Assembly: GCA_016218715.1 (NCBI GenBank)
Contig: JACRDG010000058.1
Span: 1-64,000 of the forward strand
Source of the DNA: Desulfomonile tiedjei
GTDB taxonomy: Bacteria; Desulfobacterota; Desulfomonilia; Desulfomonilales; Desulfomonilaceae
Reading direction: 5' to 3'
DNA: 64,000 bases
Shown: positions 1 to 64,000 of the stretch, piece by piece
How positions within the stretch are numbered: position 1 is the stretch's first letter
Layout of the letters: each line of letters begins with the position of its first letter
The notes under the pieces: generated by a model
The model's input: only the letters and a program-made list of their open reading frames with translations
Database searches by the model: none
Told to the model about the DNA's origin: nothing
Made by a program: the position numbers and the translations under genes

Positions 1-40
1 GATCTCACTGCATCGAGCCGCCCAACGAATTCGGAGACAC

Positions 41-64
41 GATTCCCGGTTTCGGCTGGGAATC
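41..64. terminator. Hairpin, possible terminator of an upstream gene
   Basis: Arms GATTCCC (41-47) and GGGAATC (58-64) enclose a 10-nt loop. No clear T-run follows on either strand, so it may be factor-dependent or only a repeat. No gene precedes it inside the window. Confidence 0.3.
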
Positions 65-201
65 GAGAATCAAGGAGAGATGGTCCGAATGTGGGGTGTC
101 GTGTCACGGTGAGAGGTGGTGTTTCCGTGTTGCCGCAGCGCTGTTGTTGGCTCGATGTTACCAGGATGCGTTGGGGTGACGAGCACGGATGCGGATAATG
201 G

Positions 202-231
202 TTGACGGAGTAGCCTGAGGTAAGGTAGGCT
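202..231 (+). promoter_or_regulatory. Sigma-70-like promoter P1, shared promoter family
   Basis: TTGACG (202-207), an 18-nt spacer and TAGGCT (226-231). The same layout, with an 18-nt spacer carrying a GGCC/GCCTG core, occurs at 7744, 17895 and 22895. It lies 266 nt upstream of the beta-barrel gene start. Confidence 0.55.
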
Positions 232-252
232 CAGTGACAGGCTAAGACAGAT

Positions 253-467
253 TTCTTCGGCAACGCGACGACGCTGTTGCCCTTGTTGGGTCTTGTGGGG
301 GACCGTTCGGGAGCCTTCTCGGCGGCAGGGAGATGGCCCCCCGACCGGACTCGAACCCCGCATACCAGAATTAGCAACACTGCCACATAATTCAGCATCG
401 AACTGCTTTGCGTGTTGGTTGCACTGCCGTCGCGATGAGCGGCGATCGTGTTAGGAGGTTATGGACA
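253..467 (+). promoter_or_regulatory. Long conserved 5' leader of an outer-membrane protein gene
   Basis: This leader shares blocks with the one at 17945-18157, at near-identical distances from the -35 box: TTCGGCAACG (256 and 17949, both +54), GTGGGGGACCGT (295 and 17988, both +93) and GCAACAC (374 and 18068, +172/+173). It contains no convincing gene. It may be a cis-acting RNA or protein-binding leader; no known riboswitch class was recognised. Confidence 0.5.
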
Positions 468-1394
468 GTGAAGAAGTCGACGACCCTTTTGGCAAGTGTG
501 GTGGCTCTGTGTCTCCTGTGCGGAGTTGCCTACGGTCAACCCCCCTGCAAGGTAGGCTTCGACTTTTTCGCAGGCTGGCAAGGGGGCGACAAGCAGACGC
601 TGACAGCGGTAAGTGACGGTCCCTTCCCAGGGGCACTCTTTAGGTCCGTAAAACTGGAAATACCGAACCAGGGGCTTTGGCTCGCAGGGGGCCTGGACGC
701 GAAAATCGGGGAGGATCTGAACCTGCTTGTCCAGGGCTGGTACTTCCTTTCGAGCAACAGCGACGGTTCAATTGTTTTGGATCCTGGCGCGACGCCTGTG
801 CTGATACCGGCAGGTGTGTCGTCAAACGTTGACTGGTGGTATATAGATGCTCTGGGAGCCTACCGATTGAGCGGTCCCTTTTCAGGTATCCTGGGGCTGC
901 GATTCGATCACCACAACTTTTACACCGACGATCCCGAAATCTTGAACATCCTCTTCTTTCCCCTGCCCACTCAGATGAGGCTGGACCTGAACGTCCTCAG
1001 CACCATCCCGTATTTCGGCTTCCAATGGGGACCCTCAGACGGAATTACCTTGAGAGCGGTTTACAGTCCGTTGGGTTCGATCACCGCAGAATCAACGCTC
1101 AGTCAGAACAATAACATCGCTCGCCCATTAAACGTCCTCGGGGGAGAAGGTGGCTTCACCAAGAAAACGTTTTTCGAGTTGTTCGTCGAGTATTCCGGAG
1201 AAGTGACGCCCTCGGCGAAGTTAGCGGTCTTTGGCAGGGGAGCCTGGCTTCAGGGAACTACCGACACCGATTTGACGGAAAGCCTTGTAAATGGAGCTGC
1301 GGAGTACGGCATTTCCTATCATCGCGTGAGTTGGGCCCTTGGTGCCAAGGCAACCGTGCTTTTTGATGTCCCCGCGTTCTTGCGCTCCTGGTGA
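468..1394 (+). CDS. Outer-membrane beta-barrel-like protein, hypothetical
   Basis: The product is about 308 residues. A GTG start at 468 is preferred over upstream ATGs because AGGAGG (453-458) lies 9 nt before it and translation then opens directly with a signal peptide (KKSTTLLASVVALCLLCG, cleavage near AYG/Q). The rest is rich in alternating aromatic and glycine residues (GWYFLSS, GLRFDHHNF, FELFVEYSG), as in a periplasm-exported beta-barrel, and ends at a hydrophobic-aromatic C-terminus (FLRSW). No specific porin family was recognised. It has the same promoter and leader as the barrel gene at 18158. Role inferred: outer-membrane channel or surface protein. Confidence 0.6.
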   Translation: MKKSTTLLASVVALCLLCGVAYGQPPCKVGFDFFAGWQGGDKQTLTAVSDGPFPGALFRSVKLEIPNQGLWLAGGLDAKIGEDLNLLVQGWYFLSSNSDGSIVLDPGATPVLIPAGVSSNVDWWYIDALGAYRLSGPFSGILGLRFDHHNFYTDDPEILNILFFPLPTQMRLDLNVLSTIPYFGFQWGPSDGITLRAVYSPLGSITAESTLSQNNNIARPLNVLGGEGGFTKKTFFELFVEYSGEVTPSAKLAVFGRGAWLQGTTDTDLTESLVNGAAEYGISYHRVSWALGAKATVLFDVPAFLRSW

Positions 1395-1412
1395 CGAACG
1401 CAAGGGTTTGGC

Positions 1413-1565
1413 CTACGCTTCTGGTGACTGCCGAGTCCAATTCAGCGGACACCATGCCCAGTGTTTTCGATGGCTTGAGTCTTGAGTAAGGTCCCTCCAG
1501 AATTCAGAATTAGTACTTGTTCTGGCTTCCACCATATCGATGAGGCGTGCTCGGTCGTCCCTCAT
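1413..1565 (-). pseudogene. Truncated HepT-like toxin start
   Basis: The ATG overlaps the mntA stop as ATGA, the normal arrangement of MntA-HepT modules. The first 14 codons ([14 protein letters not shown]) match the HepT/DUF86 start. From about 1523 the reading turns into unrelated residues and stops at 1413, with no RX4HXY motif. The break coincides with an AATTCTGAATTCTGG sequence like the local REP-type repeat. The toxin is therefore probably lost and the antitoxin orphaned. Confidence 0.55.
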
Positions 1566-1852
1566 AACGGTACCGCTTCCTTCATCACATTCGACCGAAC
1601 ATGGTCTCGAAGTCCTTTTTCCGGGACCACGTCGACCGGAATTCCGAGTGGTTCGCTGAGCTCGTAAAGAAGTCCTCCGAGGTCGAAAAGGGTGCGCCCA
1701 GGCTCCATATCGACGAGGAAATCGGTATCACTCTCAGGCCCGGCCTGCCCCCGCGCCACGGAGCCGAAGATCCTGACGTTTGCGGCACCGTATCTCCCTG
1801 CCAACTGCAAGATGTCTTCCCGCTTTTCTTGTATCAGATCGTTGACGTTCAT
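1562..1852 (-). CDS. mntA: MntA-type nucleotidyltransferase antitoxin
   Basis: This 96-residue minimal nucleotidyltransferase is the antitoxin of MntA-HepT modules, where it inactivates HepT by adding AMP. It carries the GSX10DXD signature ([15 protein letters not shown]) and opens with the usual helix [21 protein letters not shown]. The start at 1852 is preferred over one 11 codons upstream because AAGGGAT sits 7 nt before it. Its stop overlaps the start of a truncated HepT (ATGA), so its partner is lost. A close paralogue lies at 16293-16583. Confidence 0.8.
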
Positions 1853-1919
1853 CCGCACATCCCTTCGTGTACGACAGGCTATCACCCGACCGGTTCCGGT
1901 GCTCTACACTCCGCCTACT

Positions 1920-1951
1920 CCAGAATTCTGAGAATTCTGGGGTTACCATAG
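1920..1951. repeat. REP-like palindrome
   Basis: A perfect inverted repeat, CCAGAATTCT-G-AGAATTCTGG (1920-1940), is followed by GGTTACCATA. It belongs to the dispersed AATTCYGGGGACACC-type sequences also seen near 4634, 7604, 10232 and 26441. Confidence 0.5.
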
Positions 1952-2017
1952 CCAATTCGCGCTGGGTGCCGGTCATTAGGTGAAGTGTCCCCAGATCTCA
2001 TTCAGGACCTGATCTGA

Positions 2018-2290
2018 TCAAGGAGTTGCACTGCGACCCGTTTTGGTGAGTCTGTCGTAGTCAGTGTGGCTCCCTATCCAAACCCAGATGAAATCGGCGC
2101 CGTCTTCTACTGCCAGGGCTCGATGTGCGAGCCCCACTCGCACAGACCAGAAGTTCCCAACCTTCTTGAACTGAAGTGACGGATGTCGTGAATTTTCTTT
2201 CAGGAGTTGGAAGTTTTTGTCTGCTAGGCTCTGCACGTCCCCCGGTAAGGCGTGGTACCGTTCCCAGAATTGGTCGGTGGTTCGGTGCAT
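2018..2290 (-). CDS. RelE/ParE-superfamily toxin-like protein
   Basis: The 90-residue protein has the layout of small RelE/HigB-like mRNA interferases: N-terminal helices (FWERYHALPGDVQSLADKNF), then FKKVGNFWSVRVGLAHRALA and a C-terminal beta strand (FIWVWIGSHTDYDRL) with the terminal H-x-x-Y/D seen in many HigB-like toxins. Its ATG shares one base with the stop of the upstream 66-residue protein (TGATG), as expected for a translationally coupled TA pair with antitoxin first. Whether it is active cannot be judged here. Confidence 0.7.
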   Translation of the reverse strand: MHRTTDQFWERYHALPGDVQSLADKNFQLLKENSRHPSLQFKKVGNFWSVRVGLAHRALAVEDGADFIWVWIGSHTDYDRLTKTGRSATP

Positions 2291-2490
2291 CAGAGATCTC
2301 TGAGTCTTTTCCCGTTCTTTGCGTCGACCGCTTCCTGAAGGAGGAAATCGAGTCTGCCGGCTTCCGCGTCCTCCTCGATCTTACGGTCCCATCTCTCCCA
2401 TTCCCGATCGAGGAACCACTGCCGGAACCGGCTGTATTCCTCCTGCGTGAGGGAATCCACGGCCATCTCCAGCTCTTCAACGGTCTTCAT
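2290..2490 (-). CDS. Antitoxin partner of RelE/ParE-like toxin
   Basis: The 66-residue acidic protein (MKTVEELEMAVDSLTQEEY, then FRQWFLDREWERWDRKIEED) matches the small helical antitoxin family found upstream of RelE/ParE-type toxins, with the typical EL..FR.WF..W...I..D pattern. It precedes and overlaps the toxin by one base. AGAGAGGAACAAAGAAC lies just upstream of the ATG, giving a plausible ribosome binding site. It probably neutralises the toxin and represses the operon. Confidence 0.65.
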   Translation of the reverse strand: MKTVEELEMAVDSLTQEEYSRFRQWFLDREWERWDRKIEEDAEAGRLDFLLQEAVDAKNGKRLRDL

Positions 2491-2861
2491 GTTCTTTGTT
2501 CCTCTCTGCGGTGGAAACTCTTCTTTCGGAACACCCGATCAAGCCAGTCCTTAGATTGGCCAATGATCTCGCCTGTGTCAAGCAAAAGAAGCCGTGCGGT
2601 CGCTGATGGCCTCTCTGTATGTTGTGATGTCGGTAAAGGCAGTACCCGGTCTTACCCGCCGGCCGTATTGACGGAGGCAGAGCAAATGCCCAACTTTTGG
2701 TAATGGAGTCCGGCCGACTGCGCGCCAAAACGAGAATATGTTTGTCGCAGGTAACGGGCTGGAGCATGCGACTCCTCCGCCGATTCCACGATGAAGGTTT
2801 GTCTGTAAGAGACCTCGCTAACGCCGGCTCCGATGAATAGTACCGAGAAAGGAGACTTACC
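2491..2861. other. Non-coding gap
   Basis: No convincing gene, RNA or repeat was recognised on either strand. The right end holds AAGGAG (about 2840), which serves the SnoaL-like gene. Confidence 0.4.
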
Positions 2862-3275
2862 ATGGCGGGAATGGATAACAAAGAACTGGTTCGTTCATAT
2901 TTTGAAAAGGGGTGCGTCCAGCACGATCTGGCTGGGGCATCCGAGTTCGTCAGTGAAGACTATATACTGCACGATCCCATGGACCCTGACTTTCCCGGCG
3001 GCCGCGAGGCCTTCAAGAAAAGGGGCGAGGGTTGCGGTGAGGGAATACGGGACTCCTCTTGCACCATAGACGATCAATTTGCTGAGGGCGATCGAGTGGC
3101 CACACGCTGGACAGTTTCCGGCTGCCAGACTAAAGATCTGCCGGGAATACCATCCAAAGGTGGATGCTTCAAGATGAGCGGGATCACCATCAGCCGGGTG
3201 GCCGACGGAAAGATCGCGGAAGAGTGGCTGAGCATGGATGCCTTGGGCATGCGCCAACAGCTCGGGGCCGATTAG
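2862..3275 (+). CDS. SnoaL-like / ester cyclase-type protein
   Basis: The 137-residue protein resembles the SnoaL-like NTF2-fold family: an N-terminal helix (NKELVRSYFEKG), a central YILHDPMDPDFPGG segment, GDRVATRWTVSG, and the closing pattern ISRVADGKIAEEWLSMDALGM. The family includes polyketide cyclases and many small-molecule-binding proteins of unknown role. The start is supported by AAGGAG about 13 nt upstream; an internal ATG three codons later is also possible. It stands alone, with no pathway genes nearby, so its substrate is unknown. Confidence 0.7.
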   Translation: MAGMDNKELVRSYFEKGCVQHDLAGASEFVSEDYILHDPMDPDFPGGREAFKKRGEGCGEGIRDSSCTIDDQFAEGDRVATRWTVSGCQTKDLPGIPSKGGCFKMSGITISRVADGKIAEEWLSMDALGMRQQLGAD

Positions 3276-3435
3276 GAGGCTGTTGCGTGACGCAATGCTT
3301 TTTGAGATCGTACCACTTCGGTGTAGATTGGTACAGAGCTTCGTCAATGCCGCCACCTGATAAGTTCGTATGTCAGCCTCATGGGAGCCTCTCCACCGAA
3401 GCGGAGTGTGCGGGCATGCGCCGAGGTGCTATAAT

Positions 3436-3720
3436 CCTGTACGGTTATTCAACGGAAGAACCGAGGCACTGCAAGCAAGAAAACGTGGCGTTCCACGGTC
3501 ATTTCGGGAAGAACTGCTTTCACCCTCCCTTCGCGTTCACCAGCGATGGTGACTGCATGGGAGCGAAGAAGTCAAACGCTCAATGGAGTGACTTATCAAG
3601 CGTCTGATCGAGATGGGAGCGAAGGTGGCGTATTACGGCAGGATGTGGTAAGTCCATGTGGCTTCGGCCTTGCCCTTGGCCCGGTATTACCAATGTGTGT
3701 TGGCTCAAGGACGGCGAGGA
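3436..3720 (+). pseudogene. Degenerate transposase remnant (IS1380-like?)
   Basis: Translating across frame changes and stops gives segments that read like a DDE transposase: FHGHFGKNCFHPPFAFTSDGD (positions about 3490-3555) joined to LIKRLIEMGAKVAYYGRMW, a stop, then VHVASALPLARYYQ (about 3595-3700). The first resembles the IS1380 central region and the second its C-terminus, implying an internal deletion. A second copy of the C-terminal part is at 7636-7721. The family name is from memory and is tentative. Confidence 0.45.
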
Positions 3721-3969
3721 CATTTCCGTTCACGGAAGCGCATACTGTGAGGCATGCTCAAAAACAGGCATAATCTTGCTTTTTCAGCAACTTGACGACG
3801 CCTTTGCCGGTGTCGAGTCTTCTGAGAACGAGATACCGAGCCTATCTCGGTCAGGAGAACCATCCAGCGACCGGATCCTGGGGCAAAAACCCCAGAATTG
3901 GCAAGAATGCGGCATGATTCCGGTTAATTGGTCGAAAGGGAATGGCAAATCTACTGAGAGGAGTTCTCT

Positions 3970-4317
3970 ATGTTTGAAGTAAGTGATGAAGCATCGGAAA
4001 AGATCGAACAGTTCCTGGAAGGACGCGAAGGACTTCAGGCCATCAGAGTCTTGATGACCGAAGGCGGGTGGAGAGGTCCGTATCTCGTGATGGCTCTGGA
4101 TGAACAAAAGGATGATGATGAGGTTTTCACGGAGAGAGGTGTGACATTTGTTATCGAAAAAGCACTATTTGAAAGGGTAAAACCCATACGTATTGGCTAT
4201 ACTCACTCCACTGTGGGTTCAGGTTATACGCTGGAATCGGAGCTCATGAAGGGCATGAAGGGTGTTAGCGTAGGATGTCACGAGATTTCTTGCAGTTGCA
4301 ATCCAGTCAAGGATTGA
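3970..4317 (+). CDS. IscA/HesB-like protein
   Basis: The 115-residue protein has the HesB/IscA layout: EGREGLQAIRVLM, GGWRGPYLVMALDE, TFVIEKALFERVKPIRIGY and a C-terminal cysteine cluster (GCHEISCSC). Family members bind Fe-S clusters or iron. The usual first cysteine, in the GGC-x-GP position, is tryptophan here, and only the C-terminal cysteines remain, so classic IscA-type cluster binding is doubtful. GAGGAG lies about 9 nt before the ATG. No isc/suf genes are adjacent. Confidence 0.75.
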   Translation: MFEVSDEASEKIEQFLEGREGLQAIRVLMTEGGWRGPYLVMALDEQKDDDEVFTERGVTFVIEKALFERVKPIRIGYTHSTVGSGYTLESELMKGMKGVSVGCHEISCSCNPVKD

Positions 4318-4762
4318 CTGGGGGCCTGAGACAAACGACGCCACCAGTGATCCGAGTGAAGCGGCATTGCCTTGAAATCGGTTGAATCTCCCGAAGAGAT
4401 CGTTTCTCAGCGTTTGAAGGGCGCTGAGGAAGCGATTGTACGTAGTTCTCTTTCTCGTTTCCTTCCAGACGCGCTCCTGGGCGTTAAGTTCAGATGATTT
4501 CTCCGGTGAGTGAGGTTACGCGACAGGCACCCGGAAACTCCGATTCAGCCATCCGGACTCATCGTTCTCCGTCAGAGCCGGTCACCGGGCCTGGGCCGGC
4601 TCGGACCCCGGACCCGACAAGAACGCGATTGTGGGAATTCCAGGGACACCCTACCCAATTCTTTTCGGATCGAGAATCCAAGCAGGTGTCGCCAGATCAT
4701 CGAACGGGAAGTCTGCTGCCGGGGATTACCGCGTTGCGTTACCTGCTCAGGAACCCCCGGAA
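4318..4762. other. Non-coding gap with one REP-like sequence
   Basis: No gene was recognised. A GGAATTCCAGGGACACC element at about 4634-4662 resembles the dispersed repeats at 1920, 7604, 10232 and 26441. Confidence 0.4.
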
Positions 4763-5338
4763 TTACTCCCGGCTGCTACCGCCGGTGTCAGGATTACCCC
4801 TTATCTCGCGGCACACATGATCCGCTATGTCGCTCATTCTAAGTATTCCGATGACCCCTCCATCGCCTTTGACGAAGAGTGATGGATGGTTCCCCATGAG
4901 CATTCTGTGGATGGCTTCCGTGATCGGACTGTTTCCATCTATGAACTCATTTTCGGTAATGACGGACATTACATCTCTGACCAGACGGTCGGAAGCCGCC
5001 CGGCAGAGTTCCTGCAACGGACGGTTCCACAGCTCAAGTTTGGCGAAGATGACGTCAACGAATTCCCGTGGTAATCCCGCCAACGAGAGGCGTCTGAGAT
5101 CTCCGAACTGCCTGTACTTGGGTTCCAGCGACCGGATCACGTCGAAGTGTCTGACCGTTCCAACGATGTGATGATTTTCGTCGTGGACTAGCACGATTCT
5201 GGGCTTGTAGTCCCATCGTTGGAACATCATCCGGGTCGCTTCCATGGTGCTGAGGGCCTCGGGCAAGGTAGCGCTTTCAGACACTATGGCACATTGCGAA
5301 GACGCGAGCATAAGGTCTTTGACTTTGAGCTCGGGCAT
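4763..5338 (-). CDS. Paired CBS-domain protein
   Basis: The 191-residue soluble protein consists of two CBS domains. The first opens KVKDLMLASSQCAIVSESAT and ends HIVGTVRHFDVIRSL. The second starts LVRDVMSVITENEFIDGNSP and ends GVIGILRMSDIADHV. Such pairs bind adenosine nucleotides and act as energy or ligand sensors for partner proteins. No catalytic domain is fused. The next gene on the same strand is an ankyrin protein about 170 bp downstream, so a shared transcript is possible. Confidence 0.8.
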   Translation of the reverse strand: MPELKVKDLMLASSQCAIVSESATLPEALSTMEATRMMFQRWDYKPRIVLVHDENHHIVGTVRHFDVIRSLEPKYRQFGDLRRLSLAGLPREFVDVIFAKLELWNRPLQELCRAASDRLVRDVMSVITENEFIDGNSPITEAIHRMLMGNHPSLFVKGDGGVIGILRMSDIADHVCREIRGNPDTGGSSRE

Positions 5339-5506
5339 TTATCACCTCATTTCAAGGAGCAACTGCCTCGGGTATCGATCGGTCTGGTCGCGCGGAGCAT
5401 GGTACGATCTGACAGGAGCACCCCCCCGGTCTGCAAGATCGGCTCGTTACCGACCCGGCCCTTCCGAACCGGAGGTTTCCGGAAGAAGGAGTTTGTGACT
5501 CGCCCT

Positions 5507-6397
5507 CTATCCCGTGCGTCCGTGCTTGCTCCTATACGATCCGAGCAGATCTGCCAGGTGATGACGGCCAAGTCTGGTAGCGGTGTCGAGGGGAGTTTGG
5601 CCGCTGCCGTTGCACAGCTCCGGTGATGCCCCGGAGCTCAGGAGTATTTGCACGCAATTTTCGCTCCCTTTGAATACGGCCCAGTGCAGGGGTGTATCTC
5701 CTCCGTTGTCCGGGTCATCAATAACCGCACCCTTCTCCAACAGGAATTTCACCAGATCCGGCTGTCCTTCCAGACAAGCCCAGTGGAGGCAGGTTCTCCC
5801 GTTGAAATCCTTGCCGTGCAGATCCGCTCCCCGCTCCAGGAGCAGCTCCGCTGCCGACCGATGGCCTTGTCTCGCTGCCTCGATCAGAGCGGTTACCCCG
5901 TAGCGTCTATTCTTGAGGTTGACGTCGGCATGGCGATCCAGGAGTAACCTGATTACCTCCCAGTGGCCTTCCTCTGCAGCCCACGTCAGAGCTGAAGCTC
6001 CGTCTTCGCTCGATTCATCCAGTTTGGCGCCGCAATCCAGGAGCAGCTCAGCCATAGGCGTGCTTCCGGATAGGCAGCACCACATGAGAGGGGTTAGCCC
6101 CATGTAGCCGGCCGCGTGGATGTCGGCACCCGATCGGATGAGGACCTTGCCAACAGTGGCACACCCTTTTCGTGCGGCGGCTATGAGGGGAGTGTCCTCG
6201 TCCCATGCCTTGGCGTTAGGGTCAGCGCCGTGCTCCAGCAGCACTTCGACTACCTCAAGGTGATCCCCCAGGACGGCAGCTATCAACGGTGTTTTCCCCG
6301 ACCTGTCGCGGCAGTTCGCGTCAGCTCCCTCCGCGAGGAAGGCTTTGACTTCGTCGAGTCTGCCGGACAGTGCGGCCCGAAGGAGATGTATGGACAT
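5507..6397 (-). CDS. Ankyrin-repeat protein, nine repeats
   Basis: The product is about 296 residues. Translation from 6397 opens directly in the first repeat (SIHLLRAALSGRLDEVKAFL); the open frame extends 80 codons further upstream but that part lacks repeats and looks non-coding. Nine tandem 33-residue units with the G-TPL-AA-GH--VV-LLL-GAD pattern fill the protein, and it ends in a short basic tail (YRSKHGRTG). There is no signal peptide or other domain, so it probably acts as a cytoplasmic protein-binding scaffold. Other ankyrin genes occur at 24675 and 44572. Confidence 0.75.
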   Translation of the reverse strand: MSIHLLRAALSGRLDEVKAFLAEGADANCRDRSGKTPLIAAVLGDHLEVVEVLLEHGADPNAKAWDEDTPLIAAARKGCATVGKVLIRSGADIHAAGYMGLTPLMWCCLSGSTPMAELLLDCGAKLDESSEDGASALTWAAEEGHWEVIRLLLDRHADVNLKNRRYGVTALIEAARQGHRSAAELLLERGADLHGKDFNGRTCLHWACLEGQPDLVKFLLEKGAVIDDPDNGGDTPLHWAVFKGSENCVQILLSSGASPELCNGSGQTPLDTATRLGRHHLADLLGSYRSKHGRTG

Positions 6398-6938
6398 GGA
6401 TCGCCCCGACGAGGGGTTCTGCCCAGAGCCGGTTGCACGGCCTACATTTGCACCCGCGACAGCCACAGACGCGGGTCGGTTGAGGCCACTTTCGCTATTT
6501 CCTCGTTGCCAAAAAAGGCAGCAATTTCCGTGCCATCGTCGGAGTGGCGATTCCGAACCCACCGCGGCGCTTCCTGAACCGCCGAAGACCCAGGTTCTGG
6601 ACCGCTGAGATCCCCGGTCGGGCGATGATCCTGTCAAAAATCTTTCCAGGTTGTCAGGACAATAGATCCGGTGATTATCGCAGGCTCATAACAATCAACT
6701 TGTGCGGTGCGATATTGTGCGGACGCAATGCGCGGCCACAAATTGAGGATTGTCTACGGGGAAGTCGCCGGCAGGAACCCGCCCCGGGTAAGGGTCCGAA
6801 ATCACACTCCGGCAAGCCCGGTGTCTCGGTGCGACACGACAACACGATGGACAGGATTGGTCATGAGGAACCAGCACCATGATTTCTACCACTTGGAAGC
6901 ATTCAGGAAACGTTCATGATGCGTCTGGCGAGACTGGA
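6398..6938. other. Non-coding gap
   Basis: Apart from low-quality open frames there is no convincing gene. No repeat or RNA was recognised. Confidence 0.35.
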
Positions 6939-7562
6939 CTATGGGCGAAGCAAATCAAGAAAAACTAATCCATCCCGCAACAGCATAAAGGCAAGAATTA
7001 ACAGTGCCCCACCCAGAATGCGCATAACCGAGCGGTAGAACCTCCCGGTAAGTAATTGCCTCGAGCGGTCAGCCACAATGGCCAAGACAATCTTGCCTCC
7101 GATCAGACAGGAGTAAAAACCTGCAAGAAACCCGGCTGCCGTTAAAGGACTGTGCCCCCATGCCTCCACCACTTTTGGAGCACCAATGGTGAGCCAGAAC
7201 AGGTAGGGATGGGGGCTGAGGAAATTCACCAGAGTTCCTTTGCTCAATGAACGCGCTTGGGCAGCATCGCCCCCCATTTCGACCTTGTCTGTCCTGAAAC
7301 ATGCATAAGCCAAGTAGATCAGAACCAGACCCCCCACAATTGAAATCAACCCCAGAATTTCTTGAGAATTGCGCAATTGTGTCAAGGCGAAAACAGACAC
7401 CAGGATTATCGGCAAATCGGTAACGAATGGAGCCATCGCCACTTTCAGGCCTTCTTTCACTCCGTGTTGAAGAGCCTGAGAAATCACAAGGGTTGTCAGT
7501 GGCCCCGGGGAGAAACCGGCAGACAGGCCCAGGGCAATTCCCGCGCTCAGAAAAACGTCCAT
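6939..7562 (-). CDS. LysE-family transporter
   Basis: The 207-residue inner-membrane protein has about six hydrophobic segments. It opens with GIALGLSAGFSPGPLTTLVI, the family's conserved N-terminal helix with its proline-rich turn, and has NFLSPHPYLFWLTIGAP in the middle, like the NP/W segment of LysE/RhtB exporters. Such proteins export amino acids or other small molecules. A GAGAAG motif precedes the ATG. There is no adjacent regulator, so the substrate cannot be assigned. Confidence 0.8.
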   Translation of the reverse strand: MDVFLSAGIALGLSAGFSPGPLTTLVISQALQHGVKEGLKVAMAPFVTDLPIILVSVFALTQLRNSQEILGLISIVGGLVLIYLAYACFRTDKVEMGGDAAQARSLSKGTLVNFLSPHPYLFWLTIGAPKVVEAWGHSPLTAAGFLAGFYSCLIGGKIVLAIVADRSRQLLTGRFYRSVMRILGGALLILAFMLLRDGLVFLDLLRP

Positions 7563-7603
7563 TTGCGTCTTCTCATATTCTTCAATCCTGTCGAATTCCG
7601 AAA

Positions 7604-7635
7604 TCCAATTCTGGAATTATTGGGACACCATGGTA
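7604..7635. repeat. REP-like element
   Basis: CCAATTCTGGAATTATTGGG followed by ACACCATGGTAGC. It shares the AATTCTGG...GGGACACCAT core with elements at 1920, 4634, 10232 and 26441. Confidence 0.4.
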
Positions 7636-7721
7636 GCATGTCGTATCACGGGCGGTGGTTATTTGTCCACATGGCCTCAGCGTTTCCTCGGGCGCGATAC
7701 TACCTGGCTGTGTTCCGGTGA
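7636..7721 (+). pseudogene. Transposase C-terminal remnant
   Basis: This reads MSYHGRWLFVHMASAFPRARYY then LAVFR and a stop. It matches the C-terminal peptide of the remnant at 3595-3700 (GRMW-stop-VHVASALPLARYYQ). Both are probably ends of the same insertion-sequence transposase, next to a REP-like element. Confidence 0.4.
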
Positions 7722-7743
7722 CGAACCGGTATGAGAAAAACCG

Positions 7744-7773
7744 TTGACTGAGCGGCCTGAGGTGAGTTACGGT
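7744..7773 (+). promoter_or_regulatory. Sigma-70-like promoter P2
   Basis: TTGACT (7744-7749), an 18-nt spacer with GGCCTGAGGTGAG and TACGGT (7768-7773). The spacer matches that of P1 (GCCTGAGGTAAG). It lies 140 nt upstream of the gene at 7884; the long leader seen after P1 and P3 is absent. Confidence 0.45.
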
Positions 7774-7883
7774 TGAAGGCAAAATTCCGGTTGCATACAC
7801 CTCGGAACCGTGCAGCAATTCCTCGCTCTTGGAATTGGCCGTTCCCCTTGCCTGAGTGACGGGAGTCCGCGTCGAGGAACGCG

Positions 7884-8846
7884 GTGGGAGAGCCTGTGAC
7901 TGAACCGAAACGAAAACTGTCGGCAAAACAACTTGTTGCGGACATCAGTGCCGGAATGACCGACCGGGAATTGGCGAGAAAGTATGAGCTGACGAGCCAC
8001 CAACTGGAAAGCGTGTTCCAGAAGCTTGCAAAGGCAGGGCTCTTGGACGGCACGAGGCTCGACGACCGATCCGCTTCCGCAAAGAGCAGACCGGTCCCCG
8101 CTCCCTCGACGCTCCCACCGCAGACAGATGTAGTTCAACCGAAAGCCCCGGCGCACCTGGCTATCTCCAGCGCCGCGGCGGAATCGTTTCTTCTCAATGC
8201 CGCAAGTGGGATCAAAGGCGAGTGGAGGGCGTGCTTGTCTGGGGACAGTCTCAAACTCGAGTCCCCGGATGGCAGCCATTCCGTGGAGATACAGGCCGCT
8301 GAGGCCGACGAGAAACTCCAGTTGTGGGAATCGTCGCTATTTCCTCCATTCCTCGTATTGCTGAAGCCCAAACGGACGGCCTTCAAGCTGGACCCGGACC
8401 TGTTGAGCCGCTTCAAGGAGTGGTTCGGACCTCCAACAGCCGCAAGGCTTCGGCAGGTTCTGAAGCCAAGGTTCTCTTTTTGCATTGCAATCGGGATTCT
8501 CTATCTCGTGACATCCATGCCTTTGCCAGGTGATTCCCAGGTTGGGATCGATCCGCTCCCGTTTGACCCTGTATCAGCCTTTCTCGGCGTCTCTCTCCTG
8601 GTACTCGCGCTCCTTGCGAAATTCCGACCGAGCAGAACGCTGCTCCTTCTCGACGCAGTGTGGTTTCTGCTGTTGACCGTCAACCTCGGCATCGGCATCT
8701 ACCAGGGGAACAGCCCGTGGTGGCTGATTCTGGGTGCGGTTCTCCTCTGGACGGCCTATGAAGCACTTCGGGATTACCAGCGGTTGAAACTCGACGATTC
8801 CGTTTCGGCTCGTGGCAAGGTTGCGAAGCCGATAGCTCCACAATGA
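7884..8846 (+). CDS. Membrane protein with N-terminal HTH-like segment
   Basis: The protein is about 320 residues. Residues 10-55 (SAKQLVADISAGMTDRELAR, then KYELTSHQLESVFQKL) form a short helix-turn-helix-like module that I recall from other Desulfobacterota proteins. A linker rich in alanine and proline follows, then a region of about 80 residues of unknown fold, and four hydrophobic segments between about 195 and 300 (FCIAIGILYLVTSM; FLGVSLLVLALL; LLLDAVWFLLLTVNL; WWLILGAVLLWTAYEAL). GTG at 7884 or 7896 could start it. Function unknown; a membrane-anchored sensor is one option. Confidence 0.6.
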   Translation: MGEPVTEPKRKLSAKQLVADISAGMTDRELARKYELTSHQLESVFQKLAKAGLLDGTRLDDRSASAKSRPVPAPSTLPPQTDVVQPKAPAHLAISSAAAESFLLNAASGIKGEWRACLSGDSLKLESPDGSHSVEIQAAEADEKLQLWESSLFPPFLVLLKPKRTAFKLDPDLLSRFKEWFGPPTAARLRQVLKPRFSFCIAIGILYLVTSMPLPGDSQVGIDPLPFDPVSAFLGVSLLVLALLAKFRPSRTLLLLDAVWFLLLTVNLGIGIYQGNSPWWLILGAVLLWTAYEALRDYQRLKLDDSVSARGKVAKPIAPQ

Positions 8847-8982
8847 AACGGCATTCGATTTCTGTATTTGCGGGGATTGCAGGAGACACCATTCTTATCT
8901 TGCCGAGGCGCTCCGCGAACAGTTCGGACCTGGTTTTCGGCGAGGCATCGACCCCCCCGAGGCGGCCCGAAGCTCCTTCGTG

Positions 8983-9612
8983 TCATGTGACGCAAGGTTT
9001 CGCAGGCTTGGCAAATTTCCCCGAGTATCCTTCAATGATCTCCTGCCTTCGGAAGCAGCCTATCGTATGATCGTTCACCATTCCCGTCGCCTGCATATGC
9101 GCATAACACACCGTCGATCCGACGAATTTGAAGCCTCGTTGACGCAGGTCTTTGCTCAGCGCATCGGACTCGCGACTGGTAGCTGGATAATCCTCCAGCC
9201 GCCTGAGTTCGTTCACAATGGGCTTCCCATCAACAAATCGCCAGATGTAGGTGTCAAAACTCCCGAATTCGTGCTGGATTTCTATGAATCGTTGTGCGTT
9301 GTTGATTGCCGCGAGTATCTTGGCCCTGTTTCGGATAATTCCCGGATTTGCGAGAAGCTCCTGCACCTTGCGCTCGTCATATCCGGCGACCCTTTCGGGG
9401 ATGAAGCGATCGAAGGCGATGCGATAATTCTCCCGTTTTCGCAGCACAATATACCAGCTCAGCCCGGCCTGCGCCCCTTCCAGGATCAGGTACTCGAATA
9501 TGACCCGGTCGTCGTGGACAGGGACGCCCCACTCCTTATCGTGATAGGCGACGTAATCCGGCTTGGTGAGATCTACCCAAGGGCATCGGCCTATCGTTGG
9601 TTCTTGCTGCAT
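8983..9612 (-). CDS. tag: DNA-3-methyladenine glycosylase I
   Basis: The 209-residue enzyme removes 3-methyladenine from alkylated DNA, starting base-excision repair. It shows family landmarks: RCPW near the N-terminus with YHDKEWGVPVHDD, FEYLILEGAQAGLSW, and the zinc-ligand pattern NDHTIGC near the C-terminus. The N-terminal Cys and the His of YHDKEWG would complete the site. A CGGAG motif precedes the ATG. A hypothetical gene lies 43 bp upstream on the same strand. Confidence 0.9.
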   Translation of the reverse strand: MQQEPTIGRCPWVDLTKPDYVAYHDKEWGVPVHDDRVIFEYLILEGAQAGLSWYIVLRKRENYRIAFDRFIPERVAGYDERKVQELLANPGIIRNRAKILAAINNAQRFIEIQHEFGSFDTYIWRFVDGKPIVNELRRLEDYPATSRESDALSKDLRQRGFKFVGSTVCYAHMQATGMVNDHTIGCFRRQEIIEGYSGKFAKPAKPCVT

Positions 9613-9654
9613 GCCGGCTCCGGGAAAGGTGTTCGGTCATCCGTTCCAAGCAAG

Positions 9655-10188
9655 CTAGGAGTCTTGTTTCTTTGCGTGGTATCGTTCAACGAAGGCGCTG
9701 ACAAATTCAGCCAGTGCTTGCCCTGCCTCGACAGCTTTGAGATGGTATTCAAGCATTTGCTCTTGATCTCCAGCCTCGCCGGCCTGTCTTTTCAAGTCGT
9801 TCCACTTGTCCTCTTCACGCCCCAGGCGGTAGTGCTCGTCCGATGGGATTCCCAACTCGTATTCGAACTTCCAGATATGCCAGTCGGTCTTGGTTGTCAC
9901 CCACTGCGGCGGCTCAACATAGCGCATGCCACGATTCTGCAATTCCCGAACCAGTTCATCGAATTCTTCTTTCGCGATCGTGAACGGTTCCCACACGCAT
10001 CCTCCGCTCATTCCTGCATCATCCTCCCCGGTGCTGAATTCTTCGTTCATGACCGACAGAGGTGGGATGAGGTTGAACGCCAGAAAATAGGGGATCTCCT
10101 CAACAAAGTCGGCAAGCGGCTTGGTCACGGGATTCGATGGGTCACGTGGCCCCACCGGTGGAAGGTATCGGTAAGTAATCTTCTTCAT
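9655..10188 (-). CDS. Hypothetical protein
   Basis: The soluble protein of about 177 residues has no signal peptide or membrane segment. It opens MKKITYRYLPPVGPRDPSNP; an ATG three codons upstream is the alternative. The centre carries EFDELVRELQNRGMRYVEPP and TKTDWHIWKFEYELGIPSD, and the C-terminal half is helical and charged. I do not recognise a family. It lies 43 bp upstream of tag on the same strand, so co-transcription is possible. Confidence 0.6.
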   Translation of the reverse strand: MKKITYRYLPPVGPRDPSNPVTKPLADFVEEIPYFLAFNLIPPLSVMNEEFSTGEDDAGMSGGCVWEPFTIAKEEFDELVRELQNRGMRYVEPPQWVTTKTDWHIWKFEYELGIPSDEHYRLGREEDKWNDLKRQAGEAGDQEQMLEYHLKAVEAGQALAEFVSAFVERYHAKKQDS

Positions 10189-10231
10189 CGCTGGCACGTC
10201 GGATCGCGGGGAGCCCAGGCCCTATCTCCGC

Positions 10232-10311
10232 GAATTCTGGGGACCCCATTCCTCATCTCGGCTAACCCGCGAGCGATGCGGTTCACTTCGTTCACCACAT
10301 CCTACGCAGGC
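10232..10311. repeat. REP-like element plus hairpin repeat
   Basis: GAATTCTGGGGACCCCATTC (10232-10251) belongs to the AATTCYGGGGACACC set. It is followed by a hairpin whose minus strand reads GATGTGGTGAACGAAGTGAA then CCGCATC (10279-10307). A related hairpin occurs in the copies near 11085-11240 and 11997-12160. The left edge of the FMN-reductase-like gene, including its stop at 10302-10304, lies within the repeat. Confidence 0.5.
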
Positions 10312-11027
10312 TGAGCAGCCTGAAGATAGGCCGCTTCAATGCGTTTTGCGTCGTAGGGACGTATCTCTCCACTCCTGACGGCTCCGGCCAGTTTCGCTCC
10401 GAGATCGAACGCTTGCTGAAACTGGTTTTCAGTCAGTTGTCTGAAGAAATGGGCCTTGCTCCATTCTTCGTCACTGAGACCCTTTGTGAAAAAGGCGCCT
10501 GCATACAAGTCTCCGACAAGCTCACCGTTCAAGGCCACCGAGGCCCACTCGGTTAAGAAAGGGGTCCCCATGTCACAGTACTGCCGCAACTCGGTGGGAA
10601 TAAGGCCAGCGCTGAGTATGACGACGAACCCCCTCGCTTTCCCGGTCAGGCGCGGTTCAGGCACACCTTTGAGACCCAGCAACTCACCCGTAGGGCGCAG
10701 CAGGGTCCAGGAAGCTCTCTCCAAAAAACTGACCATGAGGCCGGTAACAAAGCCGCTATGAACCGGAGAGGCCAAGATGATGCCGTCAGCGTCACGGATT
10801 TTCTCAAGAATCGGACGCACGTCGTCCTCGATCGGGCAAGGAGCGATCTCCGACTCCAAGTCCTGGTAGCAGGTCAGGCAATTTCTGCAGAATTCTATGG
10901 TATGCTCTTTGAGAACCACCATCTCGGTATGGGCACCTGCAGAAGCTGCCCCTTCCAGTGCCTTCGCTGCGAGGCGCGTCGTGGTCTCGCCCGGCCTGTA
11001 CGTCCCGTTCAACGCGATAATCTTCAT
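10302..11027 (-). CDS. Flavodoxin-like / NADPH-dependent FMN reductase
   Basis: The 241-residue protein opens MKIIALNGTYRPGETTTRLA, a phosphate-loop pattern of the flavodoxin-fold FMN reductases, and continues with FCRNCLTCYQDLESEIAPCP and DADGIILASPVHSGFVTGLM. The CxxC plus a third Cys suits an iron-sulfur flavoprotein, though the usual spacing is not exact. GGAGG lies just before the chosen ATG. Likely role: flavin-dependent electron transfer or reduction of a small molecule in the cytoplasm. Its last codons lie in a dispersed hairpin repeat. Confidence 0.8.
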   Translation of the reverse strand: MKIIALNGTYRPGETTTRLAAKALEGAASAGAHTEMVVLKEHTIEFCRNCLTCYQDLESEIAPCPIEDDVRPILEKIRDADGIILASPVHSGFVTGLMVSFLERASWTLLRPTGELLGLKGVPEPRLTGKARGFVVILSAGLIPTELRQYCDMGTPFLTEWASVALNGELVGDLYAGAFFTKGLSDEEWSKAHFFRQLTENQFQQAFDLGAKLAGAVRSGEIRPYDAKRIEAAYLQAAQPA

Positions 11028-11084
11028 GATTGCTCCTCCCATGGCTCGATCGGGGGAAACCATATGTATCTGCCCGAAGGCGGC

Positions 11085-11240
11085 GTAGGATGCGATAACC
11101 GCCGGGAATCACATCGATCCAGTCATTCTCTCAAGAAACAGGCGCGGCCAAATATCCGGCCACAGAGGAATTCGGCCATCAAGGAACCGGTCTGGGACGG
11201 TTCTTTTCGCGCGAGCGATGCCGTTGCCGTAGCATCATCA
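11085..11240. repeat. Dispersed repeat of about 155 bp, copy 1
   Basis: It starts GTAGGATGCGATAACCGCCG and shares long blocks with 11997-12160, including AAGGAACCGGTCTGGGACGG against AAGGAACCGGCCCGGGACCG, then CGAGCGATGC against AGAGCGATGC. It sits between the starts and stops of two minus-strand genes. Confidence 0.55.
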
Positions 11241-11253
11241 CACCCCGCGCTGG

Positions 11254-11868
11254 CTACCATCGTTCATTTGCCGGATTATCATCGTTGTAATAATAATCCC
11301 AGAGGAACCCGCTCGTCCGTTGCAGTGAATCCAGGAGGTCCCCTGTTGGTACGGCCTCCCCGTACGCGATGCGGTCGATAATGATGCGGAACCTTCCCAA
11401 TGCAGCGGCATGTTGCCAATCCAGGTCATAGACACGTTGGGAGACTTGACAATTCGGACAAACCCATCTGTGCTCTGATTTCTGCGGATACCAGGCACTC
11501 AGCATGTCAGGCCAGGCTTCCTCACTATAGCCGCACTTCGGGCAGAGCGGCGCTATTGAGCAGGCTCCTCCCAAGAACTCAGGAGCAAGCGTGACTTCGG
11601 CAAAGCTGATGGAGCAGGCGTTGCGGCTGTCGATAATTTCATCCTCTACGAGTTCGCCGTTTACCTGCTTGAGTCTGATAATAGGGTGAGAATCATAGAA
11701 GTGCACGAGTCTGAGAAAATCGGCTCCAGGGCTATAATGCGTCTCATCGTAGAATTCAAACGCTTCCGCCATGAATCCTATCTCACGAAGGCTCGCCAAT
11801 AGAGCCCTGAGGTCCGCGGGAACATCTTCGGCATCAGACGGCACAAGACACAGTTGTTTGATTCCCAT
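11254..11868 (-). CDS. Zinc-ribbon-containing hypothetical protein
   Basis: The product is about 204 residues. The start at 11868 (MGIKQLCLVPSDAEDVPADL) follows GGAAAGAA; the frame extends 36 codons upstream but that part looks non-coding. The middle holds CPKCGYSEEAWPDMLSAW followed by VCPNCQVSQRVYDLDWQHAA, a pair of CxxC motifs forming a probable zinc ribbon. The C-terminus is acidic and aromatic (FLWDYYYNDDNP). No family was recognised. The gene lies between two copies of the 155-bp repeat. Confidence 0.6.
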   Translation of the reverse strand: MGIKQLCLVPSDAEDVPADLRALLASLREIGFMAEAFEFYDETHYSPGADFLRLVHFYDSHPIIRLKQVNGELVEDEIIDSRNACSISFAEVTLAPEFLGGACSIAPLCPKCGYSEEAWPDMLSAWYPQKSEHRWVCPNCQVSQRVYDLDWQHAAALGRFRIIIDRIAYGEAVPTGDLLDSLQRTSGFLWDYYYNDDNPANERW

Positions 11869-11996
11869 AAGAAATTCTTTCCGGCCGAAACTCGGTGGAA
11901 TGCAAAATGGCTCGCCTGTCGTGCATCGTGATCCCCGGGCACCTGCACTATACCACGCAACATGGTGTCCTCTCAACGGACTTTTTCGTGACTTGT

Positions 11997-12160
11997 GTAG
12001 GATGCGGTGACCGCCGGGACCCGCGTCGATCGAGTCATTCTGCTAAGAAACAACTGCCGCCAAGATAGCGGCTACAAAGGCACTCGGAGATCAAGGAACC
12101 GGCCCGGGACCGTTCTTTTCTCGAGAGCGATGCGGTTCATTCATTCGCCCCATCCTGCCC
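11997..12160. repeat. Dispersed repeat of about 160 bp, copy 2
   Basis: It begins GTAGGATGCGGTGACCGCCG and ends GAGCGATGCGGTTCATTCAT then TCGCCCCATCCTGCC, so the two ends are partly inverted. It aligns with copy 1 at 11085-11240 and, at its right end, with 10268-10311. Integrase fragment A begins right after it. Confidence 0.55.
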
Positions 12161-12170
12161 AGGCCCAGTG

Positions 12171-12335
12171 CCACGATGCTGGCGAACCGCGGTCAAGGCC
12201 GTGGGCTTCGATCCGAAACCAACGGCTCACTACCTCCGGCACTGCTGGTTCACGAATGCCGTGCGGAGCAGGGTCTATCCGCACATTGCCGAGGCCATCT
12301 TGGGACACGGCGACAAGAAGAAATCCCTCCAATGC
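12171..12335 (+). pseudogene. Integrase C-terminal fragment A
   Basis: Encodes CWRTAVKAVGFDPKP, HYLRHCWFTNAVRSRVYPHI and EAILGHGDKKKSLQ, closely matching the tyrosine-recombinase gene at 26147-26312. It carries the H-x-x-R and GHG parts of the active site. Homology begins at CACGATGCTGG next to the repeat and stops at about 12335, where the sequence runs into the hicA upstream region. It cannot encode a working integrase. Confidence 0.75.
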
Positions 12336-12383
12336 TATCAGAAAATGATTGCATGGTGGCAGTGTGAGTGTTATCTTTACTTG

Positions 12384-12638
12384 ATGAACAAGGCGCAAAG
12401 CAGGACCCTTGAGGCCATTTTCTCTCAGCCGGTTCCCGCGACTCTGGAATGGCGGCGCATCGAGTCCCTGTTTCGGGCGCTTGGAGCGCAAATCATTGAG
12501 GGCGACGGGTCACGGGTCAGATTCCTGCTGAACGGTGTAATCGCCACATTCCACAGACCCCACCCGGCAAGAGAAGCGAAGCCGTACCAAGTTCGTGATG
12601 CACGAGCTTACTTGGAGAGCGCTGGAGTGAAACCATGA
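12384..12638 (+). CDS. hicA: HicA-type toxin
   Basis: The 84-residue protein opens MNKAQSRTLEAIFSQPVPAT, has the LEWRRIESLFRALGAQI helix and the VRFLLNGVIATFHRPHP beta-hairpin, and ends VRDARAYLESAGV. This is the HicA subfamily with HRPHP in place of the GSH-type motif. HicA toxins are mRNA-binding interferases. The ATG at 12384 is chosen because everything upstream in frame is integrase fragment A. Its stop overlaps the hicB start by 4 bp (ATGA). The pair lies between two integrase fragments. Confidence 0.8.
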   Translation: MNKAQSRTLEAIFSQPVPATLEWRRIESLFRALGAQIIEGDGSRVRFLLNGVIATFHRPHPAREAKPYQVRDARAYLESAGVKP

Positions 12639-12961
12639 GCACAATGACTTACAAAGGATATGCAGCCAGGATTGAGTACAGCGATGAAGACGGTTGCTTC
12701 ATCGGCCACGTTGCCGGAATCAAAGATGTGATCGGTTTTCACGCGCAATCTGTCAAAGAATTGCGTGCTGCCTTTGAAGAGGCAGTAGACGACTATCTGG
12801 CGACATGCGAAAAGTGCGGACGAGCGCCTCAAAAGCACTATTCAGGCAGACTGATGCTCCGAGTGCCTCCTGAGGTTCATGCCCGAGCGGCAATGATGGC
12901 TGAAGCGCATGGAATGAGTCTCAACCAGTGGGCAACCGAGGTCCTTTCTAGAGCATCTTGA
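12635..12961 (+). CDS. hicB: HicB-type antitoxin
   Basis: The 108-residue protein has an N-terminal partial RNase-H-like HicB fold (YKGYAARIEYSDEDGCFIGH, then VAGIKDVIGFHAQSVKELRA) and a C-terminal ribbon-helix-helix DNA-binding part (MLRVPPEVHARAAMMAEAHG, MSLNQWATEVLSRAS). It neutralises HicA and probably represses the operon. Four-base overlap with hicA. The sequence immediately downstream is integrase fragment B. Confidence 0.85.
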   Translation: MSTMTYKGYAARIEYSDEDGCFIGHVAGIKDVIGFHAQSVKELRAAFEEAVDDYLATCEKCGRAPQKHYSGRLMLRVPPEVHARAAMMAEAHGMSLNQWATEVLSRAS

Positions 12962-12987
12962 CAACAACCAATCAGCCAACACGATCC

Positions 12988-13114
12988 GGGAGCACGGGGA
13001 CAAAAAGAAATCGCTCCAGAGCCTTTACCTGACCCTCAGCGATGAAGATCTGATCGAGGCCATTGATATGATGAAATTCGATATAGGCGAGACGGAGATA
13101 CGGGTGAAGAAGTG
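12988..13114 (+). pseudogene. Integrase C-terminal fragment B
   Basis: Starts EHGDKKKSLQSLYLTLSDED and ends DIGETEIRVKK with a stop at 13112-13114. It matches the last 42 residues of the integrase at 25555-26403 almost exactly. The segment GHGDKKKSLQ is present in both fragment A and fragment B, at the two edges of the hicAB insert, but the DNA copies differ at several positions. That argues against a simple target-site duplication. Confidence 0.7.
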
Positions 13115-13335
13115 AGAGCGGGGGATTCCGGGGGCAGGGCATTCATCGTCGCCGCGTGGCATTGTCTTGCCTGGACTATTTCTTCAGTGCTATTCAGGGC
13201 TGGTCATACGCCGAATAAGCCTTTGCCGATTCTTGCCTGTTGCGGTTGTGCGGGATATGATCCACTCAGCCCTGCCACCGGGCTTGTCCCTGAGTATCCG
13301 TAAGTCTCAGGTTATACCATAGAATTGAGGAGGCC

Positions 13336-14640
13336 ATGCCATTGTCGGATGACAAAGTCAAGGATTTCACTCTATTCTACGCTTGGCAAAGCGATCGACC
13401 TAACAGGATTAACCGAGGCTTCATTGAAGAAGCGGCCAAACAAGCTCTGAGGAAGATTTCTCTTCCCCCGGAGGTCTACGCCGCTCCACGTTTAGAGCAA
13501 GACACGAAAGGTGTACCTGGAACTCCGGACATTGCAAACACCATATTGAAGAAGATCCAAGACAGCGACGCTTTTCTTGCAGATGTCACACTCATAAACA
13601 CGGCGCCAGATGGGTTTGACGAGAGTAAGCTGCGACCTACACCTAACCCAAACGTGTTGATCGAACTCGGATACGCTCTGGCATCGCGGGGTTCGGAGCG
13701 GGTGGTTCTTGTCATGAACGAGTATTTTGGTTCTTTTGAAAAACTCCCGTTCGACCTGCGCCACAAGAAGCGGCCAATCGGGTACAACTTGAGTCCGGGC
13801 GCTTCGACCCAAGAAAAAAGAACCGCAAAAGAGCAGCTCCGTAAAGATCTCGAGAAGGCCATAAGCCTTATCGCTGAAAACAACTCGAGGGAAACGCTGA
13901 CACGCCTACCAATAGTGGACGTCGAGTCGGCCGAGGCTGTTCGATCCACCTTTCACGAGAGGCTTCGTAGTGGCAAGTTTGAGGACCTTGACACCTCTGA
14001 CGGAGCCCTCGCAATTGCTGTCATTCCGGGACGGAAACCAAGCAAACGAATTGATGTAGCTTCATTCGAGAAGTTCCTGTGGGAAAGACTGCACCCAATT
14101 TCTGCCGGAGGTTGGGACCGTCGGAGGGGTTCACGGTATTTCGGCACCTTGGCGAAAGACCCATCAACAGGCACACCGCTTGATGTGACTGAATTCACCG
14201 ACGAGAAAGTCCTCCTGGCCGCGAATCGATGGCTCGTGCGCGAACATGGCCTGACTGACAAGTTACGTGGTAGATTTGGCGAGGGAACATGGGGGATCTA
14301 CCCGGCCAGAATAGAGAGAATCGCTATCGAAGCGCTTACCAAATATCTTTCGATGTTGCGGGACGTGCCGGTCCGCTGGCCTTGGTTAATCAGCGTGGCC
14401 CTTCTGGACTTAGGTCCCACTGCGGCTTGGTCAACTGACATCCGGCATTACAGTTCAGGAGATGTCGTATTTCGTGACAGGGATATTGTGCCTGACTTCA
14501 TCGAAGTTGGTGAGGAGGACGAGTTTTCGGACAAGAATCAAGTGGCTCGCCTCCTTCGTCCAGCGTTGAACTTCATGTGGAGAGCATTCGGTTACCAGGG
14601 CAGTCCATATTTCGACAGGGATGGAGACTGGCACGGATGA
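13336..14640 (+). CDS. TIR-like domain protein, candidate defence effector
   Basis: 434 residues, soluble. Residues 10-150 resemble TIR/nucleoside-deoxyribosyltransferase-like folds: FTLFYAWQSDRPNRINRGFI, then GTPDIANTILKKIQDSDAFL, ADVTLI and NPNVLIELGYALASRG (the N-V-x-x-E-L-G-Y-A helix with the candidate catalytic Glu), then LPFDLRHKKRP. A helical linker follows, and residues 215-434 form a domain I cannot place. Known TIR effectors cleave NAD+ during anti-phage defence; that is an inference here. The gene lies alone, between integrase fragments B and C. Confidence 0.6.
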   Translation: MPLSDDKVKDFTLFYAWQSDRPNRINRGFIEEAAKQALRKISLPPEVYAAPRLEQDTKGVPGTPDIANTILKKIQDSDAFLADVTLINTAPDGFDESKLRPTPNPNVLIELGYALASRGSERVVLVMNEYFGSFEKLPFDLRHKKRPIGYNLSPGASTQEKRTAKEQLRKDLEKAISLIAENNSRETLTRLPIVDVESAEAVRSTFHERLRSGKFEDLDTSDGALAIAVIPGRKPSKRIDVASFEKFLWERLHPISAGGWDRRRGSRYFGTLAKDPSTGTPLDVTEFTDEKVLLAANRWLVREHGLTDKLRGRFGEGTWGIYPARIERIAIEALTKYLSMLRDVPVRWPWLISVALLDLGPTAAWSTDIRHYSSGDVVFRDRDIVPDFIEVGEEDEFSDKNQVARLLRPALNFMWRAFGYQGSPYFDRDGDWHG

Positions 14641-14650
14641 AATGGCCCCG

Positions 14651-14862
14651 CACCAACGGTCCACGATCTCCGGAACTGCTGGTCCATGAATGCCGTGCGA
14701 AGCAGGGTCTATCCGCACATTGCCGACGCCATCTTGGGACAGGGAGACAAGAAGAAGTCCCTGCAGAATCTTTTCCTGACCCTCAGCGACGACCATCTGA
14801 TCCGCGCCGTCGAAATGATGAAGTTCCATATACGGGAGACTGAGATTTTGGTAAGCAAGTGA
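14651..14862 (+). pseudogene. Integrase C-terminal fragment C
   Basis: Read in frame this gives PTVHDLRNCWSMNAVRSR, VYPHIADAILGQGDKKKSLQ, NLFLTLSDDHLIRAVEMM and ends with TEILVSK and a stop. It is a third, more diverged copy of the integrase 3' end: the catalytic arginine of H-x-x-R is kept, the following His is Asn, and GHG is GQG. It starts within 15 bp of the TIR-like gene stop. Confidence 0.7.
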
Positions 14863-14970
14863 AACGCAGCAGGAAAGCGAGTGCTTCAAACAGTAAATTG
14901 ATTGAGGTCTACCCAGAAATCTTCGGTGATAATTCCCAGTCCAAAGTTCATTGACATAGATATGAAAATG

Positions 14971-15702
14971 TTACTTCAGATGTGTATCCGCGTACTCTTC
15001 CAATTTATTTATGATTTGAAAATAATCGAACAATTGCACGTCCACGTCTTTTAAATTGTGCGTCGCCGGACGAAACATGCGCAATCCTTCTCCAATGAAG
15101 TAAGCGTTACAAAAAACAAAATAAGAAGAATCGAGCAATTGATTCAGTAGCCTTATAAAACTGGTGTCGAGATAGATGGAAAACACCAGTATTCTCTGAA
15201 TTTCCAACTCTGACTGGATCTTGAGATGACCTAACATTTCAACAACCGTGGCTTGGCGGGAAAGATCAGTAACCAACCTAACGACCGTCTCAGACCAGGG
15301 ATTCACTACTTTACAAAGACGTTTCACATCTTCCCTGGTCACCAACCTCCTGTCAAAAGCAGATTCAGAAGAATGTCTATTGAGCCATCCAAGAGTCTCA
15401 TCGGCGTGATTGATAATTTTTCGCGTCCGAGGGCCGATCGATTCGCCGATATTTCGTTGATTTTGTCTCCTCGGGAGAGCAACGGCCAAGAGATAAATGA
15501 TGACGCCTGTCACATACGACACGCTCAAGCGAGAGAGAGCGTCAAGAAATCTGCTCGATGCATCTTCAGACGGTTCTCGCAAAATAATGTAGGTGAGAAC
15601 TGCAATCGCAAGAGACAAGAGAACTATCATCCACCAATTCATGGAGAGTCTGCTGAGCATCGTTTGGAGCATTCGAGACAGCTTCTGGCCTACGGCAGTC
15701 AT
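14971..15702 (-). CDS. Membrane protein with two N-terminal TM segments, unknown
   Basis: 243 residues. Two hydrophobic helices lie near the N-terminus (NWWMIVLLSLAIAVLTYIIL and VSYVTGVIIYLLAVAL), followed by a basic stretch and a soluble C-terminal region of about 160 residues (DRRLVTREDVKRLCKVVNPW; LVTDLSRQATVVEMLGHLKI). Codon use here is more AT-rich than in the core genes, hinting at transfer. No family was recognised. It converges on the integrase fragment C region and may be cargo of the island. Confidence 0.5.
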   Translation of the reverse strand: MTAVGQKLSRMLQTMLSRLSMNWWMIVLLSLAIAVLTYIILREPSEDASSRFLDALSRLSVSYVTGVIIYLLAVALPRRQNQRNIGESIGPRTRKIINHADETLGWLNRHSSESAFDRRLVTREDVKRLCKVVNPWSETVVRLVTDLSRQATVVEMLGHLKIQSELEIQRILVFSIYLDTSFIRLLNQLLDSSYFVFCNAYFIGEGLRMFRPATHNLKDVDVQLFDYFQIINKLEEYADTHLK

Positions 15703-15732
15703 AACAACCTTACACTCTGGTCCCTTTCCTCT

Positions 15733-15752
15733 GGGGGCCCATTGGGGGCCCC
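15733..15752. repeat. GGGGGCCC palindromic element near tRNA fragment 1
   Basis: GGGGGCCCATTGGGGGCCCC, about 70-90 bp from the tRNA-Glu fragment at 15822. A closely similar element (27923-27940) occupies the same relative position next to the intact tRNA-Glu. CCCAATGGG-plus-CCCC sequences also occur near 22823 and 24511. Confidence 0.5.
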
Positions 15753-15770
15753 TGAACTCTGATCAACGAA

Positions 15771-15804
15771 AACAGGGAAGCCGGCTCATCCGAACTTCCC
15801 TGTT
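15771..15804 (-). terminator. Hairpin beside tRNA-Glu fragment 1
   Basis: AACAGGGAAG (15771-15780) and CTTCCCTGTT (15795-15804) form a 10-bp stem, with TTTTCG following on the minus strand. It sits where the intact tRNA-Glu has its own hairpin (27964-27993), so this flank may be a relic of the tRNA 3' region. Confidence 0.5.
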
Positions 15805-15821
15805 ATTTCATTGTCTTAAGT

Positions 15822-15859
15822 TGGCGTCCCCAAGGGGATTCGAACCCCTGTCGCCGGCG
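15822..15859 (-). repeat. tRNA-Glu 3'-end fragment 1 (att-like)
   Basis: Identical over 38 bp to the CCA end, acceptor strand and T-arm of the intact tRNA-Glu at 28004-28081 (plus-strand start TGGCGTCCCCAAGGGGATTC). Homology ends before the anticodon. Direct orientation. Such fragments arise when elements integrate at tRNA 3' ends. Confidence 0.75.
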
Positions 15860-15902
15860 CGAACATTGGATACTGGCTGTATCAGCAATCATCTGCCCGT
15901 AT

Positions 15903-16296
15903 CTATGGTACGTTTGGGTCATCGGACTCGTCTTCTCCACAGATTTCCCGCTCCAGCTCATCCAAGGGCGGCAGAACAGCAGCAATCGTGAGCCTCAATC
16001 CCGGAAGATCCTTTTCTATGATTCGCCACACCTCTTCCAGGTTGACTCCTTCATATTGGTGTATGAGCACGTCCCTCAGACCCGCCAGCCCCTTCCACGG
16101 AATCGACGGGTGAACCCGACGGAATTCTTCCGGCACACGCTTCGCCGCCTCCCCCTATGATCTCGAGATTGCGAATGACCGCGTCTTGTATGAGAGTGCT
16201 ACGAGAGAACGCTGCATGTCCTCCTTGGGTGAAATTGAGAATCCTTTCCGCTCGCTCCAATATCTGAACGAGATACACCCTCGGGTCTTTCTTCAT
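15903..16296 (-). pseudogene. hepT: HepT-type toxin, frameshifted
   Basis: The N-terminal half (KKDPRVYLVQILERAERILN ... IQDAVIRNLEIIG) and the C-terminal half (PEEFRRVHPSIPWKGLAGLR, then DVLIHQYEGVNLEEVWRIIE) are both clearly HepT/DUF86 but sit in different frames. A five-G run on the minus strand (16151-16155) contains one base more than the frame needs; with four, the junction reads IIGEAAKRVPEEF. The RX4HXY active motif (RDVLIHQY) is intact in the second frame. A real inactivating mutation or a sequencing error could explain it. Confidence 0.8.
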
Positions 16297-16583
16297 AAGG
16301 GTTTGGCCTCTTTGAGAATGCGGCGGCGGATCAGCCAGTACAGCCCTTTCTCGCTGACAACGTCAACCCTGCGTCCCAGGAGTTCCCGAACATCCGCCAA
16401 GAAAGCTGTCACATCCAGAAGACTGCGGTCGGCCTCCATGTCGACCAACAGGTCTACATCGCTTGACTCGCCGGCTTCTCCTCGCGCCACGGACCCGAAC
16501 ACTCTGATATTGCCAGCGCCATGTCTTGCAGCGATCTCAAGAATCTCTTCGCGCTTTTCCTTGAGTAGTTCTTCAACTTTCAT
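16293..16583 (-). CDS. mntA: MntA-type nucleotidyltransferase antitoxin
   Basis: 96 residues, with GSVARGEAGESSDVDLLVD fitting the GSX10DXD signature and an N-terminal KVEELLKEKREEILEIAARH helix. In characterised modules this enzyme AMPylates HepT. Its stop overlaps the HepT start by 4 bp. The module is the only content of the 0.93-kb unit between tRNA-Glu fragments 1 and 2. It is a close paralogue of the orphan at 1562-1852. Confidence 0.85.
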   Translation of the reverse strand: MKVEELLKEKREEILEIAARHGAGNIRVFGSVARGEAGESSDVDLLVDMEADRSLLDVTAFLADVRELLGRRVDVVSEKGLYWLIRRRILKEAKPL

Positions 16584-16748
16584 ATCAATTCTCGTGGCAT
16601 CACAATCGTTGGGATGACGAAGGCTGAGACGCGAAGCTCCGGATAACGTCTCACGACTCTTAAGCCTCTGCAGGCTCTCTTGATTCCACCCAAAACAAAG
16701 ACAGGGAAGTCGCTTTCGCTAGTGTCCTGTCAGTTCATTCGCTTATTT

Positions 16749-16783
16749 TGGCGTCCCCAAGGGGATTCGAACCCCTGTCGCCG
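16749..16783 (-). repeat. tRNA-Glu 3'-end fragment 2 (att-like)
   Basis: 35 bp identical to the 3' end of tRNA-Glu. Direct orientation relative to fragments 1 and 3 and to the intact gene. It bounds the MntA-HepT unit on one side and the HicBA unit on the other. Confidence 0.75.
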
Positions 16784-16802
16784 ACTTCTCTTCGCCTGAT
16801 TT

Positions 16803-17027
16803 TCAAAGGAGTTCATTGAACTGCTCCAGAGTGAGCCCGACCTGGCGAATGATTGCTCTCAGCGTTCCCTTGGCTACTTCGTCGTGGTCCGGTACCACGA
16901 TGCGTCTGTGCGGGTAGCTCGACAGCCTCAGTACGATGTGGCTTCCTCTTTGGTGATCCTGCTCATAGCCGACTTGCTTCAGCGCCCGCACAACCTCGCG
17001 GCCGGAGAGTCGGGGCAGCTCTGTCAA
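16803..17027 (-). CDS. hicA: HicA-type toxin
   Basis: The 74-residue protein has the compact HicA dsRBD-like fold: LSGREVVRALKQVGYEQDHQ, then RGSHIVLRLSSYPHRRIVVP and VAKGTLRAIIRQVGLTLEQF. The GSH motif supplies the conserved histidine needed for mRNA cleavage. It follows hicB with a 4-bp overlap. This is the classic YcfA-type subfamily, unlike the HRPHP-type copy at 12384. Confidence 0.9.
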   Translation of the reverse strand: MTELPRLSGREVVRALKQVGYEQDHQRGSHIVLRLSSYPHRRIVVPDHDEVAKGTLRAIIRQVGLTLEQFNELL

Positions 17028-17341
17028 ATGGCTACCTCGACGAGTTCTTCGGCAATCGGAGGCGGAATAGGCTCATCGTGTGCGGCCAGGCTCTCAAGAT
17101 AAGCAGCTATGGCTTCCTTGGCGTTTTCAATGGCCTCCTGCCGCGTGCGACCCTGCGAGACACACCCCGGCAGCGATGGCACTTCCACCACGAAGACCCC
17201 ATCTTCATCCTGTTCGATGAGAATGCGATATTTCAGGTCTGCCTCGTCGATCCCGGCAAGGCCGGCGAAGCGATGCTTCACAGCGGAAGGTAAGGAAGGT
17301 AAATCACGAGGAGGCTCGGGACTGAGAGCTGCCTCGTTCAC
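17024..17341 (-). CDS. hicB: HicB-type antitoxin
   Basis: Up to 105 residues. The HicB core starts at about residue 36: LKYRILIEQDEDGVFVVEVP, SLPGCVSQGRTRQEAIENAK and EAIAAYLESLAAHDEP, ending with the IAEELVEVAI tail. The 35 residues before the core are unusual, so translation may begin further inside. No DNA-binding C-terminal domain is evident. Its upstream end lies 16 bp from tRNA-Glu fragment 3, and the pair is the only content of a 0.61-kb unit. Confidence 0.85.
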   Translation of the reverse strand: MNEAALSPEPPRDLPSLPSAVKHRFAGLAGIDEADLKYRILIEQDEDGVFVVEVPSLPGCVSQGRTRQEAIENAKEAIAAYLESLAAHDEPIPPPIAEELVEVAI

Positions 17342-17356
17342 GAACTATAATTGGTT

Positions 17357-17402
17357 TGGCGTCCCCAAGGGGATTCGAACCCCTGTCGCCGGCGTGAAAG
17401 GC
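17357..17402 (-). repeat. tRNA-Glu 3'-end fragment 3 (att-like)
   Basis: 46 bp identical to the tRNA-Glu gene, reaching from the CCA end into the anticodon loop (GTGAAAGGC). It is the longest of the three fragments. Paired with the intact gene at 28004 it bounds a 10.6-kb unit. Confidence 0.8.
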
Positions 17403-17448
17403 TCCTTCCATAAGACCCTAACCGCGTAATCATTGACCTTTTTTCTAT

Positions 17449-17517
17449 CTTGGGTGCTGTCTGGGTGCCTTCGAAACACGATTTTGAGAGACAAAAGCAC
17501 CCAAGGGAGCACCCAAG
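17449..17517. repeat. Inverted pair of GGGTGC repeats, possible integrase arm sites
   Basis: CTTGGGTGCTGTCTGGGTGC (17449-17468) is inverted at 17495-17517 (AAGCACCCAAGGGAGCACCC). Each arm holds two GGGTGC units. The position, 47 bp inside the longest att-like fragment, suits arm-type binding sites of a tyrosine recombinase. Confidence 0.45.
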
Positions 17518-17894
17518 AATCGAGTCTATCAGATTCGCCCAGACCTGGCAATTGAGAATCTCGGGCCCTTGCCCTTCCCTCCCCATGCCCTACTGAGATC
17601 ACACGTCACCGGTTCGTCCATACCTCCCCACGGAGCCCCTTGTGGTTTTTCAAGTGCACGCTCGCCTTCCCCCTCGCGCCGGCCTTATGCAAGAGGCATA
17701 CCACGTTAACCCACTTGGTTAATCTTGCGAAGCGGTTTGAACCTCTTTGCTGATCCTTGAAGGCTCGAACACATTAGCGCGATTAGCATCCCGCTGGTAG
17801 AGACGACCAGTGGATTACGGCACTGCATACCGTCATGACCTTGCCACTAGGGTGAAAGGACCTGTCGGAGAAAAGGCATCGAACAAGATTTTGC

Positions 17895-17924
17895 TTGACC
17901 AGTGGGCCTGCGATGAACTATGCT
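17895..17924 (+). promoter_or_regulatory. Sigma-70-like promoter P3
   Basis: TTGACC, 18-nt spacer (AGTGGGCCTGCGATGAAC), TATGCT. It belongs to the P1/P2/P4 family and lies 263 nt upstream of the barrel gene at 18158. Confidence 0.6.
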
Positions 17925-17944
17925 CTAGGCCGCAATCATAGAAG

Positions 17945-18157
17945 CTTTTTCGGCAACGTGACGACGGTGTTTCCTCCCTTGGGCCTGGTGGGGGACCGTG
18001 CTGGGGCCTCAACGGGAACGCGGTAGACATCTCCCGACCCGTCAGTGGCAACAAGACGGTAGAAATCGCAACACCGTTACATGATCTCGGCCAATCTGTT
18101 GCGCCCTTGCTTGATCAGGTTGTGAGGGCACGGCTGCCGCTTATCCGGGGGGTATGG
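17945..18157 (+). promoter_or_regulatory. Long conserved 5' leader, second copy
   Basis: Matches the leader at 253-467 with conserved blocks at the same offsets from the -35 box (+54, +93, +172/173). It does not code for a recognisable protein. The pair suggests shared post-transcriptional or transcriptional control of two barrel genes. Confidence 0.5.
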
Positions 18158-19975
18158 ATGAAGCGCACGCTTGTTGTTTTGGCTGCCGTCTTCATGCTTG
18201 GCATAGGTGTCTCACCTTCCCTGGCGTGGGAATTCTCAATGACCGGCGAGTCTGAGTGGCGCTATCGCTACGTGTCGAGGACAGGTGTGCACGACCTGTT
18301 CGGAAATGCAGAGATCGCACAACACAACCCTGTGGCACCTGGAACAGGAACCTCCATCGGGCTTGCCGGTCCGCTCAGTCGTACAGTCGTGTTCCCGCCG
18401 CCAGCCGGATCGGAATTTCAGTTGGGGATAGCGCTCGAAGGGTACTCCTCGAAAGGAGCGGATGCGTCCTACGCTGAAACCCGCAATGTCATCAATCCTG
18501 TCCTCACCATCAATAGAGCGGTCTCTCTCCGAGCCATCATCGGATTCCAAGGGAGCCTCAACGGGCAGTACGTAGGTGGTCCCAACTGGGGCACGAATCC
18601 CTTTTACAGTGGCTGGATTATGACAGACAGCCGGGATTTCGTCACGGGCATCGGCCTTGCCGCCCCCATCGTGGAGGCCGTCTGGGCCAAGCTCCAGTTG
18701 CCGTGGTGCACCCTGATGGTCGGTCAGCGACCAGCGGGATTCGGTATGGGATGGGCGGTTCACGAGAATGACGTATATGCCCGATCGCTTTCTCTCGTGG
18801 TGCCCTACGGACCACTGACGTTGGTGTTCAGCCAGTACGCCCAGGATCAGCTCTTTTCTTTCACAGACCCCAACGATGCGAGAAACCTGAACGGAACATC
18901 GTATACGAACGCGACCTCAACGGATAAGAATCTCTCTGCGGGTTTCTCCCAAGCCTATGCCGCAGTATATAGTTCTGCCGGCCTCGATACGGGAATCATG
19001 ATTCGACTGGTGAAAACGCCCCCCCTGCATGCCTTTAGCCAGCCGAGTAACACATTCCGGGATGACGTCACTGGTTCTCGTCTACAAATGCCTTTTCTGG
19101 AAGCATATAGGCTCGGCAGCGACGCCATACCGATCTATGGCGAGCTTTTCTTTGTGCTTGGAACAACGTACGCGAAGTATATGAGGGATCGTTTCTTTAT
19201 CAATGGAGAGTACGACTTCCAAGTTATCGCAGTGCGCCGGAATGGTGGTCGGCCGATCAGTGGTTACGCCCAGGCGTGGGCAGCCGAAGCGGGCGTGTTC
19301 GCGGGCCCAGCCAAATTGACGTTGGCCCATTTCTATCGGAGCGGGGACGATCGACGGGGCGGTATTCTCGAAACGCGCAATGCCACCGGATCCTTCTTGG
19401 GCACCTTCGTGTATGACAAGTTTGACCGGTTCGTCTCTTGGTGGGGAGGCGGCGACACTCCCATAAAGCCGTATGAGTTCCTCCTCGGCCTATACGGAAC
19501 CGGGAACAACTCTTACACTGCAGCGGGCAAGTGCACATTCGAGGACTTTGTGGCCATCGCAGGGCGGTTAGACTACGCGGCCGCGGCCAACCTGAACTTC
19601 TTCGGTTCCGTCATCAAGGCCTGGCGTGCGAGCAAGACCGGAACCCCCATCGGGATGTACGACGGCGTCGAGCTCCCGAGCACTGCCGGCGGTGGCATTG
19701 CCCTGCGAGGTCCGACACCAAATGTGGACAATACTGACCTCGGCTGGGAAGTTAATGTCGGCCTCAACTGGAAGCTCCTGGAAGGCGTTAGCTATAATTT
19801 CCTGTTCGCTTACTGGCAGCCTGGCCAATGGTTCAATCAGGCTTTCCGGGACCTCACTTATGCAGGGCCTATCAATACCGTGAATCCCTGGCTCCTTCCT
19901 AATGGCGCTGTCCGCCCTGGCAGGCCCATAGACGCTCTCGTTGCAGTGCAAACGGGTGTACTACTCCAGTTTTGA
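18158..19975 (+). CDS. Large outer-membrane beta-barrel-like protein
   Basis: About 605 residues. The start at 18158 opens MKRTLVVLAAVFMLGIGVSP with a signal peptide cleaved after SLA; the in-frame ATG 17 codons upstream would bury it. The mature part begins WEFSMTGESEWRYRYVSRTG and continues with alternating strands and many W/Y/G residues (GWEVNVGLNWKLLEGVSYNF), ending VAVQTGVLLQF with a C-terminal phenylalanine typical of BAM-inserted barrels. Probably a porin-like or alginate-export-like barrel; substrate unknown. It shares promoter and leader with the gene at 468. Confidence 0.7.
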   Translation: MKRTLVVLAAVFMLGIGVSPSLAWEFSMTGESEWRYRYVSRTGVHDLFGNAEIAQHNPVAPGTGTSIGLAGPLSRTVVFPPPAGSEFQLGIALEGYSSKGADASYAETRNVINPVLTINRAVSLRAIIGFQGSLNGQYVGGPNWGTNPFYSGWIMTDSRDFVTGIGLAAPIVEAVWAKLQLPWCTLMVGQRPAGFGMGWAVHENDVYARSLSLVVPYGPLTLVFSQYAQDQLFSFTDPNDARNLNGTSYTNATSTDKNLSAGFSQAYAAVYSSAGLDTGIMIRLVKTPPLHAFSQPSNTFRDDVTGSRLQMPFLEAYRLGSDAIPIYGELFFVLGTTYAKYMRDRFFINGEYDFQVIAVRRNGGRPISGYAQAWAAEAGVFAGPAKLTLAHFYRSGDDRRGGILETRNATGSFLGTFVYDKFDRFVSWWGGGDTPIKPYEFLLGLYGTGNNSYTAAGKCTFEDFVAIAGRLDYAAAANLNFFGSVIKAWRASKTGTPIGMYDGVELPSTAGGGIALRGPTPNVDNTDLGWEVNVGLNWKLLEGVSYNFLFAYWQPGQWFNQAFRDLTYAGPINTVNPWLLPNGAVRPGRPIDALVAVQTGVLLQF

Positions 19976-20316
19976 AGCCACGTTGTTTTCGCAGACGAGT
20001 GCCAATGCTCAGGCTCTTTCCGCGTGTCCGGCTAGCCGCATCCTCAATGACTGGATATTAAGGGCGGACGACGCGCAGTCGTCCCGGTGGCTGCTGGTTG
20101 CCGGGGAGACACCCCCCACGAGAAACCACATGCGCCTTCATCACACCTGCGGTTATCCTCTCGTCCGAATCCTCCCCCGCTCCATGCATCGAACCGAGCT
20201 GGTCCTTTGGATCGCCGCGGACAAGGAGAGTCCTACCTTCCGCCAAGGGATCACCCGTTGCCCGCGCTGCGGGATGTTGCTGCGGTCTCGAGACATGATC
20301 CCCCCGAAAGACGAAA

Positions 20317-20343
20317 AGCCCGGGCCGTGACCCGAGCTTTCCA
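20317..20343 (+). terminator. Rho-independent-like terminator
   Basis: AAAGCCCGGG and CCCGAGCTTT pair around a short loop. The T-run is short (CTTT), so efficiency is uncertain, and its symmetry would allow use from either side. Confidence 0.5.
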
Positions 20344-20531
20344 AGAAGGGATTAGGTGTTGTTCAATATCTTGAAACACGGCAAGGCCATCGCCAAGATT
20401 GGCATTAACCATCTCGGTTAACTATCGGGAAGGTTATCGTGTGACTCGGTAGATCTGTGAGTCCGACAGGAACCTCCCTCTCGTATGAGATCGAGGAGCC
20501 CCCTTTTGAGGAAGCAGGAGCGCGATTGCCC

Positions 20532-20560
20532 TTGACCGGCCCAGGTCAGGAATTTATGAT
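20532..20560 (+). promoter_or_regulatory. Sigma-70-like promoter of the TrpD-like gene
   Basis: TTGACC (20532-20537), a 17-nt spacer and TATGAT (20555-20560), 83 nt before the gene start at 20643. Confidence 0.6.
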
Positions 20561-20642
20561 CCGTCATTATGCTATGGTGATAAGATCAGCAGTGGAAGAA
20601 ACCGTGTTCTCTTGAAACATGGGAGATACGAAGGAGTACAAG

Positions 20643-21743
20643 ATGATTCGGGAAGCGCTTGCAAGACTTGCTGCAGGACAAGACCTCACCGAGGTCGAAA
20701 TGATGCAGGTTATGAAAGAAATGACCGAAGGTCAGGCCACCTCGGCGCAGATCGGGGCTTTCTTGTTCGGCCTTCGAATCAAGGGGGAGTCTGTGGACGA
20801 GATCGTGGGCGCAACGAAGGTCGTGAGATCAAAAGGCCCGCTCGTACCAATCGGAACATCAGACGTCTGTTTGGACAGGGACGAGATCAACGTGGACCAG
20901 GAGACGCTGTCGGAAACCAGTGCATCCGGTCTGGATGGTACGCGGACTTTCAACGTGTCCACCACGACGGCTTTCGTGGTTGCAGGCGCTGGCCTTCGGG
21001 TCGCCAAACACGGCTATCGATACGCGTCCAGCCGGTGGGGAAGCGCGGATGTGCTTGAAGCCCTGGGGCTGCCGCTGGACCTGACTCCTGGACAGGTTCG
21101 TGACTGTCTGGACCAGGTGGGAATCGGGTTCTTGTACTCAAATCCGCTGGATGGCTTCATGGGCCACGTCTTCGATCCCAGGCGCGAGATCGGTCTCAGG
21201 ACCATCTTCAACCACGTGGGGCCACTGGTGAATCCTGCCGGCGCTCCTGTCCAGGTGCTGGGGGTGTACAAGGAACACTTCACCGAAATACTGGCACAGG
21301 CCATCATAAAGCTTGGTTGCCAGAATGGCATGGTTTTCTGCGGCCAGGACACCTACGACGAGTTGAGCATCACGGGTAACTCCAGGGTGACTCGGCTCCG
21401 CGACGGCGAGATCGAGACCTACTCGATGGCGCCTGAGGACATAGGGCTGAAGAGGGCGAAGCCAGGGGAGATCGTCGGGGGAAACGCCGCGCAGAACGCA
21501 GCGATAACCCGAGCGATCCTAGGGGGCGAAAGGGGCGCTCGAAGAGACATGGTTCTGTTGAACGCAGCAGCGGTCATTTACGCTGCGGGTAAGGCGGAAA
21601 CCATGGAAGTAGGCATTGCGGTGGCAGCCGAGTCAATTGATTCGGGTCGAAGCCTTGAGAAACTGGATAAGCTGGTCGCTCTCGGAAAGTACAAGGCAGT
21701 GCCACCGGAAACGCCTAGTGGATGGGGATGGGGCTCTCGGTAA
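20643..21743 (+). CDS. TrpD-like phosphoribosyltransferase, divergent
   Basis: 366 residues with the anthranilate phosphoribosyltransferase fold: N-terminal helices (LAAGQDLTEVEMMQVMKEMT), GSADVLEALGLPLDL, FNHVGPLVNPAGAPVQVLGV and a closing LLNAAAVIYAAGKAE. AAGGAG precedes the ATG at 20643. The PRPP-binding GTGGD is ASGLD and KHGNRS is KHGYRY, and an insert of about 18 residues precedes the loop. No trp gene is nearby. It may therefore act on another substrate, or be inactive. Confidence 0.8.
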   Translation: MIREALARLAAGQDLTEVEMMQVMKEMTEGQATSAQIGAFLFGLRIKGESVDEIVGATKVVRSKGPLVPIGTSDVCLDRDEINVDQETLSETSASGLDGTRTFNVSTTTAFVVAGAGLRVAKHGYRYASSRWGSADVLEALGLPLDLTPGQVRDCLDQVGIGFLYSNPLDGFMGHVFDPRREIGLRTIFNHVGPLVNPAGAPVQVLGVYKEHFTEILAQAIIKLGCQNGMVFCGQDTYDELSITGNSRVTRLRDGEIETYSMAPEDIGLKRAKPGEIVGGNAAQNAAITRAILGGERGARRDMVLLNAAAVIYAAGKAETMEVGIAVAAESIDSGRSLEKLDKLVALGKYKAVPPETPSGWGWGSR

Positions 21744-22124
21744 CGGCAATTCTTCTTCCTCAACCGCCGGTAAAACTGAAGACTCATTGCCAAGGGCCTT
21801 CATGGAGGCAGGTTTCATGGAGACGGGCTTCATGGCCGCGCTCGGGGTTTACACGCTGCCCGATCAAGGCCAGGTAGATTACAAGATGAAGAGCCGGGCC
21901 GGGTCAGACGCGAAATCCCCGTTCGGGCGGTAGGAGGAGGACCCCGGGCCATCTCAGGCCATGGGCGATTAATCTATTGACAAACACGAACGGTTCGCGC
22001 GGTATCGTGTCTGAATAAGTGAGTTGACCTCGCTCGTTTCGACGGCGGGGTAGGAGTCCTGGAGAAATCCAGGGCTCTTGTTATATTGGGGGCCTGGGGT
22101 ACGGATCTGTGAAAAAACCTGAAC
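21744..22124. other. Non-coding gap
   Basis: About 380 bp. TTGACA at 21977-21982 may be part of a weak promoter. Otherwise nothing was recognised up to the stronger promoter at 22125. Confidence 0.35.
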
Positions 22125-22154
22125 TTGACAGCGGCCGAAGTGTCCCCTTACAAT
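22125..22154 (+). promoter_or_regulatory. Strong sigma-70-like promoter with no gene behind it
   Basis: TTGACA (22125-22130), 18-nt spacer, TACAAT (22149-22154). The downstream plus strand carries no convincing gene before the opposite-strand gene that ends at 22342. Confidence 0.6.
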
Positions 22155-22160
22155 AGGGAC

Positions 22161-22345
22161 GTTGAACGGCACCCCTCAGTCAAAGGTGACCACAGCGGGT
22201 CGACCGTTCACGAAGAAGTCTGTGTGTGGGAGACATAAGCGCTCCAGATCTTGCCGTTGAGGGGTAACGTCAGTCACCTTGAGTGCAGCCAACCCGACGG
22301 CCTACGGGCCACGGCATAAAGGCACACGGGCTTTTTCCGTTCTAG
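22161..22345 (+). ncRNA. Candidate structured RNA
   Basis: The putative transcript of about 185 nt can form ACCCCTCA/TGAGGGGT (22171-22178 with 22258-22265), GGAG/CTCC within it, and GGCC-TACG-GGCC (22299-22310), a stem with a UNCG-type tetraloop. CTTTTT follows near the end. Not matched to any RNA family I know; 6S RNA was considered but the 5' half does not fit. Confidence 0.3.
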
Positions 22346-22707
22346 GCCGGATAGAAGCTCTGCAGACATCCCCCTTTCTTCTCTAGCCTGATAATCACTC
22401 GAAACTTGAGCCCGTCCGGAGTAAGCCCTTCAAGCATCAGGTTGCCGTCCGCGGTCGGTTCTGGTGTGTCCATAGTCTTTCGGAGAAGCTCTATCACGCA
22501 AGGGAGCAACCTATAACGCCCCACCATGTCGGGGTCGCTCTTTTTCTCAATGTGATAGTGGAAATCGTCAATAAACACCCTCCCTTGAAGGCCACAACAC
22601 TTCACCCGAATGCAGGGACGGCTCCCGCGTGACTTCTTCCTCCATTCAGTCACGATCCGACGCGCTTCCTGGAGCACTCGTTTGTCTTTTCGGTGGCCTA
22701 TGGGCAA
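22342..22707 (-). CDS. Hypothetical protein, possibly BECR-like nuclease fold
   Basis: 121 residues. The N-terminal half is basic (GHRKDKRVLQEARRIVTEWR) and the middle has FIDDFHYHIEKKSDPDMVGR. The C-terminus, GLKFRVIIRLEKKGGCLQSF followed by YPA, resembles the final beta-hairpin of barnase/EndoU/RelE-like phage nucleases, but that likeness is weak and the catalytic residues cannot be set. It converges with the candidate RNA at 22161. Function unknown. Confidence 0.5.
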   Translation of the reverse strand: MPIGHRKDKRVLQEARRIVTEWRKKSRGSRPCIRVKCCGLQGRVFIDDFHYHIEKKSDPDMVGRYRLLPCVIELLRKTMDTPEPTADGNLMLEGLTPDGLKFRVIIRLEKKGGCLQSFYPA

Positions 22708-22819
22708 GGCGTGGCACTCGTACTTAGCAGCAGATTATCCGCCGGCACGCCGCCGAAGACAACGTTTTTCGCAGTGGACATACAGGGAGACCGGCGCGGT
22801 GAGTGGCGTGTATGTGACT

Positions 22820-22837
22820 CCCAATGGGACCCCTTCC
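22820..22837. repeat. CCCAATGGG repeat, copy 1
   Basis: GTGACTCCCAATGGGACCCC here matches GTGACTCCCAATGGGTCCCC near 24506-24525. A related CCCAATGGGCCCCC lies on the minus strand at 15733-15752. The two plus-strand copies lie on either side of the response-regulator gene. Confidence 0.45.
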
Positions 22838-22894
22838 ACCTGCGGGGATCGGGAAGAGCAAAAACCCCTCCCCCGTATCACTGAGCGATTATGC

Positions 22895-22924
22895 TTGACC
22901 GTGGGCCGAGCGATGCGGTACGCT
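22895..22924 (+). promoter_or_regulatory. Sigma-70-like promoter P4
   Basis: TTGACC, 18-nt spacer (GTGGGCCGAGCGATGCGG), TACGCT. Very like P3 (TGCTTGACC then GTGGGCC and GCGATG). A diverged version of the long leader follows. The gene start is 315 nt downstream. Confidence 0.5.
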
Positions 22925-23209
22925 CAACACCAAGATAAAGCAGCTTTTCTGGGACAGCGTACTGACGGTCTTGGGTCCAGGCTTTGTGGAAGTTCCTCGG
23001 GTGAGGTTATCGGCTCAGCGGATTCGTTCCCAGACCCGACGCCAGGCCGCCGGATAATTCGGATTTGGGGTTGGGGCGGTACGGTCGAGTGACCAGTCAA
23101 GCCCCCAGAAGACCTCTAAGATAGCAATCAGCCGGCATAATTGCCGGTGACATGATCTGTGGTTCGCTCGGACCACCAGGGTGGTGCGACGGCGCCAGGA
23201 GAGTAACTG

Positions 23210-24292
23210 ATGGCCCGTATATTGGTAATGGAGGATGATCCAGCAACTCGTGACTTGTTAGAGGTGATTCTTCTGACAGCCGGTCACGAGGTCATTGCGG
23301 CGTCTGATGGTGAGCAAGGAGTTGAACTTTACTGTGCTCATCCAACTGACTTGGTAATTGCTGACATGCTCATGCCCAAGAAACCGGGATGGGAGGCGAT
23401 CCTTGACCTTTGGCGCAAGTTTCCGGATCTCAAGGCGATAGGCATTTCAGCTGGGGACGATCAAGGGCCCTTCGGATACTTGATGATGGCCCGACGATTC
23501 GGTGCGAAGCGAGTTTTGGCGAAACCCTTCAGCAAGCGAGATTTGCTGGACGCGGTGAGAGATGTGTTGTCCGGGTCGGCAAGAGAAGCCAGCCGGAAAG
23601 GGCGCCCAGTTAGGACCTCCCCGGAGAAACGATCGATACTCCTTGTCGATGGCGATACTCGACACAGTTGGGATCTCTGCACGGGTCTGGCTAAAGCGGG
23701 CCACGTTGTGACCGACATCCAGACGTTGAGCGGGGCTGTCAATGCTGTCAAGAATCGGGGGTTCGAGGTGGCCATTCTGGATGTACCTACCATCCAAGGC
23801 AGGGATCTGGAGTTGTTTGCAATGCTGCGGCGGGGGTGGAATCGTCCGCTGATCATAGCAATGGCCGATTTCAATACTTTAGTGGTCAAGAAGCTTGTAA
23901 CGAGTAGGGGTGCAGATCATTTCATTAGCAAGCCCGTAGACCTCGACGAACTGCTCGACCTGATGTTCCCGCCATCGGGATTCGAGGGCCGCTTGGACGG
24001 CTTCGACATTCTGGAATACCTGCAATTCATCCTCCTGACGGGGAAAAAGACCGTGGTGGAGGTGCGGGCAAGTAAGGGTCGTTCTTGCAAACTCTACTGC
24101 ATGGACGGGGACATTGTTCACGCTACAAGTGATACCCTTGCGGGTGAAGAAGCCTTTTTTCAATCAGTGGGGTTTCAGGGAGGGGTACTCACGAGCCAGC
24201 CATGGGAAGCTCCAGAGCGACGGACGATCAACCGGCGGGGGGAGTACTTGCTGATAGAAGCAGCGAGGCGCAGGGACGACAGGCAACGATAG
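23210..24292 (+). CDS. Two-receiver response regulator with DUF4388/PATAN-like end
   Basis: 360 residues. Receiver 1 (1-125) has the acidic pair MEDD, the phosphorylation segment LVIADMLMPKK and the KPF lysine. Receiver 2 (about 140-255) has LLVDGD, AILDVPTIQG and ISKPVD. Residues 258-350 (FEGRLDGFDILEYLQFILLT, CKLYCMDGDIVHATSDTLAG) match the PATAN/DUF4388 domain that follows receivers in gliding and signalling proteins. It probably passes on a phosphorelay signal by protein contact. No kinase is adjacent. It lies behind promoter P4. Confidence 0.85.
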   Translation: MARILVMEDDPATRDLLEVILLTAGHEVIAASDGEQGVELYCAHPTDLVIADMLMPKKPGWEAILDLWRKFPDLKAIGISAGDDQGPFGYLMMARRFGAKRVLAKPFSKRDLLDAVRDVLSGSAREASRKGRPVRTSPEKRSILLVDGDTRHSWDLCTGLAKAGHVVTDIQTLSGAVNAVKNRGFEVAILDVPTIQGRDLELFAMLRRGWNRPLIIAMADFNTLVVKKLVTSRGADHFISKPVDLDELLDLMFPPSGFEGRLDGFDILEYLQFILLTGKKTVVEVRASKGRSCKLYCMDGDIVHATSDTLAGEEAFFQSVGFQGGVLTSQPWEAPERRTINRRGEYLLIEAARRRDDRQR

Positions 24293-24674
24293 AGAGCAAC
24301 CCGTGATCTTATGCCGCTATCAAATCAGTTATGGGACGGAGGCACGCTTCGGCTAACTCTAGCCGAATTTTCAAGAATTGTGTGCTGGCACCCTATGTAC
24401 CAAGAGGGAAGCACCTGGCGTGGGGAACTCTGAGTTGGTCGGAATCTACCGACAGGTGGGCCAAAGAGTGTGACCTATCCGTGGTTGTCGACGTTCGCAT
24501 CTGTGTGACTCCCAATGGGTCCCCCTCTATATGTAAGTAAGGCTGGGAGCGCTTTCCCCCTCCACCCCGGAGGGGTGGGTCTGTTGGCCCCGCAGGGCCG
24601 CCGCATCCGCCCAAGTGTATCACACGGGCAGAGTTTCTTTTGCCCAACGGTTCCGACAACGCGGGAGGTCAATC
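24293..24674. other. Non-coding gap
   Basis: About 380 bp. It holds the second CCCAATGGG repeat (24506-24525) and a G/C-rich stretch (CCCCGGAGGGGTGGG region, 24560-24590). GGGAGG at 24663 serves the ankyrin gene. Confidence 0.4.
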
Positions 24675-25163
24675 ATGCTGAAGCACACACTCTATTCACC
24701 GAGAGCCCTAGGAGTCATGCTGGTGGTTCTTCTGCCGATAATCGCGGCAGACATTGCCTCTGCATTAGACATCAACGAAGCGCTGCTGAACGCGGCCCGG
24801 GATGGAGACGTGGGAAAGGTGGAACGCCTTCTTGACGGGGGCGCCGATATTAATTCCAGGGACATCAAGGGTTGGACGCCCTTGATGTTTGCAGTGGGCT
24901 CATCTCATTCGAAGCTCGCCAAATTGCTCCTTGAAAAAGGCGCAGCCGTGAACCTCAAGACCAAGGAAGGACTGACCCCTCTGATGAAGGCTGCACTTCA
25001 CAATGACTCGGAAATATTGACACTCCTCCTGGCCAAGGGTGCAGACGTCCACGTAAGGAACTTGGAGGGCAACACGGCGCTCGGGCTGGCCAGAGACAAA
25101 GGCCATAAAGAGGCGATTGAACTCCTGACCGACACGGCGCCAAGAAATAGGCCCAGACAGTGA
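24675..25163 (+). CDS. Exported ankyrin-repeat protein
   Basis: 162 residues. GGGAGG precedes the ATG, and translation opens with a signal peptide (MLKHTLYSPRALGVMLVVLL, cleavage near ASA). Four ankyrin repeats follow from residue 32 (ARDGDVGKVERLLDGGADIN; GWTPLMFAVGSSHSKLAKLL; GLTPLMKAALHNDSEILTLL; a shorter fourth). The protein is therefore periplasmic or surface-exposed and probably binds a partner. Part of an ankyrin set with 5507 and 44572. Confidence 0.8.
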   Translation: MLKHTLYSPRALGVMLVVLLPIIAADIASALDINEALLNAARDGDVGKVERLLDGGADINSRDIKGWTPLMFAVGSSHSKLAKLLLEKGAAVNLKTKEGLTPLMKAALHNDSEILTLLLAKGADVHVRNLEGNTALGLARDKGHKEAIELLTDTAPRNRPRQ

Positions 25164-25233
25164 CAAACGAGGGACTCGGCTCGGCTCAACGGACAGGGTC
25201 ATCCTGAGACAATTGTCAGAAGCGGTAAGCCAC

Positions 25234-25572
25234 TCATTCCTGCTCGGTCTGCCTCACGGTCAGATACAACCGAATCGCCTTGCTGACGTGCGCCGACGCG
25301 GGACCTGGACACTCGCGCCGGAACTGAGCCCAGAGGTTCGATGGGATAGAGACGGTCCTTTTCGTGACCCTGCTCCCCTCTCTGGATTCCATGTTCGTCA
25401 CGAGTGCGGACAGCTCACGCTTGACGACCGCGATGATTAGTTCCTCGATCTCGTCTCGGGTCATTGCTGGTTCCTCACTCGGTTCCTTTGGTGCTCTCGG
25501 CATGTCCGCCCCTTCTTCTTCGATCTCACTGTCCAGCCAGTTGTTGAATGCCTCTTGTCGATCCGCCGGCAA
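25234..25572 (-). CDS. Hypothetical protein with RHH-like C-terminus
   Basis: 112 residues, acidic N-terminal half and a C-terminal segment (RTVSIPSNLWAQFRRECPGP, then ASAHVSKAIRLYLTVRQTEQ) resembling a ribbon-helix-helix DNA-binding motif. Its N-terminal codons overlap the first codons of the opposite-strand integrase open frame by 18 bp, which marks a junction between two pieces of sequence. No partner toxin is adjacent. Low certainty. Confidence 0.4.
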   Translation of the reverse strand: MPADRQEAFNNWLDSEIEEEGADMPRAPKEPSEEPAMTRDEIEELIIAVVKRELSALVTNMESREGSRVTKRTVSIPSNLWAQFRRECPGPASAHVSKAIRLYLTVRQTEQE

Positions 25573-26403
25573 ATTCTTGAGAGCTTTGATCAGTCGTTTG
25601 AACTCCAGGGACCGGGAAAGTGGGAAACACCGTTCCCCGTTCGCCAGATCACCGCGCGCCAGCTAAAAGAATATTTCCTCAAGCGGAGGCACGACAAAGC
25701 TTCGGGCTCAACCATCAACAAGGAAAGGCAAGCCCTGTCCAAGATGTTTCGGGTTCTCAAGCGGGCGGGCGTGGTGGATCAGAATCCCGTCGAGGACACC
25801 CGTCCGCCGGACAAAAGAGACGGTCAACGCGACGTCTATATCTCCTGCGACGACTTCATCAAGATCGTGGAGCGCTGCACGCCCTGGTCACAGCCAATTT
25901 TCGAGATGCTTTACCTTACCGGCATGCGGCGAGGGGAGGTGCTTGGGCTAACGTGGGACAGGTTGAACCTCAAGACACGGATTATTACTCTGAGCTACAG
26001 CGACACCAAAGAGCGCCGCGCCAAGCGCATTCCGATTCACAAGATTCTTGTGCGAATCCTTGATGAGGTGAAACAGGCCCAGTCGCCGATCCACGACCGC
26101 GTGTTCTTGAACCCGGAGGGCAGCATTTCTCACGAGGACTCACTGACACGATGCTGGAGAACCGCGGTCAAGGCCGTGGGCTTCGATCCCAAACCGACGG
26201 TCCATGACCTCCGGCACTGCTGGTTCACGAATGCCGTGCGTAGCAGGGTCTATCCGCACATTGCCGACGCCATCTTGGGACACGGGGACAAAAAGAAATC
26301 GCTCCAGAGCCTTTACCTGACCCTCAGCGATGAAGATCTGATCAAAGCCATTGATATGATGATGTTCGACATCGGTGAGACGGAGATACGGGTGACGAAG
26401 TGA
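25555..26403 (+). CDS. Tyrosine recombinase (integrase), N-terminally shortened
   Basis: Up to 282 residues. The core-binding part (TARQLKEYFLKRRHDKASGS, TINKERQALSKMFRVLKRAG) and the catalytic domain are present: Arg in TGMRRGEVLGL, His-x-x-Arg in HDLRHCWFTN, GHG and a candidate Tyr in SLYLTL. About 60 residues of the usual arm-binding N-terminus are missing, and the start codon is uncertain, so activity is doubtful. It is the fullest relative of the three integrase fragments at 12.2-14.9 kb and lies inside the 10.6-kb tRNA-Glu-bounded unit. Confidence 0.75.
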   Translation: MSIRRQILESFDQSFELQGPGKWETPFPVRQITARQLKEYFLKRRHDKASGSTINKERQALSKMFRVLKRAGVVDQNPVEDTRPPDKRDGQRDVYISCDDFIKIVERCTPWSQPIFEMLYLTGMRRGEVLGLTWDRLNLKTRIITLSYSDTKERRAKRIPIHKILVRILDEVKQAQSPIHDRVFLNPEGSISHEDSLTRCWRTAVKAVGFDPKPTVHDLRHCWFTNAVRSRVYPHIADAILGHGDKKKSLQSLYLTLSDEDLIKAIDMMMFDIGETEIRVTK

Positions 26404-26440
26404 GAGGGGGAGTAGTCCGGCACTTGGGATTAGGTCCGTG

Positions 26441-26470
26441 GAGAATTGAGTATGGTGTACCCGGAATTAC
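26441..26470. repeat. REP-like element
   Basis: GAGAATTGAGTATGGTGTAC followed by CCGGAATTAC; on the other strand AATTCCGGGTACACCATACT, close to the AATTCCGGGGACACCATACTTAATT-type repeat often seen near IS200-like/REP-associated transposases (from memory). Confidence 0.5.
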
Positions 26471-26611
26471 GCGCACCAACTCAACAAGTTCGAATAAATC
26501 GAACTTCCGAATGTGCACATCGCCTGCGAATACGATACGGTTGCCTTTTTCCCCGGAAGACATTGCTTTAAGAGCCGTAGTATCTAAGGAATTCGCGACG
26601 ACAGGACTGCT

Positions 26612-27238
26612 TCATTTCCAGAAGGCCCTGTGGGGGGCGACCAGTTCGCCTTCCAGTTCCGGGAAGGGGCCCGCCACCAGGATGGGCTTTTGCCCCGCCT
26701 TGAACACCGTGCGACACGGCAGGCTCATCGTGGGGTTGTCCTTGTTGGCACCGGTCAGTTTTTTCAATGTGGTTTCCTCAACACCATAGACCAGGTTTCC
26801 GATGTTGGCCCAATAGATGTTTCCGGCGCACATGACGCACGGTTCGAACGTCGTCACCAGGGTACATCTCCACAAGTAATCGGGGTTGTACTGCGCGAAC
26901 GCCCGCCGTGAGAGCTCTGTTTCGGCATGCGCGATCGAACTCAGGTTTCCCTGTTTCATCAGCACCCTCTCGCCATCCGGCGCCACAAGCACTGCGCCAA
27001 AGGGGTGGTGGCCAAATTCCGCCGTTTCCTTGGCGACCTCATTGGCCGTCCTCAGATGTTTCAGGATCTGCTGATGATTGAGGGGAAAACCCTTCAGGTC
27101 CGAAGAGGGTTTCCAGTCCCCGGATTCCGTCTTTTCCACGGCAAGCACCCGACGCGCCGGCAGAAAGACCGCGGTCGCGAAAAGGATCGCTCCGGTCGTT
27201 GCCGTAGCCTTGAAAAAATCACGTCTTGACTTTTCCAT
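26612..27238 (-). CDS. Tat-exported nucleoside deaminase-like protein
   Basis: 208 residues. The N-terminus carries a twin-arginine signal (RRDFFKATATTGAILFATAV), pointing to export across the inner membrane. The mature part is a cytidine/guanine deaminase-family zinc domain: HAETELSRRAFAQYNP supplies the HAE motif and TTFEPCVMCAGNIYWA the PCxxC motif. Related enzymes normally act on bases or nucleosides in the cytoplasm, so an exported form is unusual. Substrate unknown; a purine or tRNA-derived base is possible. Confidence 0.75.
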   Translation of the reverse strand: MEKSRRDFFKATATTGAILFATAVFLPARRVLAVEKTESGDWKPSSDLKGFPLNHQQILKHLRTANEVAKETAEFGHHPFGAVLVAPDGERVLMKQGNLSSIAHAETELSRRAFAQYNPDYLWRCTLVTTFEPCVMCAGNIYWANIGNLVYGVEETTLKKLTGANKDNPTMSLPCRTVFKAGQKPILVAGPFPELEGELVAPHRAFWK

Positions 27239-27326
27239 GTTCTAGCCTCGATTGATGAGCCCAAGCCGGATGCCGCAAGCCGGCAAGGCGGTCCGGATCG
27301 TGTGCCCGTGCGCTCTGAAACGGCCA

Positions 27327-27848
27327 TTAAGGGAGATTACTCCTGATCCTTGCCCCATGTCCATTTGTTCCGAAGGGTCCAACAGGTACGAAGGGCTTCC
27401 TGCATAAGACCGGTTGAGGGAATCCTGCTTCGCTTGTGCGGTCAGTGGCAGATATGCCTTTGCTGCTAGCATAGTCGGCAACCCGCTTTCTCATCGTCGC
27501 CGACACCATTCCGCCCAGGATCATAACAAACTTCTGGGGGATCTTGTTCGGACCGGAGCTTATCTTATCAATGTCTTCTCTCGCCTTGCTAAACACGAGT
27601 CTTCGGTGGTTGGCACACTGGTAGCCAACCGTGGAACGGGGACCCCGGTTGGAAAGCTGTCCCCAAATATCCTTCCCCCGATCCGACCCAAGCTGTCCGT
27701 ACCAAGCGATCACATCCCATTCTTCGACACTGAGAAGGTACGCGAGAGCGAGTCGCTCGAACTCCGTGCCCCCTCTATCCTCGAAGTGTATTCTTTGTAC
27801 GATGATTTCGGGCATTCGCGTGATCCGAAGTTCAAACCCGACCGGCAC
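27327..27848 (-). CDS. Restriction-endonuclease-like protein, possibly C-truncated
   Basis: 173 residues. Residues 25-140 resemble a PD-(D/E)XK nuclease domain: FERLALAYLLSVEEWDVIAW, YGQLGSDRGKDIWGQLS and GYQCANHRRLVFSKAREDID, then KFVMILGGMVSATMRKRVAD. The acidic residue and the QC-A-N position fit a family in which QCxN replaces QxK. After GISATDRTSE the sequence reads unlike the family, so the C-terminus may be frameshifted. No methyltransferase is adjacent. It is the last gene of the 10.6-kb unit. Confidence 0.5.
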   Translation of the reverse strand: MPVGFELRITRMPEIIVQRIHFEDRGGTEFERLALAYLLSVEEWDVIAWYGQLGSDRGKDIWGQLSNRGPRSTVGYQCANHRRLVFSKAREDIDKISSGPNKIPQKFVMILGGMVSATMRKRVADYASSKGISATDRTSEAGFPQPVLCRKPFVPVGPFGTNGHGARIRSNLP

Positions 27849-27922
27849 TTCGGCCGACGCCCCACTCGCGACAAACTCATAGGTCGGGGAAAGAGCCCGG
27901 TCGATATCGACCGCAGACCTTT

Positions 27923-27940
27923 GGGGCCCCCTAGGGGCCC
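27923..27940. repeat. GGGGCCC palindromic element near tRNA-Glu
   Basis: GGGGCCCCCTAGGGGCCC, 64-81 bp from the tRNA-Glu 3' end. A similar element at 15733-15752 lies at the same position relative to tRNA fragment 1, suggesting both mark the same end of related elements. Confidence 0.5.
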
Positions 27941-27963
27941 TGGACCGCTAGCCATAAACTAGA

Positions 27964-27993
27964 AAAGGGTTACACTTCCCAGCGTAACCCTTT
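27964..27993 (-). terminator. Terminator of tRNA-Glu
   Basis: AAAGGGTTAC (27964-27973) and GTAACCCTTT (27984-27993) form a 10-bp stem, with TTTTCTAG following on the minus strand, 10 bp beyond the CCA end. Confidence 0.7.
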
Positions 27994-28003
27994 GGAATCT
28001 TTG

Positions 28004-28081
<78 letters not shown>

Positions 28082-28171
28082 GCGGATGGGACGGACGAAC
28101 CACTCGAAACTCCAGTGCGCTCCCGCTCGGGCCACCCGATCAGTCGAAGCCTTCCGGGAGGCTGAACCGTT

Positions 28172-28247
28172 TGGTGGGCCGTGCTGGGCTCGAACCAGCG
28201 ACTCTCTGCTTAAAAGGCAGATACTCTACCGCCTGAGTTAACGGCCC
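28172..28247 (-). tRNA. tRNA-Lys (anticodon TTT)
   Basis: The acceptor GGGCCGT/ACGGCCC pairs, the discriminator is A and CCA is encoded. The anticodon loop is CTTTTAA, anticodon TTT. It lies 90 bp upstream of tRNA-Glu and probably shares a transcript with it. Confidence 0.95.
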
Positions 28248-28646
28248 GTGGCACGTGCAGCGAACCGGCCGCTTCCTACCCGCCCGCGTCGACCACTCTC
28301 TGGTGGCAGCGAGGCCGGGAATCGGAAGGGTCCGTTCAGGAATCCCATAGGTCCTATCGGAGGCTGGTATCGACGGAAACAGACCCGGCGAGACCGCGCC
28401 ACCCGAATCCCACAATTTAAGCACGGCCCAATCCGTCTTGTCAAGATCCATTCGCGAGACGGTCGCTCGGCTTCCGCGTGACAACCGTCGCCGACGGCCG
28501 CGCGAACCTTTCCCATTTCCCTCTTGCCGAGCGGTTGAGCCTCTTTCCTCCTTGATAACGGGCGATCCGCGTGCCATCATGGCCCCGAACCGGTTACTCC
28601 AGCCGGTCGCACGCAGGCCACCGTGTTCCACTTTCAAGGGAGCTGC
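28248..28646. other. Intergenic region between tRNA-Lys and PAP2 gene
   Basis: About 400 bp. Apart from the minus-strand tRNA promoter nothing was recognised. Confidence 0.4.
28415..28444 (-). promoter_or_regulatory. Promoter of the tRNA-Lys/tRNA-Glu unit
   Basis: On the minus strand: TTGACA (28444-28439), 18-nt spacer, TTAAAT (28420-28415). About 160 bp before tRNA-Lys. Confidence 0.5.
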
Positions 28647-29816
28647 ATGCCTTCTTTGGCCACTCGATGTCGAACTTGTCTGCTCGCCCCCCGTTCCAGG
28701 GGACTGGCCATCGTGGCAGGACTGTTCGTTGCCGGGATCGTCGCCACCGTGTTGCTCGATCGCGGGGACGCGGACCTCGCCTGGACCGGCGCTTTCTACA
28801 TCCCGGGCGGCAGCAACGGGGGCTGGCCGTGGGCACGAGCGCAGCCATGGGCGTTCCTCTACGATTACGGTGAGTTGCCTCCGCTGATTCTCCTCGCGGC
28901 CGCTTTGGGACTCTACGCCGCGTGCAGGGTCGGGAGAGCTCCGCGGCAATACGCAAGGCCCTGCCTCGTCATAATCCTCACCATTGCGCTCGGCCCCGGC
29001 CTCCTCGTGAACGGGCTCCTGAAGAATTACTGGGGCAGGCCGAGGCCCGTGGAGGTTTCCGCGCTCGGCGGCGACTGGGAATACCGATCTGTATGGGAGC
29101 CCGGCACCCCGGGAAGAGGCAAGTCCTTCACCTGCGGCCATTGTTCTATGGCGTTCGCCTTAGGGTCCGCTGCAGCCTTTGCGCCTTATTTCCCCATTGC
29201 TTCCGGAGCTGCGCTGGTCGCGTCGGTCGGATACGGGGCTCTCATGGGAGTCGCGCGCATGGCCCAGGGAGGCCATTTCCCTACCGACGTGCTCTGGTCG
29301 GGCATCCTCGTGTTCATGATCGTGGCGGCATTGTACTACCTGGTCTTGCGCATTCCCGAATCAGCGGACGCGTCCACGCCTCATGCAGAACTCTCCCGAT
29401 CTAATATCGTCGCGCTCGTGCTGTTTTTTGTCGCACTCCCCTCAGGAGTTTGCCTCGTCAATTCGCCCTATTACCAGGAGGACCGCGTACCGGTGGTCAT
29501 TCCTGCGGAAGTGAAGGGTGTGGTACTGCGCTCCGGCCCCGATCAGGTGCAGGCCCACAAAGTGAACTTGGCCAGCACCAGCGTGATGGCAGTTCTCACT
29601 GTCATCCAAGGATATGGAGCACCGTGGGCCCGGCTCAGGGGCGAGCTGCGGTCGCATGTCGAAGGGTCGGTCCTTCATCTCGATTACGTCGTGCATCCGA
29701 AGGGTTATCTTCGCTCTTGGACTGCGATGGCCACCCTGGTGATGCCCAAAGCCCCTCACCCCGACCCTTTCCCAGAGAAAGAGGGAGAGAAATCTCTGCC
29801 ACGCCTCGGACGCTGA
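28647..29816 (+). CDS. PAP2-family membrane phosphatase
   Basis: 389 residues, start supported by AGGGAG 5 nt before the ATG; earlier ATGs are less likely. Five or six membrane helices carry the lipid-phosphatase signature: KNYWGRPRP, CGHCS in place of PSGH, and ARMAQGGHFPTDVLWS with the catalytic His. It likely removes phosphates from lipids in the inner membrane. After residue 250 an extra-cytoplasmic part follows. The last about 20 residues (PKAPHPDPFPEKEGEKSLPR) come from a dispersed repeat. Confidence 0.8.
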   Translation: MPSLATRCRTCLLAPRSRGLAIVAGLFVAGIVATVLLDRGDADLAWTGAFYIPGGSNGGWPWARAQPWAFLYDYGELPPLILLAAALGLYAACRVGRAPRQYARPCLVIILTIALGPGLLVNGLLKNYWGRPRPVEVSALGGDWEYRSVWEPGTPGRGKSFTCGHCSMAFALGSAAAFAPYFPIASGAALVASVGYGALMGVARMAQGGHFPTDVLWSGILVFMIVAALYYLVLRIPESADASTPHAELSRSNIVALVLFFVALPSGVCLVNSPYYQEDRVPVVIPAEVKGVVLRSGPDQVQAHKVNLASTSVMAVLTVIQGYGAPWARLRGELRSHVEGSVLHLDYVVHPKGYLRSWTAMATLVMPKAPHPDPFPEKEGEKSLPRLGR

Positions 29817-29860
29817 CATCCCCCGACCCTCCGTCCGATGGAGAGGGAGCTTCAACGGGC
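29756..29860. repeat. Dispersed CTCACCCCGACCC-type repeat
   Basis: CCTCACCCCGACCCTTTCCC, GAAAGAGGGAGAG and a second CCGACCCTCCGTCCGATGGA-GAGGGAG stretch form imperfect inverted pieces. It includes the 3' end of the PAP2 gene. Confidence 0.4.
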
Positions 29861-30042
29861 CAGTGATCCGCGCTCGGCTTGACTGCATCGGGCATCCCGT
29901 CTAAGATGCCGGCGCAAGGGAGAGCCGCACAGAGCCGGCCGCTCCCCTGTGCCGGAGGGACCAATTCCGGTCTGTATCGTCGAGCATTTCGTTCCGAAGG
30001 GAGCCGGGACCGTCGGGATCGCCTGGAAACGCTTGAACCGTC

Positions 30043-30453
30043 ATGAAATGGACACTGGTGGTAGCTGCCATAGCTCTTATTGTGATCGCGGAGATCTCGC
30101 AGGGTCCCGCGTCCGCACAGAATCCGTATGTGCCGCAGCGACCGGTGGTGCCGCCTCCGTCAGCGATGCCGCAACTGTCGCCTCAGCCTCAACCCCAAGG
30201 GCAAGGACCGCTCTTGTATGACTTTCGGCCGGGCATGAGCAATGCCCAATACGGACGGTGCCTCTGGCTGGAAAAGAACTGGAAAACCTTATGGGAGCGC
30301 TACGAATCGGGCTATCGGCAAGCGCAATCCCTGAATCCACAGGATCCTCGGTACGCGGAGATAGGCCGCGATCTCGCGAATCTGAAACAGCAACTGGACG
30401 CAGCCTGGCAGACGTTGACCGACGAATGCATCTACTTCCACGATCGCCGCTGA
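30043..30453 (+). CDS. Exported proline/glutamine-rich small protein
   Basis: 136 residues. A signal peptide (MKWTLVVAAIALIVIAEISQ, cleavage near ASA) is followed by a linker rich in Pro and Gln, then a conserved-looking helical region (YGRCLWLEKNWKTLWERYES, EIGRDLANLKQQLDAAWQTL) with two Cys (GRC, DEC). No family was recognised. No strong ribosome binding site precedes the ATG. It probably acts in the periplasm. Confidence 0.6.
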   Translation: MKWTLVVAAIALIVIAEISQGPASAQNPYVPQRPVVPPPSAMPQLSPQPQPQGQGPLLYDFRPGMSNAQYGRCLWLEKNWKTLWERYESGYRQAQSLNPQDPRYAEIGRDLANLKQQLDAAWQTLTDECIYFHDRR

Positions 30454-30489
30454 TGCGGCCATCATCCCGGCACGGTTGAAGATTCCTTT

Positions 30490-31509
30490 ATGGCACCACT
30501 CGCTCAAGAAAATCCCCCGGCTGACGACCTGTCAGCCTCAGTTTCACCGCCCGGTTCCCGCGAGGCCTTCTCGCCTCGGACCATACGGTCTATCCTCCTC
30601 TTCACCGTGGCAGGGGTGGTCCTGTACGGTGCGGCCTCCTTTGCCTCGGATTACCGATCGATCCTCGCGTCACTCCTGAGCTTCCCTCCGGAAAGGTTGG
30701 CGCTGGTACTGATCCTCGTTCTCGTCGGATGGCTCCTGCGAGGCTGGCGCTTCTCCTACTACCTCAGGAATGCCGGTGCCCCGGTCCCTCTGGTGTATTC
30801 CATCGAGACTTTTCTGGCGGGATTCGCTTTGACGGGCACGCCGGGAAAGCTGGGCGAGGCGGTCAAAGGGGTCTTTCTGAAGCAGGATTACGGCGTGTCG
30901 ATGACGCGGGTGGTGGGCATCGTTATGATAGAGCGCCTCATGGATCTGTGGGGCGTGCTGCTGCTCGGCTCGTTCTCGGTGATGCTCTTCAGTGGCTGGC
31001 GGGGTCTCTTCCTCGTCTTTGCCGGGGTGGTCATCGCCGGCGGAGCGTTCTTGTCCATGGAAAAGCTCTATAGGCCGGTACTGGAACGATTGGGCCGCGT
31101 TTCTTTTCTTGCCTGGGTCTCGCAACGGATTCTCGGCATCTTGCTGACCGGCAAAGACCTGATGACCCTTCGGGTGTTTGTGGTGGGGCTCGTGGTATCC
31201 GCGGTCGCATGGGGGATGGAGTCTTTCTCCCTGTACCTTATCCTGGACGGGCTGAAGCTTCCGGGCACGATCCTCGAAGCGAATTTCGTGTACTGCTTCT
31301 CGACCATCGTCGGGGCCCTTTCCATGCTACCGGGAGGGATTGGCGGGACCGAAGCCGGCATGATCGGTCTGCTCGGGTTCATGGGGATCTCGTACGCGGA
31401 CGGGCTCCCTGCGGTGATCCTGATCCGGGTGTGCACCCTGTGGCTGGCGGTGTTCGTGGGTTGCGGGTTCATGATGCTGATGCTATCGAGATCCCCTACC
31501 CGCAAGTGA
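30490..31509 (+). CDS. LPG-synthase-TM-like membrane protein
   Basis: 339 residues with about eight membrane helices. GWLLRGWRFSYYLRNAGAPV, FLAGFALTGTPGKLGEAVKG and SMLPGGIGGTEAGMIGLLGF match the lysylphosphatidylglycerol-synthase transmembrane (UPF0104/AglD-type) family, whose members may move lipids or lipid-linked precursors. No soluble synthase domain is present. It follows the PAP2 and small exported protein genes on the same strand, all compatible with envelope lipid work. Confidence 0.8.
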   Translation: MAPLAQENPPADDLSASVSPPGSREAFSPRTIRSILLFTVAGVVLYGAASFASDYRSILASLLSFPPERLALVLILVLVGWLLRGWRFSYYLRNAGAPVPLVYSIETFLAGFALTGTPGKLGEAVKGVFLKQDYGVSMTRVVGIVMIERLMDLWGVLLLGSFSVMLFSGWRGLFLVFAGVVIAGGAFLSMEKLYRPVLERLGRVSFLAWVSQRILGILLTGKDLMTLRVFVVGLVVSAVAWGMESFSLYLILDGLKLPGTILEANFVYCFSTIVGALSMLPGGIGGTEAGMIGLLGFMGISYADGLPAVILIRVCTLWLAVFVGCGFMMLMLSRSPTRK

Positions 31510-31707
31510 CCATACTGCTTGACGTATGCTGTCAGTCTCTGCTACATGTGCTGGAAGCCATTCCACCGGGCGCATGGCCGGAGTGCGCGCCTGCCTGAAG
31601 GACAGTTCCACTGATTCCGTACAGTGAACGACCGGTTCAGGACGGTCGGGACCGGACTCCTTCGGAGTGGACGAGGTTGCACTATTCCTTTGAGAAGGAG
31701 CTGAGGT

Positions 31708-32880
31708 ATGAGCGACGAGTACGACGTGGAACTCACTGAGGAGCACATTATGCTCCGGGATATGGTTCGCAAATTTGCCGACAATGAAATCGCGCCGGTT
31801 GTCGACAAAGACGAGAACGAACATCGTTTTCAGCGCGAGCTGGTCGATAAAATGGCGGAACTGGGGCTCTTCGGCTGTCCGATTCCTGAGGAATACGGCG
31901 GCAACAACATGGGGTACCTCGCGCACGCCATCGTTACGGAGGAGATCGGTCGTGTCTCGGGCTCTCTGAGGGTGGCCTTCAACATGCAGACCATGGGGAC
32001 GGCCCTGTCGATTCTCAGATGGGGGAGTGAGGAGCTGAAGCGGAAGTACATTCCCGAACTGATGTCCGCGAAGATGCTCGGCTGCTTCGGCATCACCGAA
32101 CCCGATGCGGGTTCCGACACGGCCGCCATGTCCACCACCGCGGTGAGAGACGGCGATCACTACATCCTGAACGGCCGCAAGATGTGGATCACGTGGGCTC
32201 CCGTTGCCGACATGGCGATCATCTTCGCCATGACCGACAAGAAGGCCAAACACAAAGGGATGAGCGCCTTTGTCATGGACATGCACTCCCCGGGCGTTTC
32301 GACCATCGCCATCAAGGAAAAACTCGGGCTGTGGGCGTGCCCGACCGGCGAGGTCATCATGGAGGACGTGAAGGTCCCGGCGGGCAACCTTGTCGGCCAG
32401 GAAGGTCACGGATTCGGCCATCTGATGCAGGAACTGGTCAGCACCAGGCTCAGTGCCGCGGCCGGTGGAGTGGGAACGTGCCAGGCGGCTGTGGACGCGG
32501 CCATCAAATACGCCACGGAACGCAGGCAATTCGGCCGTGCCATTGCCGATTACCAGATGGTCCAGGAAGTCATCGCGCGCATGGTGGTGGAGACCGAAGC
32601 TGCCCGCGCACTCGTCTGGCGCTGCGCGATCCAAAAGGACCGCGGTCTCATCAACAACATGCGCGAGACCGTCATTGCAAAATTCTACGCGTGCCGTGCA
32701 GCCGACGAGGTCCCGAACCTGGGACTCGAGGTATTGAGCGCCTACGGCTATTCCAACGAGTATCCCATTGCAAGGATACTGCGGGACGGAAAGGTGTACA
32801 AGATTCTTGAAGGCGCCACGAACATCATGAAGATGATCATCGCCACCGATGCGCTGGGAATCAAGAAAGCCAACAGATAA
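31708..32880 (+). CDS. Acyl-CoA dehydrogenase
   Basis: 390 residues, full length for the family. FAD-linked dehydrogenation of an acyl-CoA in the cytoplasm, with electrons normally passed to ETF. Landmarks: FGCPIPEEYGGNNMGYLAHA, GCFGITEPDAGSDTAAMSTT, the WITWAPVADMAII segment and GEVIMEDVKVPAGNLVGQEG. The closing segment KILEGATNIMKMIIATDALG has Glu in the position of the usual catalytic residue. It resembles glutaryl-CoA dehydrogenases of anaerobes, but substrate is not settled. AGGAG precedes the ATG. Confidence 0.85.
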   Translation: MSDEYDVELTEEHIMLRDMVRKFADNEIAPVVDKDENEHRFQRELVDKMAELGLFGCPIPEEYGGNNMGYLAHAIVTEEIGRVSGSLRVAFNMQTMGTALSILRWGSEELKRKYIPELMSAKMLGCFGITEPDAGSDTAAMSTTAVRDGDHYILNGRKMWITWAPVADMAIIFAMTDKKAKHKGMSAFVMDMHSPGVSTIAIKEKLGLWACPTGEVIMEDVKVPAGNLVGQEGHGFGHLMQELVSTRLSAAAGGVGTCQAAVDAAIKYATERRQFGRAIADYQMVQEVIARMVVETEAARALVWRCAIQKDRGLINNMRETVIAKFYACRAADEVPNLGLEVLSAYGYSNEYPIARILRDGKVYKILEGATNIMKMIIATDALGIKKANR

Positions 32881-33039
32881 CCGAGCGGTAGCTGGATCGA
32901 GGATTGAGAGCCGACCCTTTCGATCCTCGATCTATTTGTGCCTCCCCGTCTCACCGGATTAACCGGCCCGAGCGCCACGCAGCAGGACCTTGACCCGTCC
33001 GGACGTTCGCCGCCGCCTCACCACGAAGCAGTCGTTCGC

Positions 33040-34158
33040 ATGGCTTTTTCGTTCAAAGTAATTCGCAATGAAGCTGATTCCAGCGCGCGCCTGGGATTGC
33101 TCACGCTCCGTGGAATCGAGATCCCCACGCCGGCCTTCATGCCGGTGGGTACTCGTGGAGCGGTCCGGGCGGTCTCCCCCGATGAGGTGTGGGGTCTAGG
33201 GTATCGGCTCATACTCGGAAACGCATACCACCTGTATCTACGGCCCGGTCACGAACTGGTGGAACAGCACGGCGGGCTCCACCGGTTTATGGGCTGGCGG
33301 GGCGGGATCCTTACGGACAGCGGAGGCTTTCAGGTCTTCAGCCTCGCTCGTTTGCGAGCCGTTTCCGACGAGGGGGTCATCTTCCAGTCCCATATCGACG
33401 GGAGCCGACACCTCTTTACGCCCGAGTTAAGCATCCAGGTGCAGGAGTCGCTCGGTTCGGACATCATCATGTGCCTCGACGACGTGATCGGCTATCCCGC
33501 CACAAAGGATGCAGCGCTCGCCGCGGTGGATCGAACCACTCTTTGGGCCCGTAGGTGCCTTGAAATCAAAAAAAAAGTTGACCCTGCCTTGTTCGGCATA
33601 GTACAAGGCTCGGTGTTCTCGGATCTGAGAAACCTCAGTGCGGAGGCTCTCGGGTCCATGGAACTGGACGGATATGCCATAGGCGGTTTGAGCGTAGGGG
33701 AACCCCACGAGATCATGGTAGAGATGATGGAGGGGACCGCACGTCTCCTCCCGGAAACAGCTCCTCGGTACGCGATGGGCGTGGGAAAACCGCGGGACAT
33801 TGTCGAAGGAGTGGCCAGAGGAGTCGACCTGTTCGACTGCGTGCTCCCCACACGGAATGCCCGCAATGGAACGCTGTTCACGTCCTTCGGGGTGTTGAAC
33901 ATACGGAACGCTCGTTATCGCGATGACCCGCGACCAGTGGACTCGATTTGTACCTGCCCGTTGTGCGGCAAGTATTCGAGGGCCTATCTCAGGCATCTCT
34001 TCCTGGAAAAGGAGATTCTCGCTTCGAGGCTGGCCACCGTCCACAATCTCAGCTTTTACCGCACGATGATGGATGACATCCGTAAGGCCATAACCGCGGA
34101 CAGGCTGAACTCGTTTTCCAGAGAGTTCCTGGCCACGATGGAGGAGACCGATGATTGA
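33040..34158 (+). CDS. tgt: Queuine tRNA-ribosyltransferase
   Basis: 372 residues. It exchanges guanine 34 of target tRNAs for preQ1 or queuine. Landmarks: DSGGFQVFSLARLRAVSDEG, FGIVQGSVFSDLR, GGLSVGEPHEIM, FDCVLPTRNARNGTLFT and the zinc site CTCPLCGKYSRAYLRHL. Translation from 33040 (MAFSFKVIRNEA) is preferred; the 34 upstream codons look non-coding. Its stop lies inside the yajC start (8-bp overlap). queH at 42918 supplies another step of the same pathway. Confidence 0.95.
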   Translation: MAFSFKVIRNEADSSARLGLLTLRGIEIPTPAFMPVGTRGAVRAVSPDEVWGLGYRLILGNAYHLYLRPGHELVEQHGGLHRFMGWRGGILTDSGGFQVFSLARLRAVSDEGVIFQSHIDGSRHLFTPELSIQVQESLGSDIIMCLDDVIGYPATKDAALAAVDRTTLWARRCLEIKKKVDPALFGIVQGSVFSDLRNLSAEALGSMELDGYAIGGLSVGEPHEIMVEMMEGTARLLPETAPRYAMGVGKPRDIVEGVARGVDLFDCVLPTRNARNGTLFTSFGVLNIRNARYRDDPRPVDSICTCPLCGKYSRAYLRHLFLEKEILASRLATVHNLSFYRTMMDDIRKAITADRLNSFSREFLATMEETDD

Positions 34159-34495
34159 TACAGCGTACGCCATGGCCCCTGGCGGGGGGCAAGGTGGCGC
34201 GGATATGAACACGCTGATGAGCTTTCTACCGATGATTCTCATCTTTGCCGTGTTTTACTTCCTGCTCATTCGACCCCAACAGCAGAAAGCGAAAGAGCAC
34301 AAGCGACTGCTCGACAATCTCAAGAAGGGCGATGCCGTGCTGACCAACGGTGGCCTGTTCGGCAAGATCACGAACATCTCCGACCAAGTTGTCACGCTCG
34401 AGATCGCCGACAAGGTGCGGGTACGGGTTTCGCGTGGTTCCATTTCGGGACTCGCCTCCCCGGATGCCGGTGCCGACGCACCTCGCGAGGGATAG
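34151..34495 (+). CDS. yajC: YajC preprotein-translocase subunit
   Basis: 114 residues with a short N-terminal stretch, one membrane helix (FLPMILIFAVFYFLLIRPQQ) and a soluble domain (KKGDAVLTNGGLFGKITNIS, VTLEIADKVRVRVSRGSI). YajC associates with SecDF at the translocon. It overlaps tgt by 8 bp and is followed after 6 bp by secD, forming the usual tgt-yajC-secD-secF operon. Confidence 0.95.
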   Translation: MIDTAYAMAPGGGQGGADMNTLMSFLPMILIFAVFYFLLIRPQQQKAKEHKRLLDNLKKGDAVLTNGGLFGKITNISDQVVTLEIADKVRVRVSRGSISGLASPDAGADAPREG

Positions 34496-34501
34496 TAAAC
34501 G

Positions 34502-36106
34502 ATGATTCAGAGCCTTCAGTGGCGTTTTGCCGTAATAGCAGTAATTCTGGCGGTCTGTCTGTTCCTGGTCTATCCGTCTCTCGGGCCGGTGCCGACGTTC
34601 TGGGACAAGTACTTGCCGAACAACCCGATTCGTCTGGGATTGGACCTTCAGGGTGGACTCTACCTGGTCCTCGAAGTCGAGGCCGACAAGGCTGTCGAGT
34701 CTGTGGTGGACCAGTCCATCATCGAAGCTTCTGCACTGATGAAGGACGAGAAGATCCGCTACAGTGACATTGTCAGAACGTCACCGACTTCGATCGCCGT
34801 CTACTTGAGAGAGGCGGAACAGGAGCCTCTGTTCGATTCCAAGGTCCTGGGAAACCTGCACAACTTCAAGAAGATGGGTTCCGGCCCCGCGGAGAAGGGT
34901 TTCGAGATCAAGCTCCAGGTCGATCCTCAGATGGTGGACGGGATCAAACAGCGGGCGGTCAGGCAGGCAGTGGACACCATCCGCAGCCGAGTAGACGCAC
35001 TGGGCGTGACTGAGCCTGACGTAGTGATCCAGGGTGTTGACCGGATCGTCGTCCAGCTCCCGGGCCTCAAGGAAGATATCAACCGGGCAATTGACATCAT
35101 CAAGAGAACCGCGCGCCTCGAGTTCAAACTCGTGGATGAGAACGCCAGCCTCGGAGAAGCGGAGAAGGGTAACATTCCGGCCGGCGACGAGCTCCTCTAC
35201 GAGACGAAGAGGTCCTCCAAGACCGGAGCGCCGATGCGCACTGCGTACGTGGTGAAGAAACAGATCCTTCTCACGGGCGACACGCTCACCGACGCGCGGG
35301 TTACTCCCGATCAGTACGGCCGCATGTCCATCAGCATCGAGTTCAATCGAGCCGGTGCAGCGCAGTTCGAGCGGATCACCGGAGAGCACGTGAACGAGCG
35401 CCTCGCTATCGTCCTGGACAACCGGATCTACTCGGCTCCGGTGATCAAGGACCGGATTTCCGGCGGCCACGCGGTCATCGAAGGGCAGTTCACGCCTGAA
35501 GAGGCTCACGACCTTGCTCTGGTTCTGCGCGCCGGGTCGCTTCCCGCTCCAGTGAAGATTCTTGAAGAGCGCAGTGTGGGCCCATCTCTGGGTGAGGATT
35601 CCATCAGGTCGGGACGCAACGCCACGGTGGTAGGGATGCTGCTGGTGATGCTCGGCATGCTCGTGTACTACAAGTTGTCGGGAGCGGTGGCGGATATTGC
35701 CCTGGTGTTCAACCTCTTGCTGATATTCGCCATCATGGTTGCCCCCTTCTTGCGAGCTACCCTGACCCTTCCCGGCCTTGCGGGCGTGGCATTGACCATG
35801 GGTATGGCCATCGACGCGAACGTTCTGATCTTCGAGCGTATGCGCGAAGAGCTACGCATGGGCAAATCTCCTCGTGCGGCCATGGAGATAGGCTATGCCA
35901 AGGCCTTTACCACTATATTTGACTCGAACCTCACGACGATCCTCGCAGCCCTACCCCTCATCCAGTTCGGGACGGGGCCGGTCAAAGGATTTGCCGTGAC
36001 GCTGTGTATCGGACTTGCAGCGTCCATGTTCACCGCGCTCTTTGTGACTCGTGCAATTTACGATTACGCTTTCCTGGTTAAGCGTATCAAAACCCTAAGC
36101 ATCTGA
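34502..36106 (+). CDS. secD: Protein translocase subunit SecD
   Basis: 534 residues. First membrane helix near residues 8-25, then the periplasmic P1 region (LGLDLQGGLYLVLEVEADKA; TIRSRVDALGVTEPDVVIQG), then five helices in the C-terminal third with LTLPGLAGVALTMGMAIDAN (the RND-fold D-x-x-N element) and VLIFERMREELRMGKSPRAA. It uses the proton gradient to help protein export. GAGG lies before the ATG, six bases after the yajC stop. Confidence 0.95.
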   Translation: MIQSLQWRFAVIAVILAVCLFLVYPSLGPVPTFWDKYLPNNPIRLGLDLQGGLYLVLEVEADKAVESVVDQSIIEASALMKDEKIRYSDIVRTSPTSIAVYLREAEQEPLFDSKVLGNLHNFKKMGSGPAEKGFEIKLQVDPQMVDGIKQRAVRQAVDTIRSRVDALGVTEPDVVIQGVDRIVVQLPGLKEDINRAIDIIKRTARLEFKLVDENASLGEAEKGNIPAGDELLYETKRSSKTGAPMRTAYVVKKQILLTGDTLTDARVTPDQYGRMSISIEFNRAGAAQFERITGEHVNERLAIVLDNRIYSAPVIKDRISGGHAVIEGQFTPEEAHDLALVLRAGSLPAPVKILEERSVGPSLGEDSIRSGRNATVVGMLLVMLGMLVYYKLSGAVADIALVFNLLLIFAIMVAPFLRATLTLPGLAGVALTMGMAIDANVLIFERMREELRMGKSPRAAMEIGYAKAFTTIFDSNLTTILAALPLIQFGTGPVKGFAVTLCIGLAASMFTALFVTRAIYDYAFLVKRIKTLSI

Positions 36107-36189
36107 ACGGCCGGCGGCCGGGACGATCCCTGGAGGATCTCCTTCCAGGACGAATCGGCCGCTCTAATGGTCAGTAGAGGTATCTAGAC

Positions 36190-37095
36190 GTGGAACTCAT
36201 ACCGCCCCATACCAAGATAGATTTCGTGGGAAACAGATATTACGCCTATGTCTTCACCGCTGTGATGATTCTCTTGTCGCTCGCGGCGATCCCCATCAAG
36301 GGGGGCCTGCAACTGGGGATAGACTTCAGCGGTGGTGTAACCATTCAGATCCGCTTCAACAAGCCGGTTGAGACAGCCCAAGTCCGCGAGGCCCTCCAAC
36401 CGCTGAGCGAAGCCCTCGTCGTCCAGAAATTCCAGATGGCGGGCGAAGAATTCCTCGTTAAGACCGACGTCCCCGAGCAAGGTGCCGAAGGAATCGGCGA
36501 CAAGGCCAAAGAGTTGTTGGAGAAAAGCATCGGCAAAGGGAGCGTGGAGATACGGGGCATCGAGATGGTCGGGCCAAAGGTTGGTAAGGACCTGCGGGAC
36601 TCGGGGATCTGGGCCACCGTGATAGCTCTGGCGTTCCTCCTGATCTACATGGCATCCCGATTCACCTTCATCATGGGATTGTCAGCCGTCTTTTGCCTGG
36701 TTCACGACCTGTGCGTGCTGTACGGCTTTTTTGCCTGGACGGGTAAGGAATTCAACCTGACTATCCTCGCCGCGGCTCTGACGGTAATCGGTTACGACAT
36801 CAACGATACCATCGTGGTCTGCGACCGAGTCAGAGAGAACGTCAAGTTCTCGAAAAAGATTCCGCTCCTCGATGTCCTAAACAACGCCATTAACCAGACC
36901 CTTTCCCGGACCCTGCTCACTTCTGTGGGTACTCTCCTCGTAGTCGTCTCCCTCTTGATCTTTGGTACCACCGTGTTGCAAGATCTTGCTTGGGCACTGC
37001 TGATCGGGATCGTCTTCGGGACCTATTCGTCGATCTTCGTCGCAATGCCTGTCGTGTTGGTGTTCGACCGGTGGCTGCCTATGAAGCGAGGATAG
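36190..37095 (+). CDS. secF: Protein translocase subunit SecF
   Basis: 301 residues, starting at a GTG (36190). It has six membrane helices with a short periplasmic loop; GIDFSGGVTIQIRFNKPVET is the conserved P1 entry, and ILAAALTVIGYDINDTIVVC with DRVRENVKFSKKIPLLDVLN are SecF landmarks. It pairs with SecD. The 83-bp gap after secD contains a GC-rich inverted sequence but no obvious terminator. Confidence 0.95.
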   Translation: MELIPPHTKIDFVGNRYYAYVFTAVMILLSLAAIPIKGGLQLGIDFSGGVTIQIRFNKPVETAQVREALQPLSEALVVQKFQMAGEEFLVKTDVPEQGAEGIGDKAKELLEKSIGKGSVEIRGIEMVGPKVGKDLRDSGIWATVIALAFLLIYMASRFTFIMGLSAVFCLVHDLCVLYGFFAWTGKEFNLTILAAALTVIGYDINDTIVVCDRVRENVKFSKKIPLLDVLNNAINQTLSRTLLTSVGTLLVVVSLLIFGTTVLQDLAWALLIGIVFGTYSSIFVAMPVVLVFDRWLPMKRG

Positions 37096-37119
37096 TTCTG
37101 CACTCGGGCAATCCCACGC

Positions 37120-38133
37120 ATGACCCCTATTGTGGGACATAGAAAGCTCCTGGCGCTGCTGGAGCAGACCGTCATCAACGGTGTGCCAGCCCATGCGTAC
37201 CTCTTCACCGGCCCGGAAGGGATAGGGAAACAGCTCGTGGCCGGGCAGTTCGCGCGTTGGCTGAACTGCCCGGACCTCGGGCACGATGAGCGTACGGAGT
37301 GCTCATCATGCCGGCGCATTCAGCAGGGAAACCATCCGGACGTAATCCTGGAAAAACCGGATAAAGGCCGTATCAGAATCGATCGCATTCGCGCGATCCA
37401 GAGTTTTTTCGTCTATGCTCCGGTAGAAGGGCGCTTTCGGGTGTGCGTGATCGACGACGCCCATACGATGAATCGGCCCGCCCAGAACGCGCTCCTGAAG
37501 ACGCTGGAAGAGCCGCCGGCCGGTCGAATCCTGATCCTGATCACGTCAACTCCTTCGTTGTTGCTCCCCACGGTTCGATCCCGGTGTCGTCGCATACGAT
37601 TCGGGGCCTTGCCTGCCGCGGTCCTCGCCACGCTCCTGCATGAAAAAGGGATACCTGCCGAGCGAGCAGCGGTCCTTGCGGCCATGTCAGCGGGAAGCGT
37701 CTCCCGGGCCGTCCAGATGAATGCCCTGGATTTCTTCGAATTGCGGGAAAAGATGATTTCCGCCCTGACCGATCCCGGCGCTCGCGGCATATCCGGCCTG
37801 CTTGAACTCTCAGGAGACCTCTCCAAGGACAGGCACAGCGCCACGGACTCCCTGGAAATGGCACTGACGCTACTCCGGGACCTCATGCTGACCGCGGTGA
37901 CTCCTCACGCATCGGGGGTCGTTCATGGAGATTTCCTTGACAGAATGAACGCCGCGGCTCAACATTTGAGTGCCGACACGATTCTGTCTCTGTACGACGA
38001 AGTGGTTCGGGCTTCGGAGCTTATCCAGTCCGAAATCAATGTAAATAGGAACCTTGTTATGGATGTACTGCTCCTAAGAATCAGCAGGACCGTTGGCGGT
38101 CCGACCCTGGGAATCGGCGCATCCGCTCGTTGA
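37120..38133 (+). CDS. holB: DNA polymerase III delta' subunit
   Basis: 337 residues. Clamp-loader subunit of the AAA+ fold: Walker A-like GPEGIGKQ (the usual Thr/Ser is Gln, as in non-hydrolysing delta'), Walker B VCVIDDAHTMNRPAQNALLK, EEPPAGRILILITSTPSLLL and sensor arginine SRCRRI. A zinc cluster is suggested by LNCPDL...CSSC. It lies right after secF (24 bp) and before ricT, the usual order in Desulfobacterota and Bacillota. Confidence 0.9.
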   Translation: MTPIVGHRKLLALLEQTVINGVPAHAYLFTGPEGIGKQLVAGQFARWLNCPDLGHDERTECSSCRRIQQGNHPDVILEKPDKGRIRIDRIRAIQSFFVYAPVEGRFRVCVIDDAHTMNRPAQNALLKTLEEPPAGRILILITSTPSLLLPTVRSRCRRIRFGALPAAVLATLLHEKGIPAERAAVLAAMSAGSVSRAVQMNALDFFELREKMISALTDPGARGISGLLELSGDLSKDRHSATDSLEMALTLLRDLMLTAVTPHASGVVHGDFLDRMNAAAQHLSADTILSLYDEVVRASELIQSEINVNRNLVMDVLLLRISRTVGGPTLGIGASAR

Positions 38134-38144
38134 AAGCAAAGATC

Positions 38145-39434
38145 ATGACCTCAGATACCTCCAAGAAGAAGATGTCTTTTTTCCCGAGATCGTGGGGTGG
38201 TTCGCCTCAAGGTCACAAAGGCAGCCTCGATTCCGACATGCCTTCGGGAGAAGAAGCGTCTCTTCCTCCTGACGATAGCATTTGTGACCCGGCTGACACG
38301 TATCCCGAAACTCCTGTGAGTGGCGCTCCGCCACCGGCCCCTTTTCAAGAGGTTGAGGAAACGGCGGATATGGATGTGAATGCCGAGGATGACCAATCCG
38401 AGGGTCAAGGACCGGCAGGACCTGCCGAGGACTTCCCGCTCGCTGCTGACGACGAAGGGGGCGATCCCGAGGAACCGTTCCTCGATGAAGGCCCCGGTGA
38501 ATGGCTCGACACTCCGTGCAGGCGCCGTTCCTGTGGGATGGCCCAGCGGAGCGCCGCAGTTTCAACGGAGAGTCAGACCGCTCCGAGGATAAAGGTGAAC
38601 GTCGTCGGCATTCGATTCGCCTACGCGTGCAGGGTCTACCATTTCGACGCAGGTGACCTGGAACTACAGTGCAACGATTGGGTGATCGTCAAGACCGAGA
38701 AAGGGCTTGGCCTCGGCCAGGTTGCAGCGCCTCCCTTCGAGCGGGAATTGACCTCCCTGCAACTGGAAGGGCTCCGCAAGGTTATGCGCAAGGCCGGGAA
38801 GGCGGATTTAGAGCAAAAGACCCGCTGCGCCCAAAAAGAGGCTGAGGCGTTCGCCTACTGCCTTGAAAACATAGACTTGCTCGGCCTTCCGATGAAGCTC
38901 GTAGCCACCGAGTGTTTCTTTGACGGATCGAAGTACGTCTTCTATTTCACCGCTGAGGGCCGCGTGGACTTTCGGGAACTGGTCAAGCTCCTGGTAGCAC
39001 GATTCCCCGTACGCATCGAGATGCGGCAGATCGGTGTCCGGCATGAAGCCAAGATGACCGGAGGTTTGGGCTCCTGCGGCCAGGAATTGTGTTGTGCCAG
39101 ATTTCTCACAGATTTCAAGCCGGTATCGGTAAAAATGGCCAAGACCCAGAACTTGTCTCTGAACCCTACGAAAATCTCTGGCGTTTGTGGCCGGCTCATG
39201 TGCTGCCTGGCGTACGAGTACGACATTTACGAGGAGTTCAAGAAAGGCCTTCCCAAGGTCGGCAAGCCGGTCAAGACATCTAAAGGTGACGGCGTAGTCG
39301 TCAAACACGACCCGTTGACCGAGACCCTGCAGATCCGTATCGACGAGGAGACGACCATCGAGGTGACCAAGGACGAACTCCTACCCGACCTCGACCAGCC
39401 GGTTCAGAAAAAGGGCAGAAAGAGTTCACAATAA
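38145..39434 (+). CDS. ricT: RicT/PSP1-domain protein with acidic N-terminus
   Basis: About 429 residues. Residues 160-400 form the PSP1/RicT domain: VVGIRFAYACRVYHFDAGDL, GLGLGQVAAPPFERELTSLQ, GGLGSCGQELCCARFLTDFK and GVCGRLMCCLAYEYDIYEEF, with the two CxxxxCC-type cysteine groups that bind an Fe-S cluster in the Ric complex. The first about 140 residues are acidic, low-complexity and lack any domain, an addition not typical of RicT. Starts at ATG 38145 or TTG 38130. Confidence 0.85.
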   Translation: MTSDTSKKKMSFFPRSWGGSPQGHKGSLDSDMPSGEEASLPPDDSICDPADTYPETPVSGAPPPAPFQEVEETADMDVNAEDDQSEGQGPAGPAEDFPLAADDEGGDPEEPFLDEGPGEWLDTPCRRRSCGMAQRSAAVSTESQTAPRIKVNVVGIRFAYACRVYHFDAGDLELQCNDWVIVKTEKGLGLGQVAAPPFERELTSLQLEGLRKVMRKAGKADLEQKTRCAQKEAEAFAYCLENIDLLGLPMKLVATECFFDGSKYVFYFTAEGRVDFRELVKLLVARFPVRIEMRQIGVRHEAKMTGGLGSCGQELCCARFLTDFKPVSVKMAKTQNLSLNPTKISGVCGRLMCCLAYEYDIYEEFKKGLPKVGKPVKTSKGDGVVVKHDPLTETLQIRIDEETTIEVTKDELLPDLDQPVQKKGRKSSQ

Positions 39435-39436
39435 TT

Positions 39437-39480
39437 GTTCACCGGGAGCGCCACACTCAGGCGTGAAAGCTCCGGTGAAC
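39437..39480 (+). terminator. Hairpin after the tgt-ricT operon
   Basis: GTTCACCGGGAGC and GCTCCGGTGAAC pair over about 12 bp around a long loop (39437-39480). No T-run follows, so Rho-dependent or attenuated termination is possible. It lies 3 bp after the ricT stop. Confidence 0.45.
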
Positions 39481-39578
39481 GATTACCGCTCGGAGGGCCG
39501 GCATCGGCCCTGTGAGATTCTTTCATGGCGGGACGTTCGGCTGCGGAAACGCGGTGACGCTCCGGCAGGAGGTATCAG

Positions 39579-40415
39579 GTGACATTTCGCCGCACTCTCG
39601 CTGCAACGATCGGTTTACTGGGAATCGTCTTCGCTCCTCACGAGGGGTGGTCCGGTCCAGTCTTCGACAGCGTGATGAAACGGGGCACCGTGCGTCTCGG
39701 ACTTCCCTACAATCTGAGACCGCAAGGTTTCCTCACGCCGGAAGGGGAATGGGTCGGCTTTGAAAAGGACCTGGGCGCGGAATTGGCGAGTCGCATGAAT
39801 CTCAAGCTGGAAGCCGTCAAGGTCAACGGCCAGACATGGAAGTCAATGCTGGCGGGAGGCCGGATCGACGCGGCGCTCTGCCGGATCCGCCACACCAGGA
39901 GCCTTGACGCTGAATTCGACTCCTCCATCGCGTATTTCTACGATTCCCTGCAGATGCTGGTGACGAAAGGGAGCGCAAGAACCGGGGCTGATCTGAAAGG
40001 ACTCAAGATCGCCGCGATTCAAGGGTCTCCTGCAGAGAAGTCCGCTATGCATCTGTTGACTCAGGCAGGTGACCCGGATGCGCAGAAAAACGTGATCTCC
40101 TTCCCGGACCGGCCGTCGTGTTTTGCGGCCCTCGGTCAGGACAAGGTATCGGGCTGGGTGGATTCAGGCATGGTCCTGCTCGAGTATGCGTCCCGCAGCC
40201 CGGGGCGCTTCGAACTGGCGCCGGTCTCCGAGCAGGTCCAGCCGCTGGCCGTCGCACTCCCCCAGAATGATTCCGCATGGAGGAATCTCATCAACTTTAC
40301 GATACAGGACATGGCAGCAGATGGGTCACTGGCCAGACTTTATGACAAATGGTTCGGTCCGGACACGCCGTATCCATTTCCTGCCAGGCGCGCCATCGAG
40401 GTCTGGCCTCGATAG
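39579..40415 (+). CDS. Periplasmic substrate-binding protein, family 3-like
   Basis: 278 residues, GTG start with AGGAGG 6 nt before it. A signal peptide (MTFRRTLAATIGLLGIVFAP, cleavage near WSG) is followed by the SBP_bac_3 pattern: RGTVRLGLPYNLRPQGFLTP, EWVGFEKDLGAELASRMNLK, GGRIDAALCRIRHTRSLDAE and AADGSLARLYDKWFG. Such proteins bind amino acids or other small ligands for an ABC transporter or a receptor. No transporter genes are adjacent, so it may work with a distant permease. Confidence 0.85.
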   Translation: MTFRRTLAATIGLLGIVFAPHEGWSGPVFDSVMKRGTVRLGLPYNLRPQGFLTPEGEWVGFEKDLGAELASRMNLKLEAVKVNGQTWKSMLAGGRIDAALCRIRHTRSLDAEFDSSIAYFYDSLQMLVTKGSARTGADLKGLKIAAIQGSPAEKSAMHLLTQAGDPDAQKNVISFPDRPSCFAALGQDKVSGWVDSGMVLLEYASRSPGRFELAPVSEQVQPLAVALPQNDSAWRNLINFTIQDMAADGSLARLYDKWFGPDTPYPFPARRAIEVWPR

Positions 40416-40460
40416 CACTCCAACGCGAAACTCGGGCTTACGGTTGATCGGAAACATCGT

Positions 40461-42386
40461 ATGAAGCGAGTCATTCTAGGGACTGCGGGACATATAGACC
40501 ACGGCAAGACGGAACTGGTTCGTGCACTCACGGGTATCGACACCGATCGGCTCAAGGAAGAGAAACAGCGCGGAATCAGCATTGAGCTAGGTTTCGCCTT
40601 CCTCGACCTGGGAGACGATATACGCATGGGAATCGTCGATGTTCCAGGTCACGAGAAGTTCGTTCGCCAGATGGTGGCGGGTTCCGGAGGAGTAGACATT
40701 GCTGCGCTGGTAGTCGCCCTGGACGAAGGAGTGATGCCTCAGACGGTCGAACACCTCGACATCCTGAGCGTCCTGGGGATCCCCCTCGGCCTGGTGGTCC
40801 TGACCAAACTCGACATGGTGGACGAAGAGCTGGCATTGATCGCGGAAGAGGATGCGCGAGAGGCGGTCACCGGAACGTTCCTGGAGAACGCTCCCATGGT
40901 GCGCGTCTCGGCCAAGACCGGCCTCGGGATCGGGGAACTCCGCGACACGCTGCGCCAACTTGCCGCTCAGGTTCAGACTCGCCCCGTGCACGGGCTCCTG
41001 CGGCTGCCGGTGGACAGAGTCTTCACGCTTAAGGGGCACGGAACCGTGGTAACCGGAACCCTCATTTCCGGTACTCTGAACGTGGGAGATGAAGTCGAGA
41101 TACTTCCCGATGGCCTGAAGTCCTCGGTGCGGTCAATGGAATCGCACAACCGCCGAGAAGAGCACGCGTTTCCCGGAGAACGCGTTGCAGTGAATCTTCG
41201 CGGGGTGGAGCAATCCGAAATTCTAAGAGGTGAGGTCGTGACTCATCCCTCCGAGTTTCGGCCGTCTTCCATCGTGGACGTCAGGTTGACCGCTCTTCCT
41301 CGCTCGCCGATAGGTCTGCGCAACAGGCAGAAGGTGAAACTCCATCACTACACCACCGAGGTGGAGGCACGCGTCATCTTTCCCGACCTGGAGAAACTGG
41401 AACCGGGTGAAGAGTGCATGGCTCAGCTCAGGACGTCAGCCCCGATCGTCCCGGCCACCGGCGACCGATTCGTCATCCGCGCGCTCTCGCCTTCGGTGAC
41501 GCTGGGTGGAGGGGTCATCCTCAATCCCCGGGGGATCAAGCTCCGGGCCCGTTCGGTCAAGGCCTTTTCCGAGCTGGGGCCGGAGGACGAGATGAGCATT
41601 GTCGCCGCGCTGGTCAGGAGCGGCGGTTTGGTAGGGACCACACGCAATGAGTTGCTCGGGCTCTCTGGACTGTCGGGCAAGCGGCTCGACAAGGTGATAG
41701 AGACGTTGAAGAACACGCACGTGGTCATCCGGTTCGACACGTCGGAGCACCGGATGATCCATCGCGACTACTTCGACCTGGTCAGAAAGAAGATTCTGGG
41801 TCGCCTTGCGAGTTTCCATGCTGCCCATCCCTTGAAGGATGCCATGCCCAAACAGGAACTCCGATCAGCGGTGCCCGGCGGGGACAAATTGTTTCGCGCG
41901 GTCATGGAAAACCTCGTCGGCAAAGCCGAAGTGGTCGACCAGGGGGACGCGGTCCGTCATTCCACGCACACGGTAAAGCTGAAAGAAGACGAAAGGAACC
42001 TGAAAGACGAACTCCTCAAGATCATCGTGGAGGGAGGCAAGGCCCCGCCGCTCCTCAAGGAAGTCGTCGCTGCCGTGGGGAGCGACGTCAAACAGGTGCG
42101 GAGTTTCCTCAGCCTGCTTGAAAAAGAGGGCCGCATCTGCCGCGTCAAGGAGGACCTCTACTTTGCTATGGAATTTGTGGAGGGAGTCAGAACCAGGCTC
42201 GCTGATTTCATCAATCACCACGGAGCGATTACCCCGTCGCAATTCAGCGAAGTCACGGGATCTTCACGAAAGTATAATATCCCGCTCCTCGAGTATTTCG
42301 ACAGGGAACGATTCACCATGAGGCTGGGAGATCAACGGGTGCTGAGAGGCTCCAGTAAGTCGGGCGACGGAGGCAAAGTAGCATAA
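40461..42386 (+). CDS. selB: Selenocysteine-specific elongation factor
   Basis: 641 residues. It delivers Sec-tRNA to UGA codons followed by a SECIS element. GTPase domain: GHIDHGKTELVRALTGIDTD, DVPGHEKFVRQM, VVLTKLDMVD. The EF-Tu-like domains follow (LPVDRVFTLKGHGTVVTGTL), then four winged helices in the last about 230 residues (LPKEL and SLLEKEGRICRV segments). selA is at 55764. The 3' end overlaps by 55 bp the convergent gene at 42332. Confidence 0.95.
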   Translation: MKRVILGTAGHIDHGKTELVRALTGIDTDRLKEEKQRGISIELGFAFLDLGDDIRMGIVDVPGHEKFVRQMVAGSGGVDIAALVVALDEGVMPQTVEHLDILSVLGIPLGLVVLTKLDMVDEELALIAEEDAREAVTGTFLENAPMVRVSAKTGLGIGELRDTLRQLAAQVQTRPVHGLLRLPVDRVFTLKGHGTVVTGTLISGTLNVGDEVEILPDGLKSSVRSMESHNRREEHAFPGERVAVNLRGVEQSEILRGEVVTHPSEFRPSSIVDVRLTALPRSPIGLRNRQKVKLHHYTTEVEARVIFPDLEKLEPGEECMAQLRTSAPIVPATGDRFVIRALSPSVTLGGGVILNPRGIKLRARSVKAFSELGPEDEMSIVAALVRSGGLVGTTRNELLGLSGLSGKRLDKVIETLKNTHVVIRFDTSEHRMIHRDYFDLVRKKILGRLASFHAAHPLKDAMPKQELRSAVPGGDKLFRAVMENLVGKAEVVDQGDAVRHSTHTVKLKEDERNLKDELLKIIVEGGKAPPLLKEVVAAVGSDVKQVRSFLSLLEKEGRICRVKEDLYFAMEFVEGVRTRLADFINHHGAITPSQFSEVTGSSRKYNIPLLEYFDRERFTMRLGDQRVLRGSSKSGDGGKVA

Positions 42387-42823
42387 AATTCAGCTATCTT
42401 CTTGATCCGTTGCATGCAGTCGAGCCTTTGCGACGCAAAGCGTTTCGCTGTGTCCGGGTTCTTGTCCTGCACGTACTCCACCAAAGCCCAGGCCTGGTGA
42501 TCCATACATGCGTACGCATGGTCGAGCAAGGCAATCAGTTGCCTGTCCACGTCCGTCACACGCGCGTCAGAAACCGCTTTGAGCTTGGCCCGAACCACGC
42601 GGACCCTTTTCTGCACGTTCTTTCCGATGTCCAATGCGACCCCTTGGGGTATAATGTCCGCGACGAATCCATCGGCCGTGGTCCCCAGGAGAAGAAACGA
42701 ATCGTTGAGATAAGCAGTTGCGGTCTCCCCGAATGCGTTGAGGAATACCTCCAGGTCTCCTGCATGCGCTGCGGGTGTGGCCAGGAATAGGACAACGAGT
42801 ACTAGACCGATGATTCTTTTCAT
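42332..42823 (-). CDS. Exported hypothetical protein
   Basis: 163 residues. Start at 42823 gives a clear signal peptide (MKRIIGLVLVVLFLATPAAH, cleaved after AHA); the frame extends 18 codons further but adds only basic residues. The mature part is helical (GDLEVFLNAFGETATAYLND, VDRQLIALLDHAYACMDHQA, ASQRLDCMQRIKKIAEF), with two Cys. No family recognised. Its stop region overlaps the end of selB on the opposite strand. Confidence 0.65.
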   Translation of the reverse strand: MKRIIGLVLVVLFLATPAAHAGDLEVFLNAFGETATAYLNDSFLLLGTTADGFVADIIPQGVALDIGKNVQKRVRVVRAKLKAVSDARVTDVDRQLIALLDHAYACMDHQAWALVEYVQDKNPDTAKRFASQRLDCMQRIKKIAEFYATLPPSPDLLEPLSTR

Positions 42824-42917
42824 GAACAACCCTATCCGAAACCGCCTGTGACGAGTATCGGCCAGCGGAACCGGCAAAAACTCTTACCACGGCACACGAA
42901 AGGAGACAACCCTTTTC

Positions 42918-43454
42918 ATGAAAATCCTTCTCCACGCATGTTGCGCACCTTGTCTCGTCATTCCTCTGGACGACCTGCGATCAGAGGCTCACGACGTGAC
43001 GGCCCTGTTCTTTAACCCGAACATCCACCCGTATTCGGAATACCTGCGCCGGTTGGATTCGTTCACCTACTACACGAAAGAGAACAACGTCCCCGTGCTC
43101 AACTACGAGAACGAGCACAGTATGGAGCACTGGCTTCAGGCGGTCGTATTTCGCGAGGCCCAGCGGTGCCGGATCTGTTTCAACGTCAGGCTGGAAGCCA
43201 CAGCCCGTCTCGCAGAAGCCAAAGGATTTGACGCATTCTCCACCACGCTCCTCTACAGCCGGTTCCAGAAGCATGACCTGCTCAAGACCGTCGGTGAGGC
43301 AATGGCCGAGAAATTCGGCATACCATTCATCTACAAGGACTGGCGCTCCGGCTGGAACGAAGGGGTTCGCAGATACAGAAAGCTCGGCCTGTACAGGCAG
43401 AAATACTGCGGATGCATCTATAGTGAAAAAGAGAGAGCGCTGAAAATTATCTGA
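42918..43454 (+). CDS. queH: Epoxyqueuosine reductase QueH
   Basis: 178 residues. QueH-type enzymes reduce epoxyqueuosine to queuosine, the last step of the pathway. The family motif HACCAPCLVIPLDDL (HxCCxPC) is at the N-terminus, with FFNPNIHPYSEYLRRLDSF, CRICFNVRLEATARLAEAKG, and YRQKYCGCIYSEKERAL at the C-terminus supplying the Fe-S and metal cysteines. tgt is in the same window. The start is the first ATG after a divergent gene. Confidence 0.9.
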   Translation: MKILLHACCAPCLVIPLDDLRSEAHDVTALFFNPNIHPYSEYLRRLDSFTYYTKENNVPVLNYENEHSMEHWLQAVVFREAQRCRICFNVRLEATARLAEAKGFDAFSTTLLYSRFQKHDLLKTVGEAMAEKFGIPFIYKDWRSGWNEGVRRYRKLGLYRQKYCGCIYSEKERALKII

Positions 43455-43636
43455 CGCCGAGAATCGCACTCCATCCCTTCGGCTCTTCATCCCAGCACGA
43501 TACGTCACCACCCGGAATCCGCTCCCGGTCACCCTCGAAGTCTGCGTTTCAGCGAGGGACATTTTCAGGTTGCCTCAGGCTCGTCGCGTGGTGTATAAGG
43601 GTGAACACCTCGGTACAACAGAAGCCATAGGGTCGA

Positions 43637-44512
43637 ATGAAAGCCTTTCTCAAGAGCCAGACGGGCCTCGCGGCCGCCGTGTTGTGCGTGCTCGCGGCCG
43701 GCCTTTGGACCGCAGTATGCGCAGCCAGCGAATTTGCAGATCGCGATGCGCCTGCATTGACCCGGTCGGTCGAGCGGCCATGGGTTTTCGTGAGCCTCAC
43801 GCCATCCCCCTCGATGGCCGGCAGACAGGCCTATGCCGTGATTAAGCGATTGAGCGGTAATCCTAACGGCATCATCAAGCATTTCAGTGAAATCAGTACA
43901 GAATGGGTGGCTGAGAAACAACCGGCCTTCATCGTTCTCAGTCCACAGGGGACCCCATGGTGCCGGTATAACGGCGAACGGGGGATCGCCTTGCAGAACT
44001 TCCTCTGGACCCTTCCTATGATGGCCGAGGAGATGCACGTTCCGATGCTGGGGATCTGCGGCGGGCATCAGGCGCTCGCGCTTGCATTCGGCGGCAAGGT
44101 GGGCCCCGTTCGAGCGGGTGAAGACGACTGCCTCCCCTACTCCCGCGATCGACAGCTCGGTGTAGTTCCCCTCAAAGTGACCGCGCCCGACCCGATCTTC
44201 AGCGGGATCGAGGGACAGCTCCGGATTGTGGAGAGTCATTTTGACGAGGTTAAGACCCTGCCGAAGGGTTTCGTCCTCCTGGCGTCCGAAAAGGAGAGCC
44301 CGATTCAGATCATGCGCCACCCGTCCCGCCCGGTATACGGGATTCAAGGCCACCCCGAGCATTTCTCCGAAAGCCGACCCGACGGCGGGTTGCTGATCCG
44401 CAATTTCCTCAAGATCGCGGCGCTCTACAATGAGGCGACCAGGCCGACCCCACGCCAGGAAGCTCCAAAGCTCCTCTCCCTCCACGGACCGACGATTTCT
44501 CCGCAGGAATGA
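43637..44512 (+). CDS. Exported class I glutamine amidotransferase-like protein
   Basis: 291 residues. The N-terminus is a hydrophobic signal or anchor segment (KSQTGLAAAVLCVLAAGLWT, cleavage near AASE). The rest is a GATase1 domain: VLSPQGTPWCRYNGERG, LGICGGHQALALAFGGKVGP (nucleophile Cys), and YGIQGHPEHFSESRP (His and Glu). No synthetase domain is fused, and export would place it outside the cytoplasm, which is unusual. Function unknown; a periplasmic amide hydrolase or gamma-glutamyl hydrolase is an alternative. Confidence 0.7.
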   Translation: MKAFLKSQTGLAAAVLCVLAAGLWTAVCAASEFADRDAPALTRSVERPWVFVSLTPSPSMAGRQAYAVIKRLSGNPNGIIKHFSEISTEWVAEKQPAFIVLSPQGTPWCRYNGERGIALQNFLWTLPMMAEEMHVPMLGICGGHQALALAFGGKVGPVRAGEDDCLPYSRDRQLGVVPLKVTAPDPIFSGIEGQLRIVESHFDEVKTLPKGFVLLASEKESPIQIMRHPSRPVYGIQGHPEHFSESRPDGGLLIRNFLKIAALYNEATRPTPRQEAPKLLSLHGPTISPQE

Positions 44513-44571
44513 GAGAGACCGTCATTCCTTAGTTCGTTTGGACAATTTGTTGGAGCGCTTGAGCGTGGGTT

Positions 44572-47193
44572 TTAATTCCCCGCGTCCGCCCACGATTCGT
44601 GCATGGAGTCCGATTTCAGGAATCCGGTGAGGCTGGCTCCCACTCCTTTCAGATAGGCCGCTACCTCGGGATGCCCTTCTATGTAGGCTTCCATCAACGC
44701 AGTCCACCCAAAACGATTCTTGGCATTCAGATCCGCGCCCGCGTCGATAAGAACCTGAACCGCTTCGAGATGGCCGGCCGCAGCGGCCACCATAAGCGCG
44801 GTCTTGTCGTCCCGGTCTCTGACGGCAACCCCGGCGCCATGATCGAGGACCAGTCTGATGACATCGCACGATCCTGCTCGGGCAGCCCAAAACAAAGGCG
44901 TGCTCCCAAACTTGTTCCTCACCTGTACGTCCGCTCCGCGCTCGAGGAGAAGCTGTACCACCTCGCTGCGGCCTTTGTAACAGGCCCAGAAGAGCGGCGT
45001 GTTGCCGTACTTCGCATCGCGCACATTGACATCGGCCCCCTTTGCCAGTAGCGCGTCGATGATATGCGCATGACCGAGCCTGCAGGCTTCCGCAAGTGCA
45101 GTATTGGCCTTTCTTTCGCGGTACGGCGAAGGTTCGGCATCCAGGAGCATTTGCACAAGCTTGGAACGACCCGATCTCAGGGCGTACGTGAGCGGAGTGT
45201 TGTCCCGCCGATCGGCAGCATTTACGTTCGCCCCGCGGCCCAGCAGGAATTCCACGATCCTTTGATGGCCCGCCCGGCACGCTGCCATCAAAGGAGTAAT
45301 CCCGGAACGGTTGGCGGCATCGAGTGAGGCGCCGGTATCGGCCAGCAGCCTCGCAACCTCCATTCGCCCTTTGTGGCAAGCCCAGGAGAGGGCTGTGTTC
45401 CCTGAAAACCTGTCGCGGCCGCTGACGTCGGCTCCTTTGGAGAGGAGAAACGCCACCATCCAAACATTCCCCGCGTAAGCAGCCCATGCCAGAGCCGCGT
45501 TCCCGTAGCGCCCATCCTCTGCGTTGATATGCGCGCCGCGAGAAAGGAGGAGTTCCACTGTTTCAGCGTGTCCTTTGAACGCGGCCCGGCACAAAGGCCG
45601 CCCCTCGCGTTCGCCGACTCCGTTGGGCGCCGCTCCGTGATCGAGGAGAATGCGAACGGAGCCCGCGTCACCCCTCTCGCAAGCCACCAGCAATGGAGTG
45701 GAGCCTCGCTTGTTGGTCACGTCGGGTTCGGCACCCCTGTTCAGGAGCAGCCTCACCGTATCCGGGTTCCCCGATCGACTCGCCCAGAGGAGCGGCGTAT
45801 TCCCCGCAAAATCCCTGGCGTGGACATGGGCACCGCCCCCGATCAGGAGTGGCGCTACCCGGACATGGCCCCAATGCAGAGCCCAATAGAGCGCTGTGGT
45901 GCCATACTGCCGTTCCACAGCGTTCGGATCTGCGCCGTCTGCTAAGAGGATCTCTACGACCCGTTCCGCACCCGCGACCGCGGCCCAAAAGAGCGCAGTC
46001 TGGCCGGAGTTGTTTCGCTGGTTCACCGCGGCCCCGCGGCTCAGCAACAGCTCCACCAATCCTGCGTTCCCTTTGTAACCGGCCCAGAAAAGGCCGGTGT
46101 TGCCGTTGCGGCTCTTTGCATTCGGACTGGCACCGTTGTCCAACAGGACGCCCGCCGCCGACAGGGACCCTGCACTGCATGCGTAAATGAGTGCGGTCTT
46201 CCCGTTGCGGTCGGCCGCGTCGACCCGAGCCCCTCCCGCCAGCAGTGCTTCCACCACAGCGGAGTGCCCGGCCCCCGACGCAGCCATCAACGGAGTATGG
46301 CCCTTCAGGTTACGTTGTTGAACGTCTCCCCCTCGTGACAGGAGACTCTGCACGACACCTGCATGCCCTTTCGAGGCCGCGCTGAAGAGCGGAGAAACTC
46401 CTGCCTTGTTGCTCGCCCCGACCTGTGCACCGTGGGACAGCAGGAGATCCACGATTGCCTGATCACCCGTATCCGAGGCCCAAAATAGCGCAGTGCAACC
46501 GGTGGCTGCCTCCGCTGCATTAACATCGGCCCCGCGGTCCAGCAGGAACTCGGCCACATCGAAGTCGCACGCCTTCACGGCTAGGATCAGAGGGGTATTC
46601 CCTCCGGCATCCCGGTGGTCGATGTTGGCGCCTCGCGCGAGGAAAAGCTCTGCCAGTTCCGGGCGACCCGACGCGACGGCCAATACCAGGGCGAAGTCCC
46701 GGTCGTCGTTTTCTGCATGAATTCGCGCACCGCGGTTCACGAGGTATTCCGCCACCCCCACGTGCCCTTGCCGAATACTCCACGACAAGGCCGTATTCCC
46801 CTCGCCGTCGGCCAAATTCGGGTCAGCTCCTCGCTCGCACAAGAATTCAACTATGTCCAGGTGGCCCCATTGCGCAGCCTTGAGGAGAGCCGTGTCTCCG
46901 TCGCGGTTGGCGGCATCGATCTGCGCACCCGCGTCCAAAAGGAGTTGCACTATGTCAAGGTGGGCTCCCAGCGCCGCTTCCATTAACGCCGTGTTGCCCA
47001 ACCGATCGCGGGCGTCGCGGTCCGCGCCCGATCGGAGGAGTACTTCGACTACGCCACGGTTGCCCCCCAGAACCGCTGCTATGAGAGGTCTACCTTGCGC
47101 TGTGTCCGCGTCGGGGTGATCCCCTCGGGACAGAAGTTCCACCACTCTCTCGATATTCCCGAGACGCGCTGAGTGAACAAGTTCATCTTCCAT
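44572..47193 (-). CDS. Giant ankyrin-repeat protein (26 repeats)
   Basis: About 873 residues. GGGAAGG precedes the ATG at 47193; the 23-codon extension upstream lacks a binding site. I count 26 tandem 33-residue ankyrin units from the start (EDELVHSARLGNIERVVELL) to the end (GWTALMEAYIEGHPEVAAYL), with little else. Unit 5 or 6 and 21 are the most worn (RDFALVLAVASGRPEL; DNTPLTYALRSGRS). No signal peptide or catalytic domain. It probably makes a long cytoplasmic scaffold for protein binding. A promoter lies at 47335-47363. Confidence 0.85.
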   Translation of the reverse strand: MEDELVHSARLGNIERVVELLSRGDHPDADTAQGRPLIAAVLGGNRGVVEVLLRSGADRDARDRLGNTALMEAALGAHLDIVQLLLDAGAQIDAANRDGDTALLKAAQWGHLDIVEFLCERGADPNLADGEGNTALSWSIRQGHVGVAEYLVNRGARIHAENDDRDFALVLAVASGRPELAELFLARGANIDHRDAGGNTPLILAVKACDFDVAEFLLDRGADVNAAEAATGCTALFWASDTGDQAIVDLLLSHGAQVGASNKAGVSPLFSAASKGHAGVVQSLLSRGGDVQQRNLKGHTPLMAASGAGHSAVVEALLAGGARVDAADRNGKTALIYACSAGSLSAAGVLLDNGASPNAKSRNGNTGLFWAGYKGNAGLVELLLSRGAAVNQRNNSGQTALFWAAVAGAERVVEILLADGADPNAVERQYGTTALYWALHWGHVRVAPLLIGGGAHVHARDFAGNTPLLWASRSGNPDTVRLLLNRGAEPDVTNKRGSTPLLVACERGDAGSVRILLDHGAAPNGVGEREGRPLCRAAFKGHAETVELLLSRGAHINAEDGRYGNAALAWAAYAGNVWMVAFLLSKGADVSGRDRFSGNTALSWACHKGRMEVARLLADTGASLDAANRSGITPLMAACRAGHQRIVEFLLGRGANVNAADRRDNTPLTYALRSGRSKLVQMLLDAEPSPYRERKANTALAEACRLGHAHIIDALLAKGADVNVRDAKYGNTPLFWACYKGRSEVVQLLLERGADVQVRNKFGSTPLFWAARAGSCDVIRLVLDHGAGVAVRDRDDKTALMVAAAAGHLEAVQVLIDAGADLNAKNRFGWTALMEAYIEGHPEVAAYLKGVGASLTGFLKSDSMHESWADAGN

Positions 47194-47334
47194 GAGTGTG
47201 TGACCTTCCCAGCAGTCCCATGCAGGTTTCGTCTCAACGAGGTTCTCCGCGATGGTATGCAATTGAGTGTCCCGCCCTTTTCGTTCGCAGAAACAGTTGC
47301 CATCGGGTGCACCGATGGTTTGATATTTTTAGCT

Positions 47335-47363
47335 ATTATAGCATATTTATTTCCCTTTTTACA
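47335..47363 (-). promoter_or_regulatory. Promoter of the giant ankyrin gene
   Basis: Minus strand: TGTAAA (47363-47358), a 17-nt AT-rich spacer, and TATAAT (47340-47335). About 140 nt before the start at 47193. Confidence 0.55.
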
Positions 47364-48021
47364 GGGGTTCCATAAAACCACTGCCAAACTGCAGTGGGAG
47401 ACCTCTATGAATCGCGGTTGAAACCTCAATGAGTTGAAGCCCCGATTGTTCGACGGAAAGACAGGCTCATGACTGCGGCTTGCACGTCAGATGAAGGGGC
47501 TCGTTATGCTGGTGTGTAAAAAAAACACCAATCCGGACTCGCGCGTGCTACTTCCGCACATCGAGAAATCCACAGTGGCGGCCGATTAGATCCCCTCAGT
47601 CGAATTTGCCGTGCTACTTCCGCACACTACCGGGCCTTGGCCGCAGATCCCGGATCGCCCATCGAACAGGTTAACAGTCCCTAACCCTATTGAATAACGT
47701 CACAATAGTTATAGCGCCTCCCGCCTATGATCTGGCACGATATTTGCTTGTCCGTTCCAGAGGTATGTGCCGAATGAGAGTTATACATCAAGTGAAAAAG
47801 TATACTTGCACCCTGTGGAGAAAGTGTGTACTATGCGGTCCCAGAGTTCGCAGGGATAGAAGTCATAGACACCGACTGATCAGAGCAATATATGACGTAG
47901 GGATGATGCACATAGGTTTGTTCTCCTGTGGCACATCCACGCGACAGTTGCCTTTGTTCACTGTAATGAACAAATCCATATAGCGAAACGACTAAACACA
48001 CTTGTGTGCGAGGGGGTTGCC
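47364..48021 (+). promoter_or_regulatory. Intergenic region with repeats and a PAS-LuxR promoter
   Basis: It holds two direct copies of CGTGCTACTTCCGCACA (47546-47562 and about 47610-47626). A plus-strand promoter follows: TTGCAC (47806-47811), 17-nt spacer, TACTAT (47829-47834), 188 nt before the start at 48022. The open frame at 47690-47983 lacks domain features and was not called. Confidence 0.45.
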
Positions 48022-49449
48022 ATGCGACAGGCAGGCTACGGCAATTTGGCCAAAGGCGTACGTGCTCTTCTCGACGCCGAAACGAAACTGAAAGAGAGCG
48101 AAAGCAAGTATAGGTCTCTGGAAGCCGCTATTGATGATGCCGTTGTCATCCACGACGTCAATGGAAAAGTACTTCAGGTTAATGCACATTTTGAACGAAC
48201 GTTCGGCTGGACCGCTGATGAGGCCGTGCGGCTTCGGGTGCCCTACATTCCCCCAAACGAACGCTCCGCGGTGCTGAGGAAGTTTCGCCAAATCCTCTCC
48301 GAGGGAACGCCTACGAGCATCGAAAGGAAACTTCAGGCTAAAGATGGAACTGTTCTGGAGGGGATCATGCGGTTGTCCCCCTTGCTGGACAACACCGGGA
48401 AACCTGCCGGGATGTATGTAATCCTGCGAGACGTGACGAAAGAACGAACGCTGGAGCGCATGGTCATAGAAGGTCATCCGAGCGAAGTTCGTGGTGTCTC
48501 CCGGCAGCCCCAGTCATCGCAGCAGGAATCGGGCGATGCAGGTGAAGAAGAGGAGCATCCCAAAGAGATCGAGCTGGTATACCGGAAGTTCTTCCAGAAT
48601 AGCACCCAGGGGGTCGCAATCGTTGACCGGAACGCCACCTCTGCAGAGGTCAACGCGGCGTTGAAGCGCATGCTCGGATACTCGCCGATGAGACAGTTTT
48701 CGGCGGAGGATTGGGCGACACGACTTCCCGTGCAACTGCGTTTGGCGGATTCGGACGCATGGAGAGGAGCCCTCTCAGAGAGCGGACTCGTCAATCACCG
48801 AATGGAAGTAGCCAGGCGGGAAGGACCCAGGGGAATGTTCCTCGTGAACGCGTCGGTGCTGGAGAGACGCCGAGACGGAAATCACCTGGTCGCGTGGACT
48901 TTTTCCGACATAACCGACTGGGAAACCGCGGCGCCGAAACCCTCCCCAGAGCCTCCAGCGTCGGGCCGGTCCCCGCGGAAAGCCCCCACCAAACCTTCCC
49001 GCGCTGCCGCAGGGAAAGGTGAGGTCGACGCGTCAGTGAAGAAACTCATGGACCGCGCCAGAGAACAGGGCGAAGACATGATGGCGCGGATCACTCAGAA
49101 TTACGCGCTTACCGTCTACCCTCTCATCGAGCATTTGAAAACGCTCGATCTGGAGCAGTCCCAGCTCGTAATCCTGGAGACGCTCGATTTCAACATCAGA
49201 CACATGACATCCCTTTTTGGGGTGAATCTGGCGAAGGCGCGGCACCCCTTGACCACGCGGGAATTGGAGATCTGCCAATTGATCCGTTCGGGGAAAGATT
49301 CGCGTGAGATCGCGGAAACGTTGGGGCTCACGTACGAGACGGTTATGGTACATCGTAAGCATATCCGAAAGAAACTTGGCCTCAAGAACGACAAGCAGTC
49401 TCTGGCAGGGTTCCTCAACCGCGATCTCGAGCCGTCATCGGGGAGTTGA
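48022..49449 (+). CDS. PAS-PAS-LuxR transcription regulator
   Basis: About 475 residues. Start at 48022 (MRQAGYGNLAKGV); an ATG six codons upstream is possible. Residues 30-150 form a PAS domain (YRSLEAAIDDAVVIHDVNGK) with C-terminal VILRDVTKER. A second PAS spans about 195-310 (FFQNSTQGVAIVDRNATSAE). After a low-complexity linker and a helical region (RAREQGEDMMARITQNYALT), the LuxR helix-turn-helix sits at the C-terminus (LTTRELEICQLIRSGKDSRE, YETVMVHRKHIRKKLGLKN). It probably senses a cytoplasmic ligand or redox state. Confidence 0.85.
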   Translation: MRQAGYGNLAKGVRALLDAETKLKESESKYRSLEAAIDDAVVIHDVNGKVLQVNAHFERTFGWTADEAVRLRVPYIPPNERSAVLRKFRQILSEGTPTSIERKLQAKDGTVLEGIMRLSPLLDNTGKPAGMYVILRDVTKERTLERMVIEGHPSEVRGVSRQPQSSQQESGDAGEEEEHPKEIELVYRKFFQNSTQGVAIVDRNATSAEVNAALKRMLGYSPMRQFSAEDWATRLPVQLRLADSDAWRGALSESGLVNHRMEVARREGPRGMFLVNASVLERRRDGNHLVAWTFSDITDWETAAPKPSPEPPASGRSPRKAPTKPSRAAAGKGEVDASVKKLMDRAREQGEDMMARITQNYALTVYPLIEHLKTLDLEQSQLVILETLDFNIRHMTSLFGVNLAKARHPLTTRELEICQLIRSGKDSREIAETLGLTYETVMVHRKHIRKKLGLKNDKQSLAGFLNRDLEPSSGS

Positions 49450-49769
49450 GCCGTTCCAGTCCGAACCAGGCTGACATCTCCTCCTTCAGGGCAATCGGGC
49501 CGGTTTCGCGGTTGACAAACAGTCCGCCGTGTTACAATATGGCATGATTGCTCACCCTGGAAATACATTCCAGAGCCGAAGCGTTTCACTACGACATTGA
49601 GGGTGCCGACAAGCCGGTCAGGGCCGTCTTTTGAGCGCGGCTATGCCGGTCGTTCTGCTCAGGGCTGTTCAAACGACTCAACCCGTCCGACTCGTCGCAA
49701 GGTACTAAGGTACTGCGGAACACTCAATGAAAGTGGAATCATCCCCGACCTATAACACGGAGGTAGTCG
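49450..49769 (+). promoter_or_regulatory. Intergenic region with the qmo promoter
   Basis: TTGACA (49512-49517), a 17-nt spacer and CAATAT (49535-49540) form a good sigma-70-like promoter. The 5' leader of about 220 nt to the qmoA start (GGAGG at about 49758) may carry control elements, but none was recognised. Confidence 0.6.
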
Positions 49770-51026
49770 ATGGGAGACGAAGAGCGAAAGATACTGGTGG
49801 TCGGAGGCGGTATGAGCGGCATGAGCGTTGCCGTTGAGGCCGCCGAGGCAGGCACCGCAACAGTAATCGTGGAAAAGAATCCGTACCTGGGCGGCCGAGT
49901 GGCCCTCCTGAACCAGTATTTTCCGAAGCTGTGCCCGCCGTTCTGCGGTCTTGAGATCAACTTCAGGCGTATCAAACAGAATCCCAAGATACAGTTCCAC
50001 ACTCTTGCAGAGGTGGAATCTATCACCGGAGAACCGGGAAACTATCAGGTTACAGTTAAGATCAATCCGCGATACGTGAACGACAACTGCACCGCGTGCG
50101 GCAAGTGTGCGGAAGCGTGCCAGACCGAAATCCCGAACCCGGTGAACTACGGAATGGACAAGATCAAGGCAGCGTATCTTCCGCATGTCATGGCTTTTCC
50201 GTTCAAGTACGTTCTGGCCCCTGAGATCATCGGCACGGACGAAGCCAAGAAATGTGCTGAGGCATGCGCGTACGGCGCGGTCGATCTTGACATGCAACCT
50301 ACCACCGTCACGTACAATGTGGGTGCGGTCGTCTGGGCTACGGGCTGGGACCCCTACGACGCGACAAAAGTCGATTACCTTGGCCTGGGCCAAGTTCCCA
50401 ACGTGATCACCAGCGTAATGTTCGAACGGCTGGCCGCTGCGAGCGGACCCACCGGCGGGAAGATCGTAAGACCTTCCGACGGCAAGGAAGTGAACAGCGT
50501 CGCGTTCGTCCAGTGTGCCGGATCGCGGGACGAGAACCACCTTCCGTACTGCTCCGGGGTCTGCTGCCTGGCGTCGCTCAAACAAGCCACGTACATCCGG
50601 GAACAGGCGCCTGAAAGCAAAGCCTACATCTACTACATCGACGTGCGCGCCATGGGCAAATACGAGGACTTCTACACCAAGGTCGACGCGGATGAGAATG
50701 TTACCCTGGTGAAGAGCAAGATCGCCCGAATCTCTCCCGATCCGGAATCAGGGGGTGTCCTGGTGGAAGGGGAAGACGTCGGCAAAGGCGACAGAGTGAA
50801 GCAGGTCGTTGACCTGGCGGTACTGGCCGTGGGGATGGTCCCGGGTACTGCCGGCGTCAAGCCTCCCCTGGAGATGGAATACGACGACTTCGGCTTTGTC
50901 ACGTCTTCCGGCGCGTCGGGGATCATCCCGGCCGGCTGCGTCAAAGCCCCTATGGAAGTGGCCGCGTCGATCCAGGATTCAACCGCTGCGGCCCTGAAAG
51001 CCATCCAGTCTACGCTCGGGAGGTAA
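49770..51026 (+). CDS. qmoA: QmoA, quinone-interacting oxidoreductase subunit A
   Basis: 418 residues. An HdrA-like flavoprotein of the Qmo complex, which passes electrons from the quinone pool to APS reductase in sulfate reducers. FAD-binding GGGMSGMSVAVEAAEAGTAT at the N-terminus, ARG-free loop LCPPFCGLEINFRRIKQNPK, a 4Fe-4S site CTACGKCAEACQTEIPNP (about residues 110-130) and QCAGSRDENHLPYCSGVCCL near the middle. GGAGG precedes the ATG. It starts the three-gene operon. Confidence 0.9.
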   Translation: MGDEERKILVVGGGMSGMSVAVEAAEAGTATVIVEKNPYLGGRVALLNQYFPKLCPPFCGLEINFRRIKQNPKIQFHTLAEVESITGEPGNYQVTVKINPRYVNDNCTACGKCAEACQTEIPNPVNYGMDKIKAAYLPHVMAFPFKYVLAPEIIGTDEAKKCAEACAYGAVDLDMQPTTVTYNVGAVVWATGWDPYDATKVDYLGLGQVPNVITSVMFERLAAASGPTGGKIVRPSDGKEVNSVAFVQCAGSRDENHLPYCSGVCCLASLKQATYIREQAPESKAYIYYIDVRAMGKYEDFYTKVDADENVTLVKSKIARISPDPESGGVLVEGEDVGKGDRVKQVVDLAVLAVGMVPGTAGVKPPLEMEYDDFGFVTSSGASGIIPAGCVKAPMEVAASIQDSTAAALKAIQSTLGR

Positions 51027-51031
51027 TGTTT

Positions 51032-53167
51032 ATGGATCAGAAAATCGGAGTCTATATGTGCTCGGGATGCGGTATCGGAGAATCCATAGACATGGACGCT
51101 CTCGCCGCAGTCGCGAAGGAGTTTTCGATAGCGAAGACCGTGACCCATGAGACGCTGTGCGGAGCCGAAGGCGCGGACCTCATTCGCAAGGACGTGGAAT
51201 CGGGTGAGATCAACGCGGTCCTGATCGCAGCCTGCTCGGGCAGAGTCAAGACCGACGTGTTCACGGTCGATCCTTTGAACACGGTCCTGGAACGGGTTAA
51301 CATCAGGGAACAGGTGGCCTGGTGCCAGCCTGCAGGTGCGGAAGACACCCAGATGTTGGCCGAAGACTATCTCCGCATGGGTATCACCCGCGTGGAGAAG
51401 ACCTCTCTCCCCAAGCCTTTTCTTGAGGCTACCGACAAAAACGTGCTGGTAATCGGCGGCGGAACCGCTGGCTTGCAGTCCGCACTCGATGCCGCGACCG
51501 CGGGGTTCAAGGTGCTCCTCGTCGAGAAAGAAGCCCAGTTGGGCGGACACATGGCCCGGTGGCACAAGAATACCCCAACCAAGCCTCCGTACCACGATCT
51601 CGAAGACGTCGCTATCCAGCAGACCATCGATCAGGTGACTGCCAACTCCAACATCACTGTCTGCGCGAATACGATCATCGAAAAGATCGCCGGCGCTCCC
51701 GGCATGTTTGACGTTACCCTGAACAACGGCGAGACTCATCGCGTCGGAAGCGTGGTTCTCGCTGCCGGTTGGAAACCGTACGACCCCGCGAAACTCGAAC
51801 ATCTCGGGTACGGCAAGTTTCCTGACGTCATTACCAACGTTCAAATGGAGGAGATGGCCAAGGCCGGCAAGGTCACCTGCCCATCCGACGGATCGGAACC
51901 TTCTGTCGTTGCTTTCATTCAGTGCGCAGGTTCCCGCGATCCGGACCACCTGCCCTATTGCAGTGCGGTCTGCTGCAGGGTCTCGCTGAAGCAAGCGGTG
52001 TACGTAAAAGAACAGAACGAGGAGAACAAGGTCTTCGTCCTGTACAAAGATATGCGGACGCCGGAGCAGAGCGAAGAGTTCTACAAGAAAGTTCAGAAGG
52101 ACGGCGTGGTCTTCGTCAAGACGGATACCGCGAAGGTGGCCATTAGTGAGGGAAGCGAGCACAAGCTCGCTATTGAAGGCATGGATGAGCTTTTGGGCGA
52201 ACCGTTGATGGTGGAGGCCGATCTCGTGGTCTTGGCTACGGGCATGCAGCCGGCGGTTTTGGACGACCCGATCTTGAACCTGCAGTATCGCCAGGGTCCG
52301 GCGCTTCCCGACCTGAAGTACGGTTTCCCCGACTCCCATTTCGTCTGCTTCCCGTACGAGACGAGGCGGACCGGTATCTACACCGCGGGATGTGTCCGGC
52401 AACCGATGACAGCCTCAAGAGCGACCAACGACGGCACCGGCGCGGCGTTGAAGGCAATTCAGTGCGCGGAACTGACGTCACAGGGTCGTGCCGTTCATCC
52501 CAGGGCAGGGGATTATTCGTATCCCGAACTGTTCCTCACGCGATGCACCCAGTGTAAGCGGTGTACGGAGGAATGCCCCTTCGGCATGTACAACGAGGAT
52601 GAAAAAGGCACCCCGTTGCCCCATCCGTCCCGATGCCGGCGATGCGCCATTTGCATGGGTTCGTGTCCGGAGCGCATCATTTCTTTCTACAACTACTCGG
52701 TGGACATGATCGGTTCCATGGTGAAATCGATCCACGTGCCGGACGAGTACGACGAGAAACCACGCGTTATCGGATTCATTTGCGAAAACGACGCGTATCC
52801 GGCCGTGGACATGGCGGGTCTCCACAAGTTGCAGTATCCGCCCTGGGTGCGTTTTATTCCACTCAGGTGTCTCGGCTCTATGAACCTTGTGTGGATCGCG
52901 GATGCCCTTTCGAAGGGAATAGATGGTATAATACTCTTCGGGTGTCGATTCGGCGACGATTACCAGTGTCACTTTATTCAAGGAAGCGAGCTTGCCGATA
53001 CCCGTATGAGCAAGATCAAAGAGACCCTCGACCGCCTGGTGTTGGAATCGGACCGGATCAGGTTGGAGCAGATCACCATCGACAACTATCACCGGATACC
53101 GACTATTATCGAGGAGTTCACGGCAAGGCTGGAAGAACTCGGTCCCAACCCGTACAAGGGGTTCTAG
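51032..53167 (+). CDS. qmoB: QmoB, quinone-interacting oxidoreductase subunit B
   Basis: 711 residues. Start at 51032 has GGGAGG eight bases before it; the ATG at 51026 overlaps the qmoA stop. The N-terminal part (KIGVYMCSGCGIGESIDMDA) and FAD-binding LVIGGGTAGLQSALDAATAG are HdrA-like. Two ferredoxin clusters, CTQCKRCTEECPFGMYNEDE and CRRCAICMGSCPERIISFYN, follow, then an MvhD-like end (FGCRFGDDYQCHFIQGSELA). It forms the core of the Qmo electron-transfer complex with QmoA. Confidence 0.9.
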   Translation: MDQKIGVYMCSGCGIGESIDMDALAAVAKEFSIAKTVTHETLCGAEGADLIRKDVESGEINAVLIAACSGRVKTDVFTVDPLNTVLERVNIREQVAWCQPAGAEDTQMLAEDYLRMGITRVEKTSLPKPFLEATDKNVLVIGGGTAGLQSALDAATAGFKVLLVEKEAQLGGHMARWHKNTPTKPPYHDLEDVAIQQTIDQVTANSNITVCANTIIEKIAGAPGMFDVTLNNGETHRVGSVVLAAGWKPYDPAKLEHLGYGKFPDVITNVQMEEMAKAGKVTCPSDGSEPSVVAFIQCAGSRDPDHLPYCSAVCCRVSLKQAVYVKEQNEENKVFVLYKDMRTPEQSEEFYKKVQKDGVVFVKTDTAKVAISEGSEHKLAIEGMDELLGEPLMVEADLVVLATGMQPAVLDDPILNLQYRQGPALPDLKYGFPDSHFVCFPYETRRTGIYTAGCVRQPMTASRATNDGTGAALKAIQCAELTSQGRAVHPRAGDYSYPELFLTRCTQCKRCTEECPFGMYNEDEKGTPLPHPSRCRRCAICMGSCPERIISFYNYSVDMIGSMVKSIHVPDEYDEKPRVIGFICENDAYPAVDMAGLHKLQYPPWVRFIPLRCLGSMNLVWIADALSKGIDGIILFGCRFGDDYQCHFIQGSELADTRMSKIKETLDRLVLESDRIRLEQITIDNYHRIPTIIEEFTARLEELGPNPYKGF

Positions 53168-53296
53168 AGGCCCTTGCGGACAAGGCATGAATCATCGGGC
53201 CGCTAGGGCCTGAGAAAAAATCGGACCGCCGGCGTCGCTCGAGGACCGATGACCTCGCAGCGGCGTTCGGCCGGTCTGACAGTTCAGGGAAGATCT

Positions 53297-54457
53297 ATGG
53301 AAACAAGAGTACCTTTTCTCGAAGTGAGCGACGCTATCGTCATGTCAGGGGCTGAGAGCCTCTACTGGTGCATGCAGTGCGGTCTGTGCACGGGCACGTG
53401 CCCCTGGCGCCTGGTTCCAGGGGAGGCGTCGGAGCAGTTCAATATCAGACTGGTGCAGCGCATGGGCCAGCTCGGCCTGGAAGGGTTCGAATCGGAGAAC
53501 TGCCTCTTTGCCTGCACCACCTGCAAGGCTTGTGCAGTGCGGTGTCCGCGTGGCGTGGACATCATCGCGAACGTCCGAGGGATGCGGAGCATGCTGGCCG
53601 AGGTAGGAACCATACCGCCCAGCCTCAAACCGATAGCCGGAAGCCTCCATTCACAAGGGAACCCGTGGTCAGGAGATCGAGCCAAGCGGATCGACTGGGT
53701 GAAAGATGCTGACGTTCCCACCTTCTCGGCTGACACCGAGTACTTCCTCTCCGTGTGCTGCACGTCCTGTTACGATGTCAGGAGCCAGCGCATTGCCCGG
53801 TCTGTGGCCAAAGCTCTCAAGGCAGCCGGTGTGAGTTTCGGCATCATCGGAAACGAGGAGAGCTGCTGCGGAGAGTCCATCCGCAAGGTGGGCGACGAAG
53901 CGCTCTTTCAGAAACTCGCTCAGTCCAACATCGAGCTGTACAAGAGCAAGGGCGTCAAGAAGATCATCGTCACGTCGCCTCACTGCCTCCATACGTTCAA
54001 GAACGAATATCCGGAACTCGGCGGAGAGTTCGAGGTGTACCACTACACCGAGATCCTCAGCAAGGCCGTTACGGAAGGCACGTTGAAGCTTTCCGGCGAT
54101 GCTGCGGGTCCGGTGGCGCTGCACGACCCGTGCTATCTGGGCCGCCACAGCGAAGTCTACGATGCGCCGCGAGACCTGATCTCCGCGATCCCGGGTGCGG
54201 AATTGAAAGAACTTGCCAGGAACCGCCAGAACAGCCTTTGTTGCGGAGGTGGAGGCGGCCGAGTATGGATGGAAACCAAAGCCGGTGAACGATTCGCAGA
54301 GCTGAGGATAACCGAAGCAGTGGAAGCGGGCGCCAAGACCCTGGTCACTGCATGCCCGTACTGCATCACGATGCTGGAAGACTCCTGTAACGTGATGGGA
54401 AAGTCCGAACAGCTCAAAGTGATCGACCTCTCCGAATTGATCGCCGAGAAAGTGTAA
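53297..54457 (+). CDS. HdrC-HdrB fused (HdrD-like) Fe-S protein
   Basis: 386 residues. AGGGA lies 6 nt before the ATG at 53297. Two 4Fe-4S motifs at the N-terminus (YWCMQCGLCTGTCPWRLVPG and CTTCKACAVRCPRGVDIIAN) are followed by two cysteine-rich CCG domains (VCCTSCYDVRSQRIARSVAK with EESCCGE; HDPCYLGRHSEVYDAPRDLI with SLCCGGGGGRVW and CPYC). No membrane segment exists, whereas QmoC normally has an HdrE-like membrane half. It is the third gene after qmoAB, 129 bp on, and presumably takes QmoC's place as an electron mediator. Confidence 0.85.
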   Translation: METRVPFLEVSDAIVMSGAESLYWCMQCGLCTGTCPWRLVPGEASEQFNIRLVQRMGQLGLEGFESENCLFACTTCKACAVRCPRGVDIIANVRGMRSMLAEVGTIPPSLKPIAGSLHSQGNPWSGDRAKRIDWVKDADVPTFSADTEYFLSVCCTSCYDVRSQRIARSVAKALKAAGVSFGIIGNEESCCGESIRKVGDEALFQKLAQSNIELYKSKGVKKIIVTSPHCLHTFKNEYPELGGEFEVYHYTEILSKAVTEGTLKLSGDAAGPVALHDPCYLGRHSEVYDAPRDLISAIPGAELKELARNRQNSLCCGGGGGRVWMETKAGERFAELRITEAVEAGAKTLVTACPYCITMLEDSCNVMGKSEQLKVIDLSELIAEKV

Positions 54458-54506
54458 CAAGCCAGGGTAACCTGATTCAAGATCAGGACATTATTGAAGA
54501 CATACC

Positions 54507-54541
54507 TGGGGGGGGCCTTTCTGGAAAAACCCTCCCCAGGA
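54507..54541 (+). terminator. Terminator of the qmo operon
   Basis: CCTGGGGGGGGCCTTTCTGG pairs imperfectly with the CCTCCCCAGG end, around AAAAACC. No long T-run follows, so efficiency is uncertain. It lies 50 bp after the stop. Confidence 0.55.
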
Positions 54542-54608
54542 GCTCCTATCCGAGAGACCGGTTGCCACACGCTGGACCACGATCCTGGAAATGAGGAGTC
54601 CCTCTTCC

Positions 54609-54680
54609 GTCATTCCGACGGAGGCCGGAATCCAGGTTTCTCAACATCTCCTGGACCCCTGCCTTTGCCGGGGTGACGAA
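54609..54680. repeat. Dispersed REP-like repeat
   Basis: CGTCATTCCGACGGAGGCCG is followed by GAATCCAGG and, inverted, CCTGGACCCC then TGCCTTTGCCGGGGTGACG. This is the CGTCATTCCGG...GGGTGACG family common between bacterial genes. Confidence 0.55.
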
Positions 54681-54786
54681 GGAGGGGCCACGAGCTTCTC
54701 CTTGAGCCAATAAAGTTGCGCTATTTCCCTGGACAGCTAAATGCTTGCGGGACCAACCGAAAGCTCCCTCCCATCAGCGGCAACCC

Positions 54787-55740
54787 CTACTTGCAGGTCG
54801 CAATCACCCGTGCCATGTCCTCCGGAAGCGGCGACGAGAATTCCACGTACTGTGCGTTAATAGGGTGAATGAATCCGAGGACTGCCGCGTGCAGGGCCTG
54901 TCTCTTGAGATGCGCCAGTGCCGCCTTCAATTGGTTAGTGCCCGCAGCGGTCTTTTTGCGTGCCTTGCCATATACCGGATCTCCCGCGACCGGCATTCCT
55001 CTGGATGCCAGGTGCACCCGGATCTGATGGGTGCGGCCGGTTTCCGGCCTGATCTCCAGGAGCGTCAGCTCACCGAGGCGTTCGAGGACCTTCCATCGAG
55101 TGATCGCACTCCGAGCCTTTTTGGTCACCGTGGAAATCCGCTTGCGGTCCTTCGCGTGCCGGCCCAGGGGTACGTCGATGACTCCTTCATCCTCGCTCGG
55201 GTTCCCTCTCACGATCGCCAGGTAGATCCGGTGAACTGAATGCTGTCGGAACTGAGCGGACAGTTCTGCATGAGCGTGCGCAGTCTTCGCCGCGACCATC
55301 ACGCCGGAGGTATCCCGGTCGAGACGATGGACGATTCCCCATCGGTCCGGTTCGCCAACGCCGATCATCTCCGGCCGCGTGCGAACGAGGACATCCATGA
55401 GCGTGCCGGTAGACCTCCCTGCTCCCGGATGCACAGCGAGCCCTGGAGGCTTGTCCACCACGATCACCCCATCATCCTCGAAGATGATCGGGACCTCGGG
55501 AATCTCCGCGCCGGCGGGTGCAATGAGAGAGACATCTGCGCGAAGAAACTCGACACGGTCGCCGGGGTTGAGCACCGTTGAAGGGCTTATGGGCCTCCCG
55601 GCCACGATGACGAGCCCCTCCCGCATCATGCGGGCAAGCGAGGAACGACTCGGCTTGGCTGGCAAGACCTCGGCCAACAGCTTGTCAGCCCGATCGGGGC
55701 CGAACCCTTCAGGCACATCGATTGATGAGGGGAGATCCAT
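54787..55740 (-). CDS. RluD-family pseudouridine synthase
   Basis: 317 residues. S4 domain at the N-terminus (RADKLLAEVLPAKPSRSSLA, FLRADVSLIAP), then the catalytic domain with VIVVDKPPGLAVHPGAGRST, GIVHRLDRDTSGVMVAAKTA (HRLDRDTSG, catalytic Asp) and RPETGRTHQIRVHLASRGMP. Modifies uridines in 23S rRNA, probably positions 1911/1915/1917 if it is true RluD. selA lies 24 bp upstream on the same strand. Confidence 0.9.
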   Translation of the reverse strand: MDLPSSIDVPEGFGPDRADKLLAEVLPAKPSRSSLARMMREGLVIVAGRPISPSTVLNPGDRVEFLRADVSLIAPAGAEIPEVPIIFEDDGVIVVDKPPGLAVHPGAGRSTGTLMDVLVRTRPEMIGVGEPDRWGIVHRLDRDTSGVMVAAKTAHAHAELSAQFRQHSVHRIYLAIVRGNPSEDEGVIDVPLGRHAKDRKRISTVTKKARSAITRWKVLERLGELTLLEIRPETGRTHQIRVHLASRGMPVAGDPVYGKARKKTAAGTNQLKAALAHLKRQALHAAVLGFIHPINAQYVEFSSPLPEDMARVIATCK

Positions 55741-55763
55741 GTACTGTCGGTCGGGTTTGCTGG

Positions 55764-57176
55764 TTAATTTCCTGCCAGAGCCGCCGCCAGCAGCTCCGGG
55801 ATGAGGGATGCCTGGTCGTGGAGCAGCGTCCGCGGATCGAGCAAGACCGTATTCTCCTGGACCATGACGATTACCGGCGGGTTGCCGCTTCGCAATCCCT
55901 GTTCCAGCCGGGCGGCCGAGATGTGGCGAGGGTGGACTGCCACGCGCGGGCCGGGGAGGTCACTCATGGGGAGTGCTCCACCCCCTACCCTTCCCGCCCC
56001 CGGCTCGATGGATACCTGCGCCGCAGCACCAAGTCGCTCGCGGATCGCGGCGGCGAGGCTGTCAGCAGCCTCCTGGAGCTCCTCCGGGGACCTCGTGATC
56101 ATTGCCAGGGTCGGAATTCCTTCTGCGGAGCCGTCGGGACGGGTGTACTCTTCCAGGGTGGCCTCCAGTGCCGCTAGAGTCAGCTTGTCCATCCTGAGGG
56201 CCCTCGCGAGCGGGTTAGTTCGCATCTGTTCTATTAGGTCCGCTCGTCCGGCCAGAATTCCCGCCTGCGGTCCCCCGAGAAGTTTGTCACCGCTGAAGCT
56301 GACCACGTCGATCCCGCTTGCGATGACTTGTAGCACCGTCACCTCTTCGGCGAGGCCGTACGGAGAGAGATCCACCAGGCACCCGCTCCCGAGGTCCATC
56401 ATTGTGGGCACGTTGCGCTCCCGGCCGATTGAAACGAGTTCCTCCAGTTCCACCTCACGGGTGAACCCGACGATCCGGTAGTTGCTGGTGTGGACCTTCA
56501 AGATGAGGGCCGTGTTCTCGTTGATCGCCTGCACGTAATCCCGCGGGTGGGTCCTGTTGGTCGTCCCCACCTCTCGAAGGATGGCCCCGGAACGGGCCAT
56601 CACGTCCGGTATGCGGAACGATCCGCCGATCTCGATGAGCTCCCCGCGAGAAACGACAACTTCCCGGCCGGCCGCGAGGCTCGAAAGGGCCAACAACACA
56701 GCGGCCGCGTTGTTGTTGACCGCCAGAGCGCCGTCCGCGCCGGTAAGCTCCTGCATGAGCTGCCGCAGGTGCGCGTTTCGTTCGCCCCTCCGGCCCTCCT
56801 CAAGATTGTATTCGAGGTTTGAATACGACTCGGCGGCTTGGACGATTCTCTGAGTGACGCTGGGAGAGAGCGGCGATCTGCCGAGATTCGTATGAACGAT
56901 GACACCCGTGGCGTTAATCACGGTCCTGAGGGTAGATCCGAGACGCTGACCTGCTACGATCGCGGTCCGCGCGACAATCGCGGGTATGCGGCAATCCTCT
57001 TCTCCGGCCCTTCCTTCGAGAATATCCAGGCGTAACCGGTCCAGCGCAAGTCGCAGCATCCTCTTGAGCAGGTCAGCGGCGTACTGCTCCTTGAGCCGAC
57101 CAAAAGAGGGGTCGGCCCACAGACGATCGACCGAAGGGATCAGCCGAAAAAGCGCGTGCGACGGATTCTCGGCCAT
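55764..57176 (-). CDS. selA: L-seryl-tRNA(Sec) selenium transferase
   Basis: 470 residues. Converts Ser-tRNA(Sec) to Sec-tRNA(Sec) using selenophosphate. PLP-binding VVSFSGDKLLGGPQAGILAG, plus INATGVIVHTNLGRSPLSPS, NAAAVLLALSSLAAGREVVV and DLGSGCLVDLSPYGLAEEVT are family landmarks. selB is at 40461. No tRNA-Sec gene or in-frame UGA selenoprotein was recognised in the window. Confidence 0.95.
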   Translation of the reverse strand: MAENPSHALFRLIPSVDRLWADPSFGRLKEQYAADLLKRMLRLALDRLRLDILEGRAGEEDCRIPAIVARTAIVAGQRLGSTLRTVINATGVIVHTNLGRSPLSPSVTQRIVQAAESYSNLEYNLEEGRRGERNAHLRQLMQELTGADGALAVNNNAAAVLLALSSLAAGREVVVSRGELIEIGGSFRIPDVMARSGAILREVGTTNRTHPRDYVQAINENTALILKVHTSNYRIVGFTREVELEELVSIGRERNVPTMMDLGSGCLVDLSPYGLAEEVTVLQVIASGIDVVSFSGDKLLGGPQAGILAGRADLIEQMRTNPLARALRMDKLTLAALEATLEEYTRPDGSAEGIPTLAMITRSPEELQEAADSLAAAIRERLGAAAQVSIEPGAGRVGGGALPMSDLPGPRVAVHPRHISAARLEQGLRSGNPPVIVMVQENTVLLDPRTLLHDQASLIPELLAAALAGN

Positions 57177-57217
57177 GCCAACCTATCCCTTTCTGCGGTG
57201 TCGACCGGCTCCAACGC

Positions 57218-57751
57218 TCATCCTTTGGTGGCCTTGAGTTTGAAGGACTTGACCGCCTCTTCGAAGCCTGGGGCAAAGGTGTCGAAATCCTTGCCCGGTG
57301 CTGAAAAGTCCACACTGATGACCGTCTTGTTCGTGACAACCACCAACCGCCAGGTTCTCAGTCTGGCCTGGTCCTCGGGCGGTTTCTCCTTGTACAGGAT
57401 CGCTCGCCCCTTGTTAACACGGATAGTTCTGGGTTTTTCCATCCGGCTGTCAGCGTTCACCGCGTTTTTCAGCGACTTGAGCATCACATCGCCGGACTCC
57501 AGAAAGAGGTCGCCCACCGCGACAAGGATCTCGGCCGTATCCTTTTTCCAGCGGGAAACCCCAGGCTCGTCCACGCTTTCGGCCTTGAATCCAGCGGGGA
57601 TCTTCATGTCAAAAAGCTTTCCCGGCTCTTCAACCCCAGTTTCTTCCTTTTTCGGCTGCGAAGCCTTATCATCTTGTGCCAAAGCGGGTGCGGCCACGAG
57701 GAGCATACCGACCCAGACAATAGCCACGCCGAAGATTCCAAATCGTCTCAA
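57218..57751 (-). CDS. Exported hypothetical protein
   Basis: 177 residues. No ATG opens a sensible product; a TTG at 57751 does, with GGAGG eight bases before it, giving a signal peptide (RRFGIFGVAIVWVGMLLVAA, cleavage near ALA). The mature part has a Lys/Glu-rich linker, then KLFDMKIPAGFKAESVDEPG, LRTWRLVVVTNKTVISVDFS and EEAVKSFKLKATKG. No family recognised; possibly a periplasmic lipid- or stress-related protein. Confidence 0.65.
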   Translation of the reverse strand: MRRFGIFGVAIVWVGMLLVAAPALAQDDKASQPKKEETGVEEPGKLFDMKIPAGFKAESVDEPGVSRWKKDTAEILVAVGDLFLESGDVMLKSLKNAVNADSRMEKPRTIRVNKGRAILYKEKPPEDQARLRTWRLVVVTNKTVISVDFSAPGKDFDTFAPGFEEAVKSFKLKATKG

Positions 57752-58119
57752 GTGAAAAGCCTCCGCTGATTCCGCTCCGTGCGAGCGAGGGGACGTTCGG
57801 CACCTCTGCCGGTGCGCCAAGGGGTTTCAACCAGGTGATGCGGAAGACCCTTGCGCAGCACCCCCGGGCAATTGACCTCGGATGCCAGGATTGATAGCAT
57901 GGATAACACATGGTGTCAAAAGTGACGGCATCCCGACGCGAAATCATCCCTTCTTGCCATAATCAGGGAGACAAGATGACACTCCGCCGAGCGGTGACGA
58001 GGACGTAACCGTCCCCAGCACCGATCGGCATGAAATGAGTGGGTCGGTGGAACCAACGGCGCCCTGCAGTGTTGTCGCGCTGCCGGGAGATTGCCATCAA
58101 CAGAGGAAACAGGCGAATC
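57752..58119. other. Divergent intergenic region
   Basis: About 370 bp between two divergent genes. No promoter was strong enough to call. No RNA or repeat was seen. Confidence 0.35.
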
Positions 58120-59454
58120 GTGGGAGAACCATATCCCGTGAGGCAGGCAATCATACGAGTCCTTGGCTGTAAGGTTAACCAGGCCGAGGCAGCGGCAATG
58201 GGCAGCATCCTGGAAGCTCAGGGATACCGGGTCGATCCCGCCTCGGCGGACCCCGATCTGATCCTCGTGCACACCTGCTGCGTTACTTCCAAGGCGGAAG
58301 GCAAGTCCAGGCGTGCCGTGAAACGCCTTGCGGAAGAATATCCCGATGCGCGCATGCTGATCACAGGATGTCTCGCTGAAGTGAACCCGTCATCGGTGCG
58401 AGAGATCTCCGATCGGATTACCGTGCTGGGGACCTTTGAGAAGGATCGTCTTGCCGAATTGCTGGACGTAGACGGGGAAGGTCCGGGGCAGGTTCATCGC
58501 CGTGGGTCCCAGGGATGCACGGCCTTCGCAGATTTGGGATGTGCGGGCATGCCCGGTCGCGGCCGAGCGTTCTTGAAGGTTCAGGACGGATGCTCGCAGG
58601 GATGTGCCTATTGCATTGTCCCCACTGCCCGGGGACCTTCTCGCAGCCTGCCGCTGGAGAGAGCTGTCGCTCACGGCCGCCATCTTGCAGAAAGAGGATT
58701 TGCCGAGATCGTGGTCACGGGGATCCATCTCGGATGGTACGGCCGGGACCTCCAGCCTTCCATCGGTCCAGCCGAGCTGCTTGAACGACTTCTCCGGGAG
58801 TGCCCCTCGGTTCGATTTCGGCTCAGCTCCCTGGAGCCTCAGGACATCACGCCGAGGCTGATCGACCTCGTAGCGCAACACGAGCGAGTCTGCCGGCACT
58901 TCCACATCCCGTTGCAGAGCGGTGACGATGAAATCCTGAAACGCATGAAACGGCCATACGGCATGGCGCTCATTCGCAGGCTTCTCGAGGGTATCTTCAA
59001 GGCTGACCCCGACACTTGCGTGGGATTCGACATCATGGTTGCATTCCCCGGCGAGAGCGACCACTCCTTCCGAACGACTGAATCGTTCGTACGAGATGCC
59101 GGCGCTGCGTATTTACACGTCTTTCCCTTCTCCCCCCGGCCCGGCACAGTGGCCGCGGCGTTCCAACCGAGGGTGCCCGAGGAGATCGCGGCATCCAGGG
59201 TGGAAGCTCTCAGAACCCTATCGGCAGAACTCCGATCGCGGTTCTACAGTCGTTTCTTAGGCCGAGTTCTCACGGTCGTGCCCGAAGCTGCAGTGGATGG
59301 GGAATCGAGGTTTGTGCGCGGCCGGAGCGACAACTACATTCCGGTGAAGCTTCGCGTGCCGTGCGAATTTCGGGAGCAGCGCTTCTTTGACGCACTCATC
59401 GAGACACTCGACGATGGAGAAGTGACCGGTTCCGCGGTCGTGGGGGCAAAATGA
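58120..59454 (+). CDS. mtaB: MtaB-like tRNA methylthiotransferase
   Basis: About 444 residues from GTG 58120 (58138 is another option). It adds methylthio groups to t6A37 of tRNA with a radical-SAM Fe-S enzyme. Motifs: RVLGCKVNQAEAAAMGSILE at the N-terminus, HTCCVTSKAEGKSRRAVKRL, the radical-SAM CSQGCAYCIVPTARGPSRSL, FHIPLQSGDDEILKRMKRPY and a C-terminal TRAM-like region. It stands apart from the neighbours, which are convergent or divergent. Confidence 0.9.
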   Translation: MGEPYPVRQAIIRVLGCKVNQAEAAAMGSILEAQGYRVDPASADPDLILVHTCCVTSKAEGKSRRAVKRLAEEYPDARMLITGCLAEVNPSSVREISDRITVLGTFEKDRLAELLDVDGEGPGQVHRRGSQGCTAFADLGCAGMPGRGRAFLKVQDGCSQGCAYCIVPTARGPSRSLPLERAVAHGRHLAERGFAEIVVTGIHLGWYGRDLQPSIGPAELLERLLRECPSVRFRLSSLEPQDITPRLIDLVAQHERVCRHFHIPLQSGDDEILKRMKRPYGMALIRRLLEGIFKADPDTCVGFDIMVAFPGESDHSFRTTESFVRDAGAAYLHVFPFSPRPGTVAAAFQPRVPEEIAASRVEALRTLSAELRSRFYSRFLGRVLTVVPEAAVDGESRFVRGRSDNYIPVKLRVPCEFREQRFFDALIETLDDGEVTGSAVVGAK

Positions 59455-59601
59455 AGACGGGAATGCCGATCCTCTCGAGTGGCCTGCGGGACTCACGAGG
59501 CAGCCGAGGACCGACCGTTCGGGTGTGTCGACGGCCCGGAAGACCGCGTCGCTTTAGATAGCGAGGAACCGTCAGCAAGGGTGTTTACATTCAGTGCCCG
59601 G

Positions 59602-60876
59602 TCAGCCGCGGCCTGTCCGGGTTTTCCGAATCAGGTGGCGAACTTTACCGAGGTGGCCCTGAATCTTGTGAAGTTCCTGATCCGTGGGATGACGCATATA
59701 CCGCATGATGGTGTCGCAGGCCTGATACGTCTCCGCGATGGAGTCGCGGATCGTGGAATGGAACAGGGCGTATTCCTTTGGTGGAATGATCGAGAAGGTC
59801 TTGGCGTCGAGAATCTGGAGCTCCCTCTTCATCGCGTCGAGCTTCAAGTAGATGTCCTCGGGGAAGATCGCAGCATTGACGTCGGACGGATCGTAATCCG
59901 CTATAGCGAGGGTAGGAGCCCTGGTCATCAAGAGCGACAATTCTTCGAGAATGGGAGCGGCAGAGCGAAGGTACTCGCGCAGTTCGGGGCTGCTGGGGGC
60001 TTCTTTGGCCAACGGTGAGGCTATGGCCTCTTCAACGGGCGGCGGTTGCGGGGATTCCAGGAGAGGAGCCGGTACCGGCGCCTCCTCGGGTTCGCGTATT
60101 GAGGGTGGCTCAGCCTTGGCGACCCGTTCCGGCTCGGGCAGGGGGGCCTGGGTTGGCGCAGGTTCCGTCGCACTCTCCTGCTTTGGAGGGGTCATCGGAG
60201 CAGCTTCGGTGGTCGCCACGCGGTCCGGTTCAGGTTCCGGTTGGACCGGCGGCGGGATGACCCTGGGCTCCCACCGGGAGCTGAGCGCTATCTCCGCTTC
60301 CGAGCTGGGTGGGTTCTCAACGAACTGGGATCTCAGTGGGACCGAGGTTTTGGCATCCTTCAGCCGTTCCGCCGCAAGGATCTGGGGGATTTCCATCGAC
60401 CGCTCGGCCTTGAGCAATTCCGTCCGCGGCGAAGGAGCCACGAGGTAGTCCTCCGGAGCAACTGGTGGTTTGAAAACCGACGGAGCCTCCTCTTTCGGCC
60501 CCCTTCCGTGCTCGGGCTGGGTTTCCGGCGGTTCGACAATTACAGGTCGCCGCCTGGCCGGATCGAAGGGCAACCAATCAATCGCGGGCTCATCTTCCGG
60601 TTCCTGATCCCCCACCCCCTCCGACTCGGGCTTTCCGGGGGTGGCCGGTTGCGCAGCGGGCCGATCGCGTATGATCCGCTTCATCTTGATCTCGGGAATG
60701 GGGACGTTGAATCCCGAATCGCCAATGGTCGTGTTGGGGGCCTCAGGAATGACCGGCGCCTGCTCCTGCGGGCGGGCCTTGCTCGCCGGTGCCTTCTGGC
60801 CGCGGGCTTCGGGCGGGACAAAGATCAGGGGGAGGACTGTTGCGATCAGCAACAGCACGAGGATGGCTCTGATCAT
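59602..60876 (-). CDS. Exported Pro/Glu-rich protein with helical C-terminus
   Basis: About 424 residues. The start at 60876 gives an N-terminal hydrophobic segment (MIRAILVLLLIATVLPLIFV); an ATG 18 codons upstream is possible. Residues 25-300 are low-complexity and full of Pro/Glu/Ala repeats (APVPAPLLESPQPPPVEEAI). The C-terminal about 110 residues are helical and basic (YLKLDAMKRELQILDAKTFS; IQGHLGKVRHLIRKTRTGRG). Possible envelope-spanning or periplasmic linker protein; function unknown. Confidence 0.55.
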   Translation of the reverse strand: MIRAILVLLLIATVLPLIFVPPEARGQKAPASKARPQEQAPVIPEAPNTTIGDSGFNVPIPEIKMKRIIRDRPAAQPATPGKPESEGVGDQEPEDEPAIDWLPFDPARRRPVIVEPPETQPEHGRGPKEEAPSVFKPPVAPEDYLVAPSPRTELLKAERSMEIPQILAAERLKDAKTSVPLRSQFVENPPSSEAEIALSSRWEPRVIPPPVQPEPEPDRVATTEAAPMTPPKQESATEPAPTQAPLPEPERVAKAEPPSIREPEEAPVPAPLLESPQPPPVEEAIASPLAKEAPSSPELREYLRSAAPILEELSLLMTRAPTLAIADYDPSDVNAAIFPEDIYLKLDAMKRELQILDAKTFSIIPPKEYALFHSTIRDSIAETYQACDTIMRYMRHPTDQELHKIQGHLGKVRHLIRKTRTGRG

Positions 60877-60974
60877 GCTCAATAGAGGCAAATACCGGGC
60901 TGGAGGTCTCACACTGTGTCCGCTGGTCATGGGGGAGCCCCCTCGGGAAAACCATCATAAATTCTTTTATAATT

Positions 60975-61469
60975 CTAATCCGTTGAATTTGATTCGTCAA
61001 GTACTGCTATCATTTCCTTCAGGTCGACCGCTGCGGGAGACCGATTGAGCAATGCATGAATCCGGTCGAGGATCCCATTAATGAACGCGGCAGAGTTCTC
61101 GGCTCCGTATCTCTTGCCGATTTCGATGGCTTCGTCCAGCACCACCCTGCCTGGCGTTTGGGAGAAATTCGTCATCTCCGCAATGGCCATTCTGAGAATA
61201 TTCCTGTCCACGCGGTTGATGCGGTGGAGCTTCCAATGTTGCGACAGACGCGTGATCAGATCGTCGATCGCTCCCCTGTCACGGGAGACCGCCTCCACGA
61301 GGGCGTGAGCAAACTCCCGGGCTACCCGATGCATTTTAAGGTCTTCTTCCTCTTCCGCGCTGAAATGATTCTCCAGAAACACAAGGGTATCCAGTGGATC
61401 CTCATTCCGCGCATCCGCGGCAAACAAGACCTGGAGTACAAATTCTCTCGTCTTACGTCTGGAAGGCAC
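60975..61469 (-). CDS. nusB: Transcription antitermination factor NusB
   Basis: 164 residues. N-terminal arginine-rich start (MPSRRKTREFVLQVLFAADA) binds boxA RNA; RIDR-like KLHRINRVDRNILRMAIAEM, PGRVVLDEAIEIGKRYGAEN and SAAFINGILDRIHALLNRS complete the NusB fold. It lies 59 bp after ribH on the same strand, the usual ribH-nusB pairing. Confidence 0.95.
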   Translation of the reverse strand: MPSRRKTREFVLQVLFAADARNEDPLDTLVFLENHFSAEEEEDLKMHRVAREFAHALVEAVSRDRGAIDDLITRLSQHWKLHRINRVDRNILRMAIAEMTNFSQTPGRVVLDEAIEIGKRYGAENSAAFINGILDRIHALLNRSPAAVDLKEMIAVLDESNSTD

Positions 61470-61528
61470 TGGGAAATTTGACTTTCCAACCGGAGCTGGA
61501 GCGGTTCACACCCGCGACCGGTCGACCT

Positions 61529-61996
61529 CTACACAATTTGCTTCAAAAGACTTGCCATCTCGATGGCTGCCATGGCAGCCTCAGCTCCCTTGTTTCCCGC
61601 CTTCGAGCCTGCCCTCTCGATCGCCTGCTCGATGCTGTCAGTGGTAAGCACCCCGAAACTCACGGCTATCCGGGCCTCCAGGGCAGTGTGCGCCACACCC
61701 TTGGCCACTTCGGCCGCGATGTAGTCAAAATGAGGCGTCGAACCCCTGATGACTGCCCCGAGGGCTATGACCACGTCGTATTTCCCGGATCTGACCATGG
61801 TGGCAACCACCTGGGGAATCTCGAAGGCCCCCGGTACTCTCACGATGGTGATGTCCTCTTCGGCTGCCCCGTGGCGAACGAGCGCGTCGATCGCTCCGGA
61901 CACCAGCCTGGACACGATAAAGTCATTGAAACGGCTCGCTACCAACGCGGTTTTCAGACCTTTCGCTTCGAGAAGGCCTTCTATCGATCTTGTCAT
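61529..61996 (-). CDS. ribH: 6,7-dimethyl-8-ribityllumazine synthase
   Basis: 155 residues. Condenses the ribitylaminouracil intermediate with dihydroxybutanone phosphate, the step before riboflavin. [60 protein letters not shown] and [20 protein letters not shown] match the family. It lies between ribBA and nusB on the same strand. Confidence 0.95.
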
Positions 61997-62235
61997 GAAC
62001 CCTCCATACTATCATGGGCACGGCGGATGGCGAGGGAATCAGTTCTCCCTCCAGGAGACGTTTCTCCACCGCCCAGAAAAAACGGCCGATGAACCGACAT
62101 CGCCCTGGTTCAGCAAAACAGCTCGGATGAGCCTTGACCGAATGCGGGCAAGGTCAGCCGGAGCAGGCACGAGGCGTCACTCACTCGAGCCCCGCGGCCG
62201 CGGTCTGGGAACCGCCTGGTGGCGCCCGTGTACTG

Positions 62236-63450
62236 TCAGGACAGGCACTTCAATTCGTAGAGGTGCCCCATCTTCTCTTTCTTGGTCTTCAGGTACCGCA
62301 TGTTGGTCGCACACGGTTCTATGAAGATGGGAACCTGCTCGCAGACGTTCAGTCCGTACCCCTCCAGGCCGACGATCTTGGTCGGGTTGTTGGTCATGAG
62401 GCGCATCTTGCGGACCCCTAGATCCGCCAAGATCTGAGCGCCAATGCCATAATCTCTCAGGTCCGGCTTGAAGCCCAACCGGAGGTTCGCCTCAACCGTG
62501 TCGCACCCTTGATCCTGAAGGGCGTACGCCTTGATCTTGTTCAACAGGCCGATGCCTCGCCCTTCCTGCTGCATGTACAGGATCACCCCACGCCCCTCGT
62601 TGGAGACCATCCACATTGCCTTCTGGAGCTGTGGGCCGCAGTCGCACCGCTGGGAGCCGAAAACGTCACCGGTCAGGCATTCCGAATGGACCCGAACGAG
62701 TGTCGCATCCTCAGGGTGGATGTCTCCTTTGACCAATGCCACATGGTTGTGGGGATCGACGTCGTTCTCATACACGATAAGTCTGAAATCGCCGTATTCG
62801 GTGGGAAGGACCGTCTCTGCGCCCCGTCGAACCAGGCGTTCGGTACGCATGCGGTACTTGATCATGTCTTTGATCGTGCAGATCTTCATCTCATGCTTCT
62901 CGGCAAGCTTGATCAAGTCGGGCATACGGGCCATGGTGCCGTCTTCGTTCATGACTTCGCAGATCACACCGGCAGGGGTCAGGCCGGCCAACCGGGCCAG
63001 ATCGACACTCCCTTCGGTCTGTCCTGCACGCACGAGCACGCCGCCGCGGCGTGCCCTGAGCGGGAACACGTGCCCCGGCGAAACGAGATCCTGAGAAGTC
63101 GCGTCAGGGGCCACTGCGGTAAGGACTGTCAACGCCCGGTCGTAGGCGGAAATGCCGGTGGTAATACCGCGGGCTGCCTCGACGGAAACCGTAAAGGCGG
63201 TCCCGAATCTGGATTTGTTGTTGGTAACCATCATAGGGAGGTCGAGTTTTTCGATCCTGTCCGGCAGCATCGAAAGACAGAGCAGTCCCCGACCGTATTT
63301 TGTCATGAAATTGATCGCCTCGGGGGTCACCTTTTCGGCGGCCATGGTCAGATCGCCTTCGTTCTCACGGTCCTCGTCATCCACGAGAATCACCATCCGG
63401 CCTTCTCGTATCTCCGAGATTGCCGCTTCCACATCCACCAGTACGCCCAT
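62236..63450 (-). CDS. ribBA: Bifunctional DHBP synthase / GTP cyclohydrolase II
   Basis: 404 residues. N-terminal Rib[21 protein letters not shown] and [16 protein letters not shown] with [21 protein letters not shown]-terminal Rib[21 protein letters not shown] (zinc cysteines) and [20 protein letters not shown]. Together they supply both branches of riboflavin synthesis. A 240-bp gap to ribH holds nothing recognised. Confidence 0.95.
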
Positions 63451-63465
63451 CTAGGGGACCCTCCT

Positions 63466-64000
63466 TCACATGAATCCGTATTCTCTCAGTTTCTGTTCGT
63501 CTATCCCTGACTTACCCGCCCATGCGGAAAGGAACTTCTCTACGTATTTTCCAATCAGGTCAAACTCCACGTTTACTTTATCATTGATATTTTTCCCGGT
63601 CAACCCCGTCCACAGCGCTGTATGAGGGATGATCGTGACCTCGAAGCGTGTACCCTCGACGCGGTTCACGGTCAGGCTGACTCCGTCGACCGCGACGCTC
63701 CCCTTTTCGATGAGGTACCGACCGGAGTCCACCTGAAAGGCCATGAGAAAACCGTTGCCCGCAGGTCTCTTGACTGCGACCCTCCCCACACAATCGACAT
63801 GCCCGGCAACCATGTGGCCGCCGAGTCGGGCATCGAGACGCATCGCGCGTTCGAGATTCACCGTGTCCCCGATGCGCAATTCGCCCAGGGTTGTGACTCG
63901 CAGCGTCTCGGGAGAGACTTCCGCGATGAACTCTCTCGCCGACCGGTTCACGGTGGTGGCGGTCAAGCACGCGCCGTTCACGGCAATGGAATCTCCCACG
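63466..64000 (-). CDS. ribE: Riboflavin synthase alpha chain, partial
   Basis: The frame runs off the right window end, so its N-terminus (usually about 35 residues starting MFTGIVE) is missing. The retained 178 residues have GDSIAVNGACLTATTVNRSA from the first barrel and RLGGHMVAGHVDCVGRVAVK, DGVSLTVNRVEGTRFEVTII and the C-terminal GKYVEKFL from the second. It begins the minus-strand ribE-ribBA-ribH-nusB group, 16 bp before ribBA. Confidence 0.95.
   Translation of the reverse strand, partial: VGDSIAVNGACLTATTVNRSAREFIAEVSPETLRVTTLGELRIGDTVNLERAMRLDARLGGHMVAGHVDCVGRVAVKRPAGNGFLMAFQVDSGRYLIEKGSVAVDGVSLTVNRVEGTRFEVTIIPHTALWTGLTGKNINDKVNVEFDLIGKYVEKFLSAWAGKSGIDEQKLREYGFM

Follow-up and report, generated by a model that had tools for sequence, protein, structure and literature searches.

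The window (the whole 64,000-nucleotide stretch of DNA that was analysed) lies on contig C12 of a Desulfomonile tiedjei genome of 5.55 Mb (99.99% complete, 3.71% contamination) and carries a triad of genes in the order qmoA-qmoB-hdrD, the last of which encodes a soluble protein of the HdrD type. The features of the locus are as follows:

48004..49449, + strand: regulator of PAS-LuxR type (PAS and GerE domains) just upstream of the triad, to which its belonging is uncertain
49770..51026, + strand: qmoA2, 418 aa, HdrA-like flavoprotein (best NCBIfam match HdrA2, 346 bits, under the cut-off of 1100)
50088..50120, + strand: inserted CxxCxxCxxxC of QmoA2, Cys107/110/113/117, aligning with the HdrA insert cysteines of PDB 5odc_A
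51032..53167, + strand: qmoB2, 711 aa, HdrA-like flavoprotein with a ferredoxin domain and an FlpD/MvhD domain (FlpD PF02662, E 4.6e-42)
51059..51235, + strand: HdrA-type N-terminal cysteines of QmoB2, Cys10/13/43/68, of which Cys10, 43 and 68 align with HdrA cysteines (PDB 5odc)
53297..54457, + strand: hdrD-like third gene, 386 aa, soluble HdrC+HdrB fusion (HdrD type), from the open frame, profile and structure matches and a hydropathy scan
53369..53401, + strand: 4Fe-4S motif 1 of the HdrD-like protein, Cys25/28/31/35, invariant in 37 aligned rows
53513..53545, + strand: 4Fe-4S motif 2, Cys73/76/79/83, invariant in the same 37 rows
53756..53986, + strand: CCG module 1, Cys154/155, the extra Cys158, Cys190/191, Ser227 and Cys230
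54131..54364, + strand: CCG module 2, Cys279, Cys315/316 and Cys353/356 (best Pfam CCG stretch, residues 273-360)

The gene qmoA2 adjoins qmoB2, for which an ATG at 51026 is a possible alternative start, and the hdrD-like gene comes next on the same strand after a gap of 129 bases. This third gene has an alternative in-frame ATG at 53249, and its relatives in loci L213 and L215 have a methionine at the position equivalent to 53297. Downstream of 54457 the next sizeable gene is on the reverse strand, and the gene set in the window is without qmoC.

The HdrD-like subunit and its surroundings

The earlier note had described the third gene product as a soluble HdrC+HdrB protein with two 4Fe-4S motifs, two CCG domains and no membrane helix, of a kind known from Gram-positive sulfate reducers, and this description is borne out by motifs, Pfam matches and hydropathy alike. 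Pfam finds CCG in two stretches (E 1.7e-30) as well as Fer4_8; a simple hydropathy scan gives no membrane helix segment, as against six in the QmoC of the same genome; and the match to the QmoC family reaches 26.7 bits, within the HdrC part, where the cut-off for the membrane protein is 300. The best solved relative is PDB 9ojn, an 'iron-sulfur-binding reductase' (E 1.1e-68), which we take to be EtfD. In an alignment of 37 rows (the window protein, 27 relatives and nine outside HdrDs), the CCG cysteines 155, 190, 191, 230, 279, 315 and 316 are invariant, Ser227 replaces the first cysteine of the CxxC in CCG module 1 throughout (37/37), and Cys353 and Cys356 are kept in every row except L218, which is shortened by a contig end. 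Cys154 is a glycine in five of the nine outside rows. The extra Cys158 is found in all 14 rows of class W, all four of class D, the DM rows L277 and L280, L050 and one outside row (L115).

aprBA was not found near the triad within the window, nor in eight loci of the family (L213-L220, 11-19 kb each). Among the identified neighbours of the triad, for which a subset of frames was searched, there are no hydrogenase, ETF or formate dehydrogenase genes and no Flx module, and in the frames as read etfBA is not adjacent to hdrD, in contrast to locus L053 described below. The upstream genes (selB and its neighbours) are common to five of 11 other loci (L215, L220, L039, L045 and L218) and give no functional hint, a 35% homologue of the PAS-LuxR regulator precedes the triad in one of the 11 (L217), and the genes just downstream are not shared across them. 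Between the conserved genes on the selB side and the regulator lies a gene for an ankyrin-repeat protein of 896 residues (44572-47262, reverse strand), and another, smaller ankyrin-repeat protein is encoded at 5510-6637 (reverse strand). At 31708-32877 (forward strand) a match to glutaryl-CoA dehydrogenase Acd scores 475.1 bits, barely above the NCBIfam cut-off of 470.

Two Qmo sets in one genome and one family

The earlier note had read the locus as a replacement of QmoC in this organism by a soluble protein. This is true of the window locus alone, and for the organism it is refuted: a QmoC family profile search of the genome found, on contig C34, the gene order aprB-aprA-qmoA-qmoB-qmoC, with a QmoC of 445.5 bits against a curated cut-off of 300, the only place in the genome above that cut-off. 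The true qmoC that the note had suggested seeking elsewhere in the genome does exist, but it belongs to its own qmoAB and not to the pair in the window. QmoC has therefore not been replaced; instead, the genome carries aprBA-qmoABC and, in the window, an additional qmoAB-hdrD set that is unlinked to apr. QmoA2 is 57% identical to the apr-linked QmoA, and QmoB2 is 48% identical to the apr-linked QmoB over residues 1-230 and 65% over residues 234-711.

A survey of 18 genomes of the Desulfomonilaceae, from 11 genera, found window-type QmoB (76% identity or more) in 17, at full length in 16 and in part in G010; it was not found in G004, a genome that is 82% complete. The apr-linked QmoB of the C34 type is present in all 18 (17 at E<=1e-150, and in G003 as a fragment at the end of a contig), and QmoC exceeds its cut-off in 15, which further counts against a replacement; in the other three (G003, G005 and G012) the apr-linked qmoB is cut by a contig edge. 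In the near-relative loci, with HdrDs 77-88% identical to that of the window, qmoB lies directly upstream in 14 of 14. aprA shares a contig with its qmoA or qmoB in 15 of the 18 genomes (14 with C34-type qmoB, and G007 with aprBA and then qmoA), and contig ends separate them in G002, G004 and G014. Contamination as the source of the two sets is ruled out, since a single 6.5-Mb contig of G011 carries both Qmo types and the tetranucleotide make-up of the window, C34 and C79 is alike (correlations 0.957-0.968). Judged by these sequence comparisons, the qmoAB-hdrD set is kept far beyond chance, and the two Qmo sets are an inherited trait of the family, for which the window gene is ordinary.

Beyond the family, 24 genomes from the other family of the class gave no QmoB match at E<=1e-150. 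Among 296 genomes of the phylum, 45 have a QmoB match at E<=1e-180, and of these 45 only four, all members of the family, had two, although second copies elsewhere may be missed because three candidates per genome were scored.

All 18 genomes have a single AprA match of at least 80%, to which the source genome adds a further piece, and G013 and G017 have an additional distant homologue (39-40%). A second full aprBA in the source genome was considered for that further piece, on contig C79, and rejected. The aprA at the start of C34 (L009, 755 to about 2200) matches that of L187, a member of another family, at 88-100% up to residue 320 (in 40-residue steps) and is 92-95% family-like at residues 361-440, and the aprA at the start of C79 (L291, 1-1126) is 91-94% family-like and ends with the contig at residue 365. 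The division of aprA between C34 and C79 is probably an assembly chimera; true recombination could also be the origin of the mixed C34 gene.

Cofactor ligands and phylogeny of the two Qmo types

The two types differ in the aligned HdrA-type cysteines, which we take to be cluster ligands. At the N-terminus of QmoB, window-type proteins have all four in 16 of 16 rows, whereas the apr-linked QmoB of the family has none in 17 genomes and one of four in the eighteenth; the source-genome example lacking them is at 4515-6797 of L009 (C34), and the apr-linked row L180 comes from G343, with places and scores equal to those of G012. All four cysteines are also present in 26 QmoABC rows, four D, seven DM, two M2 and one X row, and in 15 of 16 B rows, the sixteenth of which begins only at the edge of its contig. 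The mid-chain set (298/310/314/315) is kept in 16/16 window-type rows and is reduced to two or fewer of four in the 17 apr-linked family rows that reach the site, a loss that is not unique to the family, as it is seen in eight of 26 ordinary QmoB rows too. Similarly, the QmoA insert has its four cysteines in 13 of 14 window-type rows and one or two of them in all eight apr-linked family rows. None of the 17 apr-linked QmoB rows that extend to the ferredoxin and FlpD cysteines has lost any of them; in window-type QmoB the ferredoxin cysteines are complete in 16/16 and the FlpD cysteines in 15/16, the sixteenth being cut by an internal stop. A lysine matching Lys409 of HdrA, presumably with a role at the flavin site, is present in all 16 window-type QmoBs. 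This contrast in QmoB cysteines was not met in the Qmo literature examined, the searches of which were not aimed at QmoB cysteine loss.

Concatenated QmoA+QmoB trees (a careful one of 41 rows chosen from 73, and a quick one of all 73) place the window-type rows in one clade and the apr-linked family rows in another, each at 100/100. Both fall outside the ordinary Desulfobacterota QmoABC clade, by a split with 99/98 support (nine ordinary rows in the careful tree, 23 in the quick one), and the QmoC-bearing rows L191 and L290 fall on the window's side of that split. The apr-linked family rows stand beside ordinary Qmo rows at 42/51 only. In AU tests neither of two arrangements was rejected: uniting the window-type and apr-linked family rows in one clade gave p-AU 0.596, with a likelihood slightly above that of the free tree, and placing the window-type with Gram-positive rows gave p-AU 0.178. 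The trees are compatible with Gram-positive, Chloroflexi or apr-linked family copies as the nearest kin of the window QmoAB. Window-type HdrD is separated from five Chloroflexi HdrDs at 100/100 and groups with the apr-linked HdrDs and L050 at 86/93 only. In a quick tree the family AprA lies within a Gram-positive/Chloroflexi group, apart from ordinary Desulfobacterota AprA; because the C34 aprA is probably chimeric its row (C_L009) is taken as mixed, and the placement rests on five other family rows. It is in line with published excerpts reporting that some Desulfobacterota carry Gram-positive aprBA (PMC4148979, PMC2211403).

Relation to known systems and possible function

Both D. tiedjei sets have been mentioned before, separately, in two papers of 2014: passages of PMC4148979 link QmoAB to an Fe-S oxidoreductase/HdrD in Desulfosporosinus and D. 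tiedjei, and passages of PMC4149029 give D. tiedjei a complete qmoABC. QmoAB-HdrBC or QmoAB-HdrD is further described, in part of PMC10504309, as likely in Gram-positives and present in some Deltaproteobacteria and others. As QmoAB-HdrD is thus already in print for D. tiedjei, Gram-positives and other groups, the window gene belongs to a known kind; what may be a useful twist is the stripped apr-linked partner. A comparable duplication, of qmoABC with a separate qmoAB, appears in extracts from PMC3570798 for Syntrophobacter fumaroxidans, and in those from a pit-lake study (PMC9326234) the Desulfomonile-like MAG PRO_05 expressed sat and was not among the qmoABC expressers, a weak sign given that the MAG was less abundant.

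Published text on the QmoAB-HdrD of Desulfosporosinus and of Desulfobacterota affected by lateral transfer (PMC4148979, PMC10504309) describes a close likeness. The same gene order, HdrDs 60-63% identical to that of the window and the kept QmoB cysteines occur in L190 (of the same phylum), L227 (a Desulfosporosinus record), L231 (titled Deltaproteobacteria) and L278. However, the triads of these four loci are linked to aprBA, a usual though not strictly defining feature of QmoAB-HdrD, whereas the window set is apr-unlinked and coexists with aprBA-qmoABC. L277 and L280 have the triad (HdrD again 60-63%) with aprBA plus a qmoC-like gene. Of these six loci with triad and aprBA, one is from a Desulfosporosinus, three are from the class of Desulfotomaculum copahuensis and two from Desulfobacterota. 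Chloroflexi-type loci (L228, L287, L288 and L289) combine aprBA, qmoA, qmoB, an hdrD (45-49%) and a qmoC-like gene, with both kinds of third subunit in one set. In the D. copahuensis class, 62 of 85 genomes have a match, and of 16 loci from it nine have an HdrC-like match after qmoB, three an HdrC-like match beyond aprBA, three HdrD and one only a qmoC-like gene.

Ordinary Desulfobacterota QmoABC has a membrane third subunit, and its QmoB is 48-59% identical to QmoB2 over the length (full-length rows outside the family, excluding G047, G083, G114 and G132, where qmoB is not followed by QmoC). The Desulfotomaculum QmoAB-HdrBC, as far as passages of PMC4148979, PMC4149029 and PMC4759654 describe it, resembles the window set in its soluble third part and lack of QmoC, but has separate HdrC and HdrB genes in place of one fused gene. 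With the methanogen HdrABC-MvhD (PDB 5odc, 8rvu) the window set shares HdrA-type sequence, cluster cysteines, the flavin-site lysine, an FlpD/MvhD domain and HdrC and CCG modules; it differs in its two HdrA-like subunits, its fused HdrCB and the lack of identified hydrogenase or formate dehydrogenase genes beside it. ETF-linked HdrD and PDB 9ojn have the same ferredoxin and CCG architecture; the chain of 9ojn has 1042 residues, and no etf genes were identified at the window set. HdrDs 57-61% identical to the window's are found without qmoAB in the available stretch at L053, L051 and L295-L297 (the last three with 1.5-kb flanks), and more distant HdrDs (about 47%) adjoin HdrA-like pairs. At L053 (6904-14195, Desulfotomaculum copahuensis) the frames read in the order bcd-etfBA-hdrD-thiolase, with the HdrD (57%) between acyl-CoA dehydrogenase, etfBA-like and thiolase-like genes, which points to an ETF-linked use; this HdrD lacks the Cys158 of the window protein.

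We favour, with moderate confidence, a reading in which QmoAB-HdrD forms a soluble complex that provides a second, HdrA-like electron route, beside the membrane QmoABC, to the same APS reductase, the partner being inferred. Such a complex would act as a module of the HdrABC/MvhD kind: HdrD would take electrons from a dithiol or similar donor, with DsrC as the obvious candidate, QmoB would be the point of entry for a low-potential donor, and both streams would be merged by the HdrA-like flavins of the two Qmo subunits and passed on to APS reductase. Cytoplasmic donors would then be used directly via QmoAB-HdrD and menaquinol via QmoABC. Confurcation by Qmo has been proposed in excerpts of PMC6037941 and PMC7031245. 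The acceptor is the weak link of this mechanism, because aprBA is not adjacent. The favoured reading is supported by the coexistence of both sets in the family, by the kept cysteines, by the same triad with aprBA in other genomes, by the likeness of the window HdrD to qmo-linked HdrDs from Gram-positive sulfate reducers and by a family AprA of the type that passages of PMC4148979 place beside QmoAB-HdrD. The close HdrDs without qmoAB, one of them beside etfBA, count against it, as do the lack of aprBA near the triad and of identified hydrogenase, ETF or formate dehydrogenase neighbours. A bolder version, which we regard as doubtful, is that the two complexes split one job, the apr-linked QmoABC without HdrA-type clusters being a plain wire from quinol to APS reductase and QmoAB-HdrD, with its full set, a confurcating, thiol- and low-potential-driven reductant of the same enzyme.

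Somewhat unlikely, in our judgement, is that the triad is an HdrA-type module with another acceptor or donor, for example in fatty-acid or aromatic acyl-CoA oxidation via ETF, and no longer serves APS reduction. The absence of aprBA linkage from every window-type locus examined would fit, as would the HdrDs beside etfBA or without qmoAB and the distant ones that adjoin HdrA-like pairs; yet the window HdrD has the Cys158 of same-group qmo-linked HdrDs, absent from L053 and L051, no etf or acyl-CoA genes were identified adjoining the triad, and its QmoAB is of the Qmo type and so unlike the HdrA pairs (roughly 30%) in the other loci.

The roles could also be reversed, with QmoAB-HdrD as the main donor of APS reductase and the cluster-stripped QmoABC specialised or slower, as the loss of the N-terminal cysteines from the apr-linked QmoB and the Gram-positive type of AprA might suggest. 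This we consider quite unlikely, given that aprBA has kept its linkage with its own qmoAB(C) wherever contig ends do not separate them, that the apr-linked QmoB has lost none of its ferredoxin and FlpD cysteines in the rows that reach them and that part of PMC10504309 describes QmoABC as the donor in sulfate reducers. Very improbable is the view of the triad as a relic in decay since QmoABC took over: it is detached from aprBA, and in the G008 assembly an internal stop interrupts the QmoB gene, but window-type QmoB persists in nearly the whole family, with its cluster cysteines intact in nearly all rows.

The path of electrons to APS reductase, and whether Qmo merges low- and higher-potential streams on the way, is an unsettled question. 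The presence of a membrane Qmo and a soluble one side by side in this family, with HdrA-type cluster ligands lost from one of the two, would allow each part to be probed within a single kind of cell by deleting genes. If the two complexes do split the job between them, the Desulfomonilaceae would represent a natural experiment on whether Qmo confurcates.
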